Of a stretch of 64,000 nucleotides of DNA, positions 1 to 64,000 are shown one piece after another. This DNA is from an uncultured Flavobacteriales bacterium (GTDB lineage Bacteria; Bacteroidota; Bacteroidia; Flavobacteriales_G; Salibacteraceae). The position numbers and the translations under genes are program-made. Numbering within the stretch: position 1 is the first letter of the stretch; each line of letters starts with the position of its first letter. The notes under the pieces are model-generated. The model worked only from the letters and a program-made list of their open reading frames with translations. It was not told the DNA's origin and made no database searches. The stretch spans positions 1-64,000 of the forward strand of contig CALCCE010000010.1 of NCBI GenBank assembly GCA_937899835.1, given 5' to 3'.

Positions 1-1619
1 TTTTTCCTTTGTCGGGTGCCATTGCGTTCTTTTTTGCTGTGGCGGCTGGTGCGGCTTATGCCCACCGATTTAAAGAAAACCGATGGCCTGGGATGACGGG
101 CCTGGTGCTGGGTTTTGCGATCAGTGTTATGGCCGCTCAGGGAGATGAGCCCTCCATGATTGGCGTACTGTTTGGCACCGTGGTTCAATTGGCCGGTTTG
201 GGCTACATGTATACCAAAACCAAACAATTGCCCTACGTGTCTGGGGCATTGGCCCTCTTGTCACAGCTGCTGATTATTTACTACGTATCAGACCCTACGG
301 CAGGCCTGCATACCTCTCTTTCGGTATGGATGTTTGAAAACGTGCCGATGTACAACAAGTTCCGCACGGTTTCTATGACTTTGGTGATGGCTCAGGTAGT
401 GGTTCCGGTACTTGCCTTCCTGGGATTAGATTACTTTTTGAAAAACCAGGAACTCGCCCGGAAAAACTTAGTATGGGTAGGAGTAGCCTTTGTTCTTACC
501 GGTGGGGTGAGCCTGTATTTCTACCTCTTTCCACATTCCGTAAATGATTTTTTTGCTACTGGTGAAGCCAACCGATTGACGAAGCAATTGGCAGACGCCA
601 ATTTTCCACAGTCGCAGGCCAAAGATTACATTGGCCAGTTGAGCATTGCACGAACAGCCATTTTCCAGTCCGATGCTCTACGAAGCGCTCTATTCATTAT
701 AGGTGGCCTTGGGTTGATACTGCTTTTTGCCTTTAAGATTTTGAAATCGCTTCCGGTCATTGCCGGATTGGGTTTGCTTATCCTGGCCGATATGTGGAAC
801 GTAGATACCCGCTACGTCAACAAAGACAATTTTGTGAGCAAGCGCCAGTATGACGTGCCTTATCAGGCCGATGCGGCCGATAACCAAATTTTGCAAGATC
901 CGGACATTCACTACCGGGTGTACAACACTACCCGTAGGCCCGACCAGGATGGGGTAACGCCTTTCTTTCACAAATCCATTGGTGGCTATCATGCGGCCAA
1001 GCTGCGCAGGGTACAAGACGTGATAACGGCACACCTGCTCCGTGGCAATCAGGAAATACTGCATATGCTCAATGCCAAATACGTGATTGTAGGTGCCAAA
1101 GAAGGCAGGGCTGCCCAGCGCAACTTCAACGCCTTAGGCAACGCCTGGTTCGTGAAAGAAGTAGCACAAGTGGCCAACCCAGACGAAGAATTGGCGGGTT
1201 TGAAAAACTTGCGTACGGCGGACAAAGCCATTTATGACCAGCGTTTCGCTGGTGAACTGGAAGGATTTACACCGAACTACGATGCACAGGGCGAAATCAC
1301 TTTGACCGACTATCACCCGGAAACTATGACCTACGCTTCTAATGCTGCGAGTGAGCAATTGGCGGTATTTTCGGAAATCTACTATGACAAGGGCTGGAAT
1401 GCGTACATCGATGGTAAGCTGGTACCGCATTTGCGGGTAAACTACGTGCTGCGCGCCTTGCGGGTGCCCGCAGGCCAACACCGCATTGAGTTCCGTTTTG
1501 AACCCAAATCGTATTCTATAGGGTCGAGTATTGCGCTCATATGTTGTCTGACCCTGATCGGTGGATTGGGCTTCCTGATCTTTCGATCGTTGAAGCCGGC
1601 TGCCGCACCCAAAGGATGA
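1..1619 (+). CDS. YfhO-family membrane protein, C-terminal part
   Basis: The frame is open to the left edge, so the N-terminus lies outside the window; about 538 residues are visible. The first half is a series of hydrophobic segments, followed by two more near residues 155-175 and 225-265, a soluble beta-rich region, and a last membrane helix near residues 505-525. The ending, with EIYYDKGWNAYIDG followed by LRVNYVLRALRVPAG, is the typical C-terminal signature of YfhO-like proteins, large polytopic membrane proteins linked to glycosylation of surface polymers in Gram-positives. In Bacteroidota they usually sit beside glycosyltransferases, as here. The stop codon overlaps the start of the next gene (ATGA), so the two are co-transcribed. 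Family call is fairly sure; the exact substrate is unknown. Confidence 0.8.
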   Translation, partial: FPLSGAIAFFFAVAAGAAYAHRFKENRWPGMTGLVLGFAISVMAAQGDEPSMIGVLFGTVVQLAGLGYMYTKTKQLPYVSGALALLSQLLIIYYVSDPTAGLHTSLSVWMFENVPMYNKFRTVSMTLVMAQVVVPVLAFLGLDYFLKNQELARKNLVWVGVAFVLTGGVSLYFYLFPHSVNDFFATGEANRLTKQLADANFPQSQAKDYIGQLSIARTAIFQSDALRSALFIIGGLGLILLFAFKILKSLPVIAGLGLLILADMWNVDTRYVNKDNFVSKRQYDVPYQADAADNQILQDPDIHYRVYNTTRRPDQDGVTPFFHKSIGGYHAAKLRRVQDVITAHLLRGNQEILHMLNAKYVIVGAKEGRAAQRNFNALGNAWFVKEVAQVANPDEELAGLKNLRTADKAIYDQRFAGELEGFTPNYDAQGEITLTDYHPETMTYASNAASEQLAVFSEIYYDKGWNAYIDGKLVPHLRVNYVLRALRVPAGQHRIEFRFEPKSYSIGSSIALICCLTLIGGLGFLIFRSLKPAAAPKG

Positions 1620-2917
1620 AACGGGTACTGATTGTAGTGTATTACTGGCCTCCGAGCGGAGGTGCCGGGGTACAACGTTGGGTCAAGCTGAGCAAATACC
1701 TGCACCAGTTTGGCTGGGAACCCGTCATCTTTACGCCCGAAAACCCCGAAGCACCTTTGCAAGATAAGGGCTTGCTCAAGGAGGTGCGTGAGGGAATGGA
1801 GGTGATCAAAACTCCTATTTGGGAACCCTACTCGCTCTACAAGCGCTTTACTGGAAAAGGGAGTCAGGAAAAAATTAGTCCTGGGGTGTTGCTCGAAAAC
1901 CGCAACCGGAGTTTCACCGAAAAGCTCTCGGTTTGGATCAGGGGTAATTTCTTTGTGCCAGACGCCCGTAAATTTTGGGTAAAACCTTCGGTAAAATTTC
2001 TGCACAAGTACCTGGAGGAGCATACCATTGATGCTATCGTTACTTCAGGGCCTCCCCATAGCATGCACCTGATTGCACTGGGATTAAAACAACTGCGCCC
2101 CATTCCCTGGATTGCCGATTTTCGTGACCCGTGGACCAACATTCACTACCACGATGAACTGATGCTTGGACCTCGTGCTGCCCAAAAACACCAACAATTG
2201 GAACAGGCTACCCTGGATACGGCAGACCATGTGGTGACGGCAAGCTATTCGATGGAGCGTGACTTTGTGGCGCAAGGAGCTCAAAGTGTTTCCACGGTAA
2301 CCAACGGTTATGATGCCGCTGATTATGCCAATGCGGCACCGGTTTTAGATGAAAAATTCACCCTCACCCACATTGGTACGCTGTATGGTTCCCGCAGCCC
2401 TGAAGCCCTTTGGGCTGCCCTGGGATCGCTGATTCAATCCCAACCGGGTTTTGCGGAGGTATTCACCTTACGCCTGGTGGGCAAAACTGATCCTGAAGTG
2501 TACGCAGCAATTGAGCAGCACGGGCTTACGTCCTATCTCGACGATCGTGGCTATGTAAGCCACCATGAGGTTATTGACTTTCAGCGCCAAACGCAGTTGT
2601 TGTTGTTGATTTTTTCTGAGGCGGAACGCACCATTATACCGGGAAAGGTTTTCGAATACCTGGCCGCACGCCGGCCCGTGCTATGCATTGGTTCTCCTGA
2701 GTGGGATGCGCCTCAAATTCTATCTAAAGAAGAGGCTGGCGCCACTTTCGACTTTCAAAATAGTGAGGGCATCCGCGCCCAACTCCAACAGTGGTTTGAA
2801 GCTTTCCAAGGCGGTGGTTTGCATCCCAAAGAGAAAGACATCAGCCGTTATAGCCGCACCGAACTGGCCCGCAAATATGCGGGCTTATTGGATAAAGTAG
2901 CTACAAACAAAGCTTAG
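1616..2917 (+). CDS. Glycosyltransferase, GT-B fold (GT4-like)
   Basis: A 433-residue cytosolic glycosyltransferase. I chose the ATG at 1616 because it gives the classic opening MKRVLIVVYYWPPSGGAGVQ, with the glycine-rich acceptor-side loop of two-domain GT-B enzymes, and overlaps the previous stop by four bases. The C-terminal half carries the donor-binding region, with HIGTLYGSRSPEALW, LVGKTDPEV and KVFEYLAARRPVLCIG; the Glu in the last motif is the usual nucleotide-sugar contact. The frame is open further upstream, to 1541, but that extension lies inside the previous gene. It is translationally coupled to the YfhO-like gene and convergent with a flippase (four-base overlap), which points to surface glycan assembly. 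The sugar transferred cannot be told. Confidence 0.85.
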   Translation: MKRVLIVVYYWPPSGGAGVQRWVKLSKYLHQFGWEPVIFTPENPEAPLQDKGLLKEVREGMEVIKTPIWEPYSLYKRFTGKGSQEKISPGVLLENRNRSFTEKLSVWIRGNFFVPDARKFWVKPSVKFLHKYLEEHTIDAIVTSGPPHSMHLIALGLKQLRPIPWIADFRDPWTNIHYHDELMLGPRAAQKHQQLEQATLDTADHVVTASYSMERDFVAQGAQSVSTVTNGYDAADYANAAPVLDEKFTLTHIGTLYGSRSPEALWAALGSLIQSQPGFAEVFTLRLVGKTDPEVYAAIEQHGLTSYLDDRGYVSHHEVIDFQRQTQLLLLIFSEAERTIIPGKVFEYLAARRPVLCIGSPEWDAPQILSKEEAGATFDFQNSEGIRAQLQQWFEAFQGGGLHPKEKDISRYSRTELARKYAGLLDKVATNKA

Positions 2918-4404
2918 GTGTTTCGTCGAATCGTCCCCAGTAGCTTGTTGACCATTCCGGCAATTTCTGGCGAAAGCTTGAAGTAGAGCACCGCTCCGCC
3001 AAAGAGCCCCAAAACGATGACCGATCGATACAGAATGTTTACCAAGGGATGACCAAGGTCGGGCAGGTAAAGTCCAAGGGCCATTACCCCACAAGTGAGC
3101 AGCAATATCCAAAGGGATTTGATGCTGAAGGGCTGAATGTGAAATTTGTAGAACACCAGTAAGAACTTCAACAGGTTGAAAATAAAGATAGAAATGGCAG
3201 TTGCCATCGCAGCGCCAGTGATGCCATAAATTGGAATGAGCCAAAGGTTGTTGACGATGGCCAGACCAACGAGAGCGGACATGATGCCGAGGTTGTAGCG
3301 GTAAAAATTCGACATAAGAATGATCTCGTTGTTCACTCCGGTGGCCATGTCGAATACCACGGCAAGACCAATCCAAAGAACTACGTATTTCCCCTCAGCA
3401 AACACCTCAGAATTAGGAATCAAAGCAAAAAGGTCGTCTATCCCTATCCAAATGGGGGTGAGCAAAGCGCAGCCTAATACCATCTGGGTGAGGGCAGATT
3501 TTTTATAAAGCGTTTCAATCTCTTTGGGCCGGTTGTTTTTTATGGCATTGGCAATTACCGGCATCGAAATGAGGTTGATCGAGCGCTTGGGCATTTCAAT
3601 GGTGAGGCCAATAAACAAGGCAATGGAATAAATGCCTACGTTGTCCAAATCCAGCATGGAGCCTATCATCCAGCCGTCTATTTTGGTGACAATCATTCCG
3701 GCAAAACCGCTCAGAATAATAAATAGTCCGTAGGTAAACGCTTCTTTAATGAAGGATTTGTCGATGCCCTTGAGGTTGAAAATGGGTTTTTGAGGTGATA
3801 AGCGATAGATATAGCCCAATACCAAAAGGAGGTTGATGCCGAATGCTCCTATGTAACCCATGATCAAAGTAGTGCGGCTCAAGTCGAACACGGCGATGCA
3901 AACCAACAACGCCATCACTATAATCCGAAAAACGACCTCCTTGATAAATTTAGGCACCGCGATACGAAACAGTGCCCGGCTCATTGTGTCTGCCACGTTG
4001 CGAAACACTACAATGAAGGTGAGGGGTATGAGCCACAAGTAATATTCAACAATCAGCGGAGAGGTTTCTATAAAGTTCTCCAGAAAAGTATCCTGAAACA
4101 GCAGGAAGATTGACATGGCGAAAAAATATCCCAGGAAAGGAATGAGGGTGACGAGCCATAAGAATTGTCCATACCGCTCCTCGTCGTTTTTGAAGAAGGG
4201 ATGGTATTTTAGGATAATGCCGTTTACACCTAACTGGGCAATGGGAGCGATCAGCAGGGATATGTTGGTCATTAAGTTGAGCAAGCCGATTTCTCTGACT
4301 TCCAGAAAGGCCGGAAAAAGCCAAAGCGTGTTGAGTGCCCCTATGGCTACTCCAATGTAGGAAACGATGGTGGTTTTGACTCCTTGCCGCGCAATTACTC
4401 CCAT
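2914..4404 (-). CDS. Polysaccharide/lipid-linked sugar flippase (Wzx/MATE-like)
   Basis: A 496-residue integral membrane protein with about 14 hydrophobic helices spread over its whole length, the usual size and layout of oligosaccharide flippases of the MVF/MATE superfamily. These move lipid-linked glycan repeat units across the inner membrane. The N-terminus (VIARQGVKTTIVSYIGVAIG, then the TLWLFPAFLEVREIGLL stretch) is characteristic of Bacteroidota Wzx-like proteins. Divergent from the hydrolase at 4484, it has an exact -7 promoter box (TATTTTTG) 17-24 bases upstream of its start. A second flippase-like gene lies at 41535, so the organism may export at least two glycans from this region. 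Confidence 0.85.
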   Translation of the reverse strand: MGVIARQGVKTTIVSYIGVAIGALNTLWLFPAFLEVREIGLLNLMTNISLLIAPIAQLGVNGIILKYHPFFKNDEERYGQFLWLVTLIPFLGYFFAMSIFLLFQDTFLENFIETSPLIVEYYLWLIPLTFIVVFRNVADTMSRALFRIAVPKFIKEVVFRIIVMALLVCIAVFDLSRTTLIMGYIGAFGINLLLVLGYIYRLSPQKPIFNLKGIDKSFIKEAFTYGLFIILSGFAGMIVTKIDGWMIGSMLDLDNVGIYSIALFIGLTIEMPKRSINLISMPVIANAIKNNRPKEIETLYKKSALTQMVLGCALLTPIWIGIDDLFALIPNSEVFAEGKYVVLWIGLAVVFDMATGVNNEIILMSNFYRYNLGIMSALVGLAIVNNLWLIPIYGITGAAMATAISIFIFNLLKFLLVFYKFHIQPFSIKSLWILLLTCGVMALGLYLPDLGHPLVNILYRSVIVLGLFGGAVLYFKLSPEIAGMVNKLLGTIRRNT

Positions 4405-4420
4405 GCTGAACCGCTAACTC

Positions 4421-4428
4421 CAAAAATA
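4421..4428 (-). promoter_or_regulatory. -7 promoter box for the flippase gene
   Basis: On the minus strand the octamer TATTTTTG matches the Bacteroidota consensus TAnnTTTG exactly. It ends 16 bases before the ATG of the flippase. No convincing -33 TTG is visible at 17-23 bases further upstream. Confidence 0.5.
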
Positions 4429-4483
4429 GCCTTTTCGTGTAGACCACCTCTCTTATACCAATGCTGATGGCTACTTTTATGCC

Positions 4484-5155
4484 ATGAAACTCTATTGCAT
4501 CAGTGGGTTAGGAGCAGATGAACGTGTGTTCCAATTCCTCGACCTACCTGATTTTGAGGTAATTCATATGCCTTTCATCCCCCTATTGCCGGGTGAGGGG
4601 CTGGTGCAATATGCGCATCGGATGGCCGAGACCTATCGTCCGGAGCCCGGTAGCTGGTTGATGGGCACTTCGTTTGGTGGCATGCTGGCGCAAGAGGTGA
4701 GCCACTTGATTGATTTTGAGCAATTGGTATTGGTTTCCACCGTGACCCAAAGGCAAGAGTTTCGGGTGCTGTTTCGTTTAGCCGATCGTTTGCGCCTCAC
4801 CGAAATGCTAAAACCGGCGTGGTTTTCGGGTCCCGGTCCATTGGCTCGGTGGTTTTTCACAGCGCACGCATCGCCTCAACGCGAAATTTTGGATACCATC
4901 TTAAGTGAATTGGAACCCACTTACCTCAACCGGGCGATACCTGCCATAGCAGGATGGCAACCCAAAGCCTTGTCTACACCCGTACTGCGCTTGCACGGAA
5001 CAGCCGATCGAATATTCCCTTTCCATCGGATCGGGCCTTGTGCTGCATTGCCGAGTGCCGGCCACCTTGCCCTCATGACCCACGCACCGCTCATTAGTGC
5101 TTTACTCGCCGAAACCCTGGCGGTGCACCAACAGAAGAAAAAACAGAAAATTTAA
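4484..5155 (+). CDS. Small alpha/beta-hydrolase
   Basis: A 223-residue protein of the alpha/beta-hydrolase fold without signal peptide. The start MKLYCISGLGADERVF holds the oxyanion-hole region, GTSFGG (about residues 62-67) is the nucleophile elbow with the catalytic Ser, HGTADRIFP (about residue 175) supplies the acid Asp, and AGHLALM (about 194) the His. The full triad is therefore present. It resembles short esterase-like hydrolases found beside cell-envelope genes in Bacteroidota; substrate unknown. Its stop overlaps the stop of the aminotransferase gene on the opposite strand by four bases. Confidence 0.75.
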   Translation: MKLYCISGLGADERVFQFLDLPDFEVIHMPFIPLLPGEGLVQYAHRMAETYRPEPGSWLMGTSFGGMLAQEVSHLIDFEQLVLVSTVTQRQEFRVLFRLADRLRLTEMLKPAWFSGPGPLARWFFTAHASPQREILDTILSELEPTYLNRAIPAIAGWQPKALSTPVLRLHGTADRIFPFHRIGPCAALPSAGHLALMTHAPLISALLAETLAVHQQKKKQKI

Positions 5156-6279
5156 CGGGCGGCAGCCTCTACCGAGCGCTTCACCACATCGATCACGTGC
5201 TGAATTTGCGCTGCTGTCATGCCTACCCAGCAAGGAATGTCGACAAAAGACTGGTGGATTTTTTCCGACTTGGGAAAATCACCTTCCTTGTAGCCATACA
5301 TTTCCCGGTAAATGGGTTGCAGTGGAATGAGCGGGAAAGAAATCCGCCAATCCACACCCGCTTCACGCATCAGCACCAACACCTTGTCGCGGTCGATGTG
5401 TTCGGCCAGGCGAAGGCTGTAAATGTACCAGCTGTGTTGCGTCACGTACTCGGGAATAAAAGGCGTTTCAATCCAGGGATGCTCCTTGAAACCCACTTGG
5501 TAAGCAGCAGCAATCTTGCTCTTTTCCGAGATGACCCAATTCACACGATTGAGTTGAGGAATGGCGAAAGCTGCAGTAACGTCCGTCATGCGGTAGTTGT
5601 GGCCCACCATAGTGTGGTAGTAGCGGTCGGTTTGCCCTTGGTTGCGCACAATGCGCACCACCTCATTGATTTGGTCGTCGTTGGTGGTCACCAGACCACC
5701 CTCGCCAGAGGTTATGCCCTTGTTGGCAAACAGGGAAAAAGAATGTGCATCGGCTTGGGCACCAATACTTTTGCCTTTGTAGCTTCCCCCAAACGATTCG
5801 GCCGAATCGGCGATGACCTTGAGGTTGTGCCGTGCCGCCATTGCCATCATAGCGTCATAATCAATCGACAATCCCTTCAGGTCCACACACATGATGGCCT
5901 TGGTTTTCGGGGTGATCTTGGCTTCAAAAGCATCCGCCTCCACATTAAAGGTCAGCGGGTTTTCCTCTACAAACACCGGAATGGCGTTGCAATACACAAT
6001 GGCGTTGGCCGAACTGATGTAGGAGTTGGCCGGAACCAACACTTCATCGCCGGGCTTCACACCAGCCGCCAGCAAGCAGGCGTGCAGGGTGCCAGTACCG
6101 GTATTGAAGGCAATGGCATGTTTAGCACCAGTGTAATCACAAACCAGTCGCTCAAATTCTTTCACACGTTCACCCATGGTGATCCAGCCACTTTTGATTT
6201 GCTGGTACACCGCATCGGCTTCTTCATCCCCGATGTAGGGCATTGCAATCGGTATCATCTCCATCTCAGAGCGCTTCAT
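5152..6279 (-). CDS. DegT/DnrJ/EryC1-family sugar aminotransferase
   Basis: A 375-residue PLP-dependent aminotransferase that would convert a keto nucleotide-sugar to the amino sugar using glutamate. The opening IPIAMPYIGDEEADAVYQQI, the small-residue motif FNTGTGTLHA, the Asp-containing VIADSAESFGG and the PLP-lysine region FANKGITSGEGGL are all in the right order for the DegT family (PseC, LegC, WbpE, perosamine synthase). It is the last gene of the long minus-strand operon. The first ATG (6279) overlaps the upstream gene by 14 bases; ATG at 6264 is also possible and would give 370 residues. The specific sugar is not readable, but neighbours suggest a legionaminic/pseudaminic-type or a 2,3-diamino uronate pathway. 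Confidence 0.88.
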   Translation of the reverse strand: MKRSEMEMIPIAMPYIGDEEADAVYQQIKSGWITMGERVKEFERLVCDYTGAKHAIAFNTGTGTLHACLLAAGVKPGDEVLVPANSYISSANAIVYCNAIPVFVEENPLTFNVEADAFEAKITPKTKAIMCVDLKGLSIDYDAMMAMAARHNLKVIADSAESFGGSYKGKSIGAQADAHSFSLFANKGITSGEGGLVTTNDDQINEVVRIVRNQGQTDRYYHTMVGHNYRMTDVTAAFAIPQLNRVNWVISEKSKIAAAYQVGFKEHPWIETPFIPEYVTQHSWYIYSLRLAEHIDRDKVLVLMREAGVDWRISFPLIPLQPIYREMYGYKEGDFPKSEKIHQSFVDIPCWVGMTAAQIQHVIDVVKRSVEAAAR

Positions 6280-7261
6280 TTTTCAGGTTTCGAAGGTAAT
6301 AATTCTTATACCAGGATAAGGTGGGTTGCAGGCCCTCTTTCAAAGAAACCCGCGGGGTGTAGCCCAAAGCCCGCAATTTTGCTACATCCGGGCACCTTCG
6401 TGGAGTGCCACCAGGAGCTTTGGGGCTCGTTTTTAAAGTCAGCTGCACACCGTAGATCCCGGCCATTGCCCGGGCCAAATCGGCCATGCTGATCTCGTCT
6501 TCACGGCCTACGTTGTAGGTTTGCCCTGCCTCTCCTTGAAAAGCCGCCAACAAAGTGCCTGCCACTGCATCTTCGATGTAGCAAAATGCCCGGGTTTCTA
6601 ATCCGTCTCCTTGCAAGGTGATGCTACCCGCATTTTGGGTAAATCCCTGTGTGGCGTCCACTATTTTTTTGGCCAGTTGGGGAATCACATGTTTGAAACC
6701 CATGGCCGGGCCATAGATGTTGTGCGGCCTAAAAATGATCTTTTTCAATCCCTCCCGTTCGAGGTAGTGCGAAGTCAATATTTCACCCAGCAATTTAGAG
6801 CCGGCATAAGAGTAGCGCGGGTTGCTAATGTCTGGGATAGAGCCGGAAATGTTTTCGGGGGTAGGAATGATGTTGGGCGACTGATAAATTTCTGAAGAAC
6901 TGGCAAACACAAAGGTGTGTACCGAATCCGTTTTTGCCACGCTGTCGCTGATGTTGAGGTGTCCCCGAATTCCCACATCCAACACCAATTTCGGGTATTG
7001 GTAGAAATACTGGGTTCCGTTGATGAATGCCAGGTGAAACACCACTTCCATACCGGCCACTGCAGCATCCACTGCCTCAGGGTGGCGGATGTCTCCTTCC
7101 ACAAATTCAATTTGATCAAGAATGTCGTGCAAGTTCTCCAGCGTACCACGCGAGTTATTGTCAAAAACCCTTACGTGATGTCCTTGGGCCAACAACCCAC
7201 GCACCAAACCCGAGCCGATGAAGCCACTACCACCCGTGACCAATACCTTGCTTTTAGGCAT
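6266..7261 (-). CDS. Extended SDR, NAD-dependent sugar epimerase/dehydratase
   Basis: A 331-residue nucleotide-sugar enzyme. The start at 7261 gives MPKSKVLVTGGSGFIGSGLV with the Rossmann GxxGxxG. The catalytic region shows SSSEIYQSP and then YAGSKLLGE, the YxxxK pair of short-chain dehydrogenases. RPHNIYGPAMG and GDGLETRAFCYIEDAV are substrate-side motifs of extended SDRs that act on UDP-, dTDP- or GDP-sugars. It overlaps the end of the upstream dehydrogenase by eight bases and the start of the DegT gene downstream, so the three are probably co-translated. Whether it is a 4-epimerase or a 4,6-dehydratase cannot be decided by eye. Confidence 0.82.
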   Translation of the reverse strand: MPKSKVLVTGGSGFIGSGLVRGLLAQGHHVRVFDNNSRGTLENLHDILDQIEFVEGDIRHPEAVDAAVAGMEVVFHLAFINGTQYFYQYPKLVLDVGIRGHLNISDSVAKTDSVHTFVFASSSEIYQSPNIIPTPENISGSIPDISNPRYSYAGSKLLGEILTSHYLEREGLKKIIFRPHNIYGPAMGFKHVIPQLAKKIVDATQGFTQNAGSITLQGDGLETRAFCYIEDAVAGTLLAAFQGEAGQTYNVGREDEISMADLARAMAGIYGVQLTLKTSPKAPGGTPRRCPDVAKLRALGYTPRVSLKEGLQPTLSWYKNYYLRNLKNEAL

Positions 7262-8918
7262 TCCCAAGTCCTCCAAACACAATTCCTTTCTCTCGTTTGA
7301 GCACCATCGGATTGAAGAGGTGCCAGGTATCAATAAACACGGCCGGTTTGTTCATTAAGGCCAGTAGTTTGCTCAGGTCCCACTTGAGGTAACTCTTGTG
7401 GTTGTTGAGCACCACGACCGCATCTGCATTGCGAAACGCCTCTTCCAGGCCCACCGCCTTAACGCCAAGTGCCGTTAACTCAGCGGCATCTACAATTGGA
7501 TCGTAGGCACAAACGTGCTCCTTGCTCTCCAGTGCATTGAGCAGCCAAACCGAGGTGGACTCCCGCAGATCAGACGTTTCCGGATGCCCTTTGAACGCCA
7601 TACCGATCAAGCTGATTTTAGCCGTTAGGGGATCTTTGTTGAGTTCGTTGAGTCGGGCATAGAGTTTTTCTTTGATCAGTTGTGGGCCTGCTTCGTTGAT
7701 TTTTCGGGCCTTGAAAATCATGGAAGAATCAAGGCCGTTTTGTTCAAACACATTGCCCAGGATGTAAGGGTCTTTCGAGAGGCACGGGCCACCCACGCCC
7801 GGAGAGGGTACCGGAATTTCATTGCGGCTATACCCGTAGTTCACTGCGCGAATCAGATTGTTGAGGTCGAGGCCCAACAGCTCGGTGAGGCGCGCCACCT
7901 GATTGGCAAAACTGAACAAGTGATCGCGAAAAGAGTTGTCGATCAACTTGCACAACTCTGCTGCTTCCAGCGACTCCACGTCGATGACGGTAGGAGTAAA
8001 CGTGTGGAACAGGCGCGAGGTGGTTTCAAACGAACGTTGGTCCAACGCGCCCACAATTTGTGGGTTGTGTTCCAATTCCTTGAGGGCCACCCCTTCGGCG
8101 GTGCGTTCCGGGGCAACGGCCAACATAAAATCTTCTCCGGCTTTGAGCCCAGAAGCTTTTTCCATCGCAGGCAAAACTACATCGCGGGAGCATCCTACCG
8201 GAACCGTGGAGCGTAAAATCACCAGGTCTCCCTTTTCCAGGATGGAACCAATGCTGGCCACCGCAGCTCGGATGTATTCCAGGTTGGGCAATTTTTCTTC
8301 GCTTACCAGGGGTGTTCCCACCGTGATGATGTATACATCGGCCCTGGCTTCGTTGATGGAAGTAGTGAATTTGAGCCGATTGCCCACCACCAGGTTGAGG
8401 TAGCGGTCGAGTCCCTCTTCATAAAATGGAGGCTTTTTCTGCCACAATTGCTCTACCATCCGCTCGTTGGTATCGAACCCACAAACGTTGAAGCCCGAAT
8501 CGGCCATCAAGGCACCCAGGGTAAGGCCCACATAGCCCATGCCCAAAATGGTGACCCGTTTGTTTTTAACATTTTCGTTTTCGTGAACCTGCTTGTAGCT
8601 GTAGTAGCCAATCACGCGGTTGTCGGGCGCTACCACGGGAATAATTTTGAACTTGTTGGACAACAGCTGGTTGGCTTCCTTTTCTGACATCTGCTCGGTG
8701 ATGAAGGTCGGATCGTTGTTCATCACCAAAGCCACTGCATCCTTGATCGTTAGGCCCTTCATGAAGCCCCGGCGTAGGTCGCCGTCTACCACCGTTCCTT
8801 TTAGCCGTTGCCGATCATCCACCACGATCAACGCCTTTTTGCGGGTTTGGTCGAGTTGGGTCAGCGCTTCCAGCACACTGGCACTTTCGTGAATCAACAA
8901 TCGGGTGGCATCTTGCAT
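7254..8918 (-). CDS. CBS-domain pair fused to nucleotide-sugar 6-dehydrogenase
   Basis: A 554-residue fusion. Residues 1 to about 115 form a CBS pair (LLIHESASVLEALTQLD, ALIVVDDRQRLKGTVVDGDLR, then PTFITEQMSEKEANQLL and IIPVVAPDNRVIGYYSY), a nucleotide-sensing module. From about residue 120 follows a UDP-GlcNAc/ManNAc-type dehydrogenase: Rossmann VTILGMGYVGLTLG, the VGTPL region, LRSTVPVGCSRDVV, PERTAEG, the substrate Lys/Asn helix LCKLIDNSFRDH, and GVGGPCLSKDPY with the catalytic Cys. Such enzymes oxidise the C6 hydroxyl of a UDP-sugar to a carboxylate with two NAD. Standalone members are about 430 residues; the extra length is the CBS pair, which more often precedes nucleotidyltransferases in legionaminic-acid loci. 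Regulation by an adenine or sugar nucleotide is an inference. Confidence 0.88.
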   Translation of the reverse strand: MQDATRLLIHESASVLEALTQLDQTRKKALIVVDDRQRLKGTVVDGDLRRGFMKGLTIKDAVALVMNNDPTFITEQMSEKEANQLLSNKFKIIPVVAPDNRVIGYYSYKQVHENENVKNKRVTILGMGYVGLTLGALMADSGFNVCGFDTNERMVEQLWQKKPPFYEEGLDRYLNLVVGNRLKFTTSINEARADVYIITVGTPLVSEEKLPNLEYIRAAVASIGSILEKGDLVILRSTVPVGCSRDVVLPAMEKASGLKAGEDFMLAVAPERTAEGVALKELEHNPQIVGALDQRSFETTSRLFHTFTPTVIDVESLEAAELCKLIDNSFRDHLFSFANQVARLTELLGLDLNNLIRAVNYGYSRNEIPVPSPGVGGPCLSKDPYILGNVFEQNGLDSSMIFKARKINEAGPQLIKEKLYARLNELNKDPLTAKISLIGMAFKGHPETSDLRESTSVWLLNALESKEHVCAYDPIVDAAELTALGVKAVGLEEAFRNADAVVVLNNHKSYLKWDLSKLLALMNKPAVFIDTWHLFNPMVLKREKGIVFGGLGNA

Positions 8919-8929
8919 GGCAAATCGGA

Positions 8930-9811
8930 TTAATCAACGGCTACGCCTGGCAAATTTTGAATGGTTTCAAAGCTGGTTCGAATGGCCTCCAGACTTTCGC
9001 TGACTTCTATGGTTAAGACTTTCCCGGTGAAATCATGGTTGCCCAGCTGGCCCACCAATTCGCTGTTGGGGTAAATGGCCTTTCCTTGGTCGAAGCGTCC
9101 ATCGTTGTCGCTCACATGCACGTAATCGGTGAGTGGAAGCAGGGCCTCTAATTCTTTTTCAAAAGATAATTGCCGGCCATATTGGGCATTGTGCGAGTTG
9201 ACGCTCACCTTCAAATGCGCGACATCCACCAGAGGACGCATGTCGAGCGCACCTTTCAGCAATTCCCACTCTTGTAAGTGCGTAAACAGCAGTGGGTTTT
9301 TCTTCGCGTAAGTAGCTGCGTTTCGAATGGAGAGTACATTGTTTTCTATATAAACTTCCACCAAGCCCCGATGTTCTTGCAACCATTCCCAGCCTCTGCG
9401 AAAGGTTTGCAAGCAGGCTTGCTCATCGTTCAACTCGTGTCGGCTGATCGGTTTGCCCAACTCGCTGGCGCGGAAATTCATCAGAAATCCGGCATGTACC
9501 GCGTATTTTTTGGCTCCCAACTTTTCCGACAGCACCAACGCAGCTAGCGCCAGTTCGGTGGATTGACGGTAGAGCTGAGGGGCTTGGGCAGCCAGGTTGA
9601 GTACAAAATGCTCACTCGGTGGGGGAAAGTAGTTGTGGCAGAGGTACCGCAAGTTGTGTTTTTCCTGCAACTCCAGCAGGTCCGATACCAATTCGGGATA
9701 CGTTTCTGTGCCGCCCGAGAGTTCGATGTTGCGGTATCCTTCCGCTACCAGCATAGCAACTGATTCTCGAATCGAAGGGGTACGCACACAAGCCGTGGAA
9801 ACGTATATCAT
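8930..9811 (-). CDS. Xylose-isomerase-like TIM-barrel protein
   Basis: A 293-residue protein of the sugar-phosphate isomerase/epimerase (AP endonuclease 2-like) superfamily. The ATG at 9811 gives MIYVSTACVRTPSIRESVAM. Barrel-strand motifs with likely metal ligands follow in order: NIELSGGTE, YAVHAGFLM (His), VEVYIENN (Glu), MRPLVDVAHLK (Asp, His), DYVHVSDNDGRFD (His, Asp) and VLTIEVSES (Glu). It sits inside the nonulosonic operon, 52 bases after the acetyltransferase and 11 before the dehydrogenase. TIM-barrel isomerases of this type recur in unusual sialic-acid-like loci, where their step is unclear. The family is confident; the substrate is not. Confidence 0.72.
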   Translation of the reverse strand: MIYVSTACVRTPSIRESVAMLVAEGYRNIELSGGTETYPELVSDLLELQEKHNLRYLCHNYFPPPSEHFVLNLAAQAPQLYRQSTELALAALVLSEKLGAKKYAVHAGFLMNFRASELGKPISRHELNDEQACLQTFRRGWEWLQEHRGLVEVYIENNVLSIRNAATYAKKNPLLFTHLQEWELLKGALDMRPLVDVAHLKVSVNSHNAQYGRQLSFEKELEALLPLTDYVHVSDNDGRFDQGKAIYPNSELVGQLGNHDFTGKVLTIEVSESLEAIRTSFETIQNLPGVAVD

Positions 9812-9863
9812 AGGGCACTTAAAGATACACCTTGTCGTCCGCACACCAAGCGGAGAAGCAGAA

Positions 9864-10484
9864 TCAACCGGATTTTTGCACCCGTTTGGCAGGCGTTCCC
9901 AGGTACACGCCTGGTTCGGTCAAATCGTGCACCACCGTAGCTCCGGCTCCGATGGTAATGTCACTACCGATTGTGATTTTATCAATGATGGTTGACCCGG
10001 CACCAATGAAACACCGGTCGCCGATTGTTACCCGACCACACACTATTGCGCCAGTGGCCAAAAAATTATCGTTCCCAACCACACATTCGTGCTCGATGAC
10101 CGATTGGGTATAAATGAGGTTATTGTTGCCCAAACGGGCCGTTTTGCTCACAAAGGCTTGGGCCATGATTTGGTTGGCCCGTCCGTATTGCGCTCCCGGT
10201 TCCGACTGTGACATCGGATGGAACAAGGTATCGGTAAAAAGTTGGCTTTCGAAACGCTGGCAGGCAACAGCCCGGCGTTCGTTGGCGCCAACGCACACAA
10301 TTACCGGGTGATCGGCAGGTAGATCTGCCTCCGTTCCGAGAAGCGCATAGCCGTCAATTCTTTCGTCTTTGTCGGCCACGTAATTGTTGTCGAATACTCC
10401 TAAAATTGGCCAGTCGAGTTGTTCCAGCAAACTGATGACCGTTCGGGCGTGGCCCCCGGCACCTACCAGTGCAAAGGCTTTCAT
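9864..10484 (-). CDS. neuD: NeuD/PglD-type sugar O- or N-acetyltransferase
   Basis: A 206-residue two-part enzyme: an N-terminal nucleotide-sugar binding Rossmann-like part (MKAFALVGAGGHARTVISLL) and a C-terminal left-handed beta-helix of hexapeptide repeats (ARLGNNNLIY, VVGNDNFLATGAIV, VTIGDRCFIGAGSTI, ITIGSDITIGAGATVV) ending with GVYLGTPAKRV. The His in IEHECVVG near residue 130 fits the catalytic base of PglD/NeuD. These enzymes acetylate amino sugars or sialic acids with acetyl-CoA. Its start overlaps the stop of the first NeuB synthase gene by four bases. It could act on the DegT product (as in PglD/WbpD) or on the finished ulosonic acid (as in NeuD). Confidence 0.85.
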   Translation of the reverse strand: MKAFALVGAGGHARTVISLLEQLDWPILGVFDNNYVADKDERIDGYALLGTEADLPADHPVIVCVGANERRAVACQRFESQLFTDTLFHPMSQSEPGAQYGRANQIMAQAFVSKTARLGNNNLIYTQSVIEHECVVGNDNFLATGAIVCGRVTIGDRCFIGAGSTIIDKITIGSDITIGAGATVVHDLTEPGVYLGTPAKRVQKSG

Positions 10485-11536
10485 GATTCGAGTTCAATGA
10501 TGTCGTCAACGCCAAAATCGCGGCTGGCGGTTTGCCCCAACACATCGTAGTAGCGCATGGGAGAAATGCCCCGGCCGCCGGTGCGCTTGGCCACTAGGTT
10601 TTCGGTGGAAAAGGCCTCGCCCTTGGCAATGGGAGCTTTGGCTACCAGGCACTTTTGCAGCGATTGACGGGTTTTTTGTTCCGAAGCAGTGGGCTGCTTC
10701 ACAGTGCTGCCCAGGTATTTTTCAATTCTCCTGACTTCCGTCACAAATTGCTTCAATTCCACGGGATCGAGTGACGCTAAATGATCCGGGCCTTCAAGCG
10801 ACTTATCGAGCGTAAAATGTTTTTCTACCACTTTAGCGCCCATTGGCACCGCGTAGGGAGCTGCCCCAACGCCTACCGAATGATCGGAATAACCCACCAG
10901 CAAGTCGAACTTTTCCTGGAAAGTGCGGATCACGTTGAGGTTGGCTTCTTCATCGGCAATGGGATAATTAGCAGTGCATTGCAGCAAAATCACCTTCTGG
11001 TTGATGGGGTGAATTTCGGCCAGTGCCCGTTCTACTTCTTCCATGTAGGTCATTCCGGTGGACAGAATGATCGGTTTGCCCGTTTCGGCCAATTTTTTAA
11101 GAAATGGCAGGTTGGTGGTGTCAGTAGAGGCCACTTTGTAGGCTTCCACTCCTACCGATTCCAGTTCTTCAATGCTACCTTCATCAAAAGGCGTGATCAA
11201 AAAGAGGATGTTTTTGTTTTCGCAATAGGCTTTCAACTCGCGGTAGTGCTGTTGCGACAATTCCAACCGTTTCAGCATTTCGGCTTGCGATTCGCTGCTT
11301 TCGGTAGTTTGGGTTTGATAGGGTGCCTTTTCCACATTGCTGAGGATCAGGTTTTTTGTGCGGAAAGCTTGAAACTTTACGGCATTGGCGCCTGCATCTG
11401 CGGCAATGTCCACCAGTTGCCTGGCCACTTCCAGGTCGCCTCCGTGGTTGACACCTGCTTCGGCAATTAAAAAAGTAGGGCTATCGTCGGAAAGTGGGAA
11501 CTTTCCCAAGGTAAACGACCGTTCAAAATGCATCAT
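10481..11536 (-). CDS. neuB: NeuB-family nonulosonic acid synthase with SAF domain
   Basis: A 351-residue PEP-dependent synthase that condenses PEP with a six-carbon amino sugar to a nine-carbon ulosonic acid. The TIM barrel carries all the family landmarks: AEAGVNHGGDLEVAR, GANAVKFQAF with the Lys, ITPFDE, YKVASTDTTN, LSTGM, LLQCTANYP, GYSDHSVG and VVEKHFTLDKSLEGPDH. From about residue 290 follows the antifreeze-like SAF domain (CLVAKAPIAKGEAFSTENLV to RGISPMRYYDVLGQ), which caps the active site of the partner subunit. It overlaps both neighbours by four bases. The canonical motifs make activity likely; whether the product is sialic, legionaminic or pseudaminic acid is open. A second, divergent paralogue precedes it. 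Confidence 0.93.
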   Translation of the reverse strand: MMHFERSFTLGKFPLSDDSPTFLIAEAGVNHGGDLEVARQLVDIAADAGANAVKFQAFRTKNLILSNVEKAPYQTQTTESSESQAEMLKRLELSQQHYRELKAYCENKNILFLITPFDEGSIEELESVGVEAYKVASTDTTNLPFLKKLAETGKPIILSTGMTYMEEVERALAEIHPINQKVILLQCTANYPIADEEANLNVIRTFQEKFDLLVGYSDHSVGVGAAPYAVPMGAKVVEKHFTLDKSLEGPDHLASLDPVELKQFVTEVRRIEKYLGSTVKQPTASEQKTRQSLQKCLVAKAPIAKGEAFSTENLVAKRTGGRGISPMRYYDVLGQTASRDFGVDDIIELES

Positions 11537-12576
11537 TCCGTGTCGGATTCGAGAATGTTTGCGAAAGCATCCAAATCGTGCTTGAGTTTTTTGCCTTCCA
11601 CCAATCGAAAATCAATGGGTGCTAATCCCGGAACGGTGTTTCGGATGAATTTGACATCGCTGCGGGCAATCACTGATCCCGCCTTGAGCGGATGAGCCGT
11701 CACCACACTTTTCTTCTGGAATTTCCGGTACTTCAGGTCGCTGGTGCTGAAAGGGCGTAACTCTTTGCTGCCGTAGGCGATGTGTGCCCGGTGCAGACGC
11801 GCCACAAATTCCGCGTATTCGTCGGGTTCCAATGCCGCCTGGTAATCCGTTCCTTTCGCGCTGCGGTCTATGGTCAGGTGCTTCTCGATAATGTCGGCCC
11901 CCAAGCCCACCGCAATCAGGTCTACCATTTGGGCAAAAGGATCGTCTCCGTCGGTATGGTCGTGGTAGCCCACCGGAACTCCAAAAACATCTTTCAGCAA
12001 GGTGATGCGCGAAATGTTGAGGTCTTCGGTACGGGTAGGAAAATTTTGTACCCCGTGCATCAGCACGATCTCTTTAGCGCCATGCGCTACTGCCAATTGC
12101 AACCCGTTGTTGATTTCTTCGAGTGTGGAAGCACCCGTGCCCAGCGTAAATGGAATGCCCGATTGGGCCACACGCTCCACTACTTCCGGGTTACTAAGGT
12201 CAGACGAATTGAGTTTAATACCATCAGCCCCCAGTTTAATCGCCAATTCAACGCTGGGCAGGTCGTAGGTACACACCCAAACGTGAATGTCTTTGGTACG
12301 GGCATAGACAAATAACTCGGTCCACTGGTCGGGCGAAAACGTGATGGTCTTCAGCAAGTCGAAAACTTCGTGGTGGGGGGTTACCACTTCATCGAGGTCG
12401 AAAAACTGTAATTGTACTGCATCGGCCTTGGCATTGGTTGCTGCATCGATCAGCGCTTTGGCGCGATCGTAATCACCATCGTGTGCACAGGCAATTTCAG
12501 CAATGATGTAGGGTCGGCGGTCTTTCCCGATGGTTTCGTCACCAATGGCAATCTGGTTTTTGAGCACTTCCAGCAT
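11533..12576 (-). CDS. Divergent second NeuB-family synthase
   Basis: A 347-residue paralogue of the following gene, with the same TIM barrel plus SAF layout (SAF from about residue 285: KSVVTAHPLKAGSVIARSDV, then PGLAPIDFRLVEG). Several conserved positions differ: AEIACAHDGDYDRAK replaces the NHxGD segment, ADAVQLQFF has Gln where the other copy and the family have Lys (VKFQ), CTYDLPSVE replaces the ITPFDE segment, KLNSSDLSN replaces KVASTDT, and GYHDHTDGD replaces GYSDHSVG. The IIEKHLTIDR motif and most of the barrel are kept. This suggests a working aldolase-type synthase with a different substrate, or one that modifies the pathway. It starts 12 bases after the aldolase gene and overlaps the next gene by four. 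Confidence 0.85.
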   Translation of the reverse strand: MLEVLKNQIAIGDETIGKDRRPYIIAEIACAHDGDYDRAKALIDAATNAKADAVQLQFFDLDEVVTPHHEVFDLLKTITFSPDQWTELFVYARTKDIHVWVCTYDLPSVELAIKLGADGIKLNSSDLSNPEVVERVAQSGIPFTLGTGASTLEEINNGLQLAVAHGAKEIVLMHGVQNFPTRTEDLNISRITLLKDVFGVPVGYHDHTDGDDPFAQMVDLIAVGLGADIIEKHLTIDRSAKGTDYQAALEPDEYAEFVARLHRAHIAYGSKELRPFSTSDLKYRKFQKKSVVTAHPLKAGSVIARSDVKFIRNTVPGLAPIDFRLVEGKKLKHDLDAFANILESDTE

Positions 12577-12588
12577 GATATCTGAATA

Positions 12589-13506
12589 TTAAAGCCAGCC
12601 GTTGTTCGACAGCAGGTTTTTGATGGTATTCATGTCGGCTTCGCCAATCTCTTTGAGGGGTGCCCTTTCGTGCACAGGAATGAGGCCTTTAGCCGCCAAA
12701 GCACCTTTCAGGCCGGGATGCCATCCGATGGAAATCATTTCTGAAAAGAAAGGCGCTTCAATATCGTGTACAATGTTGAATGCCTTGTCGTAGTCTCTGG
12801 ACGTCATGGCTTCGAAAAATTCCAATTCCAGCTGAGGAAAAAAGTTGCCAATACCGCCCAGAAAAGCTTGTGCTCCCAACCAGTAATCCCTCAGGTAACG
12901 GCTCATACCACCGCCAGCACCAATCACCACGGCTTTTTCGCTGATGGCTTTTACCACCTTGTTGCCATATCCAATGTCCAGGCTTTCTTCTTTAAGGCCC
13001 ACAATGTTTTCTACTTTGAACAAACGGTCGAGCAGCGGAAGAGAGTATTGTACGGTACCACCGCCCAAGCCGTTGCGCATGGGCATTTCATGCAGTAGGA
13101 TACCGGTTTTCACCGATTGGGCTACCGTATTGAAAAAGTCGAAAATATAATCTTCGCCATAGTTGCGGTCCGGATAGATACAGAGGTACAAATCGGCACC
13201 AATGCTTTCGGCGTGTTGGGCAAAATCGACGGCTTGAGCAGTGCCTCCAACTGGTGGGTTGGCCACAATGGTAATGGCGCGTCCGTCGGCAGCGCTCACC
13301 ACCGCTTCATTTACTTGTTTCACTTCATCGGCCGTCAGCAGGTTGTAGCGGCTGGTGCCAACTGTGGTCATCACATTGCGAATTCCGTGCTCAATCAGCC
13401 AGTTGACATAACTGCGCATGGCATCTAAATCAACCGAATGATCCGCTTTAAAAGGAGTAGGAAGTGGAATTACCGGTCCGGTAACTTTGTCCAAAAATGG
13501 GTTCAT
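12589..13506 (-). CDS. DapA/NanA-superfamily aldolase with altered active site
   Basis: A 305-residue class I aldolase-fold protein. PVIPLPTPFKADHSVD and the TTVGTSRYNLLTADE segment (family GTTGE loop) place it in the dihydrodipicolinate synthase / N-acetylneuraminate lyase superfamily; VGLKEESLD holds the Schiff-base Lys. The position normally occupied by the catalytic Tyr (family ILYNVPxR) reads GILLHEMPMRNG, so the Tyr is replaced by His. It overlaps the CMP-sugar synthetase gene by four bases. A NanA-like lyase inside a biosynthetic nonulosonic operon is unexpected; it may catalyse a pyruvate or ketoacid aldol step or a dehydration. Family is certain, reaction unknown. Confidence 0.85.
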   Translation of the reverse strand: MNPFLDKVTGPVIPLPTPFKADHSVDLDAMRSYVNWLIEHGIRNVMTTVGTSRYNLLTADEVKQVNEAVVSAADGRAITIVANPPVGGTAQAVDFAQHAESIGADLYLCIYPDRNYGEDYIFDFFNTVAQSVKTGILLHEMPMRNGLGGGTVQYSLPLLDRLFKVENIVGLKEESLDIGYGNKVVKAISEKAVVIGAGGGMSRYLRDYWLGAQAFLGGIGNFFPQLELEFFEAMTSRDYDKAFNIVHDIEAPFFSEMISIGWHPGLKGALAAKGLIPVHERAPLKEIGEADMNTIKNLLSNNGWL

Positions 13507-14204
13507 GAAGAGAGTTTTTGTGCGATTATTTCAGCCATCTCAAATTGCTCGGGGTAGTCGATGTCAAAAGACCGAAGGGCCGGCATCTCGTGCGTGAGCA
13601 TGGTTTCGTTGAAAAAAGTGCCTTTTCGTTGAAAGGCGGGAACGGTGGCCATGTAGATGGAACCGTTGGGATGGTACATTTTGCGTTTGTCCTGGCTGCG
13701 GGTTTGTTGGTAGCCCTCTGGAGTTTCCATGGTGGCCACCTGATGCTCGTCTAAACTCAGTGCAAACTGAATCGGAAAAGCATATTCCACCACACCGATC
13801 AGAAATTCGTATTTGTCCTGATTGACAAAGCGTTCATAAGCCGTGCGAACATCTTCTGGGCTTCGAAACGGACAAGTCGGTAGCACAGCCGCCACGATAT
13901 CGAAGTGTTCTTCGTGGCCCCGGCGTTCGAGGTATTCTTTAATCACTTGCACTTTGGTCACCCGATCGCCGGCCATGGCTTCAGGACGGTCGTCTACGTC
14001 TACGCCTTCTTGCAAAGCCACTGCCTTAATTTCGGCATCGTCGGTAGATACAATGATTTTGTCAAAAACACCGGCTTCTTTGGCCGATCGTATGGAATAG
14101 GAAATGAGGGGTATGCCGTTGAGCGGCAATATGTTTTTTCGTGGGATGCGTTTTGATCCGCCTCGGGCTGGGATAATACACAGCGCCTTCGCTTTTTTTG
14201 TCAT
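13503..14204 (-). CDS. neuA: CMP-nonulosonate cytidylyltransferase (NeuA/PseF/LegF-like)
   Basis: A 233-residue nucleotidyltransferase that activates a nonulosonic acid as its CMP derivative using CTP. ALCIIPARGGSKRIPRKN is the CTP-binding signature, then IVSTDDAEIKAVA, AAVLPTCPFRSPEDV, and YHPNGSIYMATV before the C-terminal SFDIDYPEQFEMAE with metal-binding Asp residues. The short length and YHPNGSIY lean to the PseF/LegF side rather than the longer bacterial NeuA. It lies 32 bases after the dioxygenase gene and overlaps the aldolase gene. Its presence shows that the operon makes a CMP-activated sugar for a glycosyltransferase. Confidence 0.92.
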   Translation of the reverse strand: MTKKAKALCIIPARGGSKRIPRKNILPLNGIPLISYSIRSAKEAGVFDKIIVSTDDAEIKAVALQEGVDVDDRPEAMAGDRVTKVQVIKEYLERRGHEEHFDIVAAVLPTCPFRSPEDVRTAYERFVNQDKYEFLIGVVEYAFPIQFALSLDEHQVATMETPEGYQQTRSQDKRKMYHPNGSIYMATVPAFQRKGTFFNETMLTHEMPALRSFDIDYPEQFEMAEIIAQKLSS

Positions 14205-14236
14205 TTAAGAATCAGTCAGTGAACAAAAAATCGGTC

Positions 14237-15058
14237 TTAATAAGGCTTATCCCCAGAAAAACGATCGGAAATAGCATAGTAGTACCGAGCGAGGTTCAAG
14301 GGCGACTCTTGTAACCACTGCGAAGAAAAGAGTTTTGGTCCATATTTTGGCATAGGATCGGGACGACAATGCCCACGCATGATCATTCTGTTCTTACCAG
14401 GGTCTACACTTCCAGCCCGATGATAGGCATCGGTGGTAAATACAATCAACGAACCTGCCGGTGCCGCCATGGGTATTCCTTTGTCCAGGTGTGGCGGTAA
14501 TTTCCGGTTGGGGAGTTTCACCAATTTCCAGCCTCGTTTGCGGTAAAAGTCCATGATCTGACGTGCCAACTTGTGACTCCCTGGAACGCATTCGAAGGCT
14601 CCATTGGAGGCATCGATGTCGTTCAGGTATAAGAAAAATTTGAGGGTCGACAAGCGGTCGTAGTGCATGTCGTTGAGTGCATTGTGGGGATGGTGCTCGT
14701 CTCGCGCTACGAATATTTCATGGTTGAAGTGGTTGGGTGTTCCCAGGTAAGCATCCGTTACCTTGCGCATGAAGGCAGCATTGAAGACTTCCGTAGTAAT
14801 CGGAAATTGGTCCGTGGGCAGCTTGCTGAAATCGATGTTGGTGCCTTTGCCTTGTGGATAGGGCAGCACCTTTACGAAGTTGTTTTCGAGTTCCAAGAGT
14901 TTTTCGTATTCGCCAATGAGGGATTGCAATTTGCTTGCATCCAGATAATTGCGAATGATCATAACCCCCTGTTCATCCAACAATTGCAGCGTTTTTTGCA
15001 TCAACTGCGGGTGGTTCACTTCAATGGTTAAATCTCGGAGTGTAGCAGAAGTCGACAT
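14237..15058 (-). CDS. Phytanoyl-CoA dioxygenase (PhyH)-family Fe(II)/2OG enzyme
   Basis: A 273-residue cupin-fold oxygenase; I use the ATG at 15058 (MSTSATLRDL), as the 15100 alternative is upstream of or inside the promoter. DMHYDRLSTLKFFLYLND provides the HxD iron ligands, FECVPGSHK is the family's conserved GSHK segment, DAYHRAGSV the distal His, and KNRMIMRGH the 2-oxoglutarate-binding Arg. PhyH enzymes hydroxylate or desaturate small substrates with Fe(II) and 2-oxoglutarate. It is the first gene after a clear promoter box and is followed by the CMP-sugar synthetase, so it may modify the sugar or its glycan. The physiological substrate is not known. Confidence 0.82.
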   Translation of the reverse strand: MSTSATLRDLTIEVNHPQLMQKTLQLLDEQGVMIIRNYLDASKLQSLIGEYEKLLELENNFVKVLPYPQGKGTNIDFSKLPTDQFPITTEVFNAAFMRKVTDAYLGTPNHFNHEIFVARDEHHPHNALNDMHYDRLSTLKFFLYLNDIDASNGAFECVPGSHKLARQIMDFYRKRGWKLVKLPNRKLPPHLDKGIPMAAPAGSLIVFTTDAYHRAGSVDPGKNRMIMRGHCRPDPMPKYGPKLFSSQWLQESPLNLARYYYAISDRFSGDKPY

Positions 15059-15097
15059 AGCGTCTTGATTAAGGATCAAATTCTGTACGATAAAGAA

Positions 15098-15105
15098 CAA
15101 AAATA
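15098..15105 (-). promoter_or_regulatory. -7 promoter box for the nonulosonic operon
   Basis: The minus-strand octamer TATTTTTG matches TAnnTTTG exactly and ends 39 bases before the ATG at 15058. It would start transcription near 15094 and drive the PhyH gene and the genes after it, down to 5152. No -33 TTG is seen at the usual spacing. Confidence 0.5.
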
Positions 15106-15157
15106 CGGGAATTTTGATAACCTTTCACTTGGAGAATAAGTGCAGTAGATGATAAAT

Positions 15158-15175
15158 GACAGGTTCGTGACTGTC
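15158..15175 (-). terminator. Weak hairpin after the large glycosyltransferase gene
   Basis: GACAG and CTGTC form a five-base stem with an eight-base loop, followed on the minus strand by ATTTATC. It lies just past the stop at 15181 and before the promoter at 15098, where a terminator would be expected, but the stem is short and the T-tract poor. Confidence 0.25.
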
Positions 15176-15180
15176 CGAAA

Positions 15181-17043
15181 TCAACTCAGGGAGCGAATGA
15201 AATCGTAGTAGCGTTGGGTGGTGGCCCCATCAATTTTGAAAACCCGCTCGGCGATGAAGCTGGCCCGGCGTTCCGGGGCACAACTGAAGCCTTGGTGCAA
15301 TACCTGGGAGAGATTGGAGGCCAGTTCCGAATAGTTGCGGGCTTTCAGTGCGACTCCATCTCGGTAATAGCCCGCCAGGTCTTCGTCCGTGGGGTCGATG
15401 GTGAGCAAAGGTTTGTCAAAGAAGACCGCTTCAGCTCCTACCGTGCTAAAATGGGTAATCACTACATCGCTCACGGCCAGTAATTCATACAATTCAGACC
15501 GTAGAATCCGATAGTTGTTGCTTTCGAATTGTGCAGCAAAGCGATGGAAATAAGCATCGTCCTTTTCCAAAGGATGTGGTTTGATGATGAACACATGATC
15601 CGGGTGTTGAGCAGCGAGCTGGAGAACATTACTAACGATCGCATCTCTAATAGGGCCATTGTTGCCAATAGTAGGCTGGGAGGCAAAGAGTACCACTTTT
15701 TCCGAGCCCTCCAAATCGATTAAAACATCGGTTTTCTTCCGGTTTTTCAATACCGAAATGCAATCCGTGCGCAGTTGCCCTAGTACTTGAATGTTAGCCG
15801 CAGGATAGGCCGAGCGCTCCACCAAAGTGCCTTTGGTTTGCAAGCCCCGGGCGATGGTGAAATCAGGAAAACGGAGCCATTTGGGGTCTTGCTTGGAGAG
15901 GATATAGTTGATGTTTTTTTGGTTGATCCCGCCATGAAGAATGCCGTAAGTCTTCACTGCCAAGGCTTGGGCTGCGTCCAGCTTGGGGCGGTTAAACGGG
16001 GCTGTTTCATAGGTTCCTCCCATGCTTTTCGGCCGCAGCAATTTGGTGAGGAGGGTAGTGGCAATTTCCCGATGACGCGCCAGCAACATGATGCGGTGGG
16101 TACGTTTCACTGTTTGAATTAGCGCCCGGTTCACCGGATCTGAAATGTTATGTTGCAATAACTCCTCATGGGTGCTTCGCAGTGCCTTTCGCATGGTGGC
16201 TAAGTCGCGGTATAGCCTTGGCTGCAAGAAGGCAAACACTAAAAAAGGTTCGAAGTGAAGCGTTTTTTTCCAAAACTTCCGGTAGAAAAAGTAGCGCCTG
16301 AGTTGCAAAGACCATTGCTCGCCCAAATCGGGAGTGTTGGTGTCGGAAACGAACAGAAAATCGGGGTCGGATGCTGCTTTTTCCAAGAGGTATTCCAATA
16401 CTTCATCGCCCGACTTTAATTTTCCCGTAGCCAAATCCACAATGGGTTGCTTCCGAAATTCTTGCGTGAGAATGAGGTGTTTCCCGCGCCTGAAATACAG
16501 AGGCCACTGCAAAAGACCACTCAGCACCCGGAGCAAAAAGATCAGCAGGTAGGGCAGGGGACTGGGTTTGGACGAAGTACCAACAGCAGGAAGTACCACC
16601 GACAGGTTTTCCTGCTCGGGAAGGAATTTCAAAAAGGCATTGGAACTAGCAAAAACGACCAACGAGGCATTGGGATGTGTAGCTTGCACAGCAGCAATCC
16701 GTTGGGCCTCCAAAAAATCATCTTTCAGCGAAAAATAGAGCTTGGGTCGAGCATAGGCCCAATAGGACTTTCCCAAAACGGTGTACCATTGGTACAATGG
16801 TTGGCCACCCACCTGCAGGTGACCCAATTCCACAATGCGTTGGAAATAGTGGTCGAGGTGCGCTTTTTCTTCTTTTTCGGAAAGCGGACGGGCCTGAAAG
16901 CGACTTGAATCAGCAATCCCTTTTACATAGGAAGCCGATTGCGTGTAGCAGGTGCCACCTTTTTGCGAGGACGTATTCCATTTGTCCCACTCGGCAGAGG
17001 AGATGGACCGTAATGCTACAAAAACCTGGGAGTGATTGGTCAT
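15181..17043 (-). CDS. Large GT-B-like glycosyltransferase, candidate nonulosonate transferase
   Basis: I chose the ATG at 17043 (MTNHSQVFVALRSIS), giving 620 residues; a GTG at 17109 inside the upstream gene would give 642. The C-terminal third looks like the donor domain of GT-B enzymes of the polysialyltransferase, CDP-glycerol transferase and capsule-transferase type: KTYGILHGGINQKN, FPDFTIARGLQTKG, NIQVLGQLRTDCI, HVFIIKPHPLEKDD and VSDVVITHFSTVGAEAVFFD. The KPHP segment and the ST-GxE-A motif are typical of nucleotide-sugar contacts. The N-terminal 350 residues show no motif I recognise and contain one hydrophobic segment near residues 160-180. Position between a methyltransferase and the CMP-sugar genes suggests it uses the CMP-nonulosonate made by the operon; this is inference. 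Confidence 0.65.
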   Translation of the reverse strand: MTNHSQVFVALRSISSAEWDKWNTSSQKGGTCYTQSASYVKGIADSSRFQARPLSEKEEKAHLDHYFQRIVELGHLQVGGQPLYQWYTVLGKSYWAYARPKLYFSLKDDFLEAQRIAAVQATHPNASLVVFASSNAFLKFLPEQENLSVVLPAVGTSSKPSPLPYLLIFLLRVLSGLLQWPLYFRRGKHLILTQEFRKQPIVDLATGKLKSGDEVLEYLLEKAASDPDFLFVSDTNTPDLGEQWSLQLRRYFFYRKFWKKTLHFEPFLVFAFLQPRLYRDLATMRKALRSTHEELLQHNISDPVNRALIQTVKRTHRIMLLARHREIATTLLTKLLRPKSMGGTYETAPFNRPKLDAAQALAVKTYGILHGGINQKNINYILSKQDPKWLRFPDFTIARGLQTKGTLVERSAYPAANIQVLGQLRTDCISVLKNRKKTDVLIDLEGSEKVVLFASQPTIGNNGPIRDAIVSNVLQLAAQHPDHVFIIKPHPLEKDDAYFHRFAAQFESNNYRILRSELYELLAVSDVVITHFSTVGAEAVFFDKPLLTIDPTDEDLAGYYRDGVALKARNYSELASNLSQVLHQGFSCAPERRASFIAERVFKIDGATTQRYYDFIRSLS

Positions 17044-17084
17044 CGGAAAAGGAACATCCCGCTTCCAGGAAAATGGCTGAGGGA

Positions 17085-18092
17085 TTAAAGTTTCGCCATA
17101 ATGCGCCACAATACCTTTTGCAGGAAACTGCGCTTTACCTTGATTTTAACTTCTTCAGAATTGATGTGTTGAAACACGTTTTCGGAAGAGGAAGGGTCAG
17201 GTTTTTGGCAAACAATGAACAAGTTATCGTAAACCGGTTTGACCGGAAATTTTGCAAAATAGGGCTGAAAAACCCGGTTGCTGTATCCTCGATAGGGTTG
17301 TGGCCTTTCAAAAATCGTATCGTCCGCTTCTTCGCCATCCTCGCTGAAAATGTAGGGCAAAATGTCCATTCCTGCGCCATATGCGGCACTTTCAAATTCA
17401 GCGATTCGGTAGTTGTGGTCGGAGTTGTCTTCGACCTTTACGTTGTAGCTCTGATCACCATAGAGGTTTTGGGCCCGTTTGGTCCCAATTTCCTTGGTGT
17501 TGTCGGCTATTTGTTCGCGAATGGTGTAGGAGTTGGGGTGACAATGTTCAACCGCCAGCAGGAAACCGCCGGGCTTCAAAACCCGATAGGCTTCGGCAAA
17601 GGTGGCGTGCAGGTTTTCGCTGTGGTGAATGGCTCCGATGGAAACAATATAATCTTGAGAGGCATCTTTTAGGCGCATTTTGTTGTAGCTCCCTACCGCC
17701 AATCGAATTTTGTCCAATTGGGCATCGAGGTTGCGCAGCACGATGGGAACCAAAGAAGCCACCGAATAGCGATCATAATCCATGCAAATGACTTGCTGCA
17801 CTTCGGGTAGCTGGCTGAGTTTGGCTGAACACCAACCGGTGCCTGCACCCACTTCTACCACGTGGCCACTCAAAGGCCGTCCAATGATCTTTTCAAACTT
17901 TTTGAGGCATTGCCACCGCCAGAAGGTCCGGTCATTTTTTACCTGTGCCCCTGCTTTTTCAGGGGTTTCATAAAGCTTGACATACATGTTCTCCGCTACC
18001 CGGGCCCGCAATTCGATAGCACCTTCGCGAATATTCTCCTGGTCTGCACCTATGTTCCAGTCTTCGATCTCCAATTCCTTGGTTTCTGACAT
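17085..18092 (-). CDS. SAM-dependent class I methyltransferase
   Basis: A 335-residue methyltransferase. HVVEVGAGTGWCSAKLSQL is motif I (SAM-binding ExGxGxG), VICMDYDRYSV supplies the acidic residue at the end of strand 2, ASQDYIVSIGAIHHSEN is motif II, and YRVLKPGGFLLAVEH is motif III, so the Rossmann core spans about residues 75-190. The N-terminal 70 residues and C-terminal 130 residues are unlike common small methyltransferases. It is the most upstream gene of the minus-strand surface-sugar run and overlaps or nearly abuts the glycosyltransferase downstream. Methylation of a glycan or a sugar precursor is plausible but not shown. Confidence 0.8.
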   Translation of the reverse strand: MSETKELEIEDWNIGADQENIREGAIELRARVAENMYVKLYETPEKAGAQVKNDRTFWRWQCLKKFEKIIGRPLSGHVVEVGAGTGWCSAKLSQLPEVQQVICMDYDRYSVASLVPIVLRNLDAQLDKIRLAVGSYNKMRLKDASQDYIVSIGAIHHSENLHATFAEAYRVLKPGGFLLAVEHCHPNSYTIREQIADNTKEIGTKRAQNLYGDQSYNVKVEDNSDHNYRIAEFESAAYGAGMDILPYIFSEDGEEADDTIFERPQPYRGYSNRVFQPYFAKFPVKPVYDNLFIVCQKPDPSSSENVFQHINSEEVKIKVKRSFLQKVLWRIMAKL

Positions 18093-18266
18093 TTCGATGG
18101 CTTTAAATGCGCTTTTTTTACGTCCAAAATCTCGGCTAAACTAAGGAAAATTAGGCGATTCGGTTCAGAAGGCAGTGCGCCTGTTTCAATTGCAGGACCG
18201 CCTTAGGCCAACAACAGACCTACCGTTTTTTTGACTAACATTGTGACCGCACAAAAACGTGTTTGA

Positions 18267-19358
18267 GTGAATGCTAAAGCCCGTATTAAGCCACTTGATG
18301 GAGTCCGCGGTATCGCCGTGATGATGGTTTTCCTTTCGCATACCTCGGGGCGCGATCAGGTGTTGGTGGAATGGCTCAACTTCGTAGGAATTGGTCACGT
18401 TGGAGTGTACCTCTTTTTTGGCTTATCGGCATTTCTGTTGGGTTTAGGGCTCTTTACAAAGCCACTGGACGGGGAGGCGATCCGCAAGTTTTTCATAAAA
18501 CGGTTCCTGCGGATCATACCACTTTACTACACAGTTGTATTGGGCACTTTCGCTTTCCAGCACTTTTCCGGTACTTACAACGACCGCTACCTCCACGTGA
18601 GTGAAGGTTTTACCGGCTTGTGGCAACACCTCATTTTTTACCGTGGAGACGGTGTGTTTTGGTCCATTGTGAGTGAAATGCAATTTTACCTGTTGGTTCC
18701 CTTAGTGGTATGGGCCTTGGTGCGGTTTCAGCGCAAAGGTTTGTTGGTTTTGTTGGCCATTGCCTTGGTCAACTTTGGTCTTTATCTGGCCAAATACGGG
18801 CTTAAGCTCGATTGGATTGCACACATCTCACCCAATACCTTGGAGCGAGGGTCGTTCATCGATGTTTTTATCCCTGGGGTGATTGCTGCCTGGTTGGCCA
18901 CCGTACACAAAAACTGGCTGTTGGAACAAAAAGAACGGCTCACAAAATGGGCCACTGCAGCATTTGTTGTGCTCATGGTACTGACCTTTATCCTGGTTTG
19001 TAAAAACTTTCTTGGCTTCAATCGACCCTTGTACGAATTCCGGTTCTTCTCCATGATCTACGGAATTGGCTTCTCGGCTTTTATTTTGAGCGTCTACATC
19101 GGAAACCCACTTAACAAGCTGCTGAGCAACCGATTTTTAGGGTATATCGGAGTGGTAGGCTTTTCTTTCTACCTGCTTCACATGGGCGTTTTTAGGGCCA
19201 TGAATACCTTCACCGATTGGACAGGCTCTGTGAAATTCTTCGTATCGTTTGCCCTAGTTCTTGGGGTGAGCACGGTCACTTATCGCCTGATCGAAAAGCC
19301 ATCGGTCAATTTGGCCTATTGGCTCATTGGCAAACTGGGTAAGAGAAAGCCTGCTTAA
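18267..19358 (+). CDS. Membrane acyltransferase, AT3/OafA family
   Basis: A 363-residue protein with about ten hydrophobic helices. The start IKPLDGVRGIAVMMVFLSHT carries the family's conserved Arg and His (R then H about 11 residues later) used in catalysis by acyltransferase-3 proteins, which O-acetylate or otherwise acylate surface sugars. Other family features are HVGVYLFFGLSAFLLG and FLRIIPLYYT near residues 50-90. The only in-frame start before the conserved region is a GTG at 18267. It ends convergently with the M1 peptidase gene, overlapping by four bases. Its position next to the nonulosonic operon suggests glycan O-acylation. Confidence 0.85.
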   Translation: MNAKARIKPLDGVRGIAVMMVFLSHTSGRDQVLVEWLNFVGIGHVGVYLFFGLSAFLLGLGLFTKPLDGEAIRKFFIKRFLRIIPLYYTVVLGTFAFQHFSGTYNDRYLHVSEGFTGLWQHLIFYRGDGVFWSIVSEMQFYLLVPLVVWALVRFQRKGLLVLLAIALVNFGLYLAKYGLKLDWIAHISPNTLERGSFIDVFIPGVIAAWLATVHKNWLLEQKERLTKWATAAFVVLMVLTFILVCKNFLGFNRPLYEFRFFSMIYGIGFSAFILSVYIGNPLNKLLSNRFLGYIGVVGFSFYLLHMGVFRAMNTFTDWTGSVKFFVSFALVLGVSTVTYRLIEKPSVNLAYWLIGKLGKRKPA

Positions 19359-22300
19359 AACGCCCGGTTGATGCCTACTACGTAGCGAAAAGCAAAATTT
19401 TCGGAATCGATGGCCGGTGGGCGGTTGATCCACAAGGGCATGTCAAAACGAATCGTAAAGGGCTTGAACAAGCCCTTCTTCTTAAAGGTGATGGCCGTGC
19501 CCAAACCGGCATCGGCCCGCACATCGGCCACGGCAAAATCTTCAAAAGATTCGTTGTAATTGATCAAGCCTACATCTCCGAACAAATAGGTGCTCATTCT
19601 CAAATGCCGCCTCAACAGGCGGGGTCGGAAGCGGATGTAGCGGTCAAATTCCAACTCACCATTAAAAGCGGCACCCGACTCCCCTTGGTAGGTCAGTCGC
19701 GTGACGTCATCGGGGTCGAGGAAAGGCGATAGGTAACCGCTATACCCTCTTAGGTTAAGGCCTCCTCCCATGTGTAAATGATTGATCTCGGAGCCGTAAC
19801 CGTACCACTCTTCAGGAAAGGCGGTCCGGCTTCGGGTCAGGGAATTTTCCATCAGATCTTCGGGGTTGGCTCCCGCAAGGAAAAGTTGGGATTCAGGTGC
19901 CCAATTGCTGCCCGTCCCGTATTGCATAAAAAGTCGGGTACGGAAACGCAGTTTGCCCAATCGGTTGTCGTTCGTCACCTTCAGGTGCAGGCTATAGTAA
20001 TCATAGTCACTGCCCAGGGCGGTCGACCGCATGCCCAATTGAAGATCACCACGGCCACGTTTGTACCGGTAAGCGTGGTCTACACCAACATTCAAAGTGT
20101 TGTTCCATTTGTCGGCGGTCCATTCGTTGGGGTAAGCGAGGTAATTGATGTCGAAACGATCGTTGCGGTAAAGGGCTTTGAAGTAGGCATAGAATCGACT
20201 GCTCCCTCCATTTATATTTTGTTCCAGGCCAAAAAGGTGATGCGTTAAGCCATCTAAATCGCGGGAATCCAACCAAAGTCCGGCTCCTTTGTTGATGCGG
20301 TGGAGTGGCGTTTTGTATTTGAACCAATACGACATCAAGTTGAAGTCGTTTTCCAGGTCAGCGCGTTGCGGATCCTGAAGTAAGCCGGTGTTGTACCACC
20401 ATGTAAACTCCATCTGGTGGAGTTGTTTCATGTAATTGCCGTTCAGGTGTACCCCCGTTTTAATACCATCGTAGGCGTTGTACCACAAGGCAGGGCGAAT
20501 AAACGTTTCATAATTTTCTGCCTCTGGCAGGTTGCTGACCCGGTGATCAAATTCCAGCGAAACGTTGAGTTTCGATCGGTTGTTGAGCTGATTGGCATCT
20601 GCCAGACGCCCGCTTGGATCGATGATCACTTCTTTTAAACCGCCCGGAATGGTCACTTTGGCTTCGTAGCTCGGTTGCACTTTGTCCCAGCCAATCCAGC
20701 GCGGCAGGATGGTCGCATCTGTCTTTTTTTCAAACCAGGTATTGGGAATGTAGAAAGCATGGATTTTGCCATCGCGACCTACCACTTCAAAGTCCAATGG
20801 CATTTGCATGCGCCCCTTGCGCTCGAAAGTGATCAGGTATTCGTCTTCTTCTTTTCCTTTACGGACCTTTTTGACCGCATAATCAATGCGTTTGGTCGTT
20901 TCTAACCATTGATCGAAAAACCAGTTGAGGTCGGCTTTCGTGTACCGAATGATGCTGTTGCGAAAATCTTCAGGATAGGGATGCGCTATTTTCCATTGGC
21001 TGAAATAGTGCTGCATGGCTTCTAAAAACAGTTCGTCTCCCAACACATATTGCAGGTTGTAGAGCATGGTGGCCGTTTTGTAGTAAACATGTCCGTAGCC
21101 GCCACCATGCCTAAGAGCCCCATGGAAACCATCGGAGTGGGTATTGAGTGGCGGATCTTTGTAAACGGCTGCATCCCGGAGGTAGCCGTAATATACATTC
21201 CGGTAGCGGGTATTGCTCGGTTTTAAAAACTTTCGAACGTAAGCGCTGCGCGGTATTCCGGTCACCATGGTGTCTCCATCGATACGGGCAAGGCCCCAAG
21301 CAGTTAAAAACTGGGTGAAACCCTCATCGAGCGAAGCACGATAGGTTTCGTTGTTGCCCACCTGACCAAAAAACCAGTTGTGGCCCACTTCGTGAACAAA
21401 CAAGCCTCGATAGCCCGGGTCGCCACCACCGTCTAACGTAAGCATGGGATATTCCATGCCATCACGGGCATCGGCCACAATCATTTTGTGGTAGGTGTAG
21501 CGGCCAAAGTCTTCCGAAAAGACACGAATGATGTCTGCGGTGTAGGCGGCCGCATTTTGCCAACGCGAAGCATGCGGCTCTTGCACCAACGCGATGGTTG
21601 TAATGCCCTCCCAGTTGGACTCCCCAATCCGGTAGGTAGGATCGGCAGTGAAAGCAAAATCATGAACGTTTTCGGCGTGGTATACCCAGGTTTTAGTTTG
21701 GGTAGAATCGTAGAGAGTAATGGTCGAAGGCTTCGAATTCCAAGGTTTTCGGGCGAAATTGCTGATGTCGAGCTTTTGGCGCAAATCTTTGGGAAGTACT
21801 TCATCCCGGTTGACCAGAAAACCGGTAGCGCCAACCACATAATTAGAGGCAAAGGTGAGTTCCACATCGAAGGTGCCGAAATCACCGTAGAACTCCCTGC
21901 CCAGGTGTTGGTCGGTGGTCCAGCCAAACTTGCGGTCGTAAACTGAAATGCGCGGGTACCAGTGCACTCCATCATAATGTTTGTTGCCGAAAGCATTGAA
22001 GGTTTTCATGCGCCTGCGCACATTGCCTTCACCATCGAAATAAGTTTTGAAACGAATGTTGAATGCCACTTTCTCACCAGGCTTCAGGGGTTTTGGAAGC
22101 CAAACTTTTAGCAGCGTATTGTCCAATTCTGTTTTTACAGGTTGGCCATCAACGGTCAATTTTTCAATCTCAGTGCCTTTGGCCACACTTTCGTAGCGAC
22201 CATAACGCTGCTTGCGCAAGTTGTTTTCTTGTAAGTTGTCGTAATAAGATCCCGGTTGAAAGGCATTTTGATAGAGGTGGAAAAACACAAAAGTCAGCTC

Positions 22301-22555
22301 ATCGGGAGAATTGTTCCAATATTCGAGACGCTCTTCTCCGGCGATGATATCGGTTTTCTCATCAATGCGGGCCTTGATGGTGTAGTGCACATCTTGTTGC
22401 CAGTAGCCCTCAAACGGAGGGCGATTTTTCCAATAGTTGGGGTTTTCTGCTGATCGATAACTGTTGGGCGCATGCAAGGGATCGTATTGTTGTCCACAAA
22501 CCTGCGCCATCGGCAGCGTCAGCAAGAGTAACAGCCAATAGAAGTGCTTCATCAT
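19355..22555 (-). CDS. M1-family metallopeptidase with C-terminal beta-barrel-like region
   Basis: A 1066-residue exported zinc peptidase. A signal peptide (MMKHFYWLLLLLTLPMAQVCG) precedes an M1 N-terminal domain, then the catalytic domain with GMEYPMLTLDGG (equivalent of the GAMEN substrate motif, about residue 365) and HEVGHNWFFGQ followed by NETYRASLDEGFTQF, which gives the HExxH plus downstream Glu zinc site. The peptidase part ends near residue 660. The rest, about 400 residues, is rich in alternating aromatic/polar strands and glycine, with YGYGSEINHLHMGGGLNLRGYSG, then YLFGDVGLINY and a C-terminal stretch ending in Phe, like an outer-membrane beta-barrel of the BamA/TpsB type. It ends a five-gene run that starts with the DUF4783 gene. 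Confidence 0.85.
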   Translation of the reverse strand: MMKHFYWLLLLLTLPMAQVCGQQYDPLHAPNSYRSAENPNYWKNRPPFEGYWQQDVHYTIKARIDEKTDIIAGEERLEYWNNSPDELTFVFFHLYQNAFQPGSYYDNLQENNLRKQRYGRYESVAKGTEIEKLTVDGQPVKTELDNTLLKVWLPKPLKPGEKVAFNIRFKTYFDGEGNVRRRMKTFNAFGNKHYDGVHWYPRISVYDRKFGWTTDQHLGREFYGDFGTFDVELTFASNYVVGATGFLVNRDEVLPKDLRQKLDISNFARKPWNSKPSTITLYDSTQTKTWVYHAENVHDFAFTADPTYRIGESNWEGITTIALVQEPHASRWQNAAAYTADIIRVFSEDFGRYTYHKMIVADARDGMEYPMLTLDGGGDPGYRGLFVHEVGHNWFFGQVGNNETYRASLDEGFTQFLTAWGLARIDGDTMVTGIPRSAYVRKFLKPSNTRYRNVYYGYLRDAAVYKDPPLNTHSDGFHGALRHGGGYGHVYYKTATMLYNLQYVLGDELFLEAMQHYFSQWKIAHPYPEDFRNSIIRYTKADLNWFFDQWLETTKRIDYAVKKVRKGKEEDEYLITFERKGRMQMPLDFEVVGRDGKIHAFYIPNTWFEKKTDATILPRWIGWDKVQPSYEAKVTIPGGLKEVIIDPSGRLADANQLNNRSKLNVSLEFDHRVSNLPEAENYETFIRPALWYNAYDGIKTGVHLNGNYMKQLHQMEFTWWYNTGLLQDPQRADLENDFNLMSYWFKYKTPLHRINKGAGLWLDSRDLDGLTHHLFGLEQNINGGSSRFYAYFKALYRNDRFDINYLAYPNEWTADKWNNTLNVGVDHAYRYKRGRGDLQLGMRSTALGSDYDYYSLHLKVTNDNRLGKLRFRTRLFMQYGTGSNWAPESQLFLAGANPEDLMENSLTRSRTAFPEEWYGYGSEINHLHMGGGLNLRGYSGYLSPFLDPDDVTRLTYQGESGAAFNGELEFDRYIRFRPRLLRRHLRMSTYLFGDVGLINYNESFEDFAVADVRADAGLGTAITFKKKGLFKPFTIRFDMPLWINRPPAIDSENFAFRYVVGINRAF

Positions 22556-22618
22556 GTTGGGAAAAGAGGGCTAAAGTACGGCTTTTCACGCAGAATGGCA
22601 GACGCTACAAACTGAGCC

Positions 22619-23260
22619 TCAGGGAGTACAGGATTCCGATTTCACGAAGATGTAACCTCCATTTTCGGCTCCCCAAACTTGTTCGTGGGCTGCGTTCCAG
22701 CCCCGGTCCCAACTCATCAGCTGGCCGGCTTTTATTTCTACTTCAGAGGTAGCATATTGGGCTTTCCCCCAACTGTTGATACAAGCTCCTTTTTCGGTGC
22801 TTCCGATGTATTTCTTCCCTTTTTTGGTCAATGAAATGGCACAACCTGGAAGCACTTCCAGGTCTTTGGGCCTCAACTGCTGAAACGCTTCTGGTCGGTC
22901 TTGCGCTCCGATGTAGGCCTTAGGATCGGGCAAGGCATAAATCGTGCTTTGAAATTGCTGAAGATCGAGTTGTTCCAGGTGATAGACCCGTTGCCGGTAG
23001 GGACGGTCGAGTTGGGCGGTAGCCGCCTGCTCTACATACAACCACACACCATCGGTGCGTTCTGGCCAAATGCGTACCATTATAAGGCTGATATTCAGGT
23101 AGTTGGTGTCCTTTGTAGCCTGTTTCGCAGAGTTGTAATTGCCACACATCCAGTTAGCAAGCTTTTCCAATTCTGATTGGGTGGCTTTTTTCGCAGAAGT
23201 GCCTGCCAAGGCATTACCGCTAAGCATAAGTCCGAGGAACAAATAAAAGAAGTAGCGCAT
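22619..23260 (-). CDS. CpcT/CpeT-like exported protein
   Basis: A 213-residue protein with an N-terminal signal peptide (MRYFFYLFLGLMLSGNALAG). The remainder matches the pattern of the CpcT/CpeT family: LANWMCGNYNSAKQA near the start, then PYRQRVYHLEQLDLQQFQSTIY (cut here), KDLEVLPGCAISLTKKGKKYIGST, and ISTEKGACINSWG-like residues before SWDRGWNAAHEQVWGAENGGY. In cyanobacteria and cryptophytes these proteins attach bilins to phycobiliproteins. This organism has no sign of phycobiliproteins, so the role must differ; such homologues are widespread in Bacteroidota and uncharacterised as far as I know. It lies 11 bases after YihY and 63 before the M1 peptidase. Confidence 0.75.
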   Translation of the reverse strand: MRYFFYLFLGLMLSGNALAGTSAKKATQSELEKLANWMCGNYNSAKQATKDTNYLNISLIMVRIWPERTDGVWLYVEQAATAQLDRPYRQRVYHLEQLDLQQFQSTIYALPDPKAYIGAQDRPEAFQQLRPKDLEVLPGCAISLTKKGKKYIGSTEKGACINSWGKAQYATSEVEIKAGQLMSWDRGWNAAHEQVWGAENGGYIFVKSESCTP

Positions 23261-23271
23261 GTTTAATTGAA

Positions 23272-24240
23272 CTACGTGGTTGGAACAGGTGACGGATCGC
23301 TTCCCAGGTGATTTTGCCTTCGATCACGCTTAGCGCCCATGATGCTGGCATTCAATTCAAAGCCCATCAACAAAATGAGGCAGTTGAAGTAGATCCACAA
23401 CATGATCACCATCAAGGTACCAATAGAGCCGTACAACTTGTTGTAATTGCCAAAGTGGTTGACGTAATAAGCAAAACCGTAAGAGACCGCAATAATGAGC
23501 AGGGTGGCCAGGCTGGATCCGGCTGAAAAGAAGCGAAATTTTTCTTTTCGGCTCGGACCAACGTAATAAATGAAAGACACCGAGAAATAGAAAAAGCCAA
23601 GAATGACCAGCCATTTACCAGCAGTAACTAACCAAATTTCCAGGCCTTCGTGCAACAAATCGATGGCCATTAGCTTGTCGATAATGATGTTGGAAAAGAT
23701 GATTAGAAACATGGCGATGATGGCCAAAAACAGCAGGATAAACATCAACGCCAGTGCGGCCAGTCGTTGCATGATGAAGTTGCGCTTCTCGGCGAGTAGA
23801 ATCGATTGATTAAACGCTTCGATCATGGCGTTGATGCCGTTGGTAGCCAGGTAGATGGTGAACAAAAAACCAAAGGACAATAGCCCTTCTCGTCGGTTTT
23901 CTGCCAAATCTTCAACGGTATCTTTCGAAAGTTGGTAGGCCTCTTCTGGCAGCATGAATTGCAGCTGAATCAGCAACTTGTCTGTAAAATCCTCAATCGG
24001 AATGTAGGGCAACAAGGTGAACAAGAAGATCATGGCGGGAAAAAGCGCCAGAAAAAATTTGAAGGCCAGGGAAGAAGCTCGGGTTACCAGTGCCCCCTGT
24101 TGTAAGGAGCGAATGAAAAAGGCCAACACATCATAGAGTGGCATGCCGTCGAAGCCCGGGATAACGAGTTTACGGCTGATACGCACCAAATGGCGCACCG
24201 AGCTCTCCTCCAAAATCCAGTTGACCAAGCGCTTGACCAT
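23272..24240 (-). CDS. YihY/BrkB-family inner-membrane protein
   Basis: A 322-residue protein with about six membrane helices. The conserved family opening is visible: LYDVLAFFIRSLQQGALVTR, then ASSLAFKFFLALFPAMIFLF and TLLPYIPIEDF, and near the end YGSIGTLMVIMLWIYFNCLILLMG (shown in pieces) with GFELNA. YihY/BrkB proteins were once called ribonuclease BN in error; their true role is unknown but envelope-related. It starts four bases after nadC ends, so they are in one transcript. Confidence 0.88.
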   Translation of the reverse strand: MVKRLVNWILEESSVRHLVRISRKLVIPGFDGMPLYDVLAFFIRSLQQGALVTRASSLAFKFFLALFPAMIFLFTLLPYIPIEDFTDKLLIQLQFMLPEEAYQLSKDTVEDLAENRREGLLSFGFLFTIYLATNGINAMIEAFNQSILLAEKRNFIMQRLAALALMFILLFLAIIAMFLIIFSNIIIDKLMAIDLLHEGLEIWLVTAGKWLVILGFFYFSVSFIYYVGPSRKEKFRFFSAGSSLATLLIIAVSYGFAYYVNHFGNYNKLYGSIGTLMVIMLWIYFNCLILLMGFELNASIMGAKRDRRQNHLGSDPSPVPTT

Positions 24241-24244
24241 GGAC

Positions 24245-25084
24245 CTAATTTACAGCTTTTAGGCTGAGGTCGAGGCTTTTTACACTATGGGTAAGGGCGC
24301 CAACGGAGATAAAATCAACGCCACATTCCGCATAATCGCGAATGGTTTCTAAGGTAATTCCTCCTGAAGATTCGGTTTCGCAACGGCCATCGATCCAGGC
24401 TACCGCTTCGCGGGTGGCCTGAGGCGTAAAGTTGTCGAGCATCAACCGGTCGGCGAGTCCGCTGTTGACTGCTTCTTTTACTTCGGTAAGGTTGCGGGTT
24501 TCGATCTCTATGGCTAATTCTTTTCCTTTTTCTTGCAGGTAGGACCTTGCTTTTTCGAGGGCCAGGGAAATACCTCCGGCATAATCCACATGGTTGTCCT
24601 TGATCATCATCATGTCGAACAAACCGATGCGGTGATTCACTCCTCCGCCAATAACCACGGCCATTTTTTCCAGAAAACGCATTCCAGGGGTGGTTTTGCG
24701 GGTGTCGAGCACCTTGGCTCCGGTTCCGTCGATGCGGTCTACAATGGCGCGGGTTTGCGTGGCAATGCCACTCATGCGTTGCATTACGTTGAGCACCAGG
24801 CGCTCAGAAGTGAGGATGCTCTGGGCTTTACCGCTGATAGCAAAGGCGATGTCGCCCGGTTGAATACCCATGCCGTCTTTGAGCAAAGGCTCAAAATGCA
24901 AAGTGGGATCCACGGTATGGAAAATGGCCGGGGCGATTTTCATACCGGCCAAAATTCCTTTTTCTTTCACCATCAACCGTGCCGTTCGTTGTGTATTTTG
25001 TGGAATACAGGCCAGGGAGGTGTGGTCGCCATCGCCTACGTCTTCACGCAGGGCGTTGGCAATAAATGCTTCCAATTCGCTCAT
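24245..25084 (-). CDS. nadC: Nicotinate-nucleotide pyrophosphorylase (carboxylating)
   Basis: A 279-residue quinolinate phosphoribosyltransferase that makes nicotinic acid mononucleotide from quinolinate and PRPP in NAD synthesis. REDVGDGDHTSLAC opens the N-terminal domain; SERLVLNVMQRMSGIAT, VLDTRKTTPGMRFLEK, IGGGVNHRIGLFDMMMIKDNH, AIEIETRNLTEV and MLDNFTPQ are the substrate- and phosphate-binding motifs in the expected order. Length is normal. It is followed by yihY and preceded 24 bases away by the DUF4783 gene, a linkage often seen in Flavobacteriia. Confidence 0.96.
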   Translation of the reverse strand: MSELEAFIANALREDVGDGDHTSLACIPQNTQRTARLMVKEKGILAGMKIAPAIFHTVDPTLHFEPLLKDGMGIQPGDIAFAISGKAQSILTSERLVLNVMQRMSGIATQTRAIVDRIDGTGAKVLDTRKTTPGMRFLEKMAVVIGGGVNHRIGLFDMMMIKDNHVDYAGGISLALEKARSYLQEKGKELAIEIETRNLTEVKEAVNSGLADRLMLDNFTPQATREAVAWIDGRCETESSGGITLETIRDYAECGVDFISVGALTHSVKSLDLSLKAVN

Positions 25085-25108
25085 AGTTGCGAAACCAAAA
25101 ATAGTTGC

Positions 25109-25495
25109 TTAGTTGGCGTCTATCCGAAATTCTTTGATGAATTCTCCGTTGTCACCTTTGCGAACGTAGTAAGAGATTCGGAAAGTTCCTTTGGAGGTCG
25201 TAAGGTTGCCGATGGCATATTGCATGCCCAACTTGGAGGCTCCTTTGTGGACCAGTGAAAAATCAGTGGGTTGGTGCTTGGCGAAGAAATTTTTGAGGAC
25301 CTGTTCGGCTTGTGGTTTTGAATACACATTGCTCACCTCCAAAATGGCCATGTCTACGGTTGGGCCAAAAAAGCTAACCAACACTTTACTATTTCCAGTC
25401 TTCAAGGCGGTGCTCACCTTTTCATTGATGCCCTGACTCCACCCGTTGGTAAGGGTAAATAAGCTCAGCACGATCATCAAAACAAAACCCCTCAT
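25109..25495 (-). CDS. DUF4783-type small exported protein
   Basis: A 128-residue protein. The ATG at 25495 gives MRGFVLMIVLSLFTLTNGWS, a signal peptide. The mature part (KVSTALKTGNSKVLVSFF, then VDMAILEVSNVYSK, AEQVLKNFFAKHQPTDF and MQYAIGNLTTSKGTFRISYY) fits the DUF4783 family of Bacteroidota, NTF2-like in appearance and of unknown function. Some copies are translated from further upstream, but the extension to 25567 would run into the promoter box at 25565. First gene of the nadC transcript and divergent from rlmH. Confidence 0.75.
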   Translation of the reverse strand: MRGFVLMIVLSLFTLTNGWSQGINEKVSTALKTGNSKVLVSFFGPTVDMAILEVSNVYSKPQAEQVLKNFFAKHQPTDFSLVHKGASKLGMQYAIGNLTTSKGTFRISYYVRKGDNGEFIKEFRIDAN

Positions 25496-25564
25496 GGTAC
25501 TTTTTTCTCCGAGTGTTTTCAAAAACTGCGCCAAATCCATTCCAAAAAATGCCTGGCTTATCCA

Positions 25565-25572
25565 CAAATTTA
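25565..25572 (-). promoter_or_regulatory. -7 promoter box for the DUF4783-nadC run
   Basis: The minus-strand octamer TAAATTTG fits TAnnTTTG exactly and ends 69 bases before the ATG at 25495, in the intergenic space shared with the divergent rlmH gene. A one-mismatch box (TAGCTTTA, 25580-25587) faces rlmH. Confidence 0.45.
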
Positions 25573-25603
25573 TTGTTTTTAGCTTTACGGCTTTCGAAAG
25601 TGA

Positions 25604-26077
25604 ATGCGGATCAAACTGATTTTTGTTGGTAAGAACGATGATTCCTGGGTGGAGGAGGGCTTAGAGCGCTACCACAAACGTTTGAAGCGTTATGTCCCTA
25701 CCGATCTCGAATGCATACCCGCATTGCGCAATACCCGCAATTTAAGCGAAGGAGAGGTGAAAAAGAAGGAAGGCGAGCAAATTCTTGCGAAGGTTCAGCC
25801 GGGGGATGTATTGGTTTTATTGGATGAAAAGGGCAAGGAAAGGACCTCTGAAGGTTTGGCCAAATGGGTGCAAGGGCACCTAAATTCCGGCACTCGCTAT
25901 CTTGTGTTGGTCGTTGGAGGACCTTACGGGTTTTCAGAAGCGGTCTACGCACGGGCCAACGAACAAATGGCCTTGTCTAAGCTCACCTTTAGTCATCAGA
26001 TGATTCGTCCATTTCTAACCGAGCAGCTCTACCGGGCTTTTACCATACTAAAAGGGGAACCTTACCATCACCGCTGA
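25604..26077 (+). CDS. rlmH: 23S rRNA (pseudouridine-1915-N3)-methyltransferase RlmH
   Basis: A 157-residue SPOUT methyltransferase that methylates pseudouridine 1915 in helix 69 of 23S rRNA in assembled ribosomes. KLIFVGKNDDSWVEEGLERY at the start, VLLDEKGKERTSEGLA in the middle, and the C-terminal knot YLVLVVGGPYGFSEAV, LSKLTFSHQMIRPFLTEQLY, then AFTILKGEPYHHR are diagnostic. Length equals the family norm. It ends overlapping galE on the opposite strand by ten bases. Confidence 0.97.
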   Translation: MRIKLIFVGKNDDSWVEEGLERYHKRLKRYVPTDLECIPALRNTRNLSEGEVKKKEGEQILAKVQPGDVLVLLDEKGKERTSEGLAKWVQGHLNSGTRYLVLVVGGPYGFSEAVYARANEQMALSKLTFSHQMIRPFLTEQLYRAFTILKGEPYHHR

Positions 26078-27090
26078 TTGGCGAGGTGCTGTTGCCACTT
26101 CCAGGCAGAAGCCATCATGGTTTCGAGCGAATATTCCGGTTGCCATTTCAATACCTGAGCCGCTTTATCGGCATTGGCATAGATGGTTTCCACATCGCCG
26201 GCCCTTCGAGGCGAAAAGCGGTAGTTGAGGGCAACTCCGGTTGCCTGCTCAAAAGCTTGAATGATTTCCAGTACCGACATGCCTTTGCCGGTTCCTAAAT
26301 TGAAAACCTCAAACCGTTCGCGTTGGTCCGATTGCTGAATGTGGAGTAAGGCCTGAACGTGCGCCTTTGCAATGTCGACCACGTGGACATAATCCCTGAT
26401 GGGCGTCCCATCCGGGGTGTCGTAATCAGCGCCAAACACCTCCAGACAGGGGCGAAGGCCAATGGCCGTTTCGGTGATAAAAGGAACCAGGTTGTTGGGC
26501 TTGCCAAGGGGCAGTTCACCCAATTTTCCAGAAGGGTGCGCCCCTACTGGATTGAAATAGCGCAGCGAAATACCGGAAAAACTGGGGTGGCTATGGATGT
26601 GATCCCTAAGGATCTGTTCCCCCATCATTTTGGTATAGCCATAAGGTGACTCGATGTTGCCTACCGGGCTATCTTCATCCACTGGCTGATTCCCCGGATT
26701 GCCATAAACGGTGCAAGAAGAAGAGAAAACCAAATGTTTTACGCCCGCCAGGGTACCAAAATGGAGCAGGTTGATGGTAGAGTTGAGGTTGTTTCGGTAG
26801 TAGACCAGCGGTTTTTCTACCGATTCGCCTACTGCTTTGCGCGCAGCAAAGTGAATGATGGCGGTAATGTCCGGGTGCTGTTCAAACAGAATCTGGCAGG
26901 CCTTCACTTCGGATAGGTCCAGATTTTCATTGACCACTTTTTGGCCGGTAATGGCCTCAATACGTTCAAAAGTCTCGGGAACCGCATTTTGAAAGTTGTC
27001 GGCGGAAACCACTTCCATACCGTGATCTAACAATTCGCAAATGGTGTGGGAGCCGATGTATCCCGCTCCTCCGGTTACCAGGACTTTCAT
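26068..27090 (-). CDS. galE: UDP-glucose 4-epimerase
   Basis: An extended SDR of 340 residues (343 if translation starts at the ATG at 27099) that interconverts UDP-glucose and UDP-galactose and supplies galactose for surface glycans. MKVLVTGGAGYIGSHTICEL is the NAD site, VFSSSCTVYGNP holds the catalytic Ser/Thr region, SPYGYTKMMGEQIL the YxxxK pair, and the long GalE-specific segments ISLRYFNPVGAHPSG, LVPFITETAIG, DGTPIRDYVHVVD and FNLGTGKGMSVLEI all occur. This is the full canonical GalE pattern. No clear promoter box was found. Confidence 0.95.
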   Translation of the reverse strand: MKVLVTGGAGYIGSHTICELLDHGMEVVSADNFQNAVPETFERIEAITGQKVVNENLDLSEVKACQILFEQHPDITAIIHFAARKAVGESVEKPLVYYRNNLNSTINLLHFGTLAGVKHLVFSSSCTVYGNPGNQPVDEDSPVGNIESPYGYTKMMGEQILRDHIHSHPSFSGISLRYFNPVGAHPSGKLGELPLGKPNNLVPFITETAIGLRPCLEVFGADYDTPDGTPIRDYVHVVDIAKAHVQALLHIQQSDQRERFEVFNLGTGKGMSVLEIIQAFEQATGVALNYRFSPRRAGDVETIYANADKAAQVLKWQPEYSLETMMASAWKWQQHLANQR

Positions 27091-27216
27091 GCCTTTCACT
27101 TAATGGGGCAAATAAACCAATTTGTGGGTGAAGCATCAAACTTGAACAGCAAGTTCCTTGAATCATGCAAGGGCTGGTTTTTGTAACTTCGTGTGCTTAA
27201 AGCCTGACTTTCCTTT

Positions 27217-28620
27217 ATGAAGACCACCTATTTCGGCGAAATTGGATTCCAGGCCTGGGAAATACTTCTGCTTCCCATCTTGTTTGCCACCATTTTTGTA
27301 ATTGCGGCTCAAATCAAAAACCGCAACATTCAGACTGCGCCTTATTTTCGCTTTCTGTTGCCAGGCATGTTTGCTAAGGTATTTGGTGGCATTTTCTTCG
27401 GTTGTGTCTACGTGTATTATTACCAAGGAGGAGATACCGTTTCGTACTACGAATCCAGTTTAGCTTTCTCTAATTTGATCCAAAAGTCGCCTTATGAGGG
27501 TTTGGAAGCCCTTTTTTCACCCTACAGCAAAGAGGTTAGAGGGCTGTTTGATCATACAACCGGGTACCCCTTAAGCTACATTCACTCCGACATCAGTACG
27601 TTCACCGTTGTACGCTTTGTAACCCCTATTCTAATGCTTTCCATGGAAAGCTATCTCATCACTACAGTACTGATCGCCTGCATTTCATTTGTTGGCATTT
27701 GGAAAGCTTTTGCCTTGTTTCAAGGCTATTATCCCCAACTCACCCGACAGTTGGCCATTGCCTTTCTTTTTGTGCCTTCCGTCATTTTTTGGGGCTCAGG
27801 TATACTTAAAGATACCATCACCTTATCGGCGGCCTGCTGGTTTATAGTAGGGATACATGGCGTTTTTATTGTTCGAAGACGGGTTTTGATGAAAATCGTC
27901 AGCATTCTGGTAGCTTCTTATCTGCTCATTGCCATTAAGCCTTACATCTTCATGGTACTCATTCCCGGAACCCTCATCTGGGTATTATTCAGATGGCTAC
28001 AAGGCCTTAAAAGCCGATTTGCCCGGATTTTGCTGATCCCGTTTATCTATTTGGCTACTGCCGGACTTGGAGTGCTGCTTTTCTCGGTTTTGGGAAATGT
28101 TTTAAATGAATATTCGCTTCAAAACATTGTAGATAAGGCGATAGTGACCCAAACGGACTTAAAGCAGGATTACTACGGACAAAACTCTTTTGACATCGGT
28201 GAGTTGGACCCTACCTTCATCGGCATTGTTTCCAAAGCACCTATCGCCATACTTTTTGGATTGTTCACTCCCTTTCTATGGAACGTCAACAACATTGTCA
28301 TGCTGTTTTCAGCATTGGAGAATTCCATTTTGCTGGTGTTTGTGGTTTGGATTCTTTTTCGGGTAGGTTTTGTAAGAATCGCACGGTACATTTTTAAAGA
28401 TCCGGTGTTGATCTTTACGCTATCGTTCGCAGTGCTTTTTGCCCTTGCTCTCGGACTCACCACACCGAATTATGGAGCTTTGGTGCGGTTTAAAATCCCT
28501 TTGATTCCCTTTTTTGTTGCCAGCCTCTTTATTCTCCAACACTTACGGGAAAGAAAGTTGAAAAAGGTACCGTTTGTACCACGGCCTGCGAATCCAGTTT
28601 CTGAGCCGCCTCAGGCATAA
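27217..28620 (+). CDS. Polytopic membrane protein, possibly Wzy/EpsG-like
   Basis: A 467-residue protein with ten or more hydrophobic helices. Recognisable spots are YYYQGGDTVSYYESS near residue 68, SVIFWGSGILKDTITLSA near 190 and TTPNYGALVRFKIPLIPFFV at the end. This pattern resembles polymerase or ligase-like glycan proteins of Bacteroidota, in which a WxSGxxKD-type motif is common, but I cannot name a family with confidence. It ends convergent with a glycosyltransferase gene (ten-base overlap), next to the asnB glycan block, which lacks another obvious polymerase. A TAACTTCG sequence at 27184-27191, one base off the -7 consensus, may be its promoter. Confidence 0.6.
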   Translation: MKTTYFGEIGFQAWEILLLPILFATIFVIAAQIKNRNIQTAPYFRFLLPGMFAKVFGGIFFGCVYVYYYQGGDTVSYYESSLAFSNLIQKSPYEGLEALFSPYSKEVRGLFDHTTGYPLSYIHSDISTFTVVRFVTPILMLSMESYLITTVLIACISFVGIWKAFALFQGYYPQLTRQLAIAFLFVPSVIFWGSGILKDTITLSAACWFIVGIHGVFIVRRRVLMKIVSILVASYLLIAIKPYIFMVLIPGTLIWVLFRWLQGLKSRFARILLIPFIYLATAGLGVLLFSVLGNVLNEYSLQNIVDKAIVTQTDLKQDYYGQNSFDIGELDPTFIGIVSKAPIAILFGLFTPFLWNVNNIVMLFSALENSILLVFVVWILFRVGFVRIARYIFKDPVLIFTLSFAVLFALALGLTTPNYGALVRFKIPLIPFFVASLFILQHLRERKLKKVPFVPRPANPVSEPPQA

Positions 28621-29822
28621 AGTTCCTGGTAAATTTTTTCGGCAATGTTGAAGTGCCGGTATTGCTGGCCCACGGCTACGATGCGTTTTCGAAGCGCCAA
28701 ACGGTCCTCTTGTAGCAGTTGGTCCATTGCTGCCATGGCTGGTTGGTAGCTCTCAGGTTGTAGCGTTTCCACCACTACTCCAATCCGGTGGCGAGCGATG
28801 ATTTCAGAATCATCGGAAATGCCTTTGGGAAGCATCACGGGTAACCCCATGGCCCAATATTCACCGTCTTTGATGGAAGTACAATACCGTTTGGAAGGTA
28901 CTGGTCTTACCGGGTTGAGGGCGATATCACCCATCCTCAGGTAGTTGGCCACTTCGTGATGGGACTCAATCTGCGTGCTGACTACGTTCTCGGGAATGGC
29001 TTTTTGGGCGCACCACCGATCTACCTCTGCTTTGGGGTTGGGGGTGAGCAATACCGCACGAAAACGGTCGCCCCAGTAATCGAAGGCGGCTTTTAGCCAA
29101 TCAAAGACTTCCTCTTCCAGGTAAATGCCGCCCAGCTTGCCCGCATAAACCGCCACCACTTTATGGTTCAGCTCGAGCTTTTGAACCAAAGCCGGATCGC
29201 GGGGAGCCGCATGGTCGAATTGATCAAAATCTACGCAGGCCGGTTTCACGAAATAGCGATCGAATCGAGCCTGGTATTTTTCCAAGGCATAGCGCTGCAT
29301 GCCTTCGGTAAGGGCAATGACCGCTGTGGCACGTTGACTTTGCCATTTTTCTAACCGGAAGAGAATGCGAAATGCCAAACCGTTTTCTGACCACGTGCCG
29401 TTTTCTACCATCGATTCGGCGTGTGGCTCGTAACTGTCGACCACCAGAGGCCGGCCCGTAAGGCGAGAGAGCAGGTAGCCCAAACCACCTGCTGGGGTGC
29501 ACCATGCGTGGAGGTGCGTCACTTTTTCGTGGCGCACATAGCCGGCCAGGCGGGGAATAAGTCCTAACCAACCCAACAAAGAGCGTATGCCAAAAGGACG
29601 GTATTGATGTGCCAACCACGTTATGCCTTCCGCTTTTAGGCGCTCTTGCTCCATGGCCATCAACTCGGGTGGCATGGGGTCTTCCGCCTTTTCAAGGGTA
29701 AGTAAAATGACCTCACTGCCCTGTGGTAGATGCTTGAGTAAAAGGCGCACGTAGGGTAGGGTATAGGTTTGTACCAAAGCCTCCCGATACTTCCAATAAG
29801 TGAGCACCATCACCTTCTTCAT
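28611..29822 (-). CDS. Glycosyltransferase family 4-like
   Basis: A 403-residue GT-B enzyme. I use the ATG at 29822 (MKKVMVLTYWKYREALVQTY), which overlaps the stop of the GT2 gene by four bases. THLHAWCTPAGGLGYLL, VDSYEPHAESMVENGT and TAVIALTEGMQRY belong to the N-terminal domain; VAVYAGKLGGIYLEEE and the closing YCTSIKDGEYWAMGLPVMLPKG with its Glu to the donor domain. The aspartate/lysine-rich middle is normal. It is the last gene of the asnB block. Donor and acceptor are unknown. Confidence 0.82.
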   Translation of the reverse strand: MKKVMVLTYWKYREALVQTYTLPYVRLLLKHLPQGSEVILLTLEKAEDPMPPELMAMEQERLKAEGITWLAHQYRPFGIRSLLGWLGLIPRLAGYVRHEKVTHLHAWCTPAGGLGYLLSRLTGRPLVVDSYEPHAESMVENGTWSENGLAFRILFRLEKWQSQRATAVIALTEGMQRYALEKYQARFDRYFVKPACVDFDQFDHAAPRDPALVQKLELNHKVVAVYAGKLGGIYLEEEVFDWLKAAFDYWGDRFRAVLLTPNPKAEVDRWCAQKAIPENVVSTQIESHHEVANYLRMGDIALNPVRPVPSKRYCTSIKDGEYWAMGLPVMLPKGISDDSEIIARHRIGVVVETLQPESYQPAMAAMDQLLQEDRLALRKRIVAVGQQYRHFNIAEKIYQELYA

Positions 29823-30682
29823 GGCTTTCCTCCCGTTACAAATCGAAACCAAAATAGGGGACTGGACCAAACAGATAGGACCAGATAGCGCAGAAACGGA
29901 CCGGTTTTACCGTGTTCCCGAAAGGCACCCGCACAAATTTTGAAGATTCTGGCTTTGAATTTTGCCCTGGAGTGTTGCTCGAACAAACCTTTCTCCGTTA
30001 AAACGTTTAAAAAACGAAGATAATCGGCCTCCATCAAATCGAGGTTGCGGTGCATGCTGTTTGGATGCAGACGATAGTAAAGATGAGTTTGCTGCAAACA
30101 CACCACTTTTGAGCTGCGCCCAAACTCAATGAATAACATTTTATCGGCTACGTTCGATAGGAGCGGATGGAAACCACCAATGGAATGGTAGACGGACTTT
30201 CGGCAAAGTAGGTTGGAAGGTATGGTCACCTTGGGGGCAAACTCTAAAATGTCTCGTACCACATGGTCACCATGGCCCTGGTATTGATCGGGTAGTGGTT
30301 TAGAATCGGGGCCAATGGTAGCTACTGCACCGTTGACTAAACCCACGCTTGGCTGAGTGTCCAATACTTCTACCCGGGCTTGCAAGAAATCGGGGTGCCA
30401 AAGGTCGTCGGCGTCTAAAAAGGCAAGGTATTCTCCCTTAGATTGTTGAAAGCCATTGTTTCGGGCAACTGAAACTCCGGCATTGGCCTGGTCGATGACC
30501 TGGAAACGGGCATCCTCGGCTGCGAATTTCCGGGCAATTTGAAGCGTATCGTCTTTGGATCCGTCATTGACCACAATAGCTTCCCAATGCGAATACTTTT
30601 GCTGAAGTACCGAATCGAGGGTTTCGCGCAGGAAGTTCGAAGCGTTGTAGGCCGGAATGATGATCGAGACAAGCGTTCCCAT
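29819..30682 (-). CDS. Family 2 glycosyltransferase (GT-A)
   Basis: A 287-residue inverting glycosyltransferase. LVSIIIPAYNASNFLRETLD, then AIVVNDGSKDDTLQIA with the first Asp, VARNNGFQQSKGEYLAFLDADDLW with the metal-binding DAD, and the rest are textbook GT2. It lacks membrane helices, so it probably extends a lipid-linked glycan at the inner face of the membrane. It lies 26 bases after the neighbouring GT4 gene and overlaps the next by four bases. Confidence 0.92.
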   Translation of the reverse strand: MGTLVSIIIPAYNASNFLRETLDSVLQQKYSHWEAIVVNDGSKDDTLQIARKFAAEDARFQVIDQANAGVSVARNNGFQQSKGEYLAFLDADDLWHPDFLQARVEVLDTQPSVGLVNGAVATIGPDSKPLPDQYQGHGDHVVRDILEFAPKVTIPSNLLCRKSVYHSIGGFHPLLSNVADKMLFIEFGRSSKVVCLQQTHLYYRLHPNSMHRNLDLMEADYLRFLNVLTEKGLFEQHSRAKFKARIFKICAGAFREHGKTGPFLRYLVLSVWSSPLFWFRFVTGGKP

Positions 30683-30708
30683 TGCTTATAAAGTCAGCTT
30701 ACAAGTGC

Positions 30709-31851
30709 TTATTTTTTGGCATCCTCCAAAGCAGATCGGTACAATTCGATGTGGCCTTTCCACATGTTTGAAAATTGGAGGTTGTCTAGTGCATGTTGAT
30801 GGCCCGCATGGGCAATTGTTTGGCACCGCGAAACGTCTTCCCTAAAAAAGCGCAACGCTTTCACAATATCGTCCACATTGTTTTCTTCCAAAATATAGCC
30901 TTCCTCCTGGTGTTTGATCAGGTCTACCGATCCGGTAGGACAAGCTGCCACTGGCACCTGGTTCATCAGAGCTTCTGAAATCGCAAAACCAAAAGGCTCG
31001 CGCAGTGCCGGATGCAGGTAAAGGTTCATGCAGCGGTAGAGGGAAGGCATTTGCCACCGTTCGATCCAATCGAGCATTTGTACGTGGTCTTGCAAGCCTG
31101 CAGCATCAATTTGTTGTTGGAGCTCAGCCTTGAATTGAGGATCGCCCGTTCCGGCAAAAATAAACTTCAGGTCGGGGTAGGTCATCACCAATCGGCTGGC
31201 CGCCTCTACAATGAAACGGTGCCCTTTCCAGTCGATGAGTCGTGCTACGGTGCCGACCACAAAGCGATCGTGCAATTGAAAGCGGTCTTTCAGTTCGGCG
31301 ACATCCTCAGGCGTCCAGGCCGTCATTTTATCATAGGGAAAACCATTTCTAATCAAATGAACTTTGTTCGCTGGTGCTCCTTCCTTTTCCAAAATAAATT
31401 TGCGGTTTTCCGTGGCAACGGCATGAATATGAGTCGCATTTCGGTTGTTGAACCGATCGAACCGAACGTATTTCGGCTGGTAGTAATAGTGGTAAGTTGT
31501 GTCTTGTTTGGTAATGACCCTTACCGGAACTCCTGCCATCCGTGCCGCCAGTTGCGCAGGTAAACTGTCATCAAAAAGGTGCGAATGAACCACATCGGGT
31601 TTTACTTTCCGAAACAGTTTCAGCAACTGCGGGAAGGCCCGAAGCATGTCTCCCTTGCGCTTGGCATCGTTGAATGGAATCCAATAACAGTCGGCCCCAC
31701 GCGCTTGCATGTCATCCAGCATATTCGGGCGTTCCCGGTGCATGGCAATGAACGACATTTTTACCTCCGGGTCTTTGGCTGCGAATTCGGCAAACCAATT
31801 GAAATAAGGCACCGAAGAGTTGTTGGCCATCAAGTGTATGACGTGCATCAA
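30709..31851 (-). CDS. Family 4 glycosyltransferase
   Basis: A 380-residue retaining GT-B enzyme. MHVIHLMANNSSVPYFNWFA opens it (two ATGs in tandem at 31851 and 31848), DVVHSHLFDDSLPAQLAARM marks the acceptor domain, VGTVARLIDWKGHRFIVEA starts the donor domain with the phosphate-binding Arg/Lys, and LYLHPALREPFGFAISEALM supplies the Ex7E pair. All GT4 features are there. It is separated by 100 bases from the preceding gene and 26 from the following one within the asnB block. Confidence 0.92.
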   Translation of the reverse strand: MMHVIHLMANNSSVPYFNWFAEFAAKDPEVKMSFIAMHRERPNMLDDMQARGADCYWIPFNDAKRKGDMLRAFPQLLKLFRKVKPDVVHSHLFDDSLPAQLAARMAGVPVRVITKQDTTYHYYYQPKYVRFDRFNNRNATHIHAVATENRKFILEKEGAPANKVHLIRNGFPYDKMTAWTPEDVAELKDRFQLHDRFVVGTVARLIDWKGHRFIVEAASRLVMTYPDLKFIFAGTGDPQFKAELQQQIDAAGLQDHVQMLDWIERWQMPSLYRCMNLYLHPALREPFGFAISEALMNQVPVAACPTGSVDLIKHQEEGYILEENNVDDIVKALRFFREDVSRCQTIAHAGHQHALDNLQFSNMWKGHIELYRSALEDAKK

Positions 31852-31951
31852 ACGGTCGAGTTAAACAAAGTGGTATGATAAGATTGATTCGCTCGGGGGA
31901 GGTTGTGCCCCTCAATAGGTTGCTCGTTATTGCTTTGGTATCTAAGTCGGG

Positions 31952-33058
31952 TCAAAGGGTTTGAATGAATTGGCCAATCCGGTCGATCAACTTCGGATAA
32001 GCAAGTTGCTGGGCGAAATCGTACCGCTTTTGACGTATTTCCGAATCATCCGAGTCGTTCAGCGATTGGGAACAAAAGTATAAAAATTCGTCCTCCGATT
32101 GTGCGAGGTAAAGCAAGCCTTGCTGTGCGGTAGGCTCCTGGTCTTTCAACCAGGTGCTCACTACCGGGCGGCCCAGGCTTAGGTAGTGGTTGACTTTGAG
32201 CGAATTGAGTTGATTGCCCAACTGGTTTTGTTTCAGGGCCACCAGGCAGAGCCGTGCTTTTAGCAAGTAGGGCTCTAATTGCCGCCATGGAAGCGTGCCC
32301 GTCCATTCTACTTGAGGTAATGCACGCAGCGCCTTCACGTTTTCCTGGTCTTCTGCACTGAAATGTTGCTCCAACACCGGGCCAATGAGTTGTAGGCGGT
32401 AGTCGGGAAAGGCCTTGGCGACTCGCAACAAGAGCTTAAAATCGATGCGCTCGTTGAGGGTACCCATAAGCAGCATGCACTTTTCTGGTGCTGTGGCAAG
32501 CAGGCTCGAAAGCGAACTGCTCGGAGCTGCAATTCCATGAGGCACCTGCAGTTTGGGAATTGAATTTTCTGAAAACTTGGCCTCGATATCGGGGCTCACA
32601 GAGAGCAGGCCATCTACTTCCTGCATCAGCAAGGCTTCCCGTCGGTTCTTGTAAAAATCCATGCTGTGGTACAGCGAAGTGGTAGCGCCCAATTGCCTGG
32701 GAAAAACCAGCCTAAAGGGATCAAAGCTCCAAAAAAGCAGGTTTTTCACTTGCCGGGCCAGTAGCTTGTTTTGAATGGCACCGGCGGTCAATTTTTCGTT
32801 GAGGCGAAACAATTGGTCCTGAGTTCCGGTGAAGGGCAGGACATTGCGGTAGGAAATACGATGGAGCCGGTCTTTGATCCGGTGAATCTTGACCTTAGGT
32901 CGGAGTAGGTGGCCGGGCCGAAAAGGGGCTGGTGGGTCGATGAACCAAACCCGATTGTGCTGAGAAAGAGCGTACGCATAATGGTGTTTGCTGTACCAAA
33001 TGTCGCCCCAGGCTTCGTTGGAGATGATAACGATGTCTCGACCGGTGAGCGACATCAT
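31952..33058 (-). CDS. Glycosyltransferase, GT-B fold (TuaH/GT1-like)
   Basis: A 368-residue protein. DIVIISNEAWGDIWYSKHHY and VWFIDPPAPFRPGH form the start; LLFWSFDPFRLVFPRQLG and SLYHSMDFYKNRREALLMQE with VDGLLSVSPDIEAKF are typical of glycosyltransferases of the TuaH type. The donor half shows CMLLMGTLNERIDFKLL, RLQLIGPV and NSLKVNHYLSLGRPVVSTW. It starts six bases after the epimerase gene. Role: cytosolic sugar transfer for the surface glycan made by this block; specificity unknown. Confidence 0.8.
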   Translation of the reverse strand: MMSLTGRDIVIISNEAWGDIWYSKHHYAYALSQHNRVWFIDPPAPFRPGHLLRPKVKIHRIKDRLHRISYRNVLPFTGTQDQLFRLNEKLTAGAIQNKLLARQVKNLLFWSFDPFRLVFPRQLGATTSLYHSMDFYKNRREALLMQEVDGLLSVSPDIEAKFSENSIPKLQVPHGIAAPSSSLSSLLATAPEKCMLLMGTLNERIDFKLLLRVAKAFPDYRLQLIGPVLEQHFSAEDQENVKALRALPQVEWTGTLPWRQLEPYLLKARLCLVALKQNQLGNQLNSLKVNHYLSLGRPVVSTWLKDQEPTAQQGLLYLAQSEDEFLYFCSQSLNDSDDSEIRQKRYDFAQQLAYPKLIDRIGQFIQTL

Positions 33059-33064
33059 GAAACG

Positions 33065-34015
33065 TTAAACCATCACCTCCGAGTACCACGCCACAAACTT
33101 TTGCAATCCGGTATCCAGGTCGGTTTGCGGGCGGTAGTGAAGCAAACGCCCCGATTTTTCTACGTCTGCACAGGTGCGGGGCACATCGCCCGGCTGTTCG
33201 GGGTGTTGCACAATGTTGGCTGGCTTTCCGGTAGCGCGTTCAATAGCGGCAATCAAATCGCGCAAAGCTACCGTTCGGTTGTTGCCCAAATTGAACACCT
33301 CAAAGGTGCTACCGGTGTAATTCATCGCTCCCTGGATGCCGGAAACGATATCGTCAATGTAAGTGTAGTCGCGCTCGGTGCTACCATCGCCATACATGGT
33401 GATGGGGTCACCGTTTAGAATCGCACGGGTAAACTTGTGGATCGCCAGATCGGGGCGTTGGCGCGGACCAAACACCGTGAAAAAGCGCAAGGCCACAAAC
33501 CGAATGCCGTAGAGGTGGGCATATACCCGACCGATTTGTTCTCCGGTAATTTTGGTGGCGGCATAAATACTGATCGGCCGCAATACCGTATCATCCTCTT
33601 TCCAGGGTACCTCAGGACTAATGCCATAAACACTGCTTGAGGAGGCGTAAACGATGTGCTTGATGCCTTTTTCCTGTGCGTAGTGCATGAGGTTTTGTGT
33701 GCCCAGCACGTTGGTGCGTTGATAGGCTTTGGGGTCGAGAATGCTCGGCCGAACTCCTGCCTTCGCTGCCAGGTGAACAATCTGATCAAAATTTTCATGC
33801 TCCAGCTGCTCCCAAGGCGCTGCTTCACGAATATCACCTTCTATCAGGCGATAGGTGTCGTATTTTTGATGCCCTCGAATGTTATTTTCTTTGATGCTCC
33901 GGTCGTAGAAGTTGGAAAAACTGTCGAGGTTGGTGACCGAATGACCCTCGGCCAACAGCCGGTCGATCAAGTGGCTACCAATGAATCCGGCTCCGCCGGT
34001 TACCAGAATGTTCAT
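33065..34015 (-). CDS. Extended SDR, UDP-glucuronate 4-epimerase-like
   Basis: A 316-residue enzyme; ATG 34015 gives MNILVTGGAGFIGSHLIDRL. YASSSSVYGISPEVPWKEDD, the active-site ISIYAATKITGEQIG with YxxxK, VALRFFTVFGPRQRPDLAI and RDYTYIDDIVSGI are characteristic of the LspL/CapI/GalE-related UDP-GlcA 4-epimerase group rather than GalE itself. It would provide a galacturonic-acid-type donor. The gene has its own -7 box at 34050-34057 and is followed closely by glycosyltransferases. Confidence 0.82.
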   Translation of the reverse strand: MNILVTGGAGFIGSHLIDRLLAEGHSVTNLDSFSNFYDRSIKENNIRGHQKYDTYRLIEGDIREAAPWEQLEHENFDQIVHLAAKAGVRPSILDPKAYQRTNVLGTQNLMHYAQEKGIKHIVYASSSSVYGISPEVPWKEDDTVLRPISIYAATKITGEQIGRVYAHLYGIRFVALRFFTVFGPRQRPDLAIHKFTRAILNGDPITMYGDGSTERDYTYIDDIVSGIQGAMNYTGSTFEVFNLGNNRTVALRDLIAAIERATGKPANIVQHPEQPGDVPRTCADVEKSGRLLHYRPQTDLDTGLQKFVAWYSEVMV

Positions 34016-34049
34016 GCTTTGGAAAGAAGTCGATTGCTGAAGTTGCAAG

Positions 34050-34057
34050 CAAAAATA
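34050..34057 (-). promoter_or_regulatory. -7 promoter box for the UDP-sugar epimerase gene
   Basis: TATTTTTG on the minus strand, an exact TAnnTTTG match ending 34 bases before the ATG at 34015, within a 133-base gap. It suggests that the second half of the asnB block can be transcribed separately. Confidence 0.45.
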
Positions 34058-34148
34058 GTGGTTTCTGGTGCGTCTGCGGTGAAGCTGGATTTCGACTTTT
34101 CAACCTGTGTTTGTGATTTGGGAATTGGCGCTGTGGCCGGAAATAACC

Positions 34149-35306
34149 TCAAATCATTAATCGGTTATAAATCTGGTTGATTTTTCGCAACGATTCCGAC
34201 AATGCTGCACCTTCATAGGCGCATTCGAATGCCCTACTGCTTCTTATGGCTTGTTCCTTTTCAGAAGCTTGTAACACCTTCAGTAAGGTGTTTTTTAACG
34301 CTAACGGGGTGTCCTCTTCGGTGCGCCAAACAGCTTCCGGAGAAAAAAGGTCGTCGTCGTATCCAATGGCACCCATCACCAATGGCCTGCGTAGAATCAT
34401 GCTCTCCAAGGCCGTATTGGGCGTACCATCGGATTGTGGCAGCATTACCACTACTTGAGCTTCCATATAAAGTTGCACCAGGCCCTCCAAATTCTGTTGG
34501 GGCACAAAAGATACCCGCGATTCCAGGTTTAGCGATTGCACCAAATCCCGCACTTTTTGTGCATAGGGCGTACCGGGCCGATCGTCGATCAGGACCAACT
34601 CCAGGTCTTCGTTGGGCAAATGCTCGCAGAGCAGTTGAAAAGCCTGGACGATCAAATCCTGGTTATAAAGCGGGGCCATTGCCCGCGGTGAGAAAATCCG
34701 AAAATTGCCTTTGGGAGCACCATCGTGCTTTTTTGCGGCTGCCTGCAATTCATCTACCGGAACTCCTGTTCTGATCAAATGGAGTTTCGCAGGATCGGTA
34801 AGCTGGCGAAGTACTTCCTGTTGCCGTTTGGAGGTAGAAGTGATGGCCGAAGCACTTGCAATGGTTTTTTCAAAAACCTGCTGCAATTGGCGATAAGCCA
34901 AACGCTGTTTCCAGTTTTCAGGGTTAGAAAAAGTCTGTTGGTAGTCCACCAGCACATCACTGCCACGCGTAGTGATGACGTGCCGGGGAAAGCGCAGGAG
35001 CCAAGGATAATAAGCATGTGGATAAGCATACATGCTGTGGGCAATGTCTATCCGATGTTTTTCAAACACTTGTCGAAGTTGGCGAACGATGGCTTTTCTT
35101 TTGAGCGGGTTGCTGTGTGGATAGAGGGCTGGAAGCAAAGGGTAAATCGGTCCATCGAAACCGTCGGTAAGCCAGGTTTCAGGAGCAATGTTTTCGGTAC
35201 AAAGGAGAATCACCTGGTGTTCTGCAGCTATTCTTCGAATCCACTTCAGGTTGTGTTTGCCGGCCGGATTGGCAAAAAAAGCGATGGAGTAGGAGGCGGA
35301 ACTCAT
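34149..35306 (-). CDS. Glycosyltransferase, GT4-like
   Basis: A 385-residue GT-B protein; I use the ATG at 35306 (MSSASYSIAFFANPAGKHNL), which overlaps the asnB stop by four bases. IDIAHSMYAYPHAYYPWLLR, VITTRGSDVLVDYQQTF and SASAITSTSKRQQEVL mark the acceptor side; FRIFSPRAMAPLYNQDLIVQ, VSFVPQQNLEGLVQLY and MLPQSDGTPNTALESMILRR mark the donor side with the conserved Glu in NTALE. Substrate is unknown. Translational coupling to asnB suggests both act on the same glycan. Confidence 0.85.
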   Translation of the reverse strand: MSSASYSIAFFANPAGKHNLKWIRRIAAEHQVILLCTENIAPETWLTDGFDGPIYPLLPALYPHSNPLKRKAIVRQLRQVFEKHRIDIAHSMYAYPHAYYPWLLRFPRHVITTRGSDVLVDYQQTFSNPENWKQRLAYRQLQQVFEKTIASASAITSTSKRQQEVLRQLTDPAKLHLIRTGVPVDELQAAAKKHDGAPKGNFRIFSPRAMAPLYNQDLIVQAFQLLCEHLPNEDLELVLIDDRPGTPYAQKVRDLVQSLNLESRVSFVPQQNLEGLVQLYMEAQVVVMLPQSDGTPNTALESMILRRPLVMGAIGYDDDLFSPEAVWRTEEDTPLALKNTLLKVLQASEKEQAIRSSRAFECAYEGAALSESLRKINQIYNRLMI

Positions 35307-37180
35307 GGGTGCAGGTATTGCCGCCTCCATTCGTTGAGGCACAGCAAGGCCCAAATGCGGTTGGTGTGGTCTTGTGTGCCTTTGAGGTGTTCATCTACTA
35401 CTTGTTGCACTGCCTGGGGCTTCAGCCAATCGCCGATCAACAGACCATCACCTATCAACTGTTCTTGCACAAAAGTTTTCAAATCGTGGCGCAGCCAATG
35501 GTGGAGCGGCATTCCAAACCCTTGCTTTTTGCGTTTCAAAATTTCAGGATCCACGTGTTTCTGCGCCAGCTTTTTCAGCAGGTACTTGGGTGTACCCTTG
35601 TGCAGGTGAATGCGGTTATCGACCTGGCGCGACCACTCCATTAATTCCACATCGAGGAAGGGGGATCTCACTTCCAGGGAATGCGCCATGGAAGACCGGT
35701 CTACCTTCACCAGGTAATCGTTGAGCAAACGGGTTTTCAGCGAGGCGGTAAATAGCTTATCAGCGATTCCGTGACCTTGGGCGCAGTTCCAAACCTGGCT
35801 CAGATGCTGTGCAGCAAAATGAGGACTAAAAGGACCATCGCTTTGATAGAGGTTTGTTTTTTGTTCCGGGTGAAACCCCATTTGACGGTACAACCGCAAC
35901 GCATCTGGCATCTCCGCATAAGTTTGAGTGTTCCCCGGGTTTTCGGCAGAAAGTCCTAGCCGGTGGAGGCCTTTGCCTATCAACACACTGCCTGCTTTTG
36001 CCAAGGGTGCTTGCTTGCGGGATAAAAACAGGTCTGCTTGATGCGCCCAACCGTACTCGTGGTAGCCGCCAAATACTTCATCGCCTCCATCTCCTGAAAG
36101 GGCTACTTTCACCTTTCCGGCGATTTCCTGGCAGACCAACCAAGAAGGAATTAGGCTAGAATCGGCAAAAGGCTCTCCCATGTGGGCCACCAGTTGCGGC
36201 ATCATTTTTATAATGTCAGCTTCGACCACAATTTCATGGTGGTTGGTGTCGTAGCGTTGCGCCAAAGCGCGTGCAAGTGGCAGCTCGTTGTAAGTTTCAT
36301 AATCGAAACCTACCGAAAAAGTATCCAGTTTTCCAATCGTGTGTTGGGCTAAAAGGCTGGTAACCAGACCTGAATCAACGCCTCCGCTGAGAAAAGTACC
36401 GATCGGCACATCCCCGATGGTGCGTTTTACAATGGCTTTTTTAAGTTTCTCTTCCAGGGCTTCCAAGGCTTCCTCGGGCGAAAGGTCCAAGCGCTCCGCT
36501 GTGGAAAGTGACCAAAAGGGAAATTCCTGGTAATCACCGGTTTCGAGCTGCAATTCAAGGCAATGTCCAGGCCGAATTTGTTGCACCTCTTTCCAAATGG
36601 TCTGCGGTTGAGGAACACTCAGTTCCGTCAGGTAATAATCCAGCGCCTGAAAATCGGGGGTAAGTTTTGGGAGGACTTTATTGAGGCCGGGAAGCTCTGA
36701 ACTAAAGTACCACGAGTCTTGGTTCAAGGCACTGTAAAGTGGCTTTTTGCCGAAACGATCACGGGCTGCAAAGGCAATTTTTTCTCGATGGTCTACCAAC
36801 ACGAAGGCAAACATCCCCTCAATGCGGTTCAACAAATTTTGAATGCCCCATTGGCGGTATCCGATGAGTAGTACCTCGGTATCGGAACTGCCCCGAAAAT
36901 GATTTCCTTTGGCTACCAATGCATGCCGCAACTCACGGTAATTGTAAATTTCACCGTTGAAAACCAATACCAATGCACCGTCTTCGGTTAGCATGGGTTG
37001 GTTGCCCGTTTCGGCCAAATCCACGATGCTCAATCGGCGGTGCGCTAATCCGATGTTGTCTTTGATCCAGGTACCACCTGCATTGGGGCCCCGATGGTGA
37101 AGGTGTTGCTGTAGAAGGGAAAGCTGGTTGGGGTCTACGGATTGACCTTTGAAATGGAATATGCCGGCAATGCCACACAT
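35303..37180 (-). CDS. asnB: Asparagine synthase (glutamine-hydrolysing) family protein
   Basis: A 625-residue class II amidotransferase. ATG 37180 gives MCGIAGIFHFKG so the catalytic Cys is residue 2. HHRGPNAGGTW, LAHRRLSIVD and LVFNGEIYNYREL complete the glutaminase half, and the synthetase half shows IGTFLSGGVDSGLVTSLLAQ (PP-loop SGGxDS), FDYETYNELP, DSSLIPSWLV and ALSGDGGDEVFGGYHEYG. It either makes Asn or amidates a sugar carboxylate, since AsnB homologues in polysaccharide clusters often amidate uronic acids. Here the next genes are glycosyltransferases and a UDP-uronate-type epimerase, which favours the second role. It is the first gene of the block. Confidence 0.92.
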   Translation of the reverse strand: MCGIAGIFHFKGQSVDPNQLSLLQQHLHHRGPNAGGTWIKDNIGLAHRRLSIVDLAETGNQPMLTEDGALVLVFNGEIYNYRELRHALVAKGNHFRGSSDTEVLLIGYRQWGIQNLLNRIEGMFAFVLVDHREKIAFAARDRFGKKPLYSALNQDSWYFSSELPGLNKVLPKLTPDFQALDYYLTELSVPQPQTIWKEVQQIRPGHCLELQLETGDYQEFPFWSLSTAERLDLSPEEALEALEEKLKKAIVKRTIGDVPIGTFLSGGVDSGLVTSLLAQHTIGKLDTFSVGFDYETYNELPLARALAQRYDTNHHEIVVEADIIKMMPQLVAHMGEPFADSSLIPSWLVCQEIAGKVKVALSGDGGDEVFGGYHEYGWAHQADLFLSRKQAPLAKAGSVLIGKGLHRLGLSAENPGNTQTYAEMPDALRLYRQMGFHPEQKTNLYQSDGPFSPHFAAQHLSQVWNCAQGHGIADKLFTASLKTRLLNDYLVKVDRSSMAHSLEVRSPFLDVELMEWSRQVDNRIHLHKGTPKYLLKKLAQKHVDPEILKRKKQGFGMPLHHWLRHDLKTFVQEQLIGDGLLIGDWLKPQAVQQVVDEHLKGTQDHTNRIWALLCLNEWRRQYLHP

Positions 37181-37189
37181 GTACTGCGG

Positions 37190-37224
37190 CAAATATAGCG
37201 CAAAAGCCGAGCGACTGCTGCAAA
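37190..37224 (-). promoter_or_regulatory. Promoter of the asnB glycan block
   Basis: On the minus strand TATATTTG (37197-37190) is an exact TAnnTTTG box, and TTTG (37224-37221) lies 23 bases upstream as a -33 element. The box ends nine bases before the asnB ATG, so the leader would be only about five bases. Confidence 0.6.
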
Positions 37225-37362
37225 CCATTTTACCTTCTCAACATGCATCTGTTTGTGTGATTATTACGTACAAGCCTTGGGACAACAATTTAATGCTCAT
37301 TTTGCGACTCTGAAGCTTGCTTGAGGCAACTGAATTGCTGAAAAAGAGCAAATGATTAATCT

Positions 37363-37370
37363 TAACTTTG
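37363..37370 (+). promoter_or_regulatory. -7 promoter box for the PKD surface protein
   Basis: TAACTTTG matches TAnnTTTG exactly and ends 16 bases before the ATG at 37387. A TTG at 37335-37337 is 25 bases upstream, slightly further than usual. Confidence 0.5.
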
Positions 37371-37386
37371 TGCAAAGGCTGCTTTC

Positions 37387-40300
37387 ATGGCATTCATGAG
37401 TGACGTTTTAAGATGGTTATTAGTGGGGCTGGCAGTGCTTGCCGGTGGAATAGAGGCAACCAGCCAATGCCTGGTAGCTGACTTTACGGTGCTCGACACG
37501 GTTTGTCCCGATGCGGCTATTGTTCCTACCAACAATTCAACTGCTGGTTTGACCTATGTGTGGGATGCCTGTGCTGGCGACCTCCAACAAACCCCTACCA
37601 TTACCAATCTTGGCGCCTTACAAAGTGCCTTCAGCAATCCTCGGAGTATTTCCATTGGCTACGATGGCAATGAATGGTATGGGTTTATCAAAAACATCGG
37701 CGGAGGTGGTTTGATCAATTGTATTCGCTTTGGGAACGACCTGAGCAATCCACCAACCGATACCAGTTATGTGCTAGGCACAGGTTTAAATTCCGTGTTG
37801 GGACAAATTCGATTCCGGGAAGAGGGCGGCAATTGGTATGGCCTCACCACCAACCTTGGAGGTAACTTACTGCGCCTCGATTTTGGAAACAGTTTGGGCA
37901 ATGTACCTACCCTGGTAGATTTAGGAGATTTCAATGGCCTTTCGGTTGCTGCTGCCAGCCTTCAGATCAAGCAATGGGGCGATACGGTGTTTACGATACT
38001 CACCAACCACAACACCAATACCCTCACGGTGGTGCAGCAAACCCAATCCATCCTGGCTCCGGTAGATACGTTCTACAATGTGTCGATACCAACAGCTATC
38101 GTCAATGGGGCCACCAACATTGAGTTGGTGCGCGACAGTTGTGGCTGGGTGGGCTTTACCGGATTGCAGTTCAACAGCCGACTTCTTCGCATCGATTTTG
38201 GAAGCAGCCTTACCAATACTCCGGTTGGAACCGATTTTAGCAATCTTTTAGGAACGATTAACACGCCTATCAATGTGGCGGTGGCTCAGGACGGCGACCA
38301 ACGGTATTTGTTTGTTCGTAACCGTTTTGCGGGTGTCACTAAAATTAACTTCGGTGACAGTTATCGGAATCCGATACAGTCCAGTACCAGCCTGGGAAAC
38401 TTTGGCGGGGTCCTCAGTGGTAGCAACGACTGGATGGACTACGCCAAGTTTGGAAGTCGGCACTACGTTTTTACAGGCAATGGCTCCAACAACCTGCTGC
38501 GCATTGATTTTCCGGATACTTGCCTGAATTCACCAGCTACCGTCACGGGTTTTGCTCCCGCTATTGTGATCGGCAATCCAGGAACTACTATCCTGGAAAT
38601 GGCAGCCATTGATTCCAATGGCAATGCCGTATACGCTGTAGATACCTTGGTACAAACCGCTGGTCCTGATGCTCAGTTTGCGGTAAATAACCTTTGTGCC
38701 GATCAAAATTCTGCTTTTACGGATGGTTCAGTGCCCGGTTCGGGTACCCTCAATTTTTGGAAATGGCAATTTGGCGATGGCGACAGCTCTTCACTGACCG
38801 ATCCCATCCACCTCTACCTCAACCCTGGGGCCTACACCCTCAGCTTGGAGGTAGGCAATTCTTTTGGTTGCCGCGATACCGCTACGCAAAATCTGCAGTT
38901 ACAGTTTTCGCCCACCGCGGCCTTTTCTGGTGCACCTGCTTGCGAAGGAGATACGGTAGTGCTGCAAAATACCAGTGCCATTGGAGGTGGCAGCATCAGT
39001 ACTTATGCCTGGACGGATGTTGAGGGCAACCAGTTTAGCGGAGTGAATCCCGCGATCACTTTCGATACAGCGGGAAATTTACCGCTTCAATTGATCGTTA
39101 CCAGCGATTCGGGTTGTATTGATTCGGTGACCAATGTGCTTTCCAGCCTGGCGCGACCGGCAGCTCAATTTTCTGTGGAAAGAGGATGTGAAGGCGACAC
39201 CACCTTATTGCTCAACCAAACCACCCTCGATGGGTCGGCCACTATTGCGGGCTATTCCTGGGATTTGGGCGACCTTACTACCTCTACTTCGGTTTCTCCC
39301 GAGCACCTTTATGCAGATACCGGCAATTACCTGGTCACATTCGTTGCTACTTCGAACAATGGTTGTGCGGACAGCATTGCCTCCTTGATTCGAATTGCCA
39401 ACCGGCCCGATCCAGACTTCTCCATCATGCCTGATTTGGTATGCCTGGGAGACAGCATTCAATTCAACGATTCTACAGTGGCCGCCATAGATACTTTAAC
39501 GGGATGGAACTGGAATTTTGGTACCGGAGACAGTTCTTTGCTCCAAAATCCGCTGATGTCCTTTGATACCGCAGGCGTTTTTCCGGTAACGCTCACTGCA
39601 ACCGTTGGTTCTGGTTGTGATTCTTCCATTACCAAAAGTTTTGAGGTGCGTCCCTTACCAGTACCCGCCTTTTCGGTGGCCAACCGCTGTTTGAACAGCG
39701 GCACGTTGTTTACCGATATTTCTACTGTGGCTTCGGGTGATTCCATCGTGGGATGGAATTGGAATTTTGGCGATGCACAAAGCGATACAGCCCAAAATCC
39801 GATGAACAATTATTTGCAATCGGGAGATTATGCAGTGAGCTTAGAGCTTACTACCGCTCTGGGTTGCTCTGCTGTAGATTCGGTTCCCGTTTACATTTTC
39901 GGTCTGCCAACGGTAGCCTTTTCCAATAGTTTTCTGTGTTCGGGCATTCCTGCCGATTTCTTCGATCAAGCCGTGGCCGATAGTGGGGACGCTTTAAATA
40001 CTTGGCGTTGGCAGTTCGATAACCTGGTTTCGGGCAGTTCTGATACGCTTTTCGGTCCGTTTACCACGGTTACTTTCGATACCGGCGTGGTACATGTAGT
40101 GACCCTAACCGTAATTTCGGATGAAGGCTGCGAGAATTCTGCTCAATCTACACTTACCGTCAATCAGAGTCCCACTGCAGGGTTCGATTTTTTGCAGGCC
40201 TGCGATGGGGAGGCAACCCAATTTGTCAACGAAAGCACGGGCAATAACCTCAACTACTTGTGGGATTTTAACATCGGGCTCAACAGTACCCTCGAAAATC

Positions 40301-41484
40301 CTGCTTTTCTGTTCGATTCCAGTGGTACCTATCCGGTGCGCCTTATCACTTTTGATGTTGGAACTACCTGTTCCGATACGGTAAGTTTGCCCGTTTCGGT
40401 TTTTCCGAGTCCGGTAGCCAACATTGCAACTACCAATTCGTCTACCGCTTGTTTGGGCATCCCAATGATGTTTGCTGACTCCAGTTTCGTGCTGGGCGAT
40501 AGCATCACGCAAGTTCAGTGGACGGTTTTTAGGGGCGATACCTTTGTGGGGCCCGAGGCTACCATCACCTTCAACGATACTGCCCTGCAATTGGTGAGTT
40601 TGTTGGTAACCACCAGCAACGGTTGTCAGGATTCTACCAGCCAAACCGTGAGTGTTAGTCCTTTACCTACCAGTGATTTTACCTTTTCTCCCGAATTTGG
40701 TGTGCCACCATTAGATGTGAGCTTCACCAACCTTTCTACCGGAGGAAACAGCTACAATTGGAATTTTGGCGATGGCAATCAAGCCAATGGTTTGGCGCCA
40801 TTGTACCAGTACACCGATACCGGAATTTTTGACATTCAACTCATCGTTACCAACGCTTTCGGGTGCCAGGATTCTAATAGCCGTATCATTAAAGTCATTC
40901 AACCCGTATTGGACATTGCGGTCACCAATCTGAAGACGCAGGTGCAGAACGGATTTTATACCTTAAACGCAGACCTTTCCAACCTTGGAACGCGTGAAAT
41001 CACCACGGTAGATTTATTGATAGAGCCGGCCAATGGTTCCCGAATCCGGGAGCAGTGGGTAGGCAGTCTGGCCAGTGGGGAGCAGATCAATTATACGTTT
41101 GCCGCCAGTTTTGCGCTGGTTGATGGCGAGACTCCGGTATATGCCTGTGTTACAGCAGTAGACCCCAATGGCGAAACGGACGATGTGCCCGAAAACAACC
41201 GACAATGTGCCTTGGAAGTAAGCACCTTATCCTTGGTTAAGCCCTTTCCCAACCCTGCAACCGATCAGGTGACCCTAAGTTTATTTTTGCCCTTTCGGGA
41301 AACGGTTGAGGTGCGGGTATACAACCAACTTGGGCAGTTGAAAACCATTGTTTTCGAAGGTAGCCTAAGCGAAGGACGAACTGATCTGCTGCTACCATTA
41401 GCCGACTATGCAGGAGGCACGTATCATTTTGCAGTGTATTACCGCGACCAGGTAGAGGTGCTCCCCTTTGTGAAGGTTGAGTAA
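37387..41484 (+). CDS. Secreted nine-PKD surface protein with T9SS type A tail
   Basis: A 1365-residue exported protein. Residues 1 to about 27 are a signal peptide. About 70-410 contain five copies of a beta-propeller-like repeat (for example LLRIDFGSSLTNTP). From about 430 to 1170 nine PKD domains follow, each with a WxWxFGDG-like core (KWQFGDGDSS, WNWNFGDAQS, YNWNFGDGNQ) and a final GC pair preceding the strand. Residues 1172-1280 form a CARDB-like domain (DIAVTNLKTQVQNGF to AVDPNGETDDVPENN), and the end is a T9SS type A sorting domain (KPFPNPATDQVTLSLFLPF, then GTYHFAVYYRD). T9SS exports such proteins and attaches them to the surface. It is likely an adhesin or glycan-binding protein. The domain list is secure; the ligand is not. 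Confidence 0.9.
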   Translation: MAFMSDVLRWLLVGLAVLAGGIEATSQCLVADFTVLDTVCPDAAIVPTNNSTAGLTYVWDACAGDLQQTPTITNLGALQSAFSNPRSISIGYDGNEWYGFIKNIGGGGLINCIRFGNDLSNPPTDTSYVLGTGLNSVLGQIRFREEGGNWYGLTTNLGGNLLRLDFGNSLGNVPTLVDLGDFNGLSVAAASLQIKQWGDTVFTILTNHNTNTLTVVQQTQSILAPVDTFYNVSIPTAIVNGATNIELVRDSCGWVGFTGLQFNSRLLRIDFGSSLTNTPVGTDFSNLLGTINTPINVAVAQDGDQRYLFVRNRFAGVTKINFGDSYRNPIQSSTSLGNFGGVLSGSNDWMDYAKFGSRHYVFTGNGSNNLLRIDFPDTCLNSPATVTGFAPAIVIGNPGTTILEMAAIDSNGNAVYAVDTLVQTAGPDAQFAVNNLCADQNSAFTDGSVPGSGTLNFWKWQFGDGDSSSLTDPIHLYLNPGAYTLSLEVGNSFGCRDTATQNLQLQFSPTAAFSGAPACEGDTVVLQNTSAIGGGSISTYAWTDVEGNQFSGVNPAITFDTAGNLPLQLIVTSDSGCIDSVTNVLSSLARPAAQFSVERGCEGDTTLLLNQTTLDGSATIAGYSWDLGDLTTSTSVSPEHLYADTGNYLVTFVATSNNGCADSIASLIRIANRPDPDFSIMPDLVCLGDSIQFNDSTVAAIDTLTGWNWNFGTGDSSLLQNPLMSFDTAGVFPVTLTATVGSGCDSSITKSFEVRPLPVPAFSVANRCLNSGTLFTDISTVASGDSIVGWNWNFGDAQSDTAQNPMNNYLQSGDYAVSLELTTALGCSAVDSVPVYIFGLPTVAFSNSFLCSGIPADFFDQAVADSGDALNTWRWQFDNLVSGSSDTLFGPFTTVTFDTGVVHVVTLTVISDEGCENSAQSTLTVNQSPTAGFDFLQACDGEATQFVNESTGNNLNYLWDFNIGLNSTLENPAFLFDSSGTYPVRLITFDVGTTCSDTVSLPVSVFPSPVANIATTNSSTACLGIPMMFADSSFVLGDSITQVQWTVFRGDTFVGPEATITFNDTALQLVSLLVTTSNGCQDSTSQTVSVSPLPTSDFTFSPEFGVPPLDVSFTNLSTGGNSYNWNFGDGNQANGLAPLYQYTDTGIFDIQLIVTNAFGCQDSNSRIIKVIQPVLDIAVTNLKTQVQNGFYTLNADLSNLGTREITTVDLLIEPANGSRIREQWVGSLASGEQINYTFAASFALVDGETPVYACVTAVDPNGETDDVPENNRQCALEVSTLSLVKPFPNPATDQVTLSLFLPFRETVEVRVYNQLGQLKTIVFEGSLSEGRTDLLLPLADYAGGTYHFAVYYRDQVEVLPFVKVE
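37681..38559 (+). repeat. Five degenerate propeller-like repeats in the PKD protein
   Basis: In-frame protein repeats at about 37681-37780, 37840-37926, 38151-38252, 38308-38409 and 38464-38559. Each carries a strand ending L-R-I/L-D-F-G followed by a short SLxNxP turn: FGNDLSNPP, FGNSLGNVP, FGSSLTNTP, FGDSYRNPI, FPDTCLNSP. Spacing is about 52-105 residues; the DNA itself is diverged. Confidence 0.7.
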
Positions 41485-41534
41485 TGGGCTCGTGTGATGG
41501 ATAACCTATCTTTAGTGCGCTTCCATAGCCTGAC

Positions 41535-42881
41535 ATGTCGGTAAATCGCAACATTTTCTACACCTTCTTTTCTCAGATTCCAACGCAGATTCTGAGTTTT
41601 CTTTCCGGCCTGTTTTTGGTCAACCTCATTGGTGCAGAGGGCAGGGGAGTATACGGAATCATCTTAGCCAACATCGATCTGTTTGCTTTTTTCATGGGTG
41701 TGAGTGTGAATAGCGGTCTCGCTTATTTCATTCCCAACGAAAAAATTCCCCGCCGAAAAATGTTTGGCCTGTCCCTGGTCATTGTCTTTTTGGGGTCGAT
41801 TGTAACGGCAATCCTATTGTGGGCCCTCTATGGAAGCCGATTTGCAGCTTACGTTTTTACGGAAAATCACGCTACCGCCTATTTCTTTGCCATTGTTTTT
41901 GCGGGTTTTGGATTAACCGTCATCAACACCCTGTTTACCGGCTTGTTTCAGGGCCTAAAACGGTTCCGACTGATCAATCAGGTCAACATTGGCAATTCAA
42001 TCCTAAACCTTACAGTATTCGGCGGAAGTTTTGCATTAGATCATTACGGCTATTTGGAGCTGACGGTCAAAGAAGCTTTAGATCTAACCATTTTTATTTT
42101 GGCCGCTAATACGCTGATTTGGTTGGTGGCCTACCTGCGATCCGTGCGTTGGCTACCCGATTTTCGCTTAGACCTCAAAAGCGTTTGGAAACCCTATTTT
42201 GCTTACATCGGTCCCGGGCACCTTTCGGCGATGATCAACTTTTTCAACTACCGGCTCGACCTTTGGGTGTTGGAATACTATTACACCTCGGCGGATGTTG
42301 GTATTTACGCCATTGCTGTTGGTTTGGCACAACGGCTATGGATCTTGCCCAATGCCATGAGCTTGGTCTTGATGCCGCACCTTTCGGGAAAGCAGCCGGG
42401 CGAGGCCCTCGACGAACTTCGTTTGCTCACCAGGGTCAACAATAGCCTTTTGCTGCTCGCGATGTTCATTGCAGTGCCCATCAGTTTTATCTTTTTTCCG
42501 TTGGCCTACGGGGCCGAATTTAGTGCTTCGGTGTTGCCGTTTCAACTCTTGCTACCCGGGATATTTTTCTCTTGTGTGGCGCGAATTTTTTCCGTCTACC
42601 TCTCTGCTTGCGGTTTGGTGCGTTTCAACCTCAATGCCACCGTCATCGGATTGGTTGTCACATTTGTATTTGACTTTTGGTTGATACCGCTTTACGGTGC
42701 CATTGGAGCCGGTTTGGCTACTACCGCTACCTATTTCTCCATGTTTGCATACACCTATTATCAAATTCATCGGCATGCGGGTATCGGCTGGGAGGGCCTC
42801 GGGGTTCTTGGAAAAGCTGATTTAGGCCGGATGAAAGGCTTTTTTCAAGGGAAAGGCATTTCCGGTAAATCCAGTAATTAA
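41535..42881 (+). CDS. Second lipid-linked oligosaccharide flippase-like protein
   Basis: A 448-residue protein with about 12-14 membrane helices. The start NRNIFYTFFSQIPTQILSFL and LSGLFLVNLIGAEGRGVYGI are the usual opening of Wzx-type polysaccharide transporters, and LVLMPHLSGKQPGEALDELR, followed by FFPLAYGAEFSASVLPFQLL, is typical of the second half. It is shorter than the flippase at 2914 and not closely similar to it, so the two probably move different glycans. A one-mismatch -7 box (TATCTTTA, 41507-41514) precedes it. Flanked by a T9SS protein and a WbpB-like oxidoreductase. Confidence 0.82.
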   Translation: MSVNRNIFYTFFSQIPTQILSFLSGLFLVNLIGAEGRGVYGIILANIDLFAFFMGVSVNSGLAYFIPNEKIPRRKMFGLSLVIVFLGSIVTAILLWALYGSRFAAYVFTENHATAYFFAIVFAGFGLTVINTLFTGLFQGLKRFRLINQVNIGNSILNLTVFGGSFALDHYGYLELTVKEALDLTIFILAANTLIWLVAYLRSVRWLPDFRLDLKSVWKPYFAYIGPGHLSAMINFFNYRLDLWVLEYYYTSADVGIYAIAVGLAQRLWILPNAMSLVLMPHLSGKQPGEALDELRLLTRVNNSLLLLAMFIAVPISFIFFPLAYGAEFSASVLPFQLLLPGIFFSCVARIFSVYLSACGLVRFNLNATVIGLVVTFVFDFWLIPLYGAIGAGLATTATYFSMFAYTYYQIHRHAGIGWEGLGVLGKADLGRMKGFFQGKGISGKSSN

Positions 42882-42920
42882 GTCCTTGAATGGAGGTTAT
42901 TTACAATTGATGAAACCTCG

Positions 42921-42943
42921 TATCTTTGCGAACTTTGGAGGAG
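42921..42943 (+). promoter_or_regulatory. Promoter box and strong ribosome-binding site for the Gfo/Idh gene
   Basis: TATCTTTG (42921-42928) matches TAnnTTTG exactly; GGAGGAG (42937-42943) lies six bases before the ATG at 42950. Such a full Shine-Dalgarno is rare in this window, where most genes have none. Confidence 0.6.
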
Positions 42944-42949
42944 TAGCGC

Positions 42950-43966
42950 ATGACCATTCGTTTTGGCATTGTAGGGTGCGGATATATTGCCAACCGGCAC
43001 GCCCGGCACATAGTAGACCATCCCGGGGCACAATTGATTTCGGCATTCGATATCGATGCAGATAAGTGCGAAAAATATTCCAGCGAATACGGAGCAAAGC
43101 CATCGGCCACCCTTCAAGAATTGGTCTCCCATCCGGAGATTGATATTCTCACCATTTGTACTCCAAATGGCAACCACCACGAAATCGCCATTCAAGCATT
43201 GGAAGGTGGAAAGCACGTGTTGGTAGAAAAGCCCATGGCCCTTAGTAAGGCGCAATGCCAGCAAATGATTGCTGCTGCTGAATCCAACGATCGTTTGCTG
43301 TTTGTGGTCAAACAAAACCGCTTTAACCCTCCGGTACAAGCCCTCAAGCGGCTCATTGATGAGAATCGCCTGGGTAAGTTGTACATGGTGAACCTCAACT
43401 GCTACTGGAACCGGAACGAAGCTTATTACACTAACTCTGCCTGGAAAGGCACCAAAGACTTGGACGGCGGAACGCTGTTCACGCAATTCAGCCATTTCGT
43501 TGATATCTTTTATTACCTCTTCGGCGATATCGAGCCATTGAGTGGTGTCATTGCCAATCAGAATCACCAGGGACTGATTGAGTTTGAAGATACCGGGTGT
43601 TTTACATTCCGTTTCAACAGTGGAGCCCTTGGCAACTTTGCTTATACTACTGCTGCTTACGATCGGAACATGGAAGGTTCCATCTCGGTTTTTGCTGAAA
43701 ATGCTACGATAAAGATCGGTGGAAAGTACCTCAACACCATCGACTATCAGGCCACCAACGGTTTCAACATCAGTGATCTGCCAATTTCTGGCCCGGCCAA
43801 TAACTACGGGCACTACGAAGGATCCATGTCCAATCACGATAAGATCATTCACAATGTGGTAGAAACCCTCAACGGGCGCGAGTCAATCATGACCAATGCC
43901 CATGAGGGAATGAAGGTGGTAGAGATCATTGAGAAGTTTTACCGGATTGGTGAACTGCGGTCTTGA
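42950..43966 (+). CDS. Gfo/Idh/MocA oxidoreductase, WbpB/WlbA-like
   Basis: A 338-residue NAD-dependent sugar oxidoreductase. RFGIVGCGYIANRHARHI is the Rossmann site, LTICTPNGNHHEIAIQAL and HVLVEKPMALSK carry the family EKP, VVKQNRFNPPVQALKRLI and DLDGGTLFTQFSHFVDIFYY contain the conserved Asp/His region of UDP-GlcNAcA 3-dehydrogenases such as WlbA and WbpB. Together with a 6-dehydrogenase, a DegT aminotransferase and an acetyltransferase (all in the operon at 5152-10484) it would complete a WbpA-B-E-D route to a 2,3-diacetamido uronate. This link is inferred from family, not shown by position, since the genes are about 33 kb apart. Confidence 0.85.
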   Translation: MTIRFGIVGCGYIANRHARHIVDHPGAQLISAFDIDADKCEKYSSEYGAKPSATLQELVSHPEIDILTICTPNGNHHEIAIQALEGGKHVLVEKPMALSKAQCQQMIAAAESNDRLLFVVKQNRFNPPVQALKRLIDENRLGKLYMVNLNCYWNRNEAYYTNSAWKGTKDLDGGTLFTQFSHFVDIFYYLFGDIEPLSGVIANQNHQGLIEFEDTGCFTFRFNSGALGNFAYTTAAYDRNMEGSISVFAENATIKIGGKYLNTIDYQATNGFNISDLPISGPANNYGHYEGSMSNHDKIIHNVVETLNGRESIMTNAHEGMKVVEIIEKFYRIGELRS

Positions 43967-44008
43967 GGCATCCTTTTCTGTGAGGTCGATCCCCAACTTT
44001 CAATCGCC

Positions 44009-44593
44009 ATGAAATCCTTTGTTTTTGCCACCAACAATCCAAACAAGCTCTCCGAAATTCGATCTATGTTGGATGGGCATTTTAAGGTGCTGAGCCTAAA
44101 AGATGTGGACATTCAAACCGAAATTCCCGAAACGGGCGATACCCTGGAAGCCAATGCATTGGAAAAGGCGCGATTCATCTACGATCGGGTGAAGCTGCCT
44201 TGTTTTTCCGATGATACCGGCCTGGAAATCGATGCCTTGCAAGGGCGCCCGGGGGTGTATTCTGCCCGCTACGCCGGACCGAATTGCTCGCCCGATGACA
44301 ACATGGAAAAAGTGTTGGGCGAAATGCAAAAGGCCACGCAAAGAGCTGCGCGGTTCAGAACGGTCATAGCACTCATTGAGGACGAGAAGGAAACACTTTT
44401 TGAAGGTGCGGTCAATGGCGCTATTTTGACCGAGAAGCAAGGAGAGAAAGGCTTCGGCTATGATCCAATCTTTCAACCCGAAGGTGAAACACAAAGTTTT
44501 GCTGAAATGTCTGCCGAAGCCAAAAATGCCATCAGCCACCGCGGAAGGGCCACCCGTAAGTTGGCCGAATTTCTTCTGGCGTCCGTCTCTTGA
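44009..44593 (+). CDS. rdgB: XTP/dITP diphosphatase (RdgB/HAM1)
   Basis: A 194-residue housekeeping nucleotide pyrophosphatase that removes non-canonical purine nucleotides (dITP, XTP). FVFATNNPNKLSEIRSML starts the protein with the substrate-binding TNNxxK, CFSDDTGLEIDALQGRPGVY holds the catalytic Asp residues, GFGYDPIFQPEG and ISHRGRATRKL complete the family set. Length matches the family. It ends one base before the stop of the convergent D-Ala-D-Ala ligase gene. Confidence 0.96.
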   Translation: MKSFVFATNNPNKLSEIRSMLDGHFKVLSLKDVDIQTEIPETGDTLEANALEKARFIYDRVKLPCFSDDTGLEIDALQGRPGVYSARYAGPNCSPDDNMEKVLGEMQKATQRAARFRTVIALIEDEKETLFEGAVNGAILTEKQGEKGFGYDPIFQPEGETQSFAEMSAEAKNAISHRGRATRKLAEFLLASVS

Positions 44594-45625
44594 TTAGCCT
44601 TTGGTAACCAATCCAGTAAACAGCTCTTTTAGAGAAATTTGAGCGTACTCCGCTTGTTTGGGAATGAGACTTGCCGCGCTCAATCCGGGAATGGTATTCA
44701 CCTCAATGAGGTACAGTTGATCTTCCTGCAAGATGTAATCGATGCGGATCATACCCTGGCAATCTAACTTATCGTAGATGAACTCGCTCAAATACATGCA
44801 TTCTTCGTACAAGTGATCGGGAATGCGCGCAGGAGTGATTTCCTGGGTAGCATGATCATGGTACTTGGCTTCGTAATCGAAAAAGTCGTTGCCCGTCACA
44901 ATTTCGGTGACCGCTATGGATTTCACCTTGCCTTTTATCCGGGCTACCCCACAGGTGATTTCGGTACCGGCTACAAAATCTTCGATGATGATCTCATCGT
45001 CTACTTGCATGGCCTTGCGAATGGCAGGCTCTAATTCGGTATTCTCAGAAACTTTGCTGATCCCAAGGCTGGATCCACCGTTGTTGGGTTTCACAAAACA
45101 CGGCAAACTCACCTTCGACAAAATGTATTCGGTGTTGATCACGTCCCCTTTTTTCAATACCACAGCATTCGCGCTCAAAACCCCGTATTGCCGCAGCAAG
45201 GTATTGCAAAGGCCTTTGTTGAAAGTGACAGCCGAGGTGAGTACTCCTGAACTGAAATAGGGCAAACCAATCAGGTCGAAGTAGCCTTGCAGCTTACCAT
45301 CTTCGCCCGGTGTACCGTGGATCACAATGAAAGCCGAATCAAACGTGACTTTCTCTCCTGCATGAAGAAAACTAAAATCGTTGCGATCGATGGGGGATTG
45401 CTGACCAGCAAATTCTGCCACCCACGCCGAGCGGGTGATATCCACCAAAATGCATTGGAATTGTTCGTTATCGATGTGTTCCATGACTTGCTGCGCACTT
45501 TGGCGAGCAATCACGTCTTCGCCGGAAAATCCACCGGTGACGATGGCCACTTTGGGCCGAAGGGAGATTGACTTTGACAAGAATTGAGGAGCTTGAGAAA
45601 TCGATGCTAAATAATGAATTTTCAC
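44594..45625 (-). CDS. ddl: D-alanine--D-alanine ligase
   Basis: An ATP-grasp enzyme that joins two D-alanines for peptidoglycan. VAIVTGGFSGEDVIARQSAQ, VIHGTPGEDGKLQGYFDLIG, YFSSGVLTSAVTFNKGL, CFVKPNNGGSSLGISKV, IEDFVAGTEITCGVA and YLIEVNTIPGLSAASLIPKQ are the family landmarks, with the dinucleotide-binding Lys and the C-terminal metal Glu/Asn. No ATG is available before the conserved start; a GTG at 45625 gives 343 residues and a TTG at 45580 gives 328, closer to the usual 320-330. The frame stays open into the PASTA gene. It is divergent from the PASTA gene, an arrangement common in Bacteroidota. Confidence 0.93.
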   Translation of the reverse strand: MKIHYLASISQAPQFLSKSISLRPKVAIVTGGFSGEDVIARQSAQQVMEHIDNEQFQCILVDITRSAWVAEFAGQQSPIDRNDFSFLHAGEKVTFDSAFIVIHGTPGEDGKLQGYFDLIGLPYFSSGVLTSAVTFNKGLCNTLLRQYGVLSANAVVLKKGDVINTEYILSKVSLPCFVKPNNGGSSLGISKVSENTELEPAIRKAMQVDDEIIIEDFVAGTEITCGVARIKGKVKSIAVTEIVTGNDFFDYEAKYHDHATQEITPARIPDHLYEECMYLSEFIYDKLDCQGMIRIDYILQEDQLYLIEVNTIPGLSAASLIPKQAEYAQISLKELFTGLVTKG

Positions 45626-45652
45626 GTTTAAATCCGAACCGGGTTTAATTTT

Positions 45653-45660
45653 TATCTTTG
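45653..45660 (+). promoter_or_regulatory. -7 promoter box for the PASTA-protein gene
   Basis: TATCTTTG is an exact TAnnTTTG match ending 42 bases before the ATG at 45703, in the region divergent from ddl. A TTT run at 45626 is 24 bases upstream and could serve as a poor -33 element. Confidence 0.55.
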
Positions 45661-45702
45661 CCCCGTTTGGGATGGATCGGCCAACATTCCCACCAAAATT
45701 CA

Positions 45703-46566
45703 ATGAAGCATCTCTTTCGTTTTTTAATCAGCCGGACCTTTTTTCTCAACCTGGTTTTGGCAGCCTTGGTCGTGGCCGGCGGCCTTTGGTTTACATTGAA
45801 CCGGTTAGAGATTATTACCCTCCATGGCGAGTCCATCAGTGTGCCAGATTTTACGGGTTTTAAGCTCGATGAGCTCGATGATTTCGTGCTGGATCAAGAC
45901 GTACGTTACGAGGTGGTAGATTCAGTCTTCGACCTAAAGAGACCCCTTGGCACTGTGTTAAGTCAGGTGCCTCCCGCCGGTTTTGAAGTAAAGCCAGGAC
46001 GTAAAATTTACCTTACCGTCAACAGTTTTCGGGCACCTACGCGCGAATTGCCCACGGTGAAAGATCGAGGATTCAAAGACGCGGTATACGAACTTGAATC
46101 CCGCGGATTTCGAATCAACGAGATCATTTACGAGCCGAGCCCGAGCCGGGATGTGGCCCTTCGAGTAGAACAAAAAGGGTCTGAATTAGAGCCAGGGACG
46201 GTTTTAGACATTGGAACCAAAGTAGATTTGATTGTGGGTGCCGGAATCGATCGTACCAAACCGGTTTATCCTCCAAGCTTGTACGGGTTCACTTTGGAAG
46301 AATCTAAAACCATGCTGGAAACCCTTGGCCTCAATGTGGGAACGGTCGTCTTCGAAGATTGCCAAACCGAAACCGATTCTAATCGGGCAGTCGTCTTTTT
46401 TCAGGAACCTGTACCCAGTCGAAAAACCATTCTTTATGCCGGCGATGCGGTAGAAATTACCCTTTCGACCGACCGTAGCAGAGTGCCAATTCGACAAATG
46501 GAAATCACCGACACAATAAAAGCGACTATTCCAAGTTTACCCACCAGTCGCGGATCAAGTAAATAA
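45703..46566 (+). CDS. Membrane-anchored PASTA-domain protein
   Basis: A 287-residue protein with a short cytosolic tail (MKHLFRFLISRTFF), one membrane helix (about residues 14-32) and three PASTA-like repeats outside: VPDFTGFKLDELDDFVLDQD, LPTVKDRGFKDAVYELESRG and PSLYGFTLEESKTMLETLGL, each followed by a VLSQVPPAG- or QKGSELEPG-type loop. PASTA domains bind peptidoglycan or beta-lactam-like stems, often in Ser/Thr kinases and PBPs; this one has no kinase part. It sits beside ddl and a pseudouridine synthase, a conserved Bacteroidota neighbourhood, and 15 bases before a T9SS-exported gene. Confidence 0.85.
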   Translation: MKHLFRFLISRTFFLNLVLAALVVAGGLWFTLNRLEIITLHGESISVPDFTGFKLDELDDFVLDQDVRYEVVDSVFDLKRPLGTVLSQVPPAGFEVKPGRKIYLTVNSFRAPTRELPTVKDRGFKDAVYELESRGFRINEIIYEPSPSRDVALRVEQKGSELEPGTVLDIGTKVDLIVGAGIDRTKPVYPPSLYGFTLEESKTMLETLGLNVGTVVFEDCQTETDSNRAVVFFQEPVPSRKTILYAGDAVEITLSTDRSRVPIRQMEITDTIKATIPSLPTSRGSSK

Positions 46567-46581
46567 TCGAGAAAAGACCCG

Positions 46582-48816
46582 ATGAAACACTGCTTGTCCT
46601 TAGTTGTATTTTTCTTTTTGTTGGGGCACAACAGTTGGGCCCAGGGGCAGGAAACATTAGAGCCCTTGCGCTTTAACACTGTGCTGCAAGAGCAAACCCA
46701 GCAGCGCGTCTCCTCCCGAAACTCTACGACCTTTCTATATGAGGTTGATACCCTCGCGCTACCTTTTGAAGATGACTTTTTCGTTGATCGTCAAAAGCGC
46801 TACGATGCCGATTCCACTACTCCCGGACTTCAAACCATTCTCGATTGGTATTTCCGCGTGAATGGGGCGGTGGTAGATACGCAGCGCATCTCTAATGTCC
46901 CTACCTTTTATTACACTAAGAATGGTTTGGGTTTAGTAGATACCACTCCCAACGATACGCTTTTCATTGTCTTTTATGAAGATCTTTTACCCATAGATAC
47001 CATTGGGCCAGTATGGACCGCTTCCAGTGCCTTTATCAATGGTACCACCGTTTCAGTCACTCAATTACCGGCCGATGCGGTATACATTAATCAGGCAGAT
47101 ACGATATGGGTGGCGCCCGACAACGACAAGTCGCTGGACGTGATTGATGATCCCGAAAATTGGAGTACTGGCGAGGGAGCTTATGTTAACAACCATTATC
47201 CCGTTAACCCTCCGTCGGTCGGGGTGGCCACTTTCGATGGGGTAGATGGTTTGGGAGACCCCTACGACTATCCCAGCGAAACGTCTTATGGAATTGCAGA
47301 TTTTCTAACGTCTAAACCCATCAATTTGGAACGGAGTCCGCTCAATATTCCTTACACAGCAGCAGATAGCATTTACTTTAGTTTTTTCTATCAGGCACAG
47401 GGCTTTGGCGAAAAACCAAACTCAAGGGATTCGCTCGTGCTGGAGTTCTATGCGGTAAATCAAAAAGACTGGATACGGGTATGGAGTACTCCTGGCGATA
47501 CCCTGGCAGATTTTGAACAGGTACTAATTCCGGTTACTGATACCGCATGGCTACAGAATGGGTTTCGTTTTCGATTTAAAAACTTTGCTTCGCTGTATGG
47601 AAGCCTTGATCATTGGCACGTGGACTATATTCGAATAAATGAAAACCGTAATTCGCAAGATTTCTTTAAAAAAAGGACAACATTCATGTATCCAAATGGG
47701 TCGCTACTCAAGGACTTTCATTCAATGCCATGGGAACACTATAAAAACGATACCTTATTTTGGATGAATGATACCCTTTTCGTCTCAATGAGGAATTTAT
47801 GGAGTAGTACTGAAAATGTTGCTAACGTTTATAATGTATTTGACGAAAACGGGGTTCAGGTTTTCCAGAGCTCAGGAAGCTTTGCAAGCTCAGGAGGTAT
47901 ACCAGTAAATAGCTTTGAAATACTTAAGGCTTCTGTCAAGGATCCACCAAACCTCTTTTTCTACCCAATCAACAATAGTTCGAGGCGACAATTTACCGTG
48001 GAAGTAACATCTGTAGTAGCCGGTAATAACCCAGAAAAGGTATCCTTCCTACAAGACTTCTCCACCTTCTACGCCTACGACGACGGTACAGCCGAAAAAG
48101 CCTACAGCTTACCTGCTCCGGGCGGAAAGGTGTGCATGGAGTTCAATACGACCTACCCAGATACCCTGAAGGCGGTCTATTTCTACTTTCCCAAGCTTGT
48201 CGAAGACTTGGCACTGAGCCCGTTTCGTTTGAAGATTTGGAGCAGTTTGGCCCCGGAAACTGAAATCTATGCCAACACGACGACCTTTTCTCCGGTGTAT
48301 ACCAATCGGCTCAACAAGTTGGTACGGATGGAACTGGACAATCCCATTGTAGTGAGTGGCCAATGGTATTTGGGATTTGAGCACGTTGGAACTACCCTCA
48401 AAATTCCCATTGGTTTCGATGAAAACAACGACAATCAATCCAAGATTTTCTGGGACGGAGGTTTGGGTTGGCGCCCCTCTTCATTTACCGGCTCGCTGAT
48501 GATTCGCCCGGATTTTGGCATTCCACCAGATCCTCCCGTTTCGGTTGGCCCTGAGGTAGAGTTAGCCACTAGCTTTGAAGTGAAAGCATTCCCCAACCCA
48601 ACTACCGGACAAGTTCAATTAGAGTTGAAAGGTAGCAGTGGCAGTAGCATATTGCACCTGATGGACCTGCAGGGCAGAGTGTTGGAAAACCGGCAAGTGA
48701 TGGGCGACAGGGCCCAATTGGAGTTGGGGTACCTTCCCAATGGCATTTACTTATTGCAAGTGATGGATGCCGGCACCAGCGCACAGCAACACTTGCGTTT
48801 GGTGGTGAACCACTAA
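46582..48816 (+). CDS. Exported protein with T9SS type A sorting domain
   Basis: A 744-residue protein. MKHCLSLVVFFFLLGHNSWA is a signal peptide. The bulk is beta-rich, with PLNIPYTAADSIYFSFFYQA, LVLEFYAVNQKDWIRVWSTP and HWHVDYIRINENRNS suggesting a MAM- or jelly-roll-like binding domain, and there are no catalytic motifs I recognise. The last 80 residues (VKAFPNPTTGQVQLELKG, then LPNGIYLLQVMDAG) are a Por-secretion C-terminal domain, so it is exported by T9SS and attached to the cell surface. The stretch 47640-48050 is visibly more A/T-rich than the flanks. Downstream of the PASTA gene and likely co-transcribed. Confidence 0.85.
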   Translation: MKHCLSLVVFFFLLGHNSWAQGQETLEPLRFNTVLQEQTQQRVSSRNSTTFLYEVDTLALPFEDDFFVDRQKRYDADSTTPGLQTILDWYFRVNGAVVDTQRISNVPTFYYTKNGLGLVDTTPNDTLFIVFYEDLLPIDTIGPVWTASSAFINGTTVSVTQLPADAVYINQADTIWVAPDNDKSLDVIDDPENWSTGEGAYVNNHYPVNPPSVGVATFDGVDGLGDPYDYPSETSYGIADFLTSKPINLERSPLNIPYTAADSIYFSFFYQAQGFGEKPNSRDSLVLEFYAVNQKDWIRVWSTPGDTLADFEQVLIPVTDTAWLQNGFRFRFKNFASLYGSLDHWHVDYIRINENRNSQDFFKKRTTFMYPNGSLLKDFHSMPWEHYKNDTLFWMNDTLFVSMRNLWSSTENVANVYNVFDENGVQVFQSSGSFASSGGIPVNSFEILKASVKDPPNLFFYPINNSSRRQFTVEVTSVVAGNNPEKVSFLQDFSTFYAYDDGTAEKAYSLPAPGGKVCMEFNTTYPDTLKAVYFYFPKLVEDLALSPFRLKIWSSLAPETEIYANTTTFSPVYTNRLNKLVRMELDNPIVVSGQWYLGFEHVGTTLKIPIGFDENNDNQSKIFWDGGLGWRPSSFTGSLMIRPDFGIPPDPPVSVGPEVELATSFEVKAFPNPTTGQVQLELKGSSGSSILHLMDLQGRVLENRQVMGDRAQLELGYLPNGIYLLQVMDAGTSAQQHLRLVVNH

Positions 48817-48825
48817 CTTCGCGCC

Positions 48826-49866
48826 ATGAGCGCAGCTTTGGAGCCCGAAGAAGAATCCGACGAAAACAATTATTACGAACACCACCGATTACAAACCGAT
48901 CCTGGGCAGCAATTGATGCGGATCGATAAGTTTTTGGTGGACCGTTTGCCCAACCTTTCCCGAAACCGTATCCAAAATGCAGCAAAAGCTGGTTGTATTC
49001 TGGTAAACGGCAATCCGGTGAAACCCAATTACAAAATCAAGCCCCTGGACGACATTTCCTTGGTGATGCCGTACCCCAAGCAAGAATTTGAATTGGTGGC
49101 AGAAGCCATTCCTTTAGAAATTGTTTTTGAAGACGCCGATTTGCTGGTCCTATACAAACCAGCTGGCCTGGTGGTTCATCCCGGGCACGGCAACTATTCC
49201 GGAACCTTGGTGAACGGTTTGTTGCATCACCTCGATGGCCTTCCTCATCCCGATGCTGATCCGGTGCGGCCGGGTCTGGTGCATCGCCTGGACAAAGATA
49301 CTTCCGGGGTGATGGTGATTGCTAAAAGTGAATTGGCCCACACTCATCTTGCCCGGCAATTTTTCGATCGAACGGTAGACCGAAGGTATACCGCTTTGGT
49401 TTGGGGGGAGTTAGAAGAAGAGGAAGGAACCATTACCGGACACATTGGTCGCAGCCGCAAAAACCGAAAGGTGATGGATGTTTATCCCGATGGTAGTTTC
49501 GGCAAGCATGCTGTTACGCATTATAAAGTTCTGAAGCGCCTCGGCTACGTTACGTTGGTGGAGTGTAAGCTCGAAACCGGACGGACCCACCAGATTCGGG
49601 CGCATTTCCGTCATTTGCGCCATCCACTTTTTGGTGACCTGACCTACGAAGGTGACCGCATTTGGAAAGGAACTTCCTTTACCAAATACAAGCAGTTTAT
49701 TCAAAACTGTTTTCAAGTGCTGCCACGCCAGGCCTTGCACGCCAAAACCCTTGATTTTACCCATCCTAAAACCGGAGAACGCCTTCATTTTGAAGCTCCA
49801 ATGCCCGATGATTTTCAAGAGGTATTGGACAAGTGGGATACCTACGTGCGGTCGGTCAAATCCTAA
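48826..49866 (+). CDS. RluA-family pseudouridine synthase (RluD-like)
   Basis: A 346-residue RNA-modifying enzyme. An S4 RNA-binding domain (MRIDKFLVDRLPNLSRNRIQ, then CILVNGNPVKPNYKIKPLDD) precedes the catalytic domain: LLVLYKPAGLVVHPGHGNYS, PGLVHRLDKDTSGVMVIAKS with the catalytic Asp, YTALVWGELEEEEGTI, VTLVECKLETGRTHQIRAHF. RluD modifies helix 69 of 23S rRNA, the same helix as RlmH, so both enzymes may meet there. It starts nine bases after the T9SS gene. The assignment to RluD rather than RluC is likely but not sure. Confidence 0.92.
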   Translation: MSAALEPEEESDENNYYEHHRLQTDPGQQLMRIDKFLVDRLPNLSRNRIQNAAKAGCILVNGNPVKPNYKIKPLDDISLVMPYPKQEFELVAEAIPLEIVFEDADLLVLYKPAGLVVHPGHGNYSGTLVNGLLHHLDGLPHPDADPVRPGLVHRLDKDTSGVMVIAKSELAHTHLARQFFDRTVDRRYTALVWGELEEEEGTITGHIGRSRKNRKVMDVYPDGSFGKHAVTHYKVLKRLGYVTLVECKLETGRTHQIRAHFRHLRHPLFGDLTYEGDRIWKGTSFTKYKQFIQNCFQVLPRQALHAKTLDFTHPKTGERLHFEAPMPDDFQEVLDKWDTYVRSVKS

Positions 49867-49895
49867 GGACGGTATAGCAAATGCCTTGCAAGCCT

Positions 49896-49903
49896 TATAT
49901 TTG
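49896..49903 (+). promoter_or_regulatory. -7 promoter box for the lipoprotein gene
   Basis: TATATTTG is an exact TAnnTTTG match and ends 19 bases before the ATG at 49923. It lies downstream of the longer alternative start at 49881, which supports the later ATG. Confidence 0.55.
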
Positions 49904-49922
49904 GGCAAAATCCCCAATAGAT

Positions 49923-50906
49923 ATGTATTTCCGCTGGATTGTTTTTTTCGTTAGTCTCCATTGTTTCATGAGTGCCTGTGGCCCTGTTTCAGAAGGGGCG
50001 AAGGAGACCGAAACACCTGCTCAGGATAGCCTGGCTCCAAAGGTGCTAAAGGACATGCAAGAGTTCTATTTCGAATCGGAGAAAACCTTTAAAACCAAGG
50101 CCGACGGAGATAAGATATACGCTGAGGTATTCAATACAAAAGAGCAGTTGGTTACGGTAAGAAACTTTCGGGATGGAAAAGTTACCACGGGCATCAAATA
50201 CGTTTATAACAGCAAAGGTCAGGTGATCGAAGAGCAGAGTTTTGTGGGCCGGCAAGGCGTGCTCAAGCGGAGCAAACTGCTGGAATACAACGAAGCAGGA
50301 GATGTGGTTCGGGAAAAATTTATGCAAGTAAAAAATGGAAACTATCTGCCAACAGCAGAAATTTCCAAGACGTATAATGAGCAACAACAATTGATTGAAC
50401 TCATCGAAGCCGACTACAGTGAAGCTACCGGAGATATGGAGCCCAAAATGGGCGAAACATTCGAATATGACGAATTGGGGCGCGTAAAAAAGGTAGTCAA
50501 AGAATCGAAGGCCAACTTTGGGCAAGGCGTCAAGGTGTTGCTTAAAGAAATCAAAATGTATGCCTACGAAGAGGGAAAAGAGGAAGTAACGACCAATACC
50601 GTTTTTGATGATTTTGAACAACCGGAGAACCTCTACACCGATTTGAAAACCTTCACGGCATCGGGTGAATTAGAACGTATTGTCTCCAAACGGAAAGGGG
50701 AGGTGATTGCTATCCGAACCCATCGCTACGATGAAGCTGACAATCTGATTGAAACACTGATTGAGTACCCACAAAGGAAAAAACAGGAAAAGAAGGTCTA
50801 CACCTATGACGCATCCGGTCGAAAGCTGTCTACAGCGAACTATGAGGAGGTAGACAGCGTGCTGACTTTTAAATCGGGAAGTCATTTCCTCTACCACTTT
50901 CATTAG
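49923..50906 (+). CDS. Putative lipoprotein with YD-like repeats
   Basis: A 327-residue protein. The ATG at 49923 gives MYFRWIVFFVSLHCFMSACG, a lipoprotein signal with lipobox MSAC, so it should be anchored in a membrane after cleavage at the Cys. The rest is rich in the pattern of RHS/YD-type repeats: VYNSKGQVIEEQSF, LEYNEAGDVVREKFM, EYDELGRVKKVVKE, HRYDEADNLIETLIEY and TYDASGRKLSTANYEE. Each holds Y-D/N-x-x-G. I do not know a specific function; such proteins may have a beta-solenoid-like structure. It lies between the pseudouridine synthase and the two-component genes and has its own promoter box. Confidence 0.7.
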   Translation: MYFRWIVFFVSLHCFMSACGPVSEGAKETETPAQDSLAPKVLKDMQEFYFESEKTFKTKADGDKIYAEVFNTKEQLVTVRNFRDGKVTTGIKYVYNSKGQVIEEQSFVGRQGVLKRSKLLEYNEAGDVVREKFMQVKNGNYLPTAEISKTYNEQQQLIELIEADYSEATGDMEPKMGETFEYDELGRVKKVVKESKANFGQGVKVLLKEIKMYAYEEGKEEVTTNTVFDDFEQPENLYTDLKTFTASGELERIVSKRKGEVIAIRTHRYDEADNLIETLIEYPQRKKQEKKVYTYDASGRKLSTANYEEVDSVLTFKSGSHFLYHFH

Positions 50907-50974
50907 TGTTTTGTGGTGCCCTCTCTGTGATTCGGCAACTTTAAACTCGGAATTCCGTACCTTTTAGCATCGAA

Positions 50975-53900
50975 ATGGTGCGTCATTACTGGCAACGAAA
51001 GGCAACTGAAAAAGTAGGGTCGGGCAATCGATTCCTCAGGTGCTTCGCATCCTCATGTTTTCTTCTTTTTGCCCTTACTTCGGCCTTTGCGGGAAAAGTG
51101 GACAGTTTGGAACAAGTGCTGCAAACTGAAATTCCCGATTCTACCCGTTTTCAGGTAATGAAAGAAATAGCATGGCGCTACCGAAACATCGACATTGAGG
51201 AAGGGGTTCGAAAGGCCAACGCATTGGTTGAATTTGCCGAAGGCTCGAAAAATACGCTTTGGCTTGGCAAATCACACCAAACCTTATCGCAACTGCAACG
51301 CCGAAGCGGAGCTTACAACGAAGCTTTAGACAATGCGCTAAAGAGTGTTGAATTATACAAGGAAGCTGAAAACCCTATCAGCTTAGGCAGTGCCTACAAT
51401 TCTATTGGTCTTATCAATAAAAGTCAAGGGAATTACCCGCTGGCGCTGGATTTTTTCAAACGTTCACTGGCCATCGACCGAGAGTACGGTACTCCCTCGG
51501 ATATTGCCGTTTCCCTCAACAACATTGGCTTGGCCCATTACTATCAGGGAGAATATGATTTGGCACTTGATTCTTACCTGGAGTCGCTAAAAATTCGGGA
51601 AGAAACCGGTGATCTCAATGGTGCTGCCGGTTCATTTCTTAATGTAGGGCTGATTTATCACGAGCGAGAGGAATACGATCAGGCCGCATCTTACTACCAA
51701 CAGGCTGCGTCCATTTTTGAAGACCTGGACGAGATTGGCAATGCCGCGGTGTGCTACAACAATTTGGGCATTCTCTTTTTTGAACGCGACAGCAGCGATC
51801 AGGCGCTGGATTTCTATCGGAAATCTTTGACAATAAAAAAGCAACTGGGATCTAAATCGGGAATAGCAGGAACCTACAACAACATCGGCGACATGTTTCG
51901 CGACCTGGGTCAGGTCGATAGCGCGCGCCACTACATGGAGCAGAGCCTCGCCATTCGCAAAGAGATCGGCGACAAGGCGGGCATAGCCATGATCAACAAC
52001 AGTATTGGGAGGCTTTACCTGCGGGAAAAAGAATATGCTACCGCATTGCCCTACCTGGAACAATCGTTGGAGTTAGGCCAGTATTTGGGTGCTCCCGAAA
52101 TTGTGAACACCTCCGCGGTTCACTTGTCGGAGCTGCATGCCGAACGCGGTGAGTTTGAAAAAGCATACCGTTACCAGGCATTGGCCGAAACCATGAGCGA
52201 CTCGCTCGACAACGAATCGAGAACCCGCGAGATTTCCCGCATTGAAATGAAGTACCAGCTATCAAAAAAGCTGGCAGAGCGTGAGCAACAGGTGGCTGCA
52301 ACCCTTAAACTGCTTCAACAACGGGAAGAACAACAGGATCTGATCATTGGGCTATTGACCTTAGCACTGTCACTGGTAGGTGTGCTAATCTTGGCGGCTA
52401 TCGGATTTTTTGTTCTTCGGAAACGCTTCATCAAAAGAACCAAAGAGCAAAAAGAGCAGATCAGTAAAATCGTTGAGGTGGCCGATGACATCATCTATCG
52501 CGCTGATGCGATGGGGTACTTTATCTATGTAAATCCCCGGTCGGTGAGTTTAACCGGATACCGGGCGGATGAATTGGTAGGCAGGCATTTCAGCGAATTG
52601 GTAATACCCCATCAACGGGAGCAAGTGGTGGCCTATTACCGGAAACATTTTCTGGCCAATACCGAACCAGAGTACTTTGAATTTGCTATTCATACAAAAG
52701 CAGGAAAAGTGGTTTGGCTCGGGCAAAAAGTGCGCGTAGCCCGAAAGGGAAATCAAATTGTGGAGTTTACTTCGGTGGCCCGTGACATCACCTCCTTTTG
52801 GATGGCGAAAGAAGCCCTTAAAAAGAGCGAAGAGAAGTACCGTAGTTTGGTAGATACCATGAACGAAGGACTGTTGATGGCAGACAATGAAGATCACATT
52901 GTATTTGCCAATCGCCGGTTTAGGGAAATGGTAGGGTTTGGAGAAGGCGAACTTTCCAAACTACACTCAACCGACCTATTGATTGTTCCTGAGGCAGAGC
53001 GCAAGCGTCTTGGAAAAGTTCACTTGTATCGAGAGCCCAGCGAACAAGACGGTTACGAGGTTCAATTTCAAAACAAGGATGGGTCCTCTTTTTGGGCTTG
53101 GGTGAGCTCTTCTACTACTTACGACGAATTGGGCAAGCCCACCGGTTCTATAGGAGTGGTGACGGACATTTCGGAGATCAAAGCGGCTGAGTTGGCTTTG
53201 CTGGAAGCCAAAGAAATTGCAGAATCTTCTACCAAGGCCAAAGAACAGTTTCTTGCCAACATGAGCCATGAAATTCGAACACCGATCAACGGTATTATGG
53301 GGATGGCGCACTTGTTGGGCCAAACCGAACTCTTTAAAAAACAACAAGAGTATTTGGAGTCCATCCAATTTTCGTCGGAGCATCTTCTACGGATAGTAAA
53401 CGACGTGTTGGATTTCTCTAAAATTGAAGCAGGCCGTATCATTTTTGAAACAGTTCCATTTTTTCTGCGTCAGCAATTGGAACGTACCCTTCAACCACTT
53501 TTGGTAAAGGCCAAACAGAAAAAGATTGCATTAAACCTCGAAATTCTCCCAGAAGTGGAAGATCACCTTATGGGAGATCCACTGCGGTTGCGGCAAGTAC
53601 TTTTTAACCTGGTCAACAACGCCATCAAGTTTACCGACGAAGGAGAGGTGAGGCTGGTGGTAAGCGCGGAGGCCGAATCGGATGCCAGCAAAATGGTCGG
53701 CGATATTAGTTTGTGCTTTGAAGTGCGGGATACCGGCATTGGCATTCCAGAAGATCAACAAGAATACATTTTTGGCAACTTTACGCAGGCCAACAGCGAT
53801 ACCACCCGAAAATATGGAGGTACAGGGCTCGGACTTGCAATTGCACGCGAATTGGTCCAACAACAAGGCGGAGAAATGTGGCTGAAAAGCGAAAAAGAAG

Positions 53901-54799
53901 GAGGAAGCAGTTTCTTTTTCTCCATTGGATATTTCAAGGCTCCCGAAGCGCTCAAGTTAAAGGCGGTGCAGCCGGAACAGGAAAATCAGGTGTTCTCCCT
54001 GGAAGGCATTCGGGTATTAGTTGCAGAAGATAACCCTACCGGACAATTGTTCTTGAAGCGTTTGTTGGAATCTTGGGATTGTGAATTGAATTTGGCCGGC
54101 AATGGGAAAGAGGTCATTAGTCAATTGGAGAAAAGTACTTTCGATGTGGTGATTCTGGACATTCAAATGCCCATAATGGACGGTTATACCACCGCGAACC
54201 ACATTAGGAATCAACTTAGTGCTCCAACCTGCAACGTCCCCATCCTGGCTCTCACTGCACACGCCATGCCCGGAGAAGAAGAGCGTTGTAAGGAGGCGGG
54301 CATGGACGGTTATTTGTCAAAACCTTTTCCACCAGCAGCTTTGCGCGATCATTTGAGATTGCTGCTGGGCAATCAGAAGGTACCTCCAGCGTCCAAGGGA
54401 GCAACGATGCGTATTGAAAATGCAGTTGAACCAGATTTGTCTTACCTTTTTGAAGCTGCCGCTGGCGACCCTGAGTTCATGATCGATATTATTGATTCCT
54501 TCCTCAAGCGAAACAACAATGATTTAACCCAACTTGAAGCGGCTATTACAACTGGTGAGCACCAGGCAATCCGAAAATCGGCTCATTACATTGCACCAAC
54601 TTATGAGTATGTAGGTTGCCAGAGTTGTTATACCTTAGCGGAGTCTATAGAAGCGCTTGCCGACCATCTTGCCCCTCTTGAACGTATAAAAGAACGCTTC
54701 CGACAACTTAAAATCGCCTCTGAAGAAAGTAAAAAGCATCTTCGAAAAAAGTGTGAGGAAATCAGAAGGAAAGAACAACCCGAAAAATTTTCAAAATAA
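50975..54799 (+). CDS. TPR-PAS-PAS hybrid histidine kinase with REC and Hpt
   Basis: A 1274-residue membrane sensor. A signal peptide (near SSCFLLFALTSAFAG), a periplasmic array of about eight TPR units (SLGSAYNSIGLINKSQGNYP, LDFFKRSLAIDREYG and others, residues 70-440), one membrane helix (about 457-480), two PAS domains (about 493-610 and 620-740), HisKA with FLANMSHEIRTPINGI (His near 765), HATPase (NLVNNAIKF near 878, DTGIGIP near 919, GGTGLGLA near 949), a receiver domain (LVAEDNP, LDIQMPIMDG with Asp near 1062) and an Hpt-like end (KSAHYIAPTYEYVGC, His near 1203). This is a complete phosphorelay kinase with all domains. The LytTR regulator 70 bases downstream is its likely partner. The signal sensed is unknown. 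Confidence 0.93.
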   Translation: MVRHYWQRKATEKVGSGNRFLRCFASSCFLLFALTSAFAGKVDSLEQVLQTEIPDSTRFQVMKEIAWRYRNIDIEEGVRKANALVEFAEGSKNTLWLGKSHQTLSQLQRRSGAYNEALDNALKSVELYKEAENPISLGSAYNSIGLINKSQGNYPLALDFFKRSLAIDREYGTPSDIAVSLNNIGLAHYYQGEYDLALDSYLESLKIREETGDLNGAAGSFLNVGLIYHEREEYDQAASYYQQAASIFEDLDEIGNAAVCYNNLGILFFERDSSDQALDFYRKSLTIKKQLGSKSGIAGTYNNIGDMFRDLGQVDSARHYMEQSLAIRKEIGDKAGIAMINNSIGRLYLREKEYATALPYLEQSLELGQYLGAPEIVNTSAVHLSELHAERGEFEKAYRYQALAETMSDSLDNESRTREISRIEMKYQLSKKLAEREQQVAATLKLLQQREEQQDLIIGLLTLALSLVGVLILAAIGFFVLRKRFIKRTKEQKEQISKIVEVADDIIYRADAMGYFIYVNPRSVSLTGYRADELVGRHFSELVIPHQREQVVAYYRKHFLANTEPEYFEFAIHTKAGKVVWLGQKVRVARKGNQIVEFTSVARDITSFWMAKEALKKSEEKYRSLVDTMNEGLLMADNEDHIVFANRRFREMVGFGEGELSKLHSTDLLIVPEAERKRLGKVHLYREPSEQDGYEVQFQNKDGSSFWAWVSSSTTYDELGKPTGSIGVVTDISEIKAAELALLEAKEIAESSTKAKEQFLANMSHEIRTPINGIMGMAHLLGQTELFKKQQEYLESIQFSSEHLLRIVNDVLDFSKIEAGRIIFETVPFFLRQQLERTLQPLLVKAKQKKIALNLEILPEVEDHLMGDPLRLRQVLFNLVNNAIKFTDEGEVRLVVSAEAESDASKMVGDISLCFEVRDTGIGIPEDQQEYIFGNFTQANSDTTRKYGGTGLGLAIARELVQQQGGEMWLKSEKEGGSSFFFSIGYFKAPEALKLKAVQPEQENQVFSLEGIRVLVAEDNPTGQLFLKRLLESWDCELNLAGNGKEVISQLEKSTFDVVILDIQMPIMDGYTTANHIRNQLSAPTCNVPILALTAHAMPGEEERCKEAGMDGYLSKPFPPAALRDHLRLLLGNQKVPPASKGATMRIENAVEPDLSYLFEAAAGDPEFMIDIIDSFLKRNNNDLTQLEAAITTGEHQAIRKSAHYIAPTYEYVGCQSCYTLAESIEALADHLAPLERIKERFRQLKIASEESKKHLRKKCEEIRRKEQPEKFSK

Positions 54800-54806
54800 C
54801 CCGAAC

Positions 54807-54820
54807 ATGTAAGTTTACAT
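54807..54820. promoter_or_regulatory. Palindrome upstream of the LytTR regulator
   Basis: ATGTAA-GT-TTACAT is a perfect 6-base inverted repeat with a 2-base spacer, 50 bases before the LytTR gene. It could be an operator for a dimeric regulator, or chance in an A/T-rich gap. Confidence 0.3.
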
Positions 54821-54869
54821 TTCGTTAGAGAATTACCCGACAGAAATTAGCACTACACCCGACCTTACC

Positions 54870-55565
54870 ATGCTAAAAACCTTGATCGCTGACGACGAAC
54901 TACTCGCCAGAAAACTCATTGGACAGTTTTCAGAGCGCTGTGGCAAGTTGGATGTCATTGGATCCTTCGCCAATGGAATAGAAGTCAGGGAGCTCTTGAA
55001 AGAAGAGCAGGTAGATCTGATTTTTTTAGACATTGAAATGCCTGGACTTTCTGGCATAGACCTCCTTCGATCTACGCCTGTACTTCCGCAGGTTATTCTC
55101 ACCACCCACCATAAGGAATACGCTCTTGAAGCTTTTGAATATGACATTACCGATTATCTGGTAAAACCGATTCATTATTCCAGGTTTCTTAAAGCTGTGG
55201 AAAAGGCCGAACGCTTGCATGACTTGAACTTAGAAAGCGCAAAGAAGGAAGTTCAAAAAGAGTTTTTTGTCAAAGTAGATTCAAGGCTACTGAAAATAGA
55301 TGGAAAGGGAATTTTGTTCATTGAAGCCTACGGAGATTACGTGAAAATTCACCTCCACGACAAGAAATTACTGGCCCACACTACAATGACCAGTTTCGAA
55401 CAAACCCTTCCTCAAACAGAATTTGTTCGGGTACACCGACGATACATTGTGCGGTTAGATCAAATCAATGAATTGCGGAAAACCAGTATTATGGTCAACG
55501 ATAAGGAAATCCCTGTGAGCAAATCCTATCGTCAGAATTTGCTGGACAAACTGCGTTTTGTTTAA
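54870..55565 (+). CDS. LytTR-family response regulator
   Basis: A 231-residue DNA-binding regulator. The receiver domain (KTLIADDELLARKLIGQFSE, LIFLDIEMPGLSGIDLL with the phospho-Asp, YLVKPIHYSRFLKAVEK) spans residues 1-122; the LytTR domain (VKVDSRLLKIDGKGILFIEA, YGDYVKIHLHDKKLLAHTT, FVRVHRRYIVRLDQINEL) spans 130-231. Members bind direct repeats via beta-strands and activate genes for surface or exported functions. It is the obvious output of the hybrid kinase upstream. Length is normal. Confidence 0.94.
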   Translation: MLKTLIADDELLARKLIGQFSERCGKLDVIGSFANGIEVRELLKEEQVDLIFLDIEMPGLSGIDLLRSTPVLPQVILTTHHKEYALEAFEYDITDYLVKPIHYSRFLKAVEKAERLHDLNLESAKKEVQKEFFVKVDSRLLKIDGKGILFIEAYGDYVKIHLHDKKLLAHTTMTSFEQTLPQTEFVRVHRRYIVRLDQINELRKTSIMVNDKEIPVSKSYRQNLLDKLRFV

Positions 55566-55589
55566 AAGGGGAAATTCAAGTAACCAAGG

Positions 55590-55997
55590 TTACTCATCCA
55601 AACGAATCAGATAGAAAAATCCTCGCAGGGCTTCCTGTATCGGTGGTAGGGACAGGCGGAAAAAATACCGGTCGCTCGGTAAAAATGACCCGTCGGTAGT
55701 AGCCCCTTTCCAAGTGTTGTTGTAAAGTGACCACTGACCGACAAGTATCCCGAACTTATCGTAAATAAATAGTTGATTCTCAGAATAGTGTTCTAAACCC
55801 TCAATAATGAAAGAGGTTGTGGAACTGTCGGCACCTAAAAAAAAGTATTTAGGAATTCTCACAAGATGTCCAAACTGGTCTTTCCAGAAATAAACAGGAG
55901 GCTCTTGTTCGAGGTCTACTTCGAGACGGAGATCACTAAACTCGAGGCTTCTCTCCGCCCAAAAATCGTTGTCTTCCTGAACCATTGCCTTTAACAT
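55590..55997 (-). CDS. Orphan gliding-motility-type (CHU_C) C-terminal domain
   Basis: A 135-residue product consisting almost wholly of a T9SS type B sorting (CHU_C) domain: VRIPKYFFLGADSSTTSFII, EGLEHYSENQLFIYDKFG, ILVGQWSLYNNTWKGAT and LPSDRYFFRLSLPP with GFFYLIRLDE at the end. The usual NGDGxND segment is replaced by LGADSSTTSF. No signal peptide and no upstream passenger are visible, so it cannot follow the normal route of such proteins, which have long N-terminal passenger domains and a Sec signal. It may be the remnant of a larger gene cut down by deletion, or an intracellular reuse. It begins 34 bases after the terminator of the structured RNA and ends convergent with the LytTR gene. 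Confidence 0.6.
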   Translation of the reverse strand: MLKAMVQEDNDFWAERSLEFSDLRLEVDLEQEPPVYFWKDQFGHLVRIPKYFFLGADSSTTSFIIEGLEHYSENQLFIYDKFGILVGQWSLYNNTWKGATTDGSFLPSDRYFFRLSLPPIQEALRGFFYLIRLDE

Positions 55998-56030
55998 GCC
56001 GTTGCGATGAATCTAAATAGGTTTTGTTAG

Positions 56031-56078
56031 AAAAAGATCGGCGGGGGAGCACCCAAACAACTCCCCCATTCGCCGATC
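56031..56078 (-). terminator. Intrinsic terminator of the structured RNA
   Basis: On the minus strand an 8-base stem GATCGGCG/CGCCGATC (56078-56071 with 56043-56036) is topped by GGGGAG/CTCCCC with an 11-base loop and a 4-base bulge, and is followed by TTTTT (56035-56031). This is the strongest terminator in the window. Confidence 0.8.
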
Positions 56079-56248
56079 GATCTTGAAGTCCGACGGGCTC
56101 ACGCCCATGAGCCTGCCGAACACCCTTACCCTTCTTACTCTCTCGTCGGAGCAGAAGGGCTACCCGACTATGATTACTTTTGTTATCGTTCCTTCTATCA
56201 CTTTATCGCTCTTCTTCAAATCAAGATGTCTTCTTCTCTTCGATAACT
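56031..56248 (-). ncRNA. Candidate structured RNA with H-type pseudoknot
   Basis: No protein gene fits the 378-base gap 55998-56374, but its minus strand has strong pairing. CCCTTCT (56159-56153) pairs with AGAAGGG (56135-56129). The loop of that stem contains TCCGACG (56150-56144), which pairs with CGTCGGA (56095-56089), giving an H-type pseudoknot with loops of 2, 8 and 33 bases; the last loop holds a GGCTCA/TGAGCC hairpin (56113-56096) directly abutting the second stem. ATCTTGA (56227-56221) pairs with TCAAGAT (56086-56080), enclosing everything. An intrinsic terminator follows. A one-mismatch -7 box (TTACTTTG, 56262-56255) would set the 5' end near 56248. An RNA of about 215 bases is inferred; it fits no family I can name. 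Confidence 0.55.
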
Positions 56249-56259
56249 TGATACCAAAG

Positions 56260-56280
56260 TAAGGGCATGTGCAGCCCTTA
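56260..56280. repeat. Inverted repeat between NDH-2 and the structured RNA
   Basis: TAAGGGC and GCCCTTA form a perfect 7-base stem with a 7-base loop. It lies after the NDH-2 stop and overlaps the candidate -7 box of the RNA. There is no T-tract, so it is not a good terminator. Confidence 0.35.
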
Positions 56281-56374
56281 CCATAATTTTATCGGTGACT
56301 GGACAAATTCGAGGGTTGAAGTGTGGCCTTTACACCGTGGGCGATTCGTCCCAAATAGTGCAGGATTGGGCGTC

Positions 56375-57682
56375 TTAGGATCGATTATCGGCTGCTTTGC
56401 CCATGCCGGCTCGAGGATTAAAGGGACGGATGATCAGGCGAATTCCACGGTCGAAATTCAAGTAACTCCATGCCCAGTTGGCCAAAACGATGAGTTTGTT
56501 GCGAAAACCTACTAAGGCAATCAGGTGGATAAACATCCAAACAAACCAGGCGAAAAAGCCCTGAAAGTGGAGTTTAGGCAGGTCTACTACGGCCAGGTTT
56601 CGCCCTACGGTTGCCATGGAGCCCTTGTCGCTGTAGTTAAAAGCCTTCCATTTTTTGTGTTTCAGCTGAGCTCTAAGGTTTTTGGCAAGCAGTTTTCCTT
56701 GTTGAATCGCAGGCTGGGCCATCATAGGGTGACCTTGTGGCCATTCTTCACTCTCCATAAATGCGAGGTCTCCTATTGCATAGATGTTTTTAAGGCCTGG
56801 AATACGGTTAAATTCGTCTACCTGTATGCGGTTTCCTTTTACCAAAGATGCTGCGGGTATCCCTGGCAGGCTAACCGCCTTCACACCAGCAGCCCATATC
56901 AAACTGCGGGTTTTGAAAGAGACTTTGGAATCGTTGGTGGTAATGAGCTGTCCGTCAAAATCAGATACCAACGTATTGAGCCAAACCTGCACGCCCAATT
57001 GCTCCAAAAACCGAAGTGCTTTTGCCGATGATTCCTCCGACATGGCCGCCAGAACTCTTGGGGCTCCTTCAATCAAATGAATGTTCATCCGGCGGATGTC
57101 CAAATCAGGGTAATCGTTGTGGAGCACGTGTTTTTTGAGTTCTGCCAGTGCCCCGGCCAACTCTACACCAGTAGGGCCACCACCGGCAATTACAAAGTTC
57201 ATTAGACTCTCTCGCTCTTCCAGTTGGTTGGTGAGCAAAGCAGCTTCAAAATTTTGCAACATCAAACTCCGCAAATCCAAGGATTCGGGTACCGTTTTCA
57301 TGCCCATGCTGTACCGCTCTAACTGAGCATTACCAAAAAAGTTGGTGGTAGAACCGGTAGCTAAAACCAGATGATCGTAGTGTAAGGCCCCAATATTGGT
57401 TTTAATCTCGTTGGCTTCAATATCGATGTGTTCCACTTCTGCCATTCGAAAGAAGATGTTCGATTGCCTTTTGAATACTTTTCGCAAGGGATAAGCTATA
57501 CTATCTGGCTCAAGACCAGCTGTAGCGACCTGATAGAGCAAGGGTTGAAAAGTATGGTAGTTGTGGCGGTCGATCAACACCACTTGATAGGCTTGGCCGC
57601 GGAGTCCTTTGGCCAATTCTAAGCCTCCAAAACCTCCACCCACGATTACTACGCGGGGTTGGGTTACATCAGGAATGTTCAT
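56375..57682 (-). CDS. Type II NADH dehydrogenase (NDH-2)
   Basis: A 435-residue flavoprotein that passes electrons from NADH to quinone without pumping protons. RVVIVGGGFGGLELAKGLRG is the FAD site, HNYHTFQPLLYQVATAGLEP the conserved quinone-oxidoreductase segment, HLVLATGSTTNFFGN and VIAGGGPTGVELAGALAELK the second Rossmann site for NADH, and IYAIGDLAFMES the FAD contact. The C-terminus (FFAWFVWMFIHLIALVGFRN, then ANWAWSYLNFDRGIRLI) is the membrane-binding helix pair of NDH-2. Length is normal. Monocistronic as far as visible. Confidence 0.94.
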   Translation of the reverse strand: MNIPDVTQPRVVIVGGGFGGLELAKGLRGQAYQVVLIDRHNYHTFQPLLYQVATAGLEPDSIAYPLRKVFKRQSNIFFRMAEVEHIDIEANEIKTNIGALHYDHLVLATGSTTNFFGNAQLERYSMGMKTVPESLDLRSLMLQNFEAALLTNQLEERESLMNFVIAGGGPTGVELAGALAELKKHVLHNDYPDLDIRRMNIHLIEGAPRVLAAMSEESSAKALRFLEQLGVQVWLNTLVSDFDGQLITTNDSKVSFKTRSLIWAAGVKAVSLPGIPAASLVKGNRIQVDEFNRIPGLKNIYAIGDLAFMESEEWPQGHPMMAQPAIQQGKLLAKNLRAQLKHKKWKAFNYSDKGSMATVGRNLAVVDLPKLHFQGFFAWFVWMFIHLIALVGFRNKLIVLANWAWSYLNFDRGIRLIIRPFNPRAGMGKAADNRS

Positions 57683-57930
57683 GGCAGAATGCCTTGTTGG
57701 TAGAAGCTAAAATTATCAAAAATCGACCTTATGGAGACCAATAAAGCAAGTTTTCCGAAGTAAATTTTTCGTAACGACCCAACTGTTTGCTGGCAGTAGA
57801 AAGGCGCAGGTTTTTGTTCAGTCAGAAACAGGCCAAAGCAGACGATATAGAAGACCAACCCCTTGTTTTGTCAAGGATCAAATGGTGAATAACCTTGTAT
57901 TTTATCACAAGAAAAAATTCAACACAGCGA

Positions 57931-59172
57931 TTATTGCCGAAGTGCGGCCAGGCGCTGAAGTAGTGGCGGGTGGCTGTAATAAAAAGCCACATAAGCCGGA
58001 TGAGGGTTGAGGTTACTCAGCTGATCCACCGACATTTTTGTGAGTGCAGTTTCCAAAGCCTCCCCATCTGCTGTGGATTTGGCAAAAGCATCTGCCTGAA
58101 ACTCGTTCCTACGGCTCCAACTGTTCACCGCGTAGCCCATGGCAGTAGAAAGTGGACTGTACAACAACCCAAATACCACCAGTCCAATATGAAAAGAAGT
58201 GCCTTCAGTTCCCAAAGCCTCGGAAAAGGCAGGGTAGGTAAGTACTAAGGATAATACCCAAAAAGTAAGCCCCATTTGGGCGATACCAATGACCATTGAG
58301 CTGAGGGTGTGCTTCTTCTTGTAGTGTCCCACTTCGTGCGCCAACACGGCCACCACTTCATCAATGGTATGTTTTTCTATGAGGGTATCGAACAATACGA
58401 TTTTCTTGCGTGGTCCCAGACCACTGAAAAAGGCATTGGCTTTGGAACTTCTTTTCGAGCCGTCCATCACCATCAGGTTCTTCAAGCCAAAGTTTTCTTT
58501 TTGGCAATAGGCTTCGATCGCCGTTCGTAATGGACCGTATTCCAAGGGGGTAAGCTTGTTGAAAAGTGGCATGATCAACGAAGTGTAGAACATGGCCATG
58601 AAAACCGAAACTACCGTAGTGCATGCCCAGGCCAGCCACCAAAACCAATCGCCGGTATTGAGCCAAATAACCATGATAAGCGCCATGAGCCCACCTCCTA
58701 AAAGGGCACTCATAATGCCCCCTTTGATGCGGTCGAGCCAGAAAGTCTTGGGCGTAGTTCGGTTGAATCCGAAGCGCTCCTCCACCACAAAAGTGGAATA
58801 CCAGGAGAGCGGAAGGCTTAATATGCCGGACACCAAACCCAAGGAACCAAAAAAGAGCAATGCCAATACAATGGGGTGACTCGAAACGAGTAACAATTGC
58901 TGGTTGAGCCACTGAAACCCTCCCATAAATAGCAACAAGACAATACCGATGAGCGACATGACAGAAGAAATTATGCCCAACCTTCCTTTGGCCCGATCGT
59001 AAGCCAGCCAATTGGCGTACTGCTCTGCATTGTAAATGCCTTCTGCTTCTTTGGGTAACTCCGGTTTTTTCCTGCTATCGTTGAGGAAGTCGAGTGCCCG
59101 GCTGAGGATAAAATTGAAAAGCAAGATGGCGGTGATGGCCCAAAAAATATGTGTGCTTTCTAAGAGCTCCAT
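57931..59172 (-). CDS. M48-family Ste24-like membrane metallopeptidase
   Basis: A 413-residue integral membrane zinc peptidase of the CAAX-protease type. About seven membrane helices surround the active site VVAVLAHEVGHYKKKHTL with HExxH (about residue 280), and RRNEFQADAFAKSTADGEAL supplies the third ligand Glu. KNLMVMDGSKRSSKANAFFS and LGPRKKIVLFDTLIEKHTID are typical of the Ste24/HtpX side of the family. Role: probably quality control or processing in the inner membrane. The start abuts an exact promoter box, so the mRNA may be leaderless. Confidence 0.93.
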   Translation of the reverse strand: MELLESTHIFWAITAILLFNFILSRALDFLNDSRKKPELPKEAEGIYNAEQYANWLAYDRAKGRLGIISSVMSLIGIVLLLFMGGFQWLNQQLLLVSSHPIVLALLFFGSLGLVSGILSLPLSWYSTFVVEERFGFNRTTPKTFWLDRIKGGIMSALLGGGLMALIMVIWLNTGDWFWWLAWACTTVVSVFMAMFYTSLIMPLFNKLTPLEYGPLRTAIEAYCQKENFGLKNLMVMDGSKRSSKANAFFSGLGPRKKIVLFDTLIEKHTIDEVVAVLAHEVGHYKKKHTLSSMVIGIAQMGLTFWVLSLVLTYPAFSEALGTEGTSFHIGLVVFGLLYSPLSTAMGYAVNSWSRRNEFQADAFAKSTADGEALETALTKMSVDQLSNLNPHPAYVAFYYSHPPLLQRLAALRQ

Positions 59173-59176
59173 ATCG

Positions 59177-59184
59177 CAAAGATA
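59177..59184 (-). promoter_or_regulatory. -7 promoter box immediately before the M48 gene
   Basis: TATCTTTG on the minus strand is an exact TAnnTTTG match and ends four bases before the ATG at 59172. Initiation a few bases later would fall at or next to the start codon. Confidence 0.55.
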
Positions 59185-59345
59185 CCTACTTCAGGCGTGG
59201 GCTCAAGTTAAACTGCTGAGAGGGTAGGCAATTGGGAGTGGTGCTCAGGGTTGTTGTCCTTCCTATCCAAAGCATTGAAATGTCAGGTGAGCTTGTTCCT
59301 TTTTGGGAGTTGCGGTATTTCAACTTTAAACCAATGCTTTTCAGT

Positions 59346-60041
59346 ATGAAATACTTGATTCTTGGCGGTTTACTGGTGCTTTTGGCGGCACATCCCGCGA
59401 CTCCCGATCATCAATCAGATTACCTGAACCTCTGCCAAACCATTGAAAAAAATAGAATAGCACTGGCCGAAAAATATGTGCAGGCCGAAAATGAAGTAGA
59501 CAAAAACCGAGTTTTAGACACCGCAGAGGCCTATTTGTTAACCGTATTTCAGCAAAAAATGCTTCCCGCCTGGATGGGGACTCCCTGGGATTTCAATGGA
59601 ATTAGTGCAATTCCCGGAAAAGGAGAAATTGCCTGTGGCTATTTCGTTTCCACCACCTTAAAACACGCAGGTTTCGAACTCAACCGTTTTCGATTGGCCC
59701 AGCAATATTCGCATAGCATTGTAAAAAGCCTCTCCCTTGGGCAAGAAGTAGTGGTATTGAGAAACGCTCCCCTGGAAAAGGCAGTCGCTTATTTTGAATC
59801 GCGGAGCGAAAACCTATACGTTGTGGGGCTCGACAACCATGTGGGGTTTGTGGAGCGACTTCAAGGGAAACTGTTTTTCACCCATAGCAATTACATCGAT
59901 CGGGAAGGAGTGGTAAGAGAACCGTTGACCCAATCCAATGCTTTTGCCAGCTCTCAAACTTTTGTTATTGGAGCGGTGATGCCCCAACGCGAGTTACTCA
60001 AGAGGTGGCTGATGAAAGAAAGCATCCCTATCGTAACATAA
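59346..60041 (+). CDS. NlpC/P60-like exported cysteine hydrolase
   Basis: A 231-residue protein. The ATG at 59346 gives MKYLILGGLLVLLAAHPATP, a signal peptide; an open frame reaches upstream to 59232 but lacks such a start. The mature part holds GTPWDFNGIS, GEIACGYFVSTTLKHAGFEL with a candidate catalytic Cys, VVGLDNHVGFVERLQGK with a candidate His, and FFTHSNYIDREGVV. This order is that of NlpC/P60-type peptidases, which cut peptidoglycan stems, though the sequence is divergent and the identification tentative. It is convergent with gldN, separated by a hairpin-rich gap. Confidence 0.6.
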   Translation: MKYLILGGLLVLLAAHPATPDHQSDYLNLCQTIEKNRIALAEKYVQAENEVDKNRVLDTAEAYLLTVFQQKMLPAWMGTPWDFNGISAIPGKGEIACGYFVSTTLKHAGFELNRFRLAQQYSHSIVKSLSLGQEVVVLRNAPLEKAVAYFESRSENLYVVGLDNHVGFVERLQGKLFFTHSNYIDREGVVREPLTQSNAFASSQTFVIGAVMPQRELLKRWLMKESIPIVT

Positions 60042-60087
60042 CCGGGTAGTCAAAACTATGGTTTGTGCCCGCTCACTGCAAAAGCGA

Positions 60088-60134
60088 AAGCCCGCCCGTC
60101 AGAAAGGCAGGGCTTTCCGAATCGGGGCGGGCTT
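60088..60134 (-). terminator. Terminator after gldN, with competing stems
   Basis: AAGCCCGCCC (60088-60097) pairs with GGGCGGGCTT (60125-60134). Read on the minus strand it is followed by TCGCTTTTG, fitting a terminator for gldN. GAAAGCCC (60086-60093) can instead pair with GGGCTTTC (60110-60117), so two mutually exclusive stems share one arm. Confidence 0.6.
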
Positions 60135-60162
60135 GTAGTAATTGAGGGATCAGAAAATGGGT

Positions 60163-61077
60163 TTAGTAGCTGAAGAGGTCGTGTTCCATGTTGAACATTT
60201 CGTCGTGTAGCCGTTGGGCCTCCAACAAGGCATCGATGCCTTGCTTGTATTCGGAGATTTCCCTGCCGTAGACATTGCTTACCTTGATGATGGTACTACT
60301 AAACCGCCGTTTGTAGAACAAATCGTCGTAAGACAAGGGCGCCATATCGTTGCCACCGAGGAACACTTCTGCATTGGAAAATTCAAACCGGGCCTGTGGA
60401 AAGTAAATCCAAAACAGTGGCTTTACACCTCTTACTTCTCCATAAGCGTCTCTTACCTCGATGTAAGGACAAATACCTACAATCCGGCATTCCATTACTC
60501 CTCGCGCTTTGTCGATGAACCAATCTTCTTTGAGTTCATAATAAATGATGTCTTTGGATTCAATATAAGTTTCAACCATTGTAGGTTCGGGTGGACCACC
60601 GTTGATGGGTTCAGTCCAAACGGTATCGCGTTCGATCAACAGGTTTTCTAAATCTTGCAAGGTCATGGCTGTGGTGAATCCATCGTCGAGGTTAAGCGGA
60701 CCAGGGCTATAAGCAGTGATGGTTCCGGTTTCGAGTACTCCGGATTTGATCACATCAAACAAACTTTTGCGAGCGTTTATCGGCTGATCGGGGTAACGCA
60801 ATGGATGGTTTATCTTTTGCCGCAAGTCGATTCTGCGCCATACCCTCCGGGTCCACATAAGGTCGGCTTCGCGCATCAGCGACCCTTGCGGATAGGTGAT
60901 CGGCCTGCGGTTGGGCACATTGTCTCTTACGTAGATGCCATCAAGAACATCGGATTGTCCCGCAGGAGAAAAGGAATTGGAGGATGAAAATTGAACGTTG
61001 ATATCGCCTTCATCAATTTGGGCGAAGGCAGAAGTGAGGAAACTCCCGAACAACACCCACAAAAAAACTTGCTTCAT
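60163..61077 (-). CDS. gldN: GldN, T9SS/gliding motility periplasmic ring protein
   Basis: A 304-residue exported protein. MKQVFLWVLFGSFLTSAFAQ is a signal peptide. GldN features follow: SLMREADLMWTRRVWRRIDL, then RKSLFDVIKSGVLETGTITA, DIIYYELKEDWFIDKARGVM, RIVGICPYIEVRDAYGEVRG, KPLFWIYFPQARFEFSNAEV and the C-terminal YDDLFYKRRFSSTIIKVSN. GldN forms, with GldK, the periplasmic ring under the outer membrane that T9SS needs to export its cargo. gldK, gldL and gldM are not adjacent here, which differs from the usual gldKLMN order. Preceded by the paralogue at 61272 and a structured leader. Confidence 0.93.
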   Translation of the reverse strand: MKQVFLWVLFGSFLTSAFAQIDEGDINVQFSSSNSFSPAGQSDVLDGIYVRDNVPNRRPITYPQGSLMREADLMWTRRVWRRIDLRQKINHPLRYPDQPINARKSLFDVIKSGVLETGTITAYSPGPLNLDDGFTTAMTLQDLENLLIERDTVWTEPINGGPPEPTMVETYIESKDIIYYELKEDWFIDKARGVMECRIVGICPYIEVRDAYGEVRGVKPLFWIYFPQARFEFSNAEVFLGGNDMAPLSYDDLFYKRRFSSTIIKVSNVYGREISEYKQGIDALLEAQRLHDEMFNMEHDLFSY

Positions 61078-61179
61078 GGTAGAGTGGCTGTAGGTTAAAC
61101 ATGAGCCGTTCCAATGCAGAAAACGGCAAAAACGTAAATAAAAAACAGGGTTCCCTCCCGGAGGAAGGAAAATAGAGGC

Positions 61180-61246
61180 AAGAAAAATCCTGGAAAAGGA
61201 TGGGGTTCCGGAACAAACCGGGTCTTCGTCAACCCCATTAACGAAG
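61180..61246 (-). promoter_or_regulatory. Pseudoknot-plus-hairpin element between the GldN paralogues
   Basis: On the minus strand CTTCGT (61246-61241) pairs with ACGAAG (61229-61224), and TGGGGTT (61237-61231), inside that loop, pairs with AACCCCA (61207-61201), an H-type pseudoknot with connecting segments of 3, 1 and 16 bases. A second short hairpin ATCCT/AGGAT (61200-61196 with 61190-61186) followed by TTTTC ends the element. It lies 100 or more bases before the gldN start, so it may be the 3' end of the upstream transcript or an attenuating leader. Confidence 0.4.
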
Positions 61247-61271
61247 CAGGATAGAAGATATTGTAATGCGA

Positions 61272-62135
61272 TTAATAAGACCAGAAATCGGCCTCTAAAA
61301 ATTGCACCTGAGTAGCGGCCGCTTCCGATTTTATCAAGGCTTCACGGCCGTTATAGGGGGTGAGAAAGCCTTTGGGGTTAACAGTGGATTGTTCTATGAC
61401 GGTACGGTTGAGGTAGCGACTTTGAAACAAGGCATCGTAATTGGCCAGGGCTGGGTTGTTTCTTGATACGCCGTGAACCTGAGCATTGGCCAGTATGCCT
61501 CTGGCTTGTGGATAGTAAACCCAAAACAAGGGCTGATATCCTCTGAATATACCTTCTTTATCGTAGCGGGAAACCATGGGGCACAAGCCAATTACCCGGC
61601 GGGTCATCTCATTGGTTCGGGAGTCGAAAAACCAAATTTCTTTCACCTCATAGATCACCACATCCTGGGTGCTGATGGGGCTATCGTCTCCTTTGGGTTT
61701 AGAGGCAAAACCAGCAAGCGTATCCGATTGGCGCATGATCATGGTCATCACCTGTTGAGGGCTGAGGGCTACCGAAAAGCTTTCATCTGCTCCGGTTGGT
61801 CCTGCCTCATAGGCGGTGAGCGTACCCTGAATCACGATGGCGCACAACAAAACATCAAATAGGCTTCGGGTAGAATCGGTCGCGATGTCGGGCAACTTCA
61901 AAGATCGGTTGCGTTTTTCACGCAGGTCGATCCGGCTTTTGCCCCGTTTCATCCACATCACATCGGCCTCTCGGGTTTTGGGATAAGGTTCCGGGAGCAC
62001 AATGGAGTCTTTTACACGCATAGCACTTCCCGGGTCGTCTACACCTGCAAGTGGACCACAAAAAGACTGACTTTGTGCTGTGAAAGGGAACAGGAGAATG
62101 GGGAGCAGCCAAATTGCTGACCTGAAGGTAGTCAT
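61272..62135 (-). CDS. Second GldN-family protein (GldO-like)
   Basis: A 287-residue paralogue of the next gene. ATG 62135 gives MTTFRSAIWLLPILLFPFTA, a signal peptide. TREADVMWMKRGKSRIDLRE, RSLFDVLLCAIVIQGTLTAY, DVVIYEVKEIWFFDSRTNEM, RRVIGLCPMVSRYDKEGIFR and QPLFWVYYPQARGILANAQV parallel the gldN motifs one by one. In Flavobacterium johnsoniae gldN and gldO are also tandem copies, with GldO partly replacing GldN. Here sequence identity is low, so the copy is old or specialised. It starts 43 bases after the 151-residue membrane-protein gene. Confidence 0.88.
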   Translation of the reverse strand: MTTFRSAIWLLPILLFPFTAQSQSFCGPLAGVDDPGSAMRVKDSIVLPEPYPKTREADVMWMKRGKSRIDLREKRNRSLKLPDIATDSTRSLFDVLLCAIVIQGTLTAYEAGPTGADESFSVALSPQQVMTMIMRQSDTLAGFASKPKGDDSPISTQDVVIYEVKEIWFFDSRTNEMTRRVIGLCPMVSRYDKEGIFRGYQPLFWVYYPQARGILANAQVHGVSRNNPALANYDALFQSRYLNRTVIEQSTVNPKGFLTPYNGREALIKSEAAATQVQFLEADFWSY

Positions 62136-62178
62136 TGGGTGAAAAACTGAGAGAAGCAAGAAACGTGTTACAAACGCA

Positions 62179-62634
62179 TTACTGCACCACTTCAGTATCC
62201 CGCACGTTTTTCCAAACCATCCAACCGTAGAGCAAATTGAGAACACCGGGGAGGTAAACCAGCCCAGAATGCAAAGAGATGTCGAAATCTCGCCGGATCA
62301 AGGTCACCAATAAAAAAAGCAAACCGGGCGCCATGAAGTTCAGCAACTTAAACTGTTTGCCCAAAGCCCGGATACGCGAAGAAAATTGCAAAAAATAAAG
62401 CAGGTTCAGCCCACAATTGAAGACAGTAGCTGCAAGGTAAGCCATCAGTGGGGGCATCAGGATGTCGCCATTGTCCGGGTCGTTGTTGGAAAAAATCACC
62501 ATGTCGCCCCTGAAGGCACCTGGATTGAGCAACCGCACGACGATGACCATTACCAACAAAAAGAAAGGAACCGAAATAATAATGTACTTCAACAACCCGC
62601 TGGCCAACTCTTCTTCTTTCAGTTTCCGACTCAT
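62179..62634 (-). CDS. Small four-helix membrane protein of unknown function
   Basis: A 151-residue protein with four hydrophobic helices (about residues 15-38, 60-82, 98-112 and 122-142) and a charged start MSRKLKEEELASG. Between helices 1 and 2 it has IFSNNDPDNGDILMPP, and between 2 and 3 RIRALGKQFKLLN. I do not recognise a family. It overlaps the bestrophin-like gene by four bases and is thus co-translated with it. Confidence 0.7.
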   Translation of the reverse strand: MSRKLKEEELASGLLKYIIISVPFFLLVMVIVVRLLNPGAFRGDMVIFSNNDPDNGDILMPPLMAYLAATVFNCGLNLLYFLQFSSRIRALGKQFKLLNFMAPGLLFLLVTLIRRDFDISLHSGLVYLPGVLNLLYGWMVWKNVRDTEVVQ

Positions 62635-63515
62635 TGGGGCAGGTTCTTGGTTAAAATTTCGTGTACGTTCCCTTTAATTTTCAGGCTCAGGCCATCCGTA
62701 TCCAAATCGTTGGCATCAGTTCCAAAAGGGTCCTCAATTTCTTCGGCAATCAGTTCAGTACTCACCAGAATGTAGAAAATGAGCAGCACGATGGGGATGG
62801 TCCACCAATGAAATACCGGTGCAAAGCCCACAGGCAGCGTGAGGATGTACAAAAAGATGAATTTTTTCATGTACATCGAATAGGAGTAGGGGATGGGCGT
62901 GTGCCGAATGCGTTCACAGGCACCTATGATATCGGTCAGCGCTTTCGCCTCCTTGTCCAACATCAACAGTTGATCTCCCTGAATGGCTCCTTGAGCAAAC
63001 AATCCCTGAATGCGCTGGTAAATCAGGCCGGCAATGTAGTTGGGAGGATGCTCTTTTTCATCCATTTTCAACTCCCAGTCATCGTCTGAAAGTTCCAATT
63101 CGGTCAGCCGGGTACCTTGGCGTAAATGATCTTTCATGGCCATGGGATAGTTGGAGATCATACGGGCAAAAAAAGCTCGATCTTCCGTGGCCGAGGGCGG
63201 TAGAAAGGCCGAAAGTTTAATAGCCAGATTGCGGCAATTGTTCACCATGGCGCCCCACATTTTTCTGCCTTCCCACCAGCGGTCATAAGCCGTATTGGTA
63301 CGAAACACCAGAAACAATCCCAACACAATGCCCAGCAGGCCATGCACCGTGGTGTTGAGCTTGATATCGAAATGAAAAATATGGTCCAGCAATAGCGTGA
63401 CCAGGGCTGTCCAAATGGCCACAAACAGCAAACTCGGCAACAGTGTACGCATCACCGAACGGCTGTAGGAATGGAAAATAAGGGAGACCCAGGCTTTTGG
63501 ATTGTATTGAATCAC
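62631..63515 (-). CDS. Bestrophin-family anion channel-like protein
   Basis: A 294-residue membrane protein of the bestrophin/UPF0187 family, pentameric channels for anions or cations. LLGIVLGLFLVFRTNTAYDR, then WWEGRKMWGAMVNNCRNL, holds the conserved family box; LPVGFAPVFHWWTIPIVLLI and FYILVSTELIAEEIEDPFGT are the C-terminal membrane and acidic gate regions. It is first in the cluster leading to gldN and has an exact promoter box just upstream. Confidence 0.9.
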   Translation of the reverse strand: MIQYNPKAWVSLIFHSYSRSVMRTLLPSLLFVAIWTALVTLLLDHIFHFDIKLNTTVHGLLGIVLGLFLVFRTNTAYDRWWEGRKMWGAMVNNCRNLAIKLSAFLPPSATEDRAFFARMISNYPMAMKDHLRQGTRLTELELSDDDWELKMDEKEHPPNYIAGLIYQRIQGLFAQGAIQGDQLLMLDKEAKALTDIIGACERIRHTPIPYSYSMYMKKFIFLYILTLPVGFAPVFHWWTIPIVLLIFYILVSTELIAEEIEDPFGTDANDLDTDGLSLKIKGNVHEILTKNLPQ

Positions 63516-63532
63516 GGTTGAAAATTACAAGT

Positions 63533-63540
63533 CAAAGGTA
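63533..63540 (-). promoter_or_regulatory. -7 promoter box for the bestrophin-like gene
   Basis: TACCTTTG on the minus strand is an exact TAnnTTTG match, ending 17 bases before the ATG at 63515. It lies right after the terminator of the upstream TraB gene. Confidence 0.5.
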
Positions 63541-63568
63541 GCCAATTTGCCAGGCCAGACCTCGTAGG

Positions 63569-63610
63569 AAATACAAAACCCGGCAAAGCAGCGGAGGCTG
63601 CTGTGGCCGG
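63569..63610 (-). terminator. Intrinsic terminator after the TraB/GumN gene
   Basis: CCGGC/GCCGG (63610-63606 with 63584-63580) and AGCAGC/GCTGCT (63602-63597 with 63592-63587) form a two-part stem. On the minus strand it is followed by GTTTTGTATTT (63579-63569). Confidence 0.75.
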
Positions 63611-63643
63611 ATTTTGCTCCTATGCAAAGTTTTAAGAGAAACT

Positions 63644-64000
63644 CTATTCTACCGCACTTACACTGTAACCTTCCGCTCTTAAGAGGGCAATCAAACCTTT
63701 TGTTCCGGCGAGGTGTCCGGCTCCAACGGCAAAAAAGGTTGGTTTCTCTGCGGACTGATTTTGAATGCGATCGACCCAGTTTTGGTTGCGCTCTATCACC
63801 AGGGGCTTAGTCATGGCTGCGCCACCAGACGATTCTTCCAGCAGGTCGTAGAGATCGGTAATGTTTTGCTCGGCATATAAATCAATCATTTGTTTGAAAA
63901 GGGCCTGCATTTTAGTCTCATCATAGACGATTTCTTTCAGCATTTCGGCTTGCTCCTTTGGCGGAATATTCGCCATTGCCATGCATTGCTCCTTCACTGT
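63644..64000 (-). CDS. TraB/GumN-family protein, C-terminal part
   Basis: Only the last 119 residues are in the window; the frame runs off the right edge. PLVIERNQNWVDRIQNQ, TFFAVGAGHLAGTKGLIALL and AEGYSVSAVE form the C-terminal signature of the TraB/GumN family, in which GxGHL contains a conserved His. Some members act as peptidases or sit in the envelope; Bacteroidota copies are usually exported and are not characterised. A strong terminator follows. Confidence 0.85.
   Translation of the reverse strand, partial: TVKEQCMAMANIPPKEQAEMLKEIVYDETKMQALFKQMIDLYAEQNITDLYDLLEESSGGAAMTKPLVIERNQNWVDRIQNQSAEKPTFFAVGAGHLAGTKGLIALLRAEGYSVSAVE

Follow-up and report, generated by a model that had tools for sequence, protein, structure and literature searches.

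The question raised by this locus is what kind of element occupies the longest gap between main ORFs in a 64-kb window, the whole stretch of DNA that was analyzed, which was taken from contig C10 of a 6.9 Mb Bacteroidota draft genome. The gap spans 55998–56374 (377 nt) and the next longest is 248 nt; thus, the locus is the only gap above 300 bases, as an earlier note on this DNA had observed. That note proposed that the minus strand of the gap encodes an undescribed structured RNA with a nested pseudoknot. The gap, its flanking genes, and the candidate are arranged as follows.

56375–57682, minus strand: ndh (type II NADH dehydrogenase; Pyr_redox_2 and NDH2_C domains), upstream of the gap and on the same strand as the candidate RNA
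56031–56249, minus strand: candidate small RNA or structured 3' RNA of approximately 219 nt (MFE −78.5, z −4.29), with the top stem count of the window
55590–55997, minus strand: downstream ORF of 135 aa with a T9SS type B sorting domain (CHU_C; PF13585, 1.2e-10; TIGR04131, 4.4e-11)

All stems of the proposed structure, including its internal hairpin, were found as perfect pairs on the minus strand where the earlier note had located them, and two further 7-base stems absent from it were identified.

56227–56221 and 56086–56080, minus strand: closing stem P2, ATCTTGA/TCAAGAT, perfect over 7 bases, long-range, pair probability 0.70–0.92
56159–56153 and 56135–56129, minus strand: stem P3, CCCTTCT/AGAAGGG, perfect over 7 bases
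56150–56144 and 56095–56089, minus strand: claimed pseudoknot stem P4, TCCGACG/CGTCGGA, perfect over 7 bases, interlocked with P3, pair probability 0
56113–56096, minus strand: internal hairpin GGCTCA/TGAGCC, perfectly paired
56247 and 56182, minus strand: further 7-base stem, GTTATCG/CGATAAC
56262 and 56174, minus strand: further 7-base stem, TTACTTT/AAAGTAA

The minus strand of the gap accordingly holds five perfect 7-base stems and a strong terminator. Perfect stems of at least 7 bases numbered 8 in 56031–56262, compared with 1.15 in dinucleotide shuffles (n = 1000), none of which reached 8; with the terminator excluded, the numbers were 5 and 0.57, and none of 1000 shuffles reached 5. When 217-nt windows across the 64 kb served as the background (n = 1276; this stretch rather than the whole genome), no other equaled the candidate's stem count of 7. 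With the terminator excluded, none of 1000 shuffles showed the layout of a closing stem plus an interlock; with it included, 1% did. A lone interlocked pair is weak evidence because 13% of full-stretch shuffles contain one (2.3% without the terminator). Moreover, the word GTCGG/CCGAC or its near-copies recur in several stem arms, and the stems are therefore partly one repeated motif, not independent events. The view that the arrangement is hard to explain by chance thus held for the number of stems and the overall layout, but not for the interlock by itself.

Folding energies also set this stretch apart. The MFE z score was −4.0 for 232 nt and about −4.3 for 56249–56031 on the minus strand, while the eleven next-longest gaps of the window, on either strand, lay between about −2.4 and +1.4. 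The lowest of these values (z −2.4 on the minus strand) belonged to the gap at 60042–60162, which ranks second in structure within the window, lies 3' of both flanking genes, and is probably a two-way terminator. At 60163–62246 on the minus strand, two adjoining GldN-like genes were noted, the first confirmed by Pfam and the second similar by eye, perhaps a gldN/gldO pair. Within the candidate, the 81-nt core upstream of the terminator retained a z score of −3.4, and the parts were distributed as follows.

56169–56249, minus strand: purine-rich, mostly unpaired 5' half, a possible seed region (z −0.56, no structure beyond chance)
56129–56159, minus strand: hairpin P3, CCCTTCT/AGAAGGG with an inner extension, pair probability 1.0 for 6 of 7 pairs
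56088–56121, minus strand: hairpin P5, GTTCGGC-A-GGCTCA...TGAGCC-C-GTCGGAC, pair probability 0.97–1.0
56031–56080, minus strand: intrinsic terminator, GATCGGCG..GGGGGAG / CTCCCCC..CGCCGATC, then TTTTT (MFE −27.5, z −3.95)

By sequence and folding computation, the candidate combines an excess of structure, a terminator, an open purine-rich 5' half, and two stable hairpins. The folding model supports an anatomy in which the open 5' half is followed by the two hairpins, perhaps closed by the 7-bp stem, and then by the intrinsic terminator.

The pseudoknot itself fared differently. A functional pseudoknotted RNA, such as a ribozyme, a riboswitch, or another compact fold, was suggested by perfect 7-base stems that interlock in two pairs, P3/P4 and P1/P2, and by a layout that the shuffles without the terminator never reproduced. 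However, the nested core reached −39.5 kcal/mol, while the best P4-free fold plus the P4 helix reached −36.7 kcal/mol before any pseudoknot penalty. According to the energy calculation, CCCTTCT/AGAAGGG takes up part of TCCGACG in its inner extension, and GTTCGGC...GTCGGAC takes up CGTCGGA. Because these more stable nested hairpins occupy both P4 strands, the H-type pseudoknot is unsupported, although its interlocked stems exist in the sequence. The case shows that no pseudoknot is needed for striking interlocked stems: nested hairpins and the recurrence of a short word can produce them. There is also a slim prospect of a new compact RNA class, so far confined to a single species, in which the two interlocked 7-base stem pairs would compete with the nested hairpins and the RNA would switch its conformation ahead of the terminator.

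Relatives and known families were then considered. Rfam, including Flavo-1, 6S, and 6S-Flavo, gave no match in the window at the gathering threshold and no relevant match in the gap even at E 10, which agrees with the description of the RNA as undescribed. What stands of the original interpretation is hence an RNA on the minus strand that is structured, ends in a terminator, and falls outside Rfam; the nested pseudoknot, whose strands lie in nested hairpins, does not. In 35 genomes of the family, blastn returned chance matches only. Two covariance models, R1 and R2 (169 and 81 positions), each built from this single sequence, found only the window itself in the same 35 genomes, with R1 at chance level and R2 silent elsewhere. 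No homolog was found with R1 in 42 genomes of the order or with both models in 395 genomes of the class, where such single-sequence models and the stricter filters for large sets can miss diverged homologs; the genomes searched included no second member of the source genus. Two R2 matches in other families (E 0.004 and 0.007 among the 395 genomes) look like chance, one being antisense within a 669-aa ORF and the other overlapping the end of a 429-aa ORF. As pseudoknotted classes are usually conserved across genera, the finding of no relative and the silence of Rfam count against such an RNA together with the energies, and we consider it quite unlikely.

Several other identities were rejected. 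A repeated element was dismissed as no second copy was found in the genome, and a mobile or phage origin because phage and plasmid matches were at chance level and viral contigs gave none. The real tmRNA (RF00023) lies on contig C147, with none in the window. A 6S or 6S-Flavo RNA was rejected since the window had no match and the fold is not 6S-like. Neither RF00013 nor RF01685 was found anywhere in this genome, but this genome-wide absence says little because RF00013 was also without a match in the Bacteroides control.

The terminator was described as very strong in the earlier note, and its energy and TTTTT tract bear this out. Its hairpin spans 56078–56036, and the T5 stands 3' of the hairpin on the minus strand only; hence, it serves that strand. 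The downstream CHU_C ORF starts approximately 34 nt past the terminator, and its leader might contain a transcription attenuator; the structured region comes first on this strand, then the terminator, and then the ORF, which would suit such a role. However, the computed folds contained no alternative antiterminator, and the terminator folded as its own unit. The 135-aa ORF is possibly a gene remnant because its export-sorting domain is present, yet an export signal was not visible by eye; in addition, a peptide-pattern search found no relatives of it in the collection of genome contigs searched. Attenuation is thus very improbable.

Upstream, the same terminator raises the possibility that the region is only a long 3' UTR with the terminator of the ndh mRNA, which would end 344 nt past the stop codon, the remainder being non-regulatory. 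The gene is the immediate upstream neighbor on this strand, the terminator at 56031–56080 is the first there with a good T run, and no good promoter was found between ndh and the candidate. The only promoter-like signal was the following.

56254–56262, minus strand: weak promoter-like −7 box TTACTTTGG, agreeing with the flavobacterial TAnnTTTG in 5 of its 6 fixed letters (consensus: PMC9723704)

In the same region, TACTTTGG agrees with motif SM5 over TAnnTTG and departs from it at the final Y (PMC9723704), and a −33 TTG element was not found upstream of the box. From its position, the box would place a transcription start near 56249. Good TAnnTTTG boxes stood upstream of other window genes, 10 of 51 in sense compared with 4 in antisense.

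The size of the gap and the structure within it count against a passive 3' UTR. The gaps 3' of ndh in 80 relatives were short (median 27.5 nt), and the hairpins 5' of the terminator also exceeded shuffles, as given for the core above. Transcription of ndh could stop earlier, though weakly, at a hairpin of 8 bp that has a short run of T (56281–56259). This hairpin corresponds to a perfect inverted repeat, GTAAGGGC-TGCACAT-GCCCTTAC (56259–56281), between ndh and the candidate; the T run is on the minus strand, the plus strand has an AT-rich tail, and the repeat may be an operator or a weak terminator for both directions. The best ndh relatives were in Flavobacteriales-type genomes, at approximately 60–64% protein identity. 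No homolog of the candidate was found beside ndh at 80 further loci, where synteny was not found and no neighbors were shared apart from weak kinase and regulator matches, and a conserved ndh 3' element was therefore rejected. Overall, a passive ndh 3' UTR remains a plausible, tentative reading, nearly as likely as a small RNA.

Coding content was considered as well. The stretch could be a remnant of coding sequence, either a minus-strand frame of 48 codons (56162–56013) or a hydrophobic plus-strand frame of 59 codons (56083–56262). A weak AraC helix-turn-helix match of the minus-strand frame is in its favor, but its E value of 0.12 is at chance level; PDB gave no match, and tblastn matches in the family had E values of 0.07 or worse, mostly in unrelated frames. 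Moreover, a strand rich in pyrimidines would be expected to yield a hydrophobic frame. A coding remnant accordingly has only a slender chance of being correct. The minus-strand frame carries a tandem GxLxGxSPxD pattern and runs through hairpin P5 and the terminator, whereas the plus-strand frame, opposite the RNA, has a hydrophobic end segment and is shaped like a small membrane peptide, although it probably just follows from the richness of this strand in pyrimidines.

Our preferred, though still tentative, explanation is a lineage-specific candidate small RNA of approximately 219 nt on the minus strand, with its 3' end set by the intrinsic terminator at 56031. Its structure is concentrated in the 3' core and the terminator (56080–56031), the 5' half is predicted to offer an accessible single-stranded seed, and conserved coding content was not found. 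Against it stand the poor promoter-like box, which lacks a −33 element, and the finding of no homolog among the genomes searched. The RNA would be transcribed from the weak promoter near 56254–56262 or released as the 3' end of ndh mRNA; its GA-rich 5' half might then base-pair with pyrimidine-rich stretches of target mRNAs, while the hairpins and terminator may serve RNA stability. A target scan over the window's genes was not significant, as 4% of shuffles were as good and the energies are unreliable. Overall, the element is of an ordinary kind, and its function is unproven. If transcribed, it would be one more orphan small RNA candidate from a branch of Bacteroidota that has been little studied.

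Among known systems, 6S RNA (RF00013, RF01685) is similar in length, but it forms a single long hairpin with a central bubble that the candidate does not. The Rfp small RNAs of Flavobacterium psychrophilum (PMC9723704) are structured intergenic transcripts of a related lineage, and 18 of 45 independent non-antisense transcripts there have strong predicted structure; transcription was mapped for them, whereas the candidate has only a poor promoter-like box. The closest comparison is with Bacteroides thetaiotaomicron, in which 27 of 49 high-confidence intergenic small RNAs are strain-specific (PMC7366714); for this reason, the missing relatives of the candidate neither support nor exclude a function. 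Bacteroides small RNAs are thought to function without obvious Hfq or ProQ homologs (PMC7366714). GibS of B. thetaiotaomicron, one of the published trans-acting small RNAs of Bacteroides, is 145 nt long, with a seed in its open 5' part followed by two hairpins and a terminator (PMC7366714). The candidate resembles GibS and the other intergenic small RNAs of that species in its intergenic position, size class, open 5' part, two hairpins, and intrinsic terminator; it differs in G+C content (50%, compared with an average of approximately 35%) and in its stronger hairpins, and the likeness is one of layout. By this analogy, the candidate would most likely base-pair by way of its open, GA-rich 5' arm, much as GibS uses its 5' seed.
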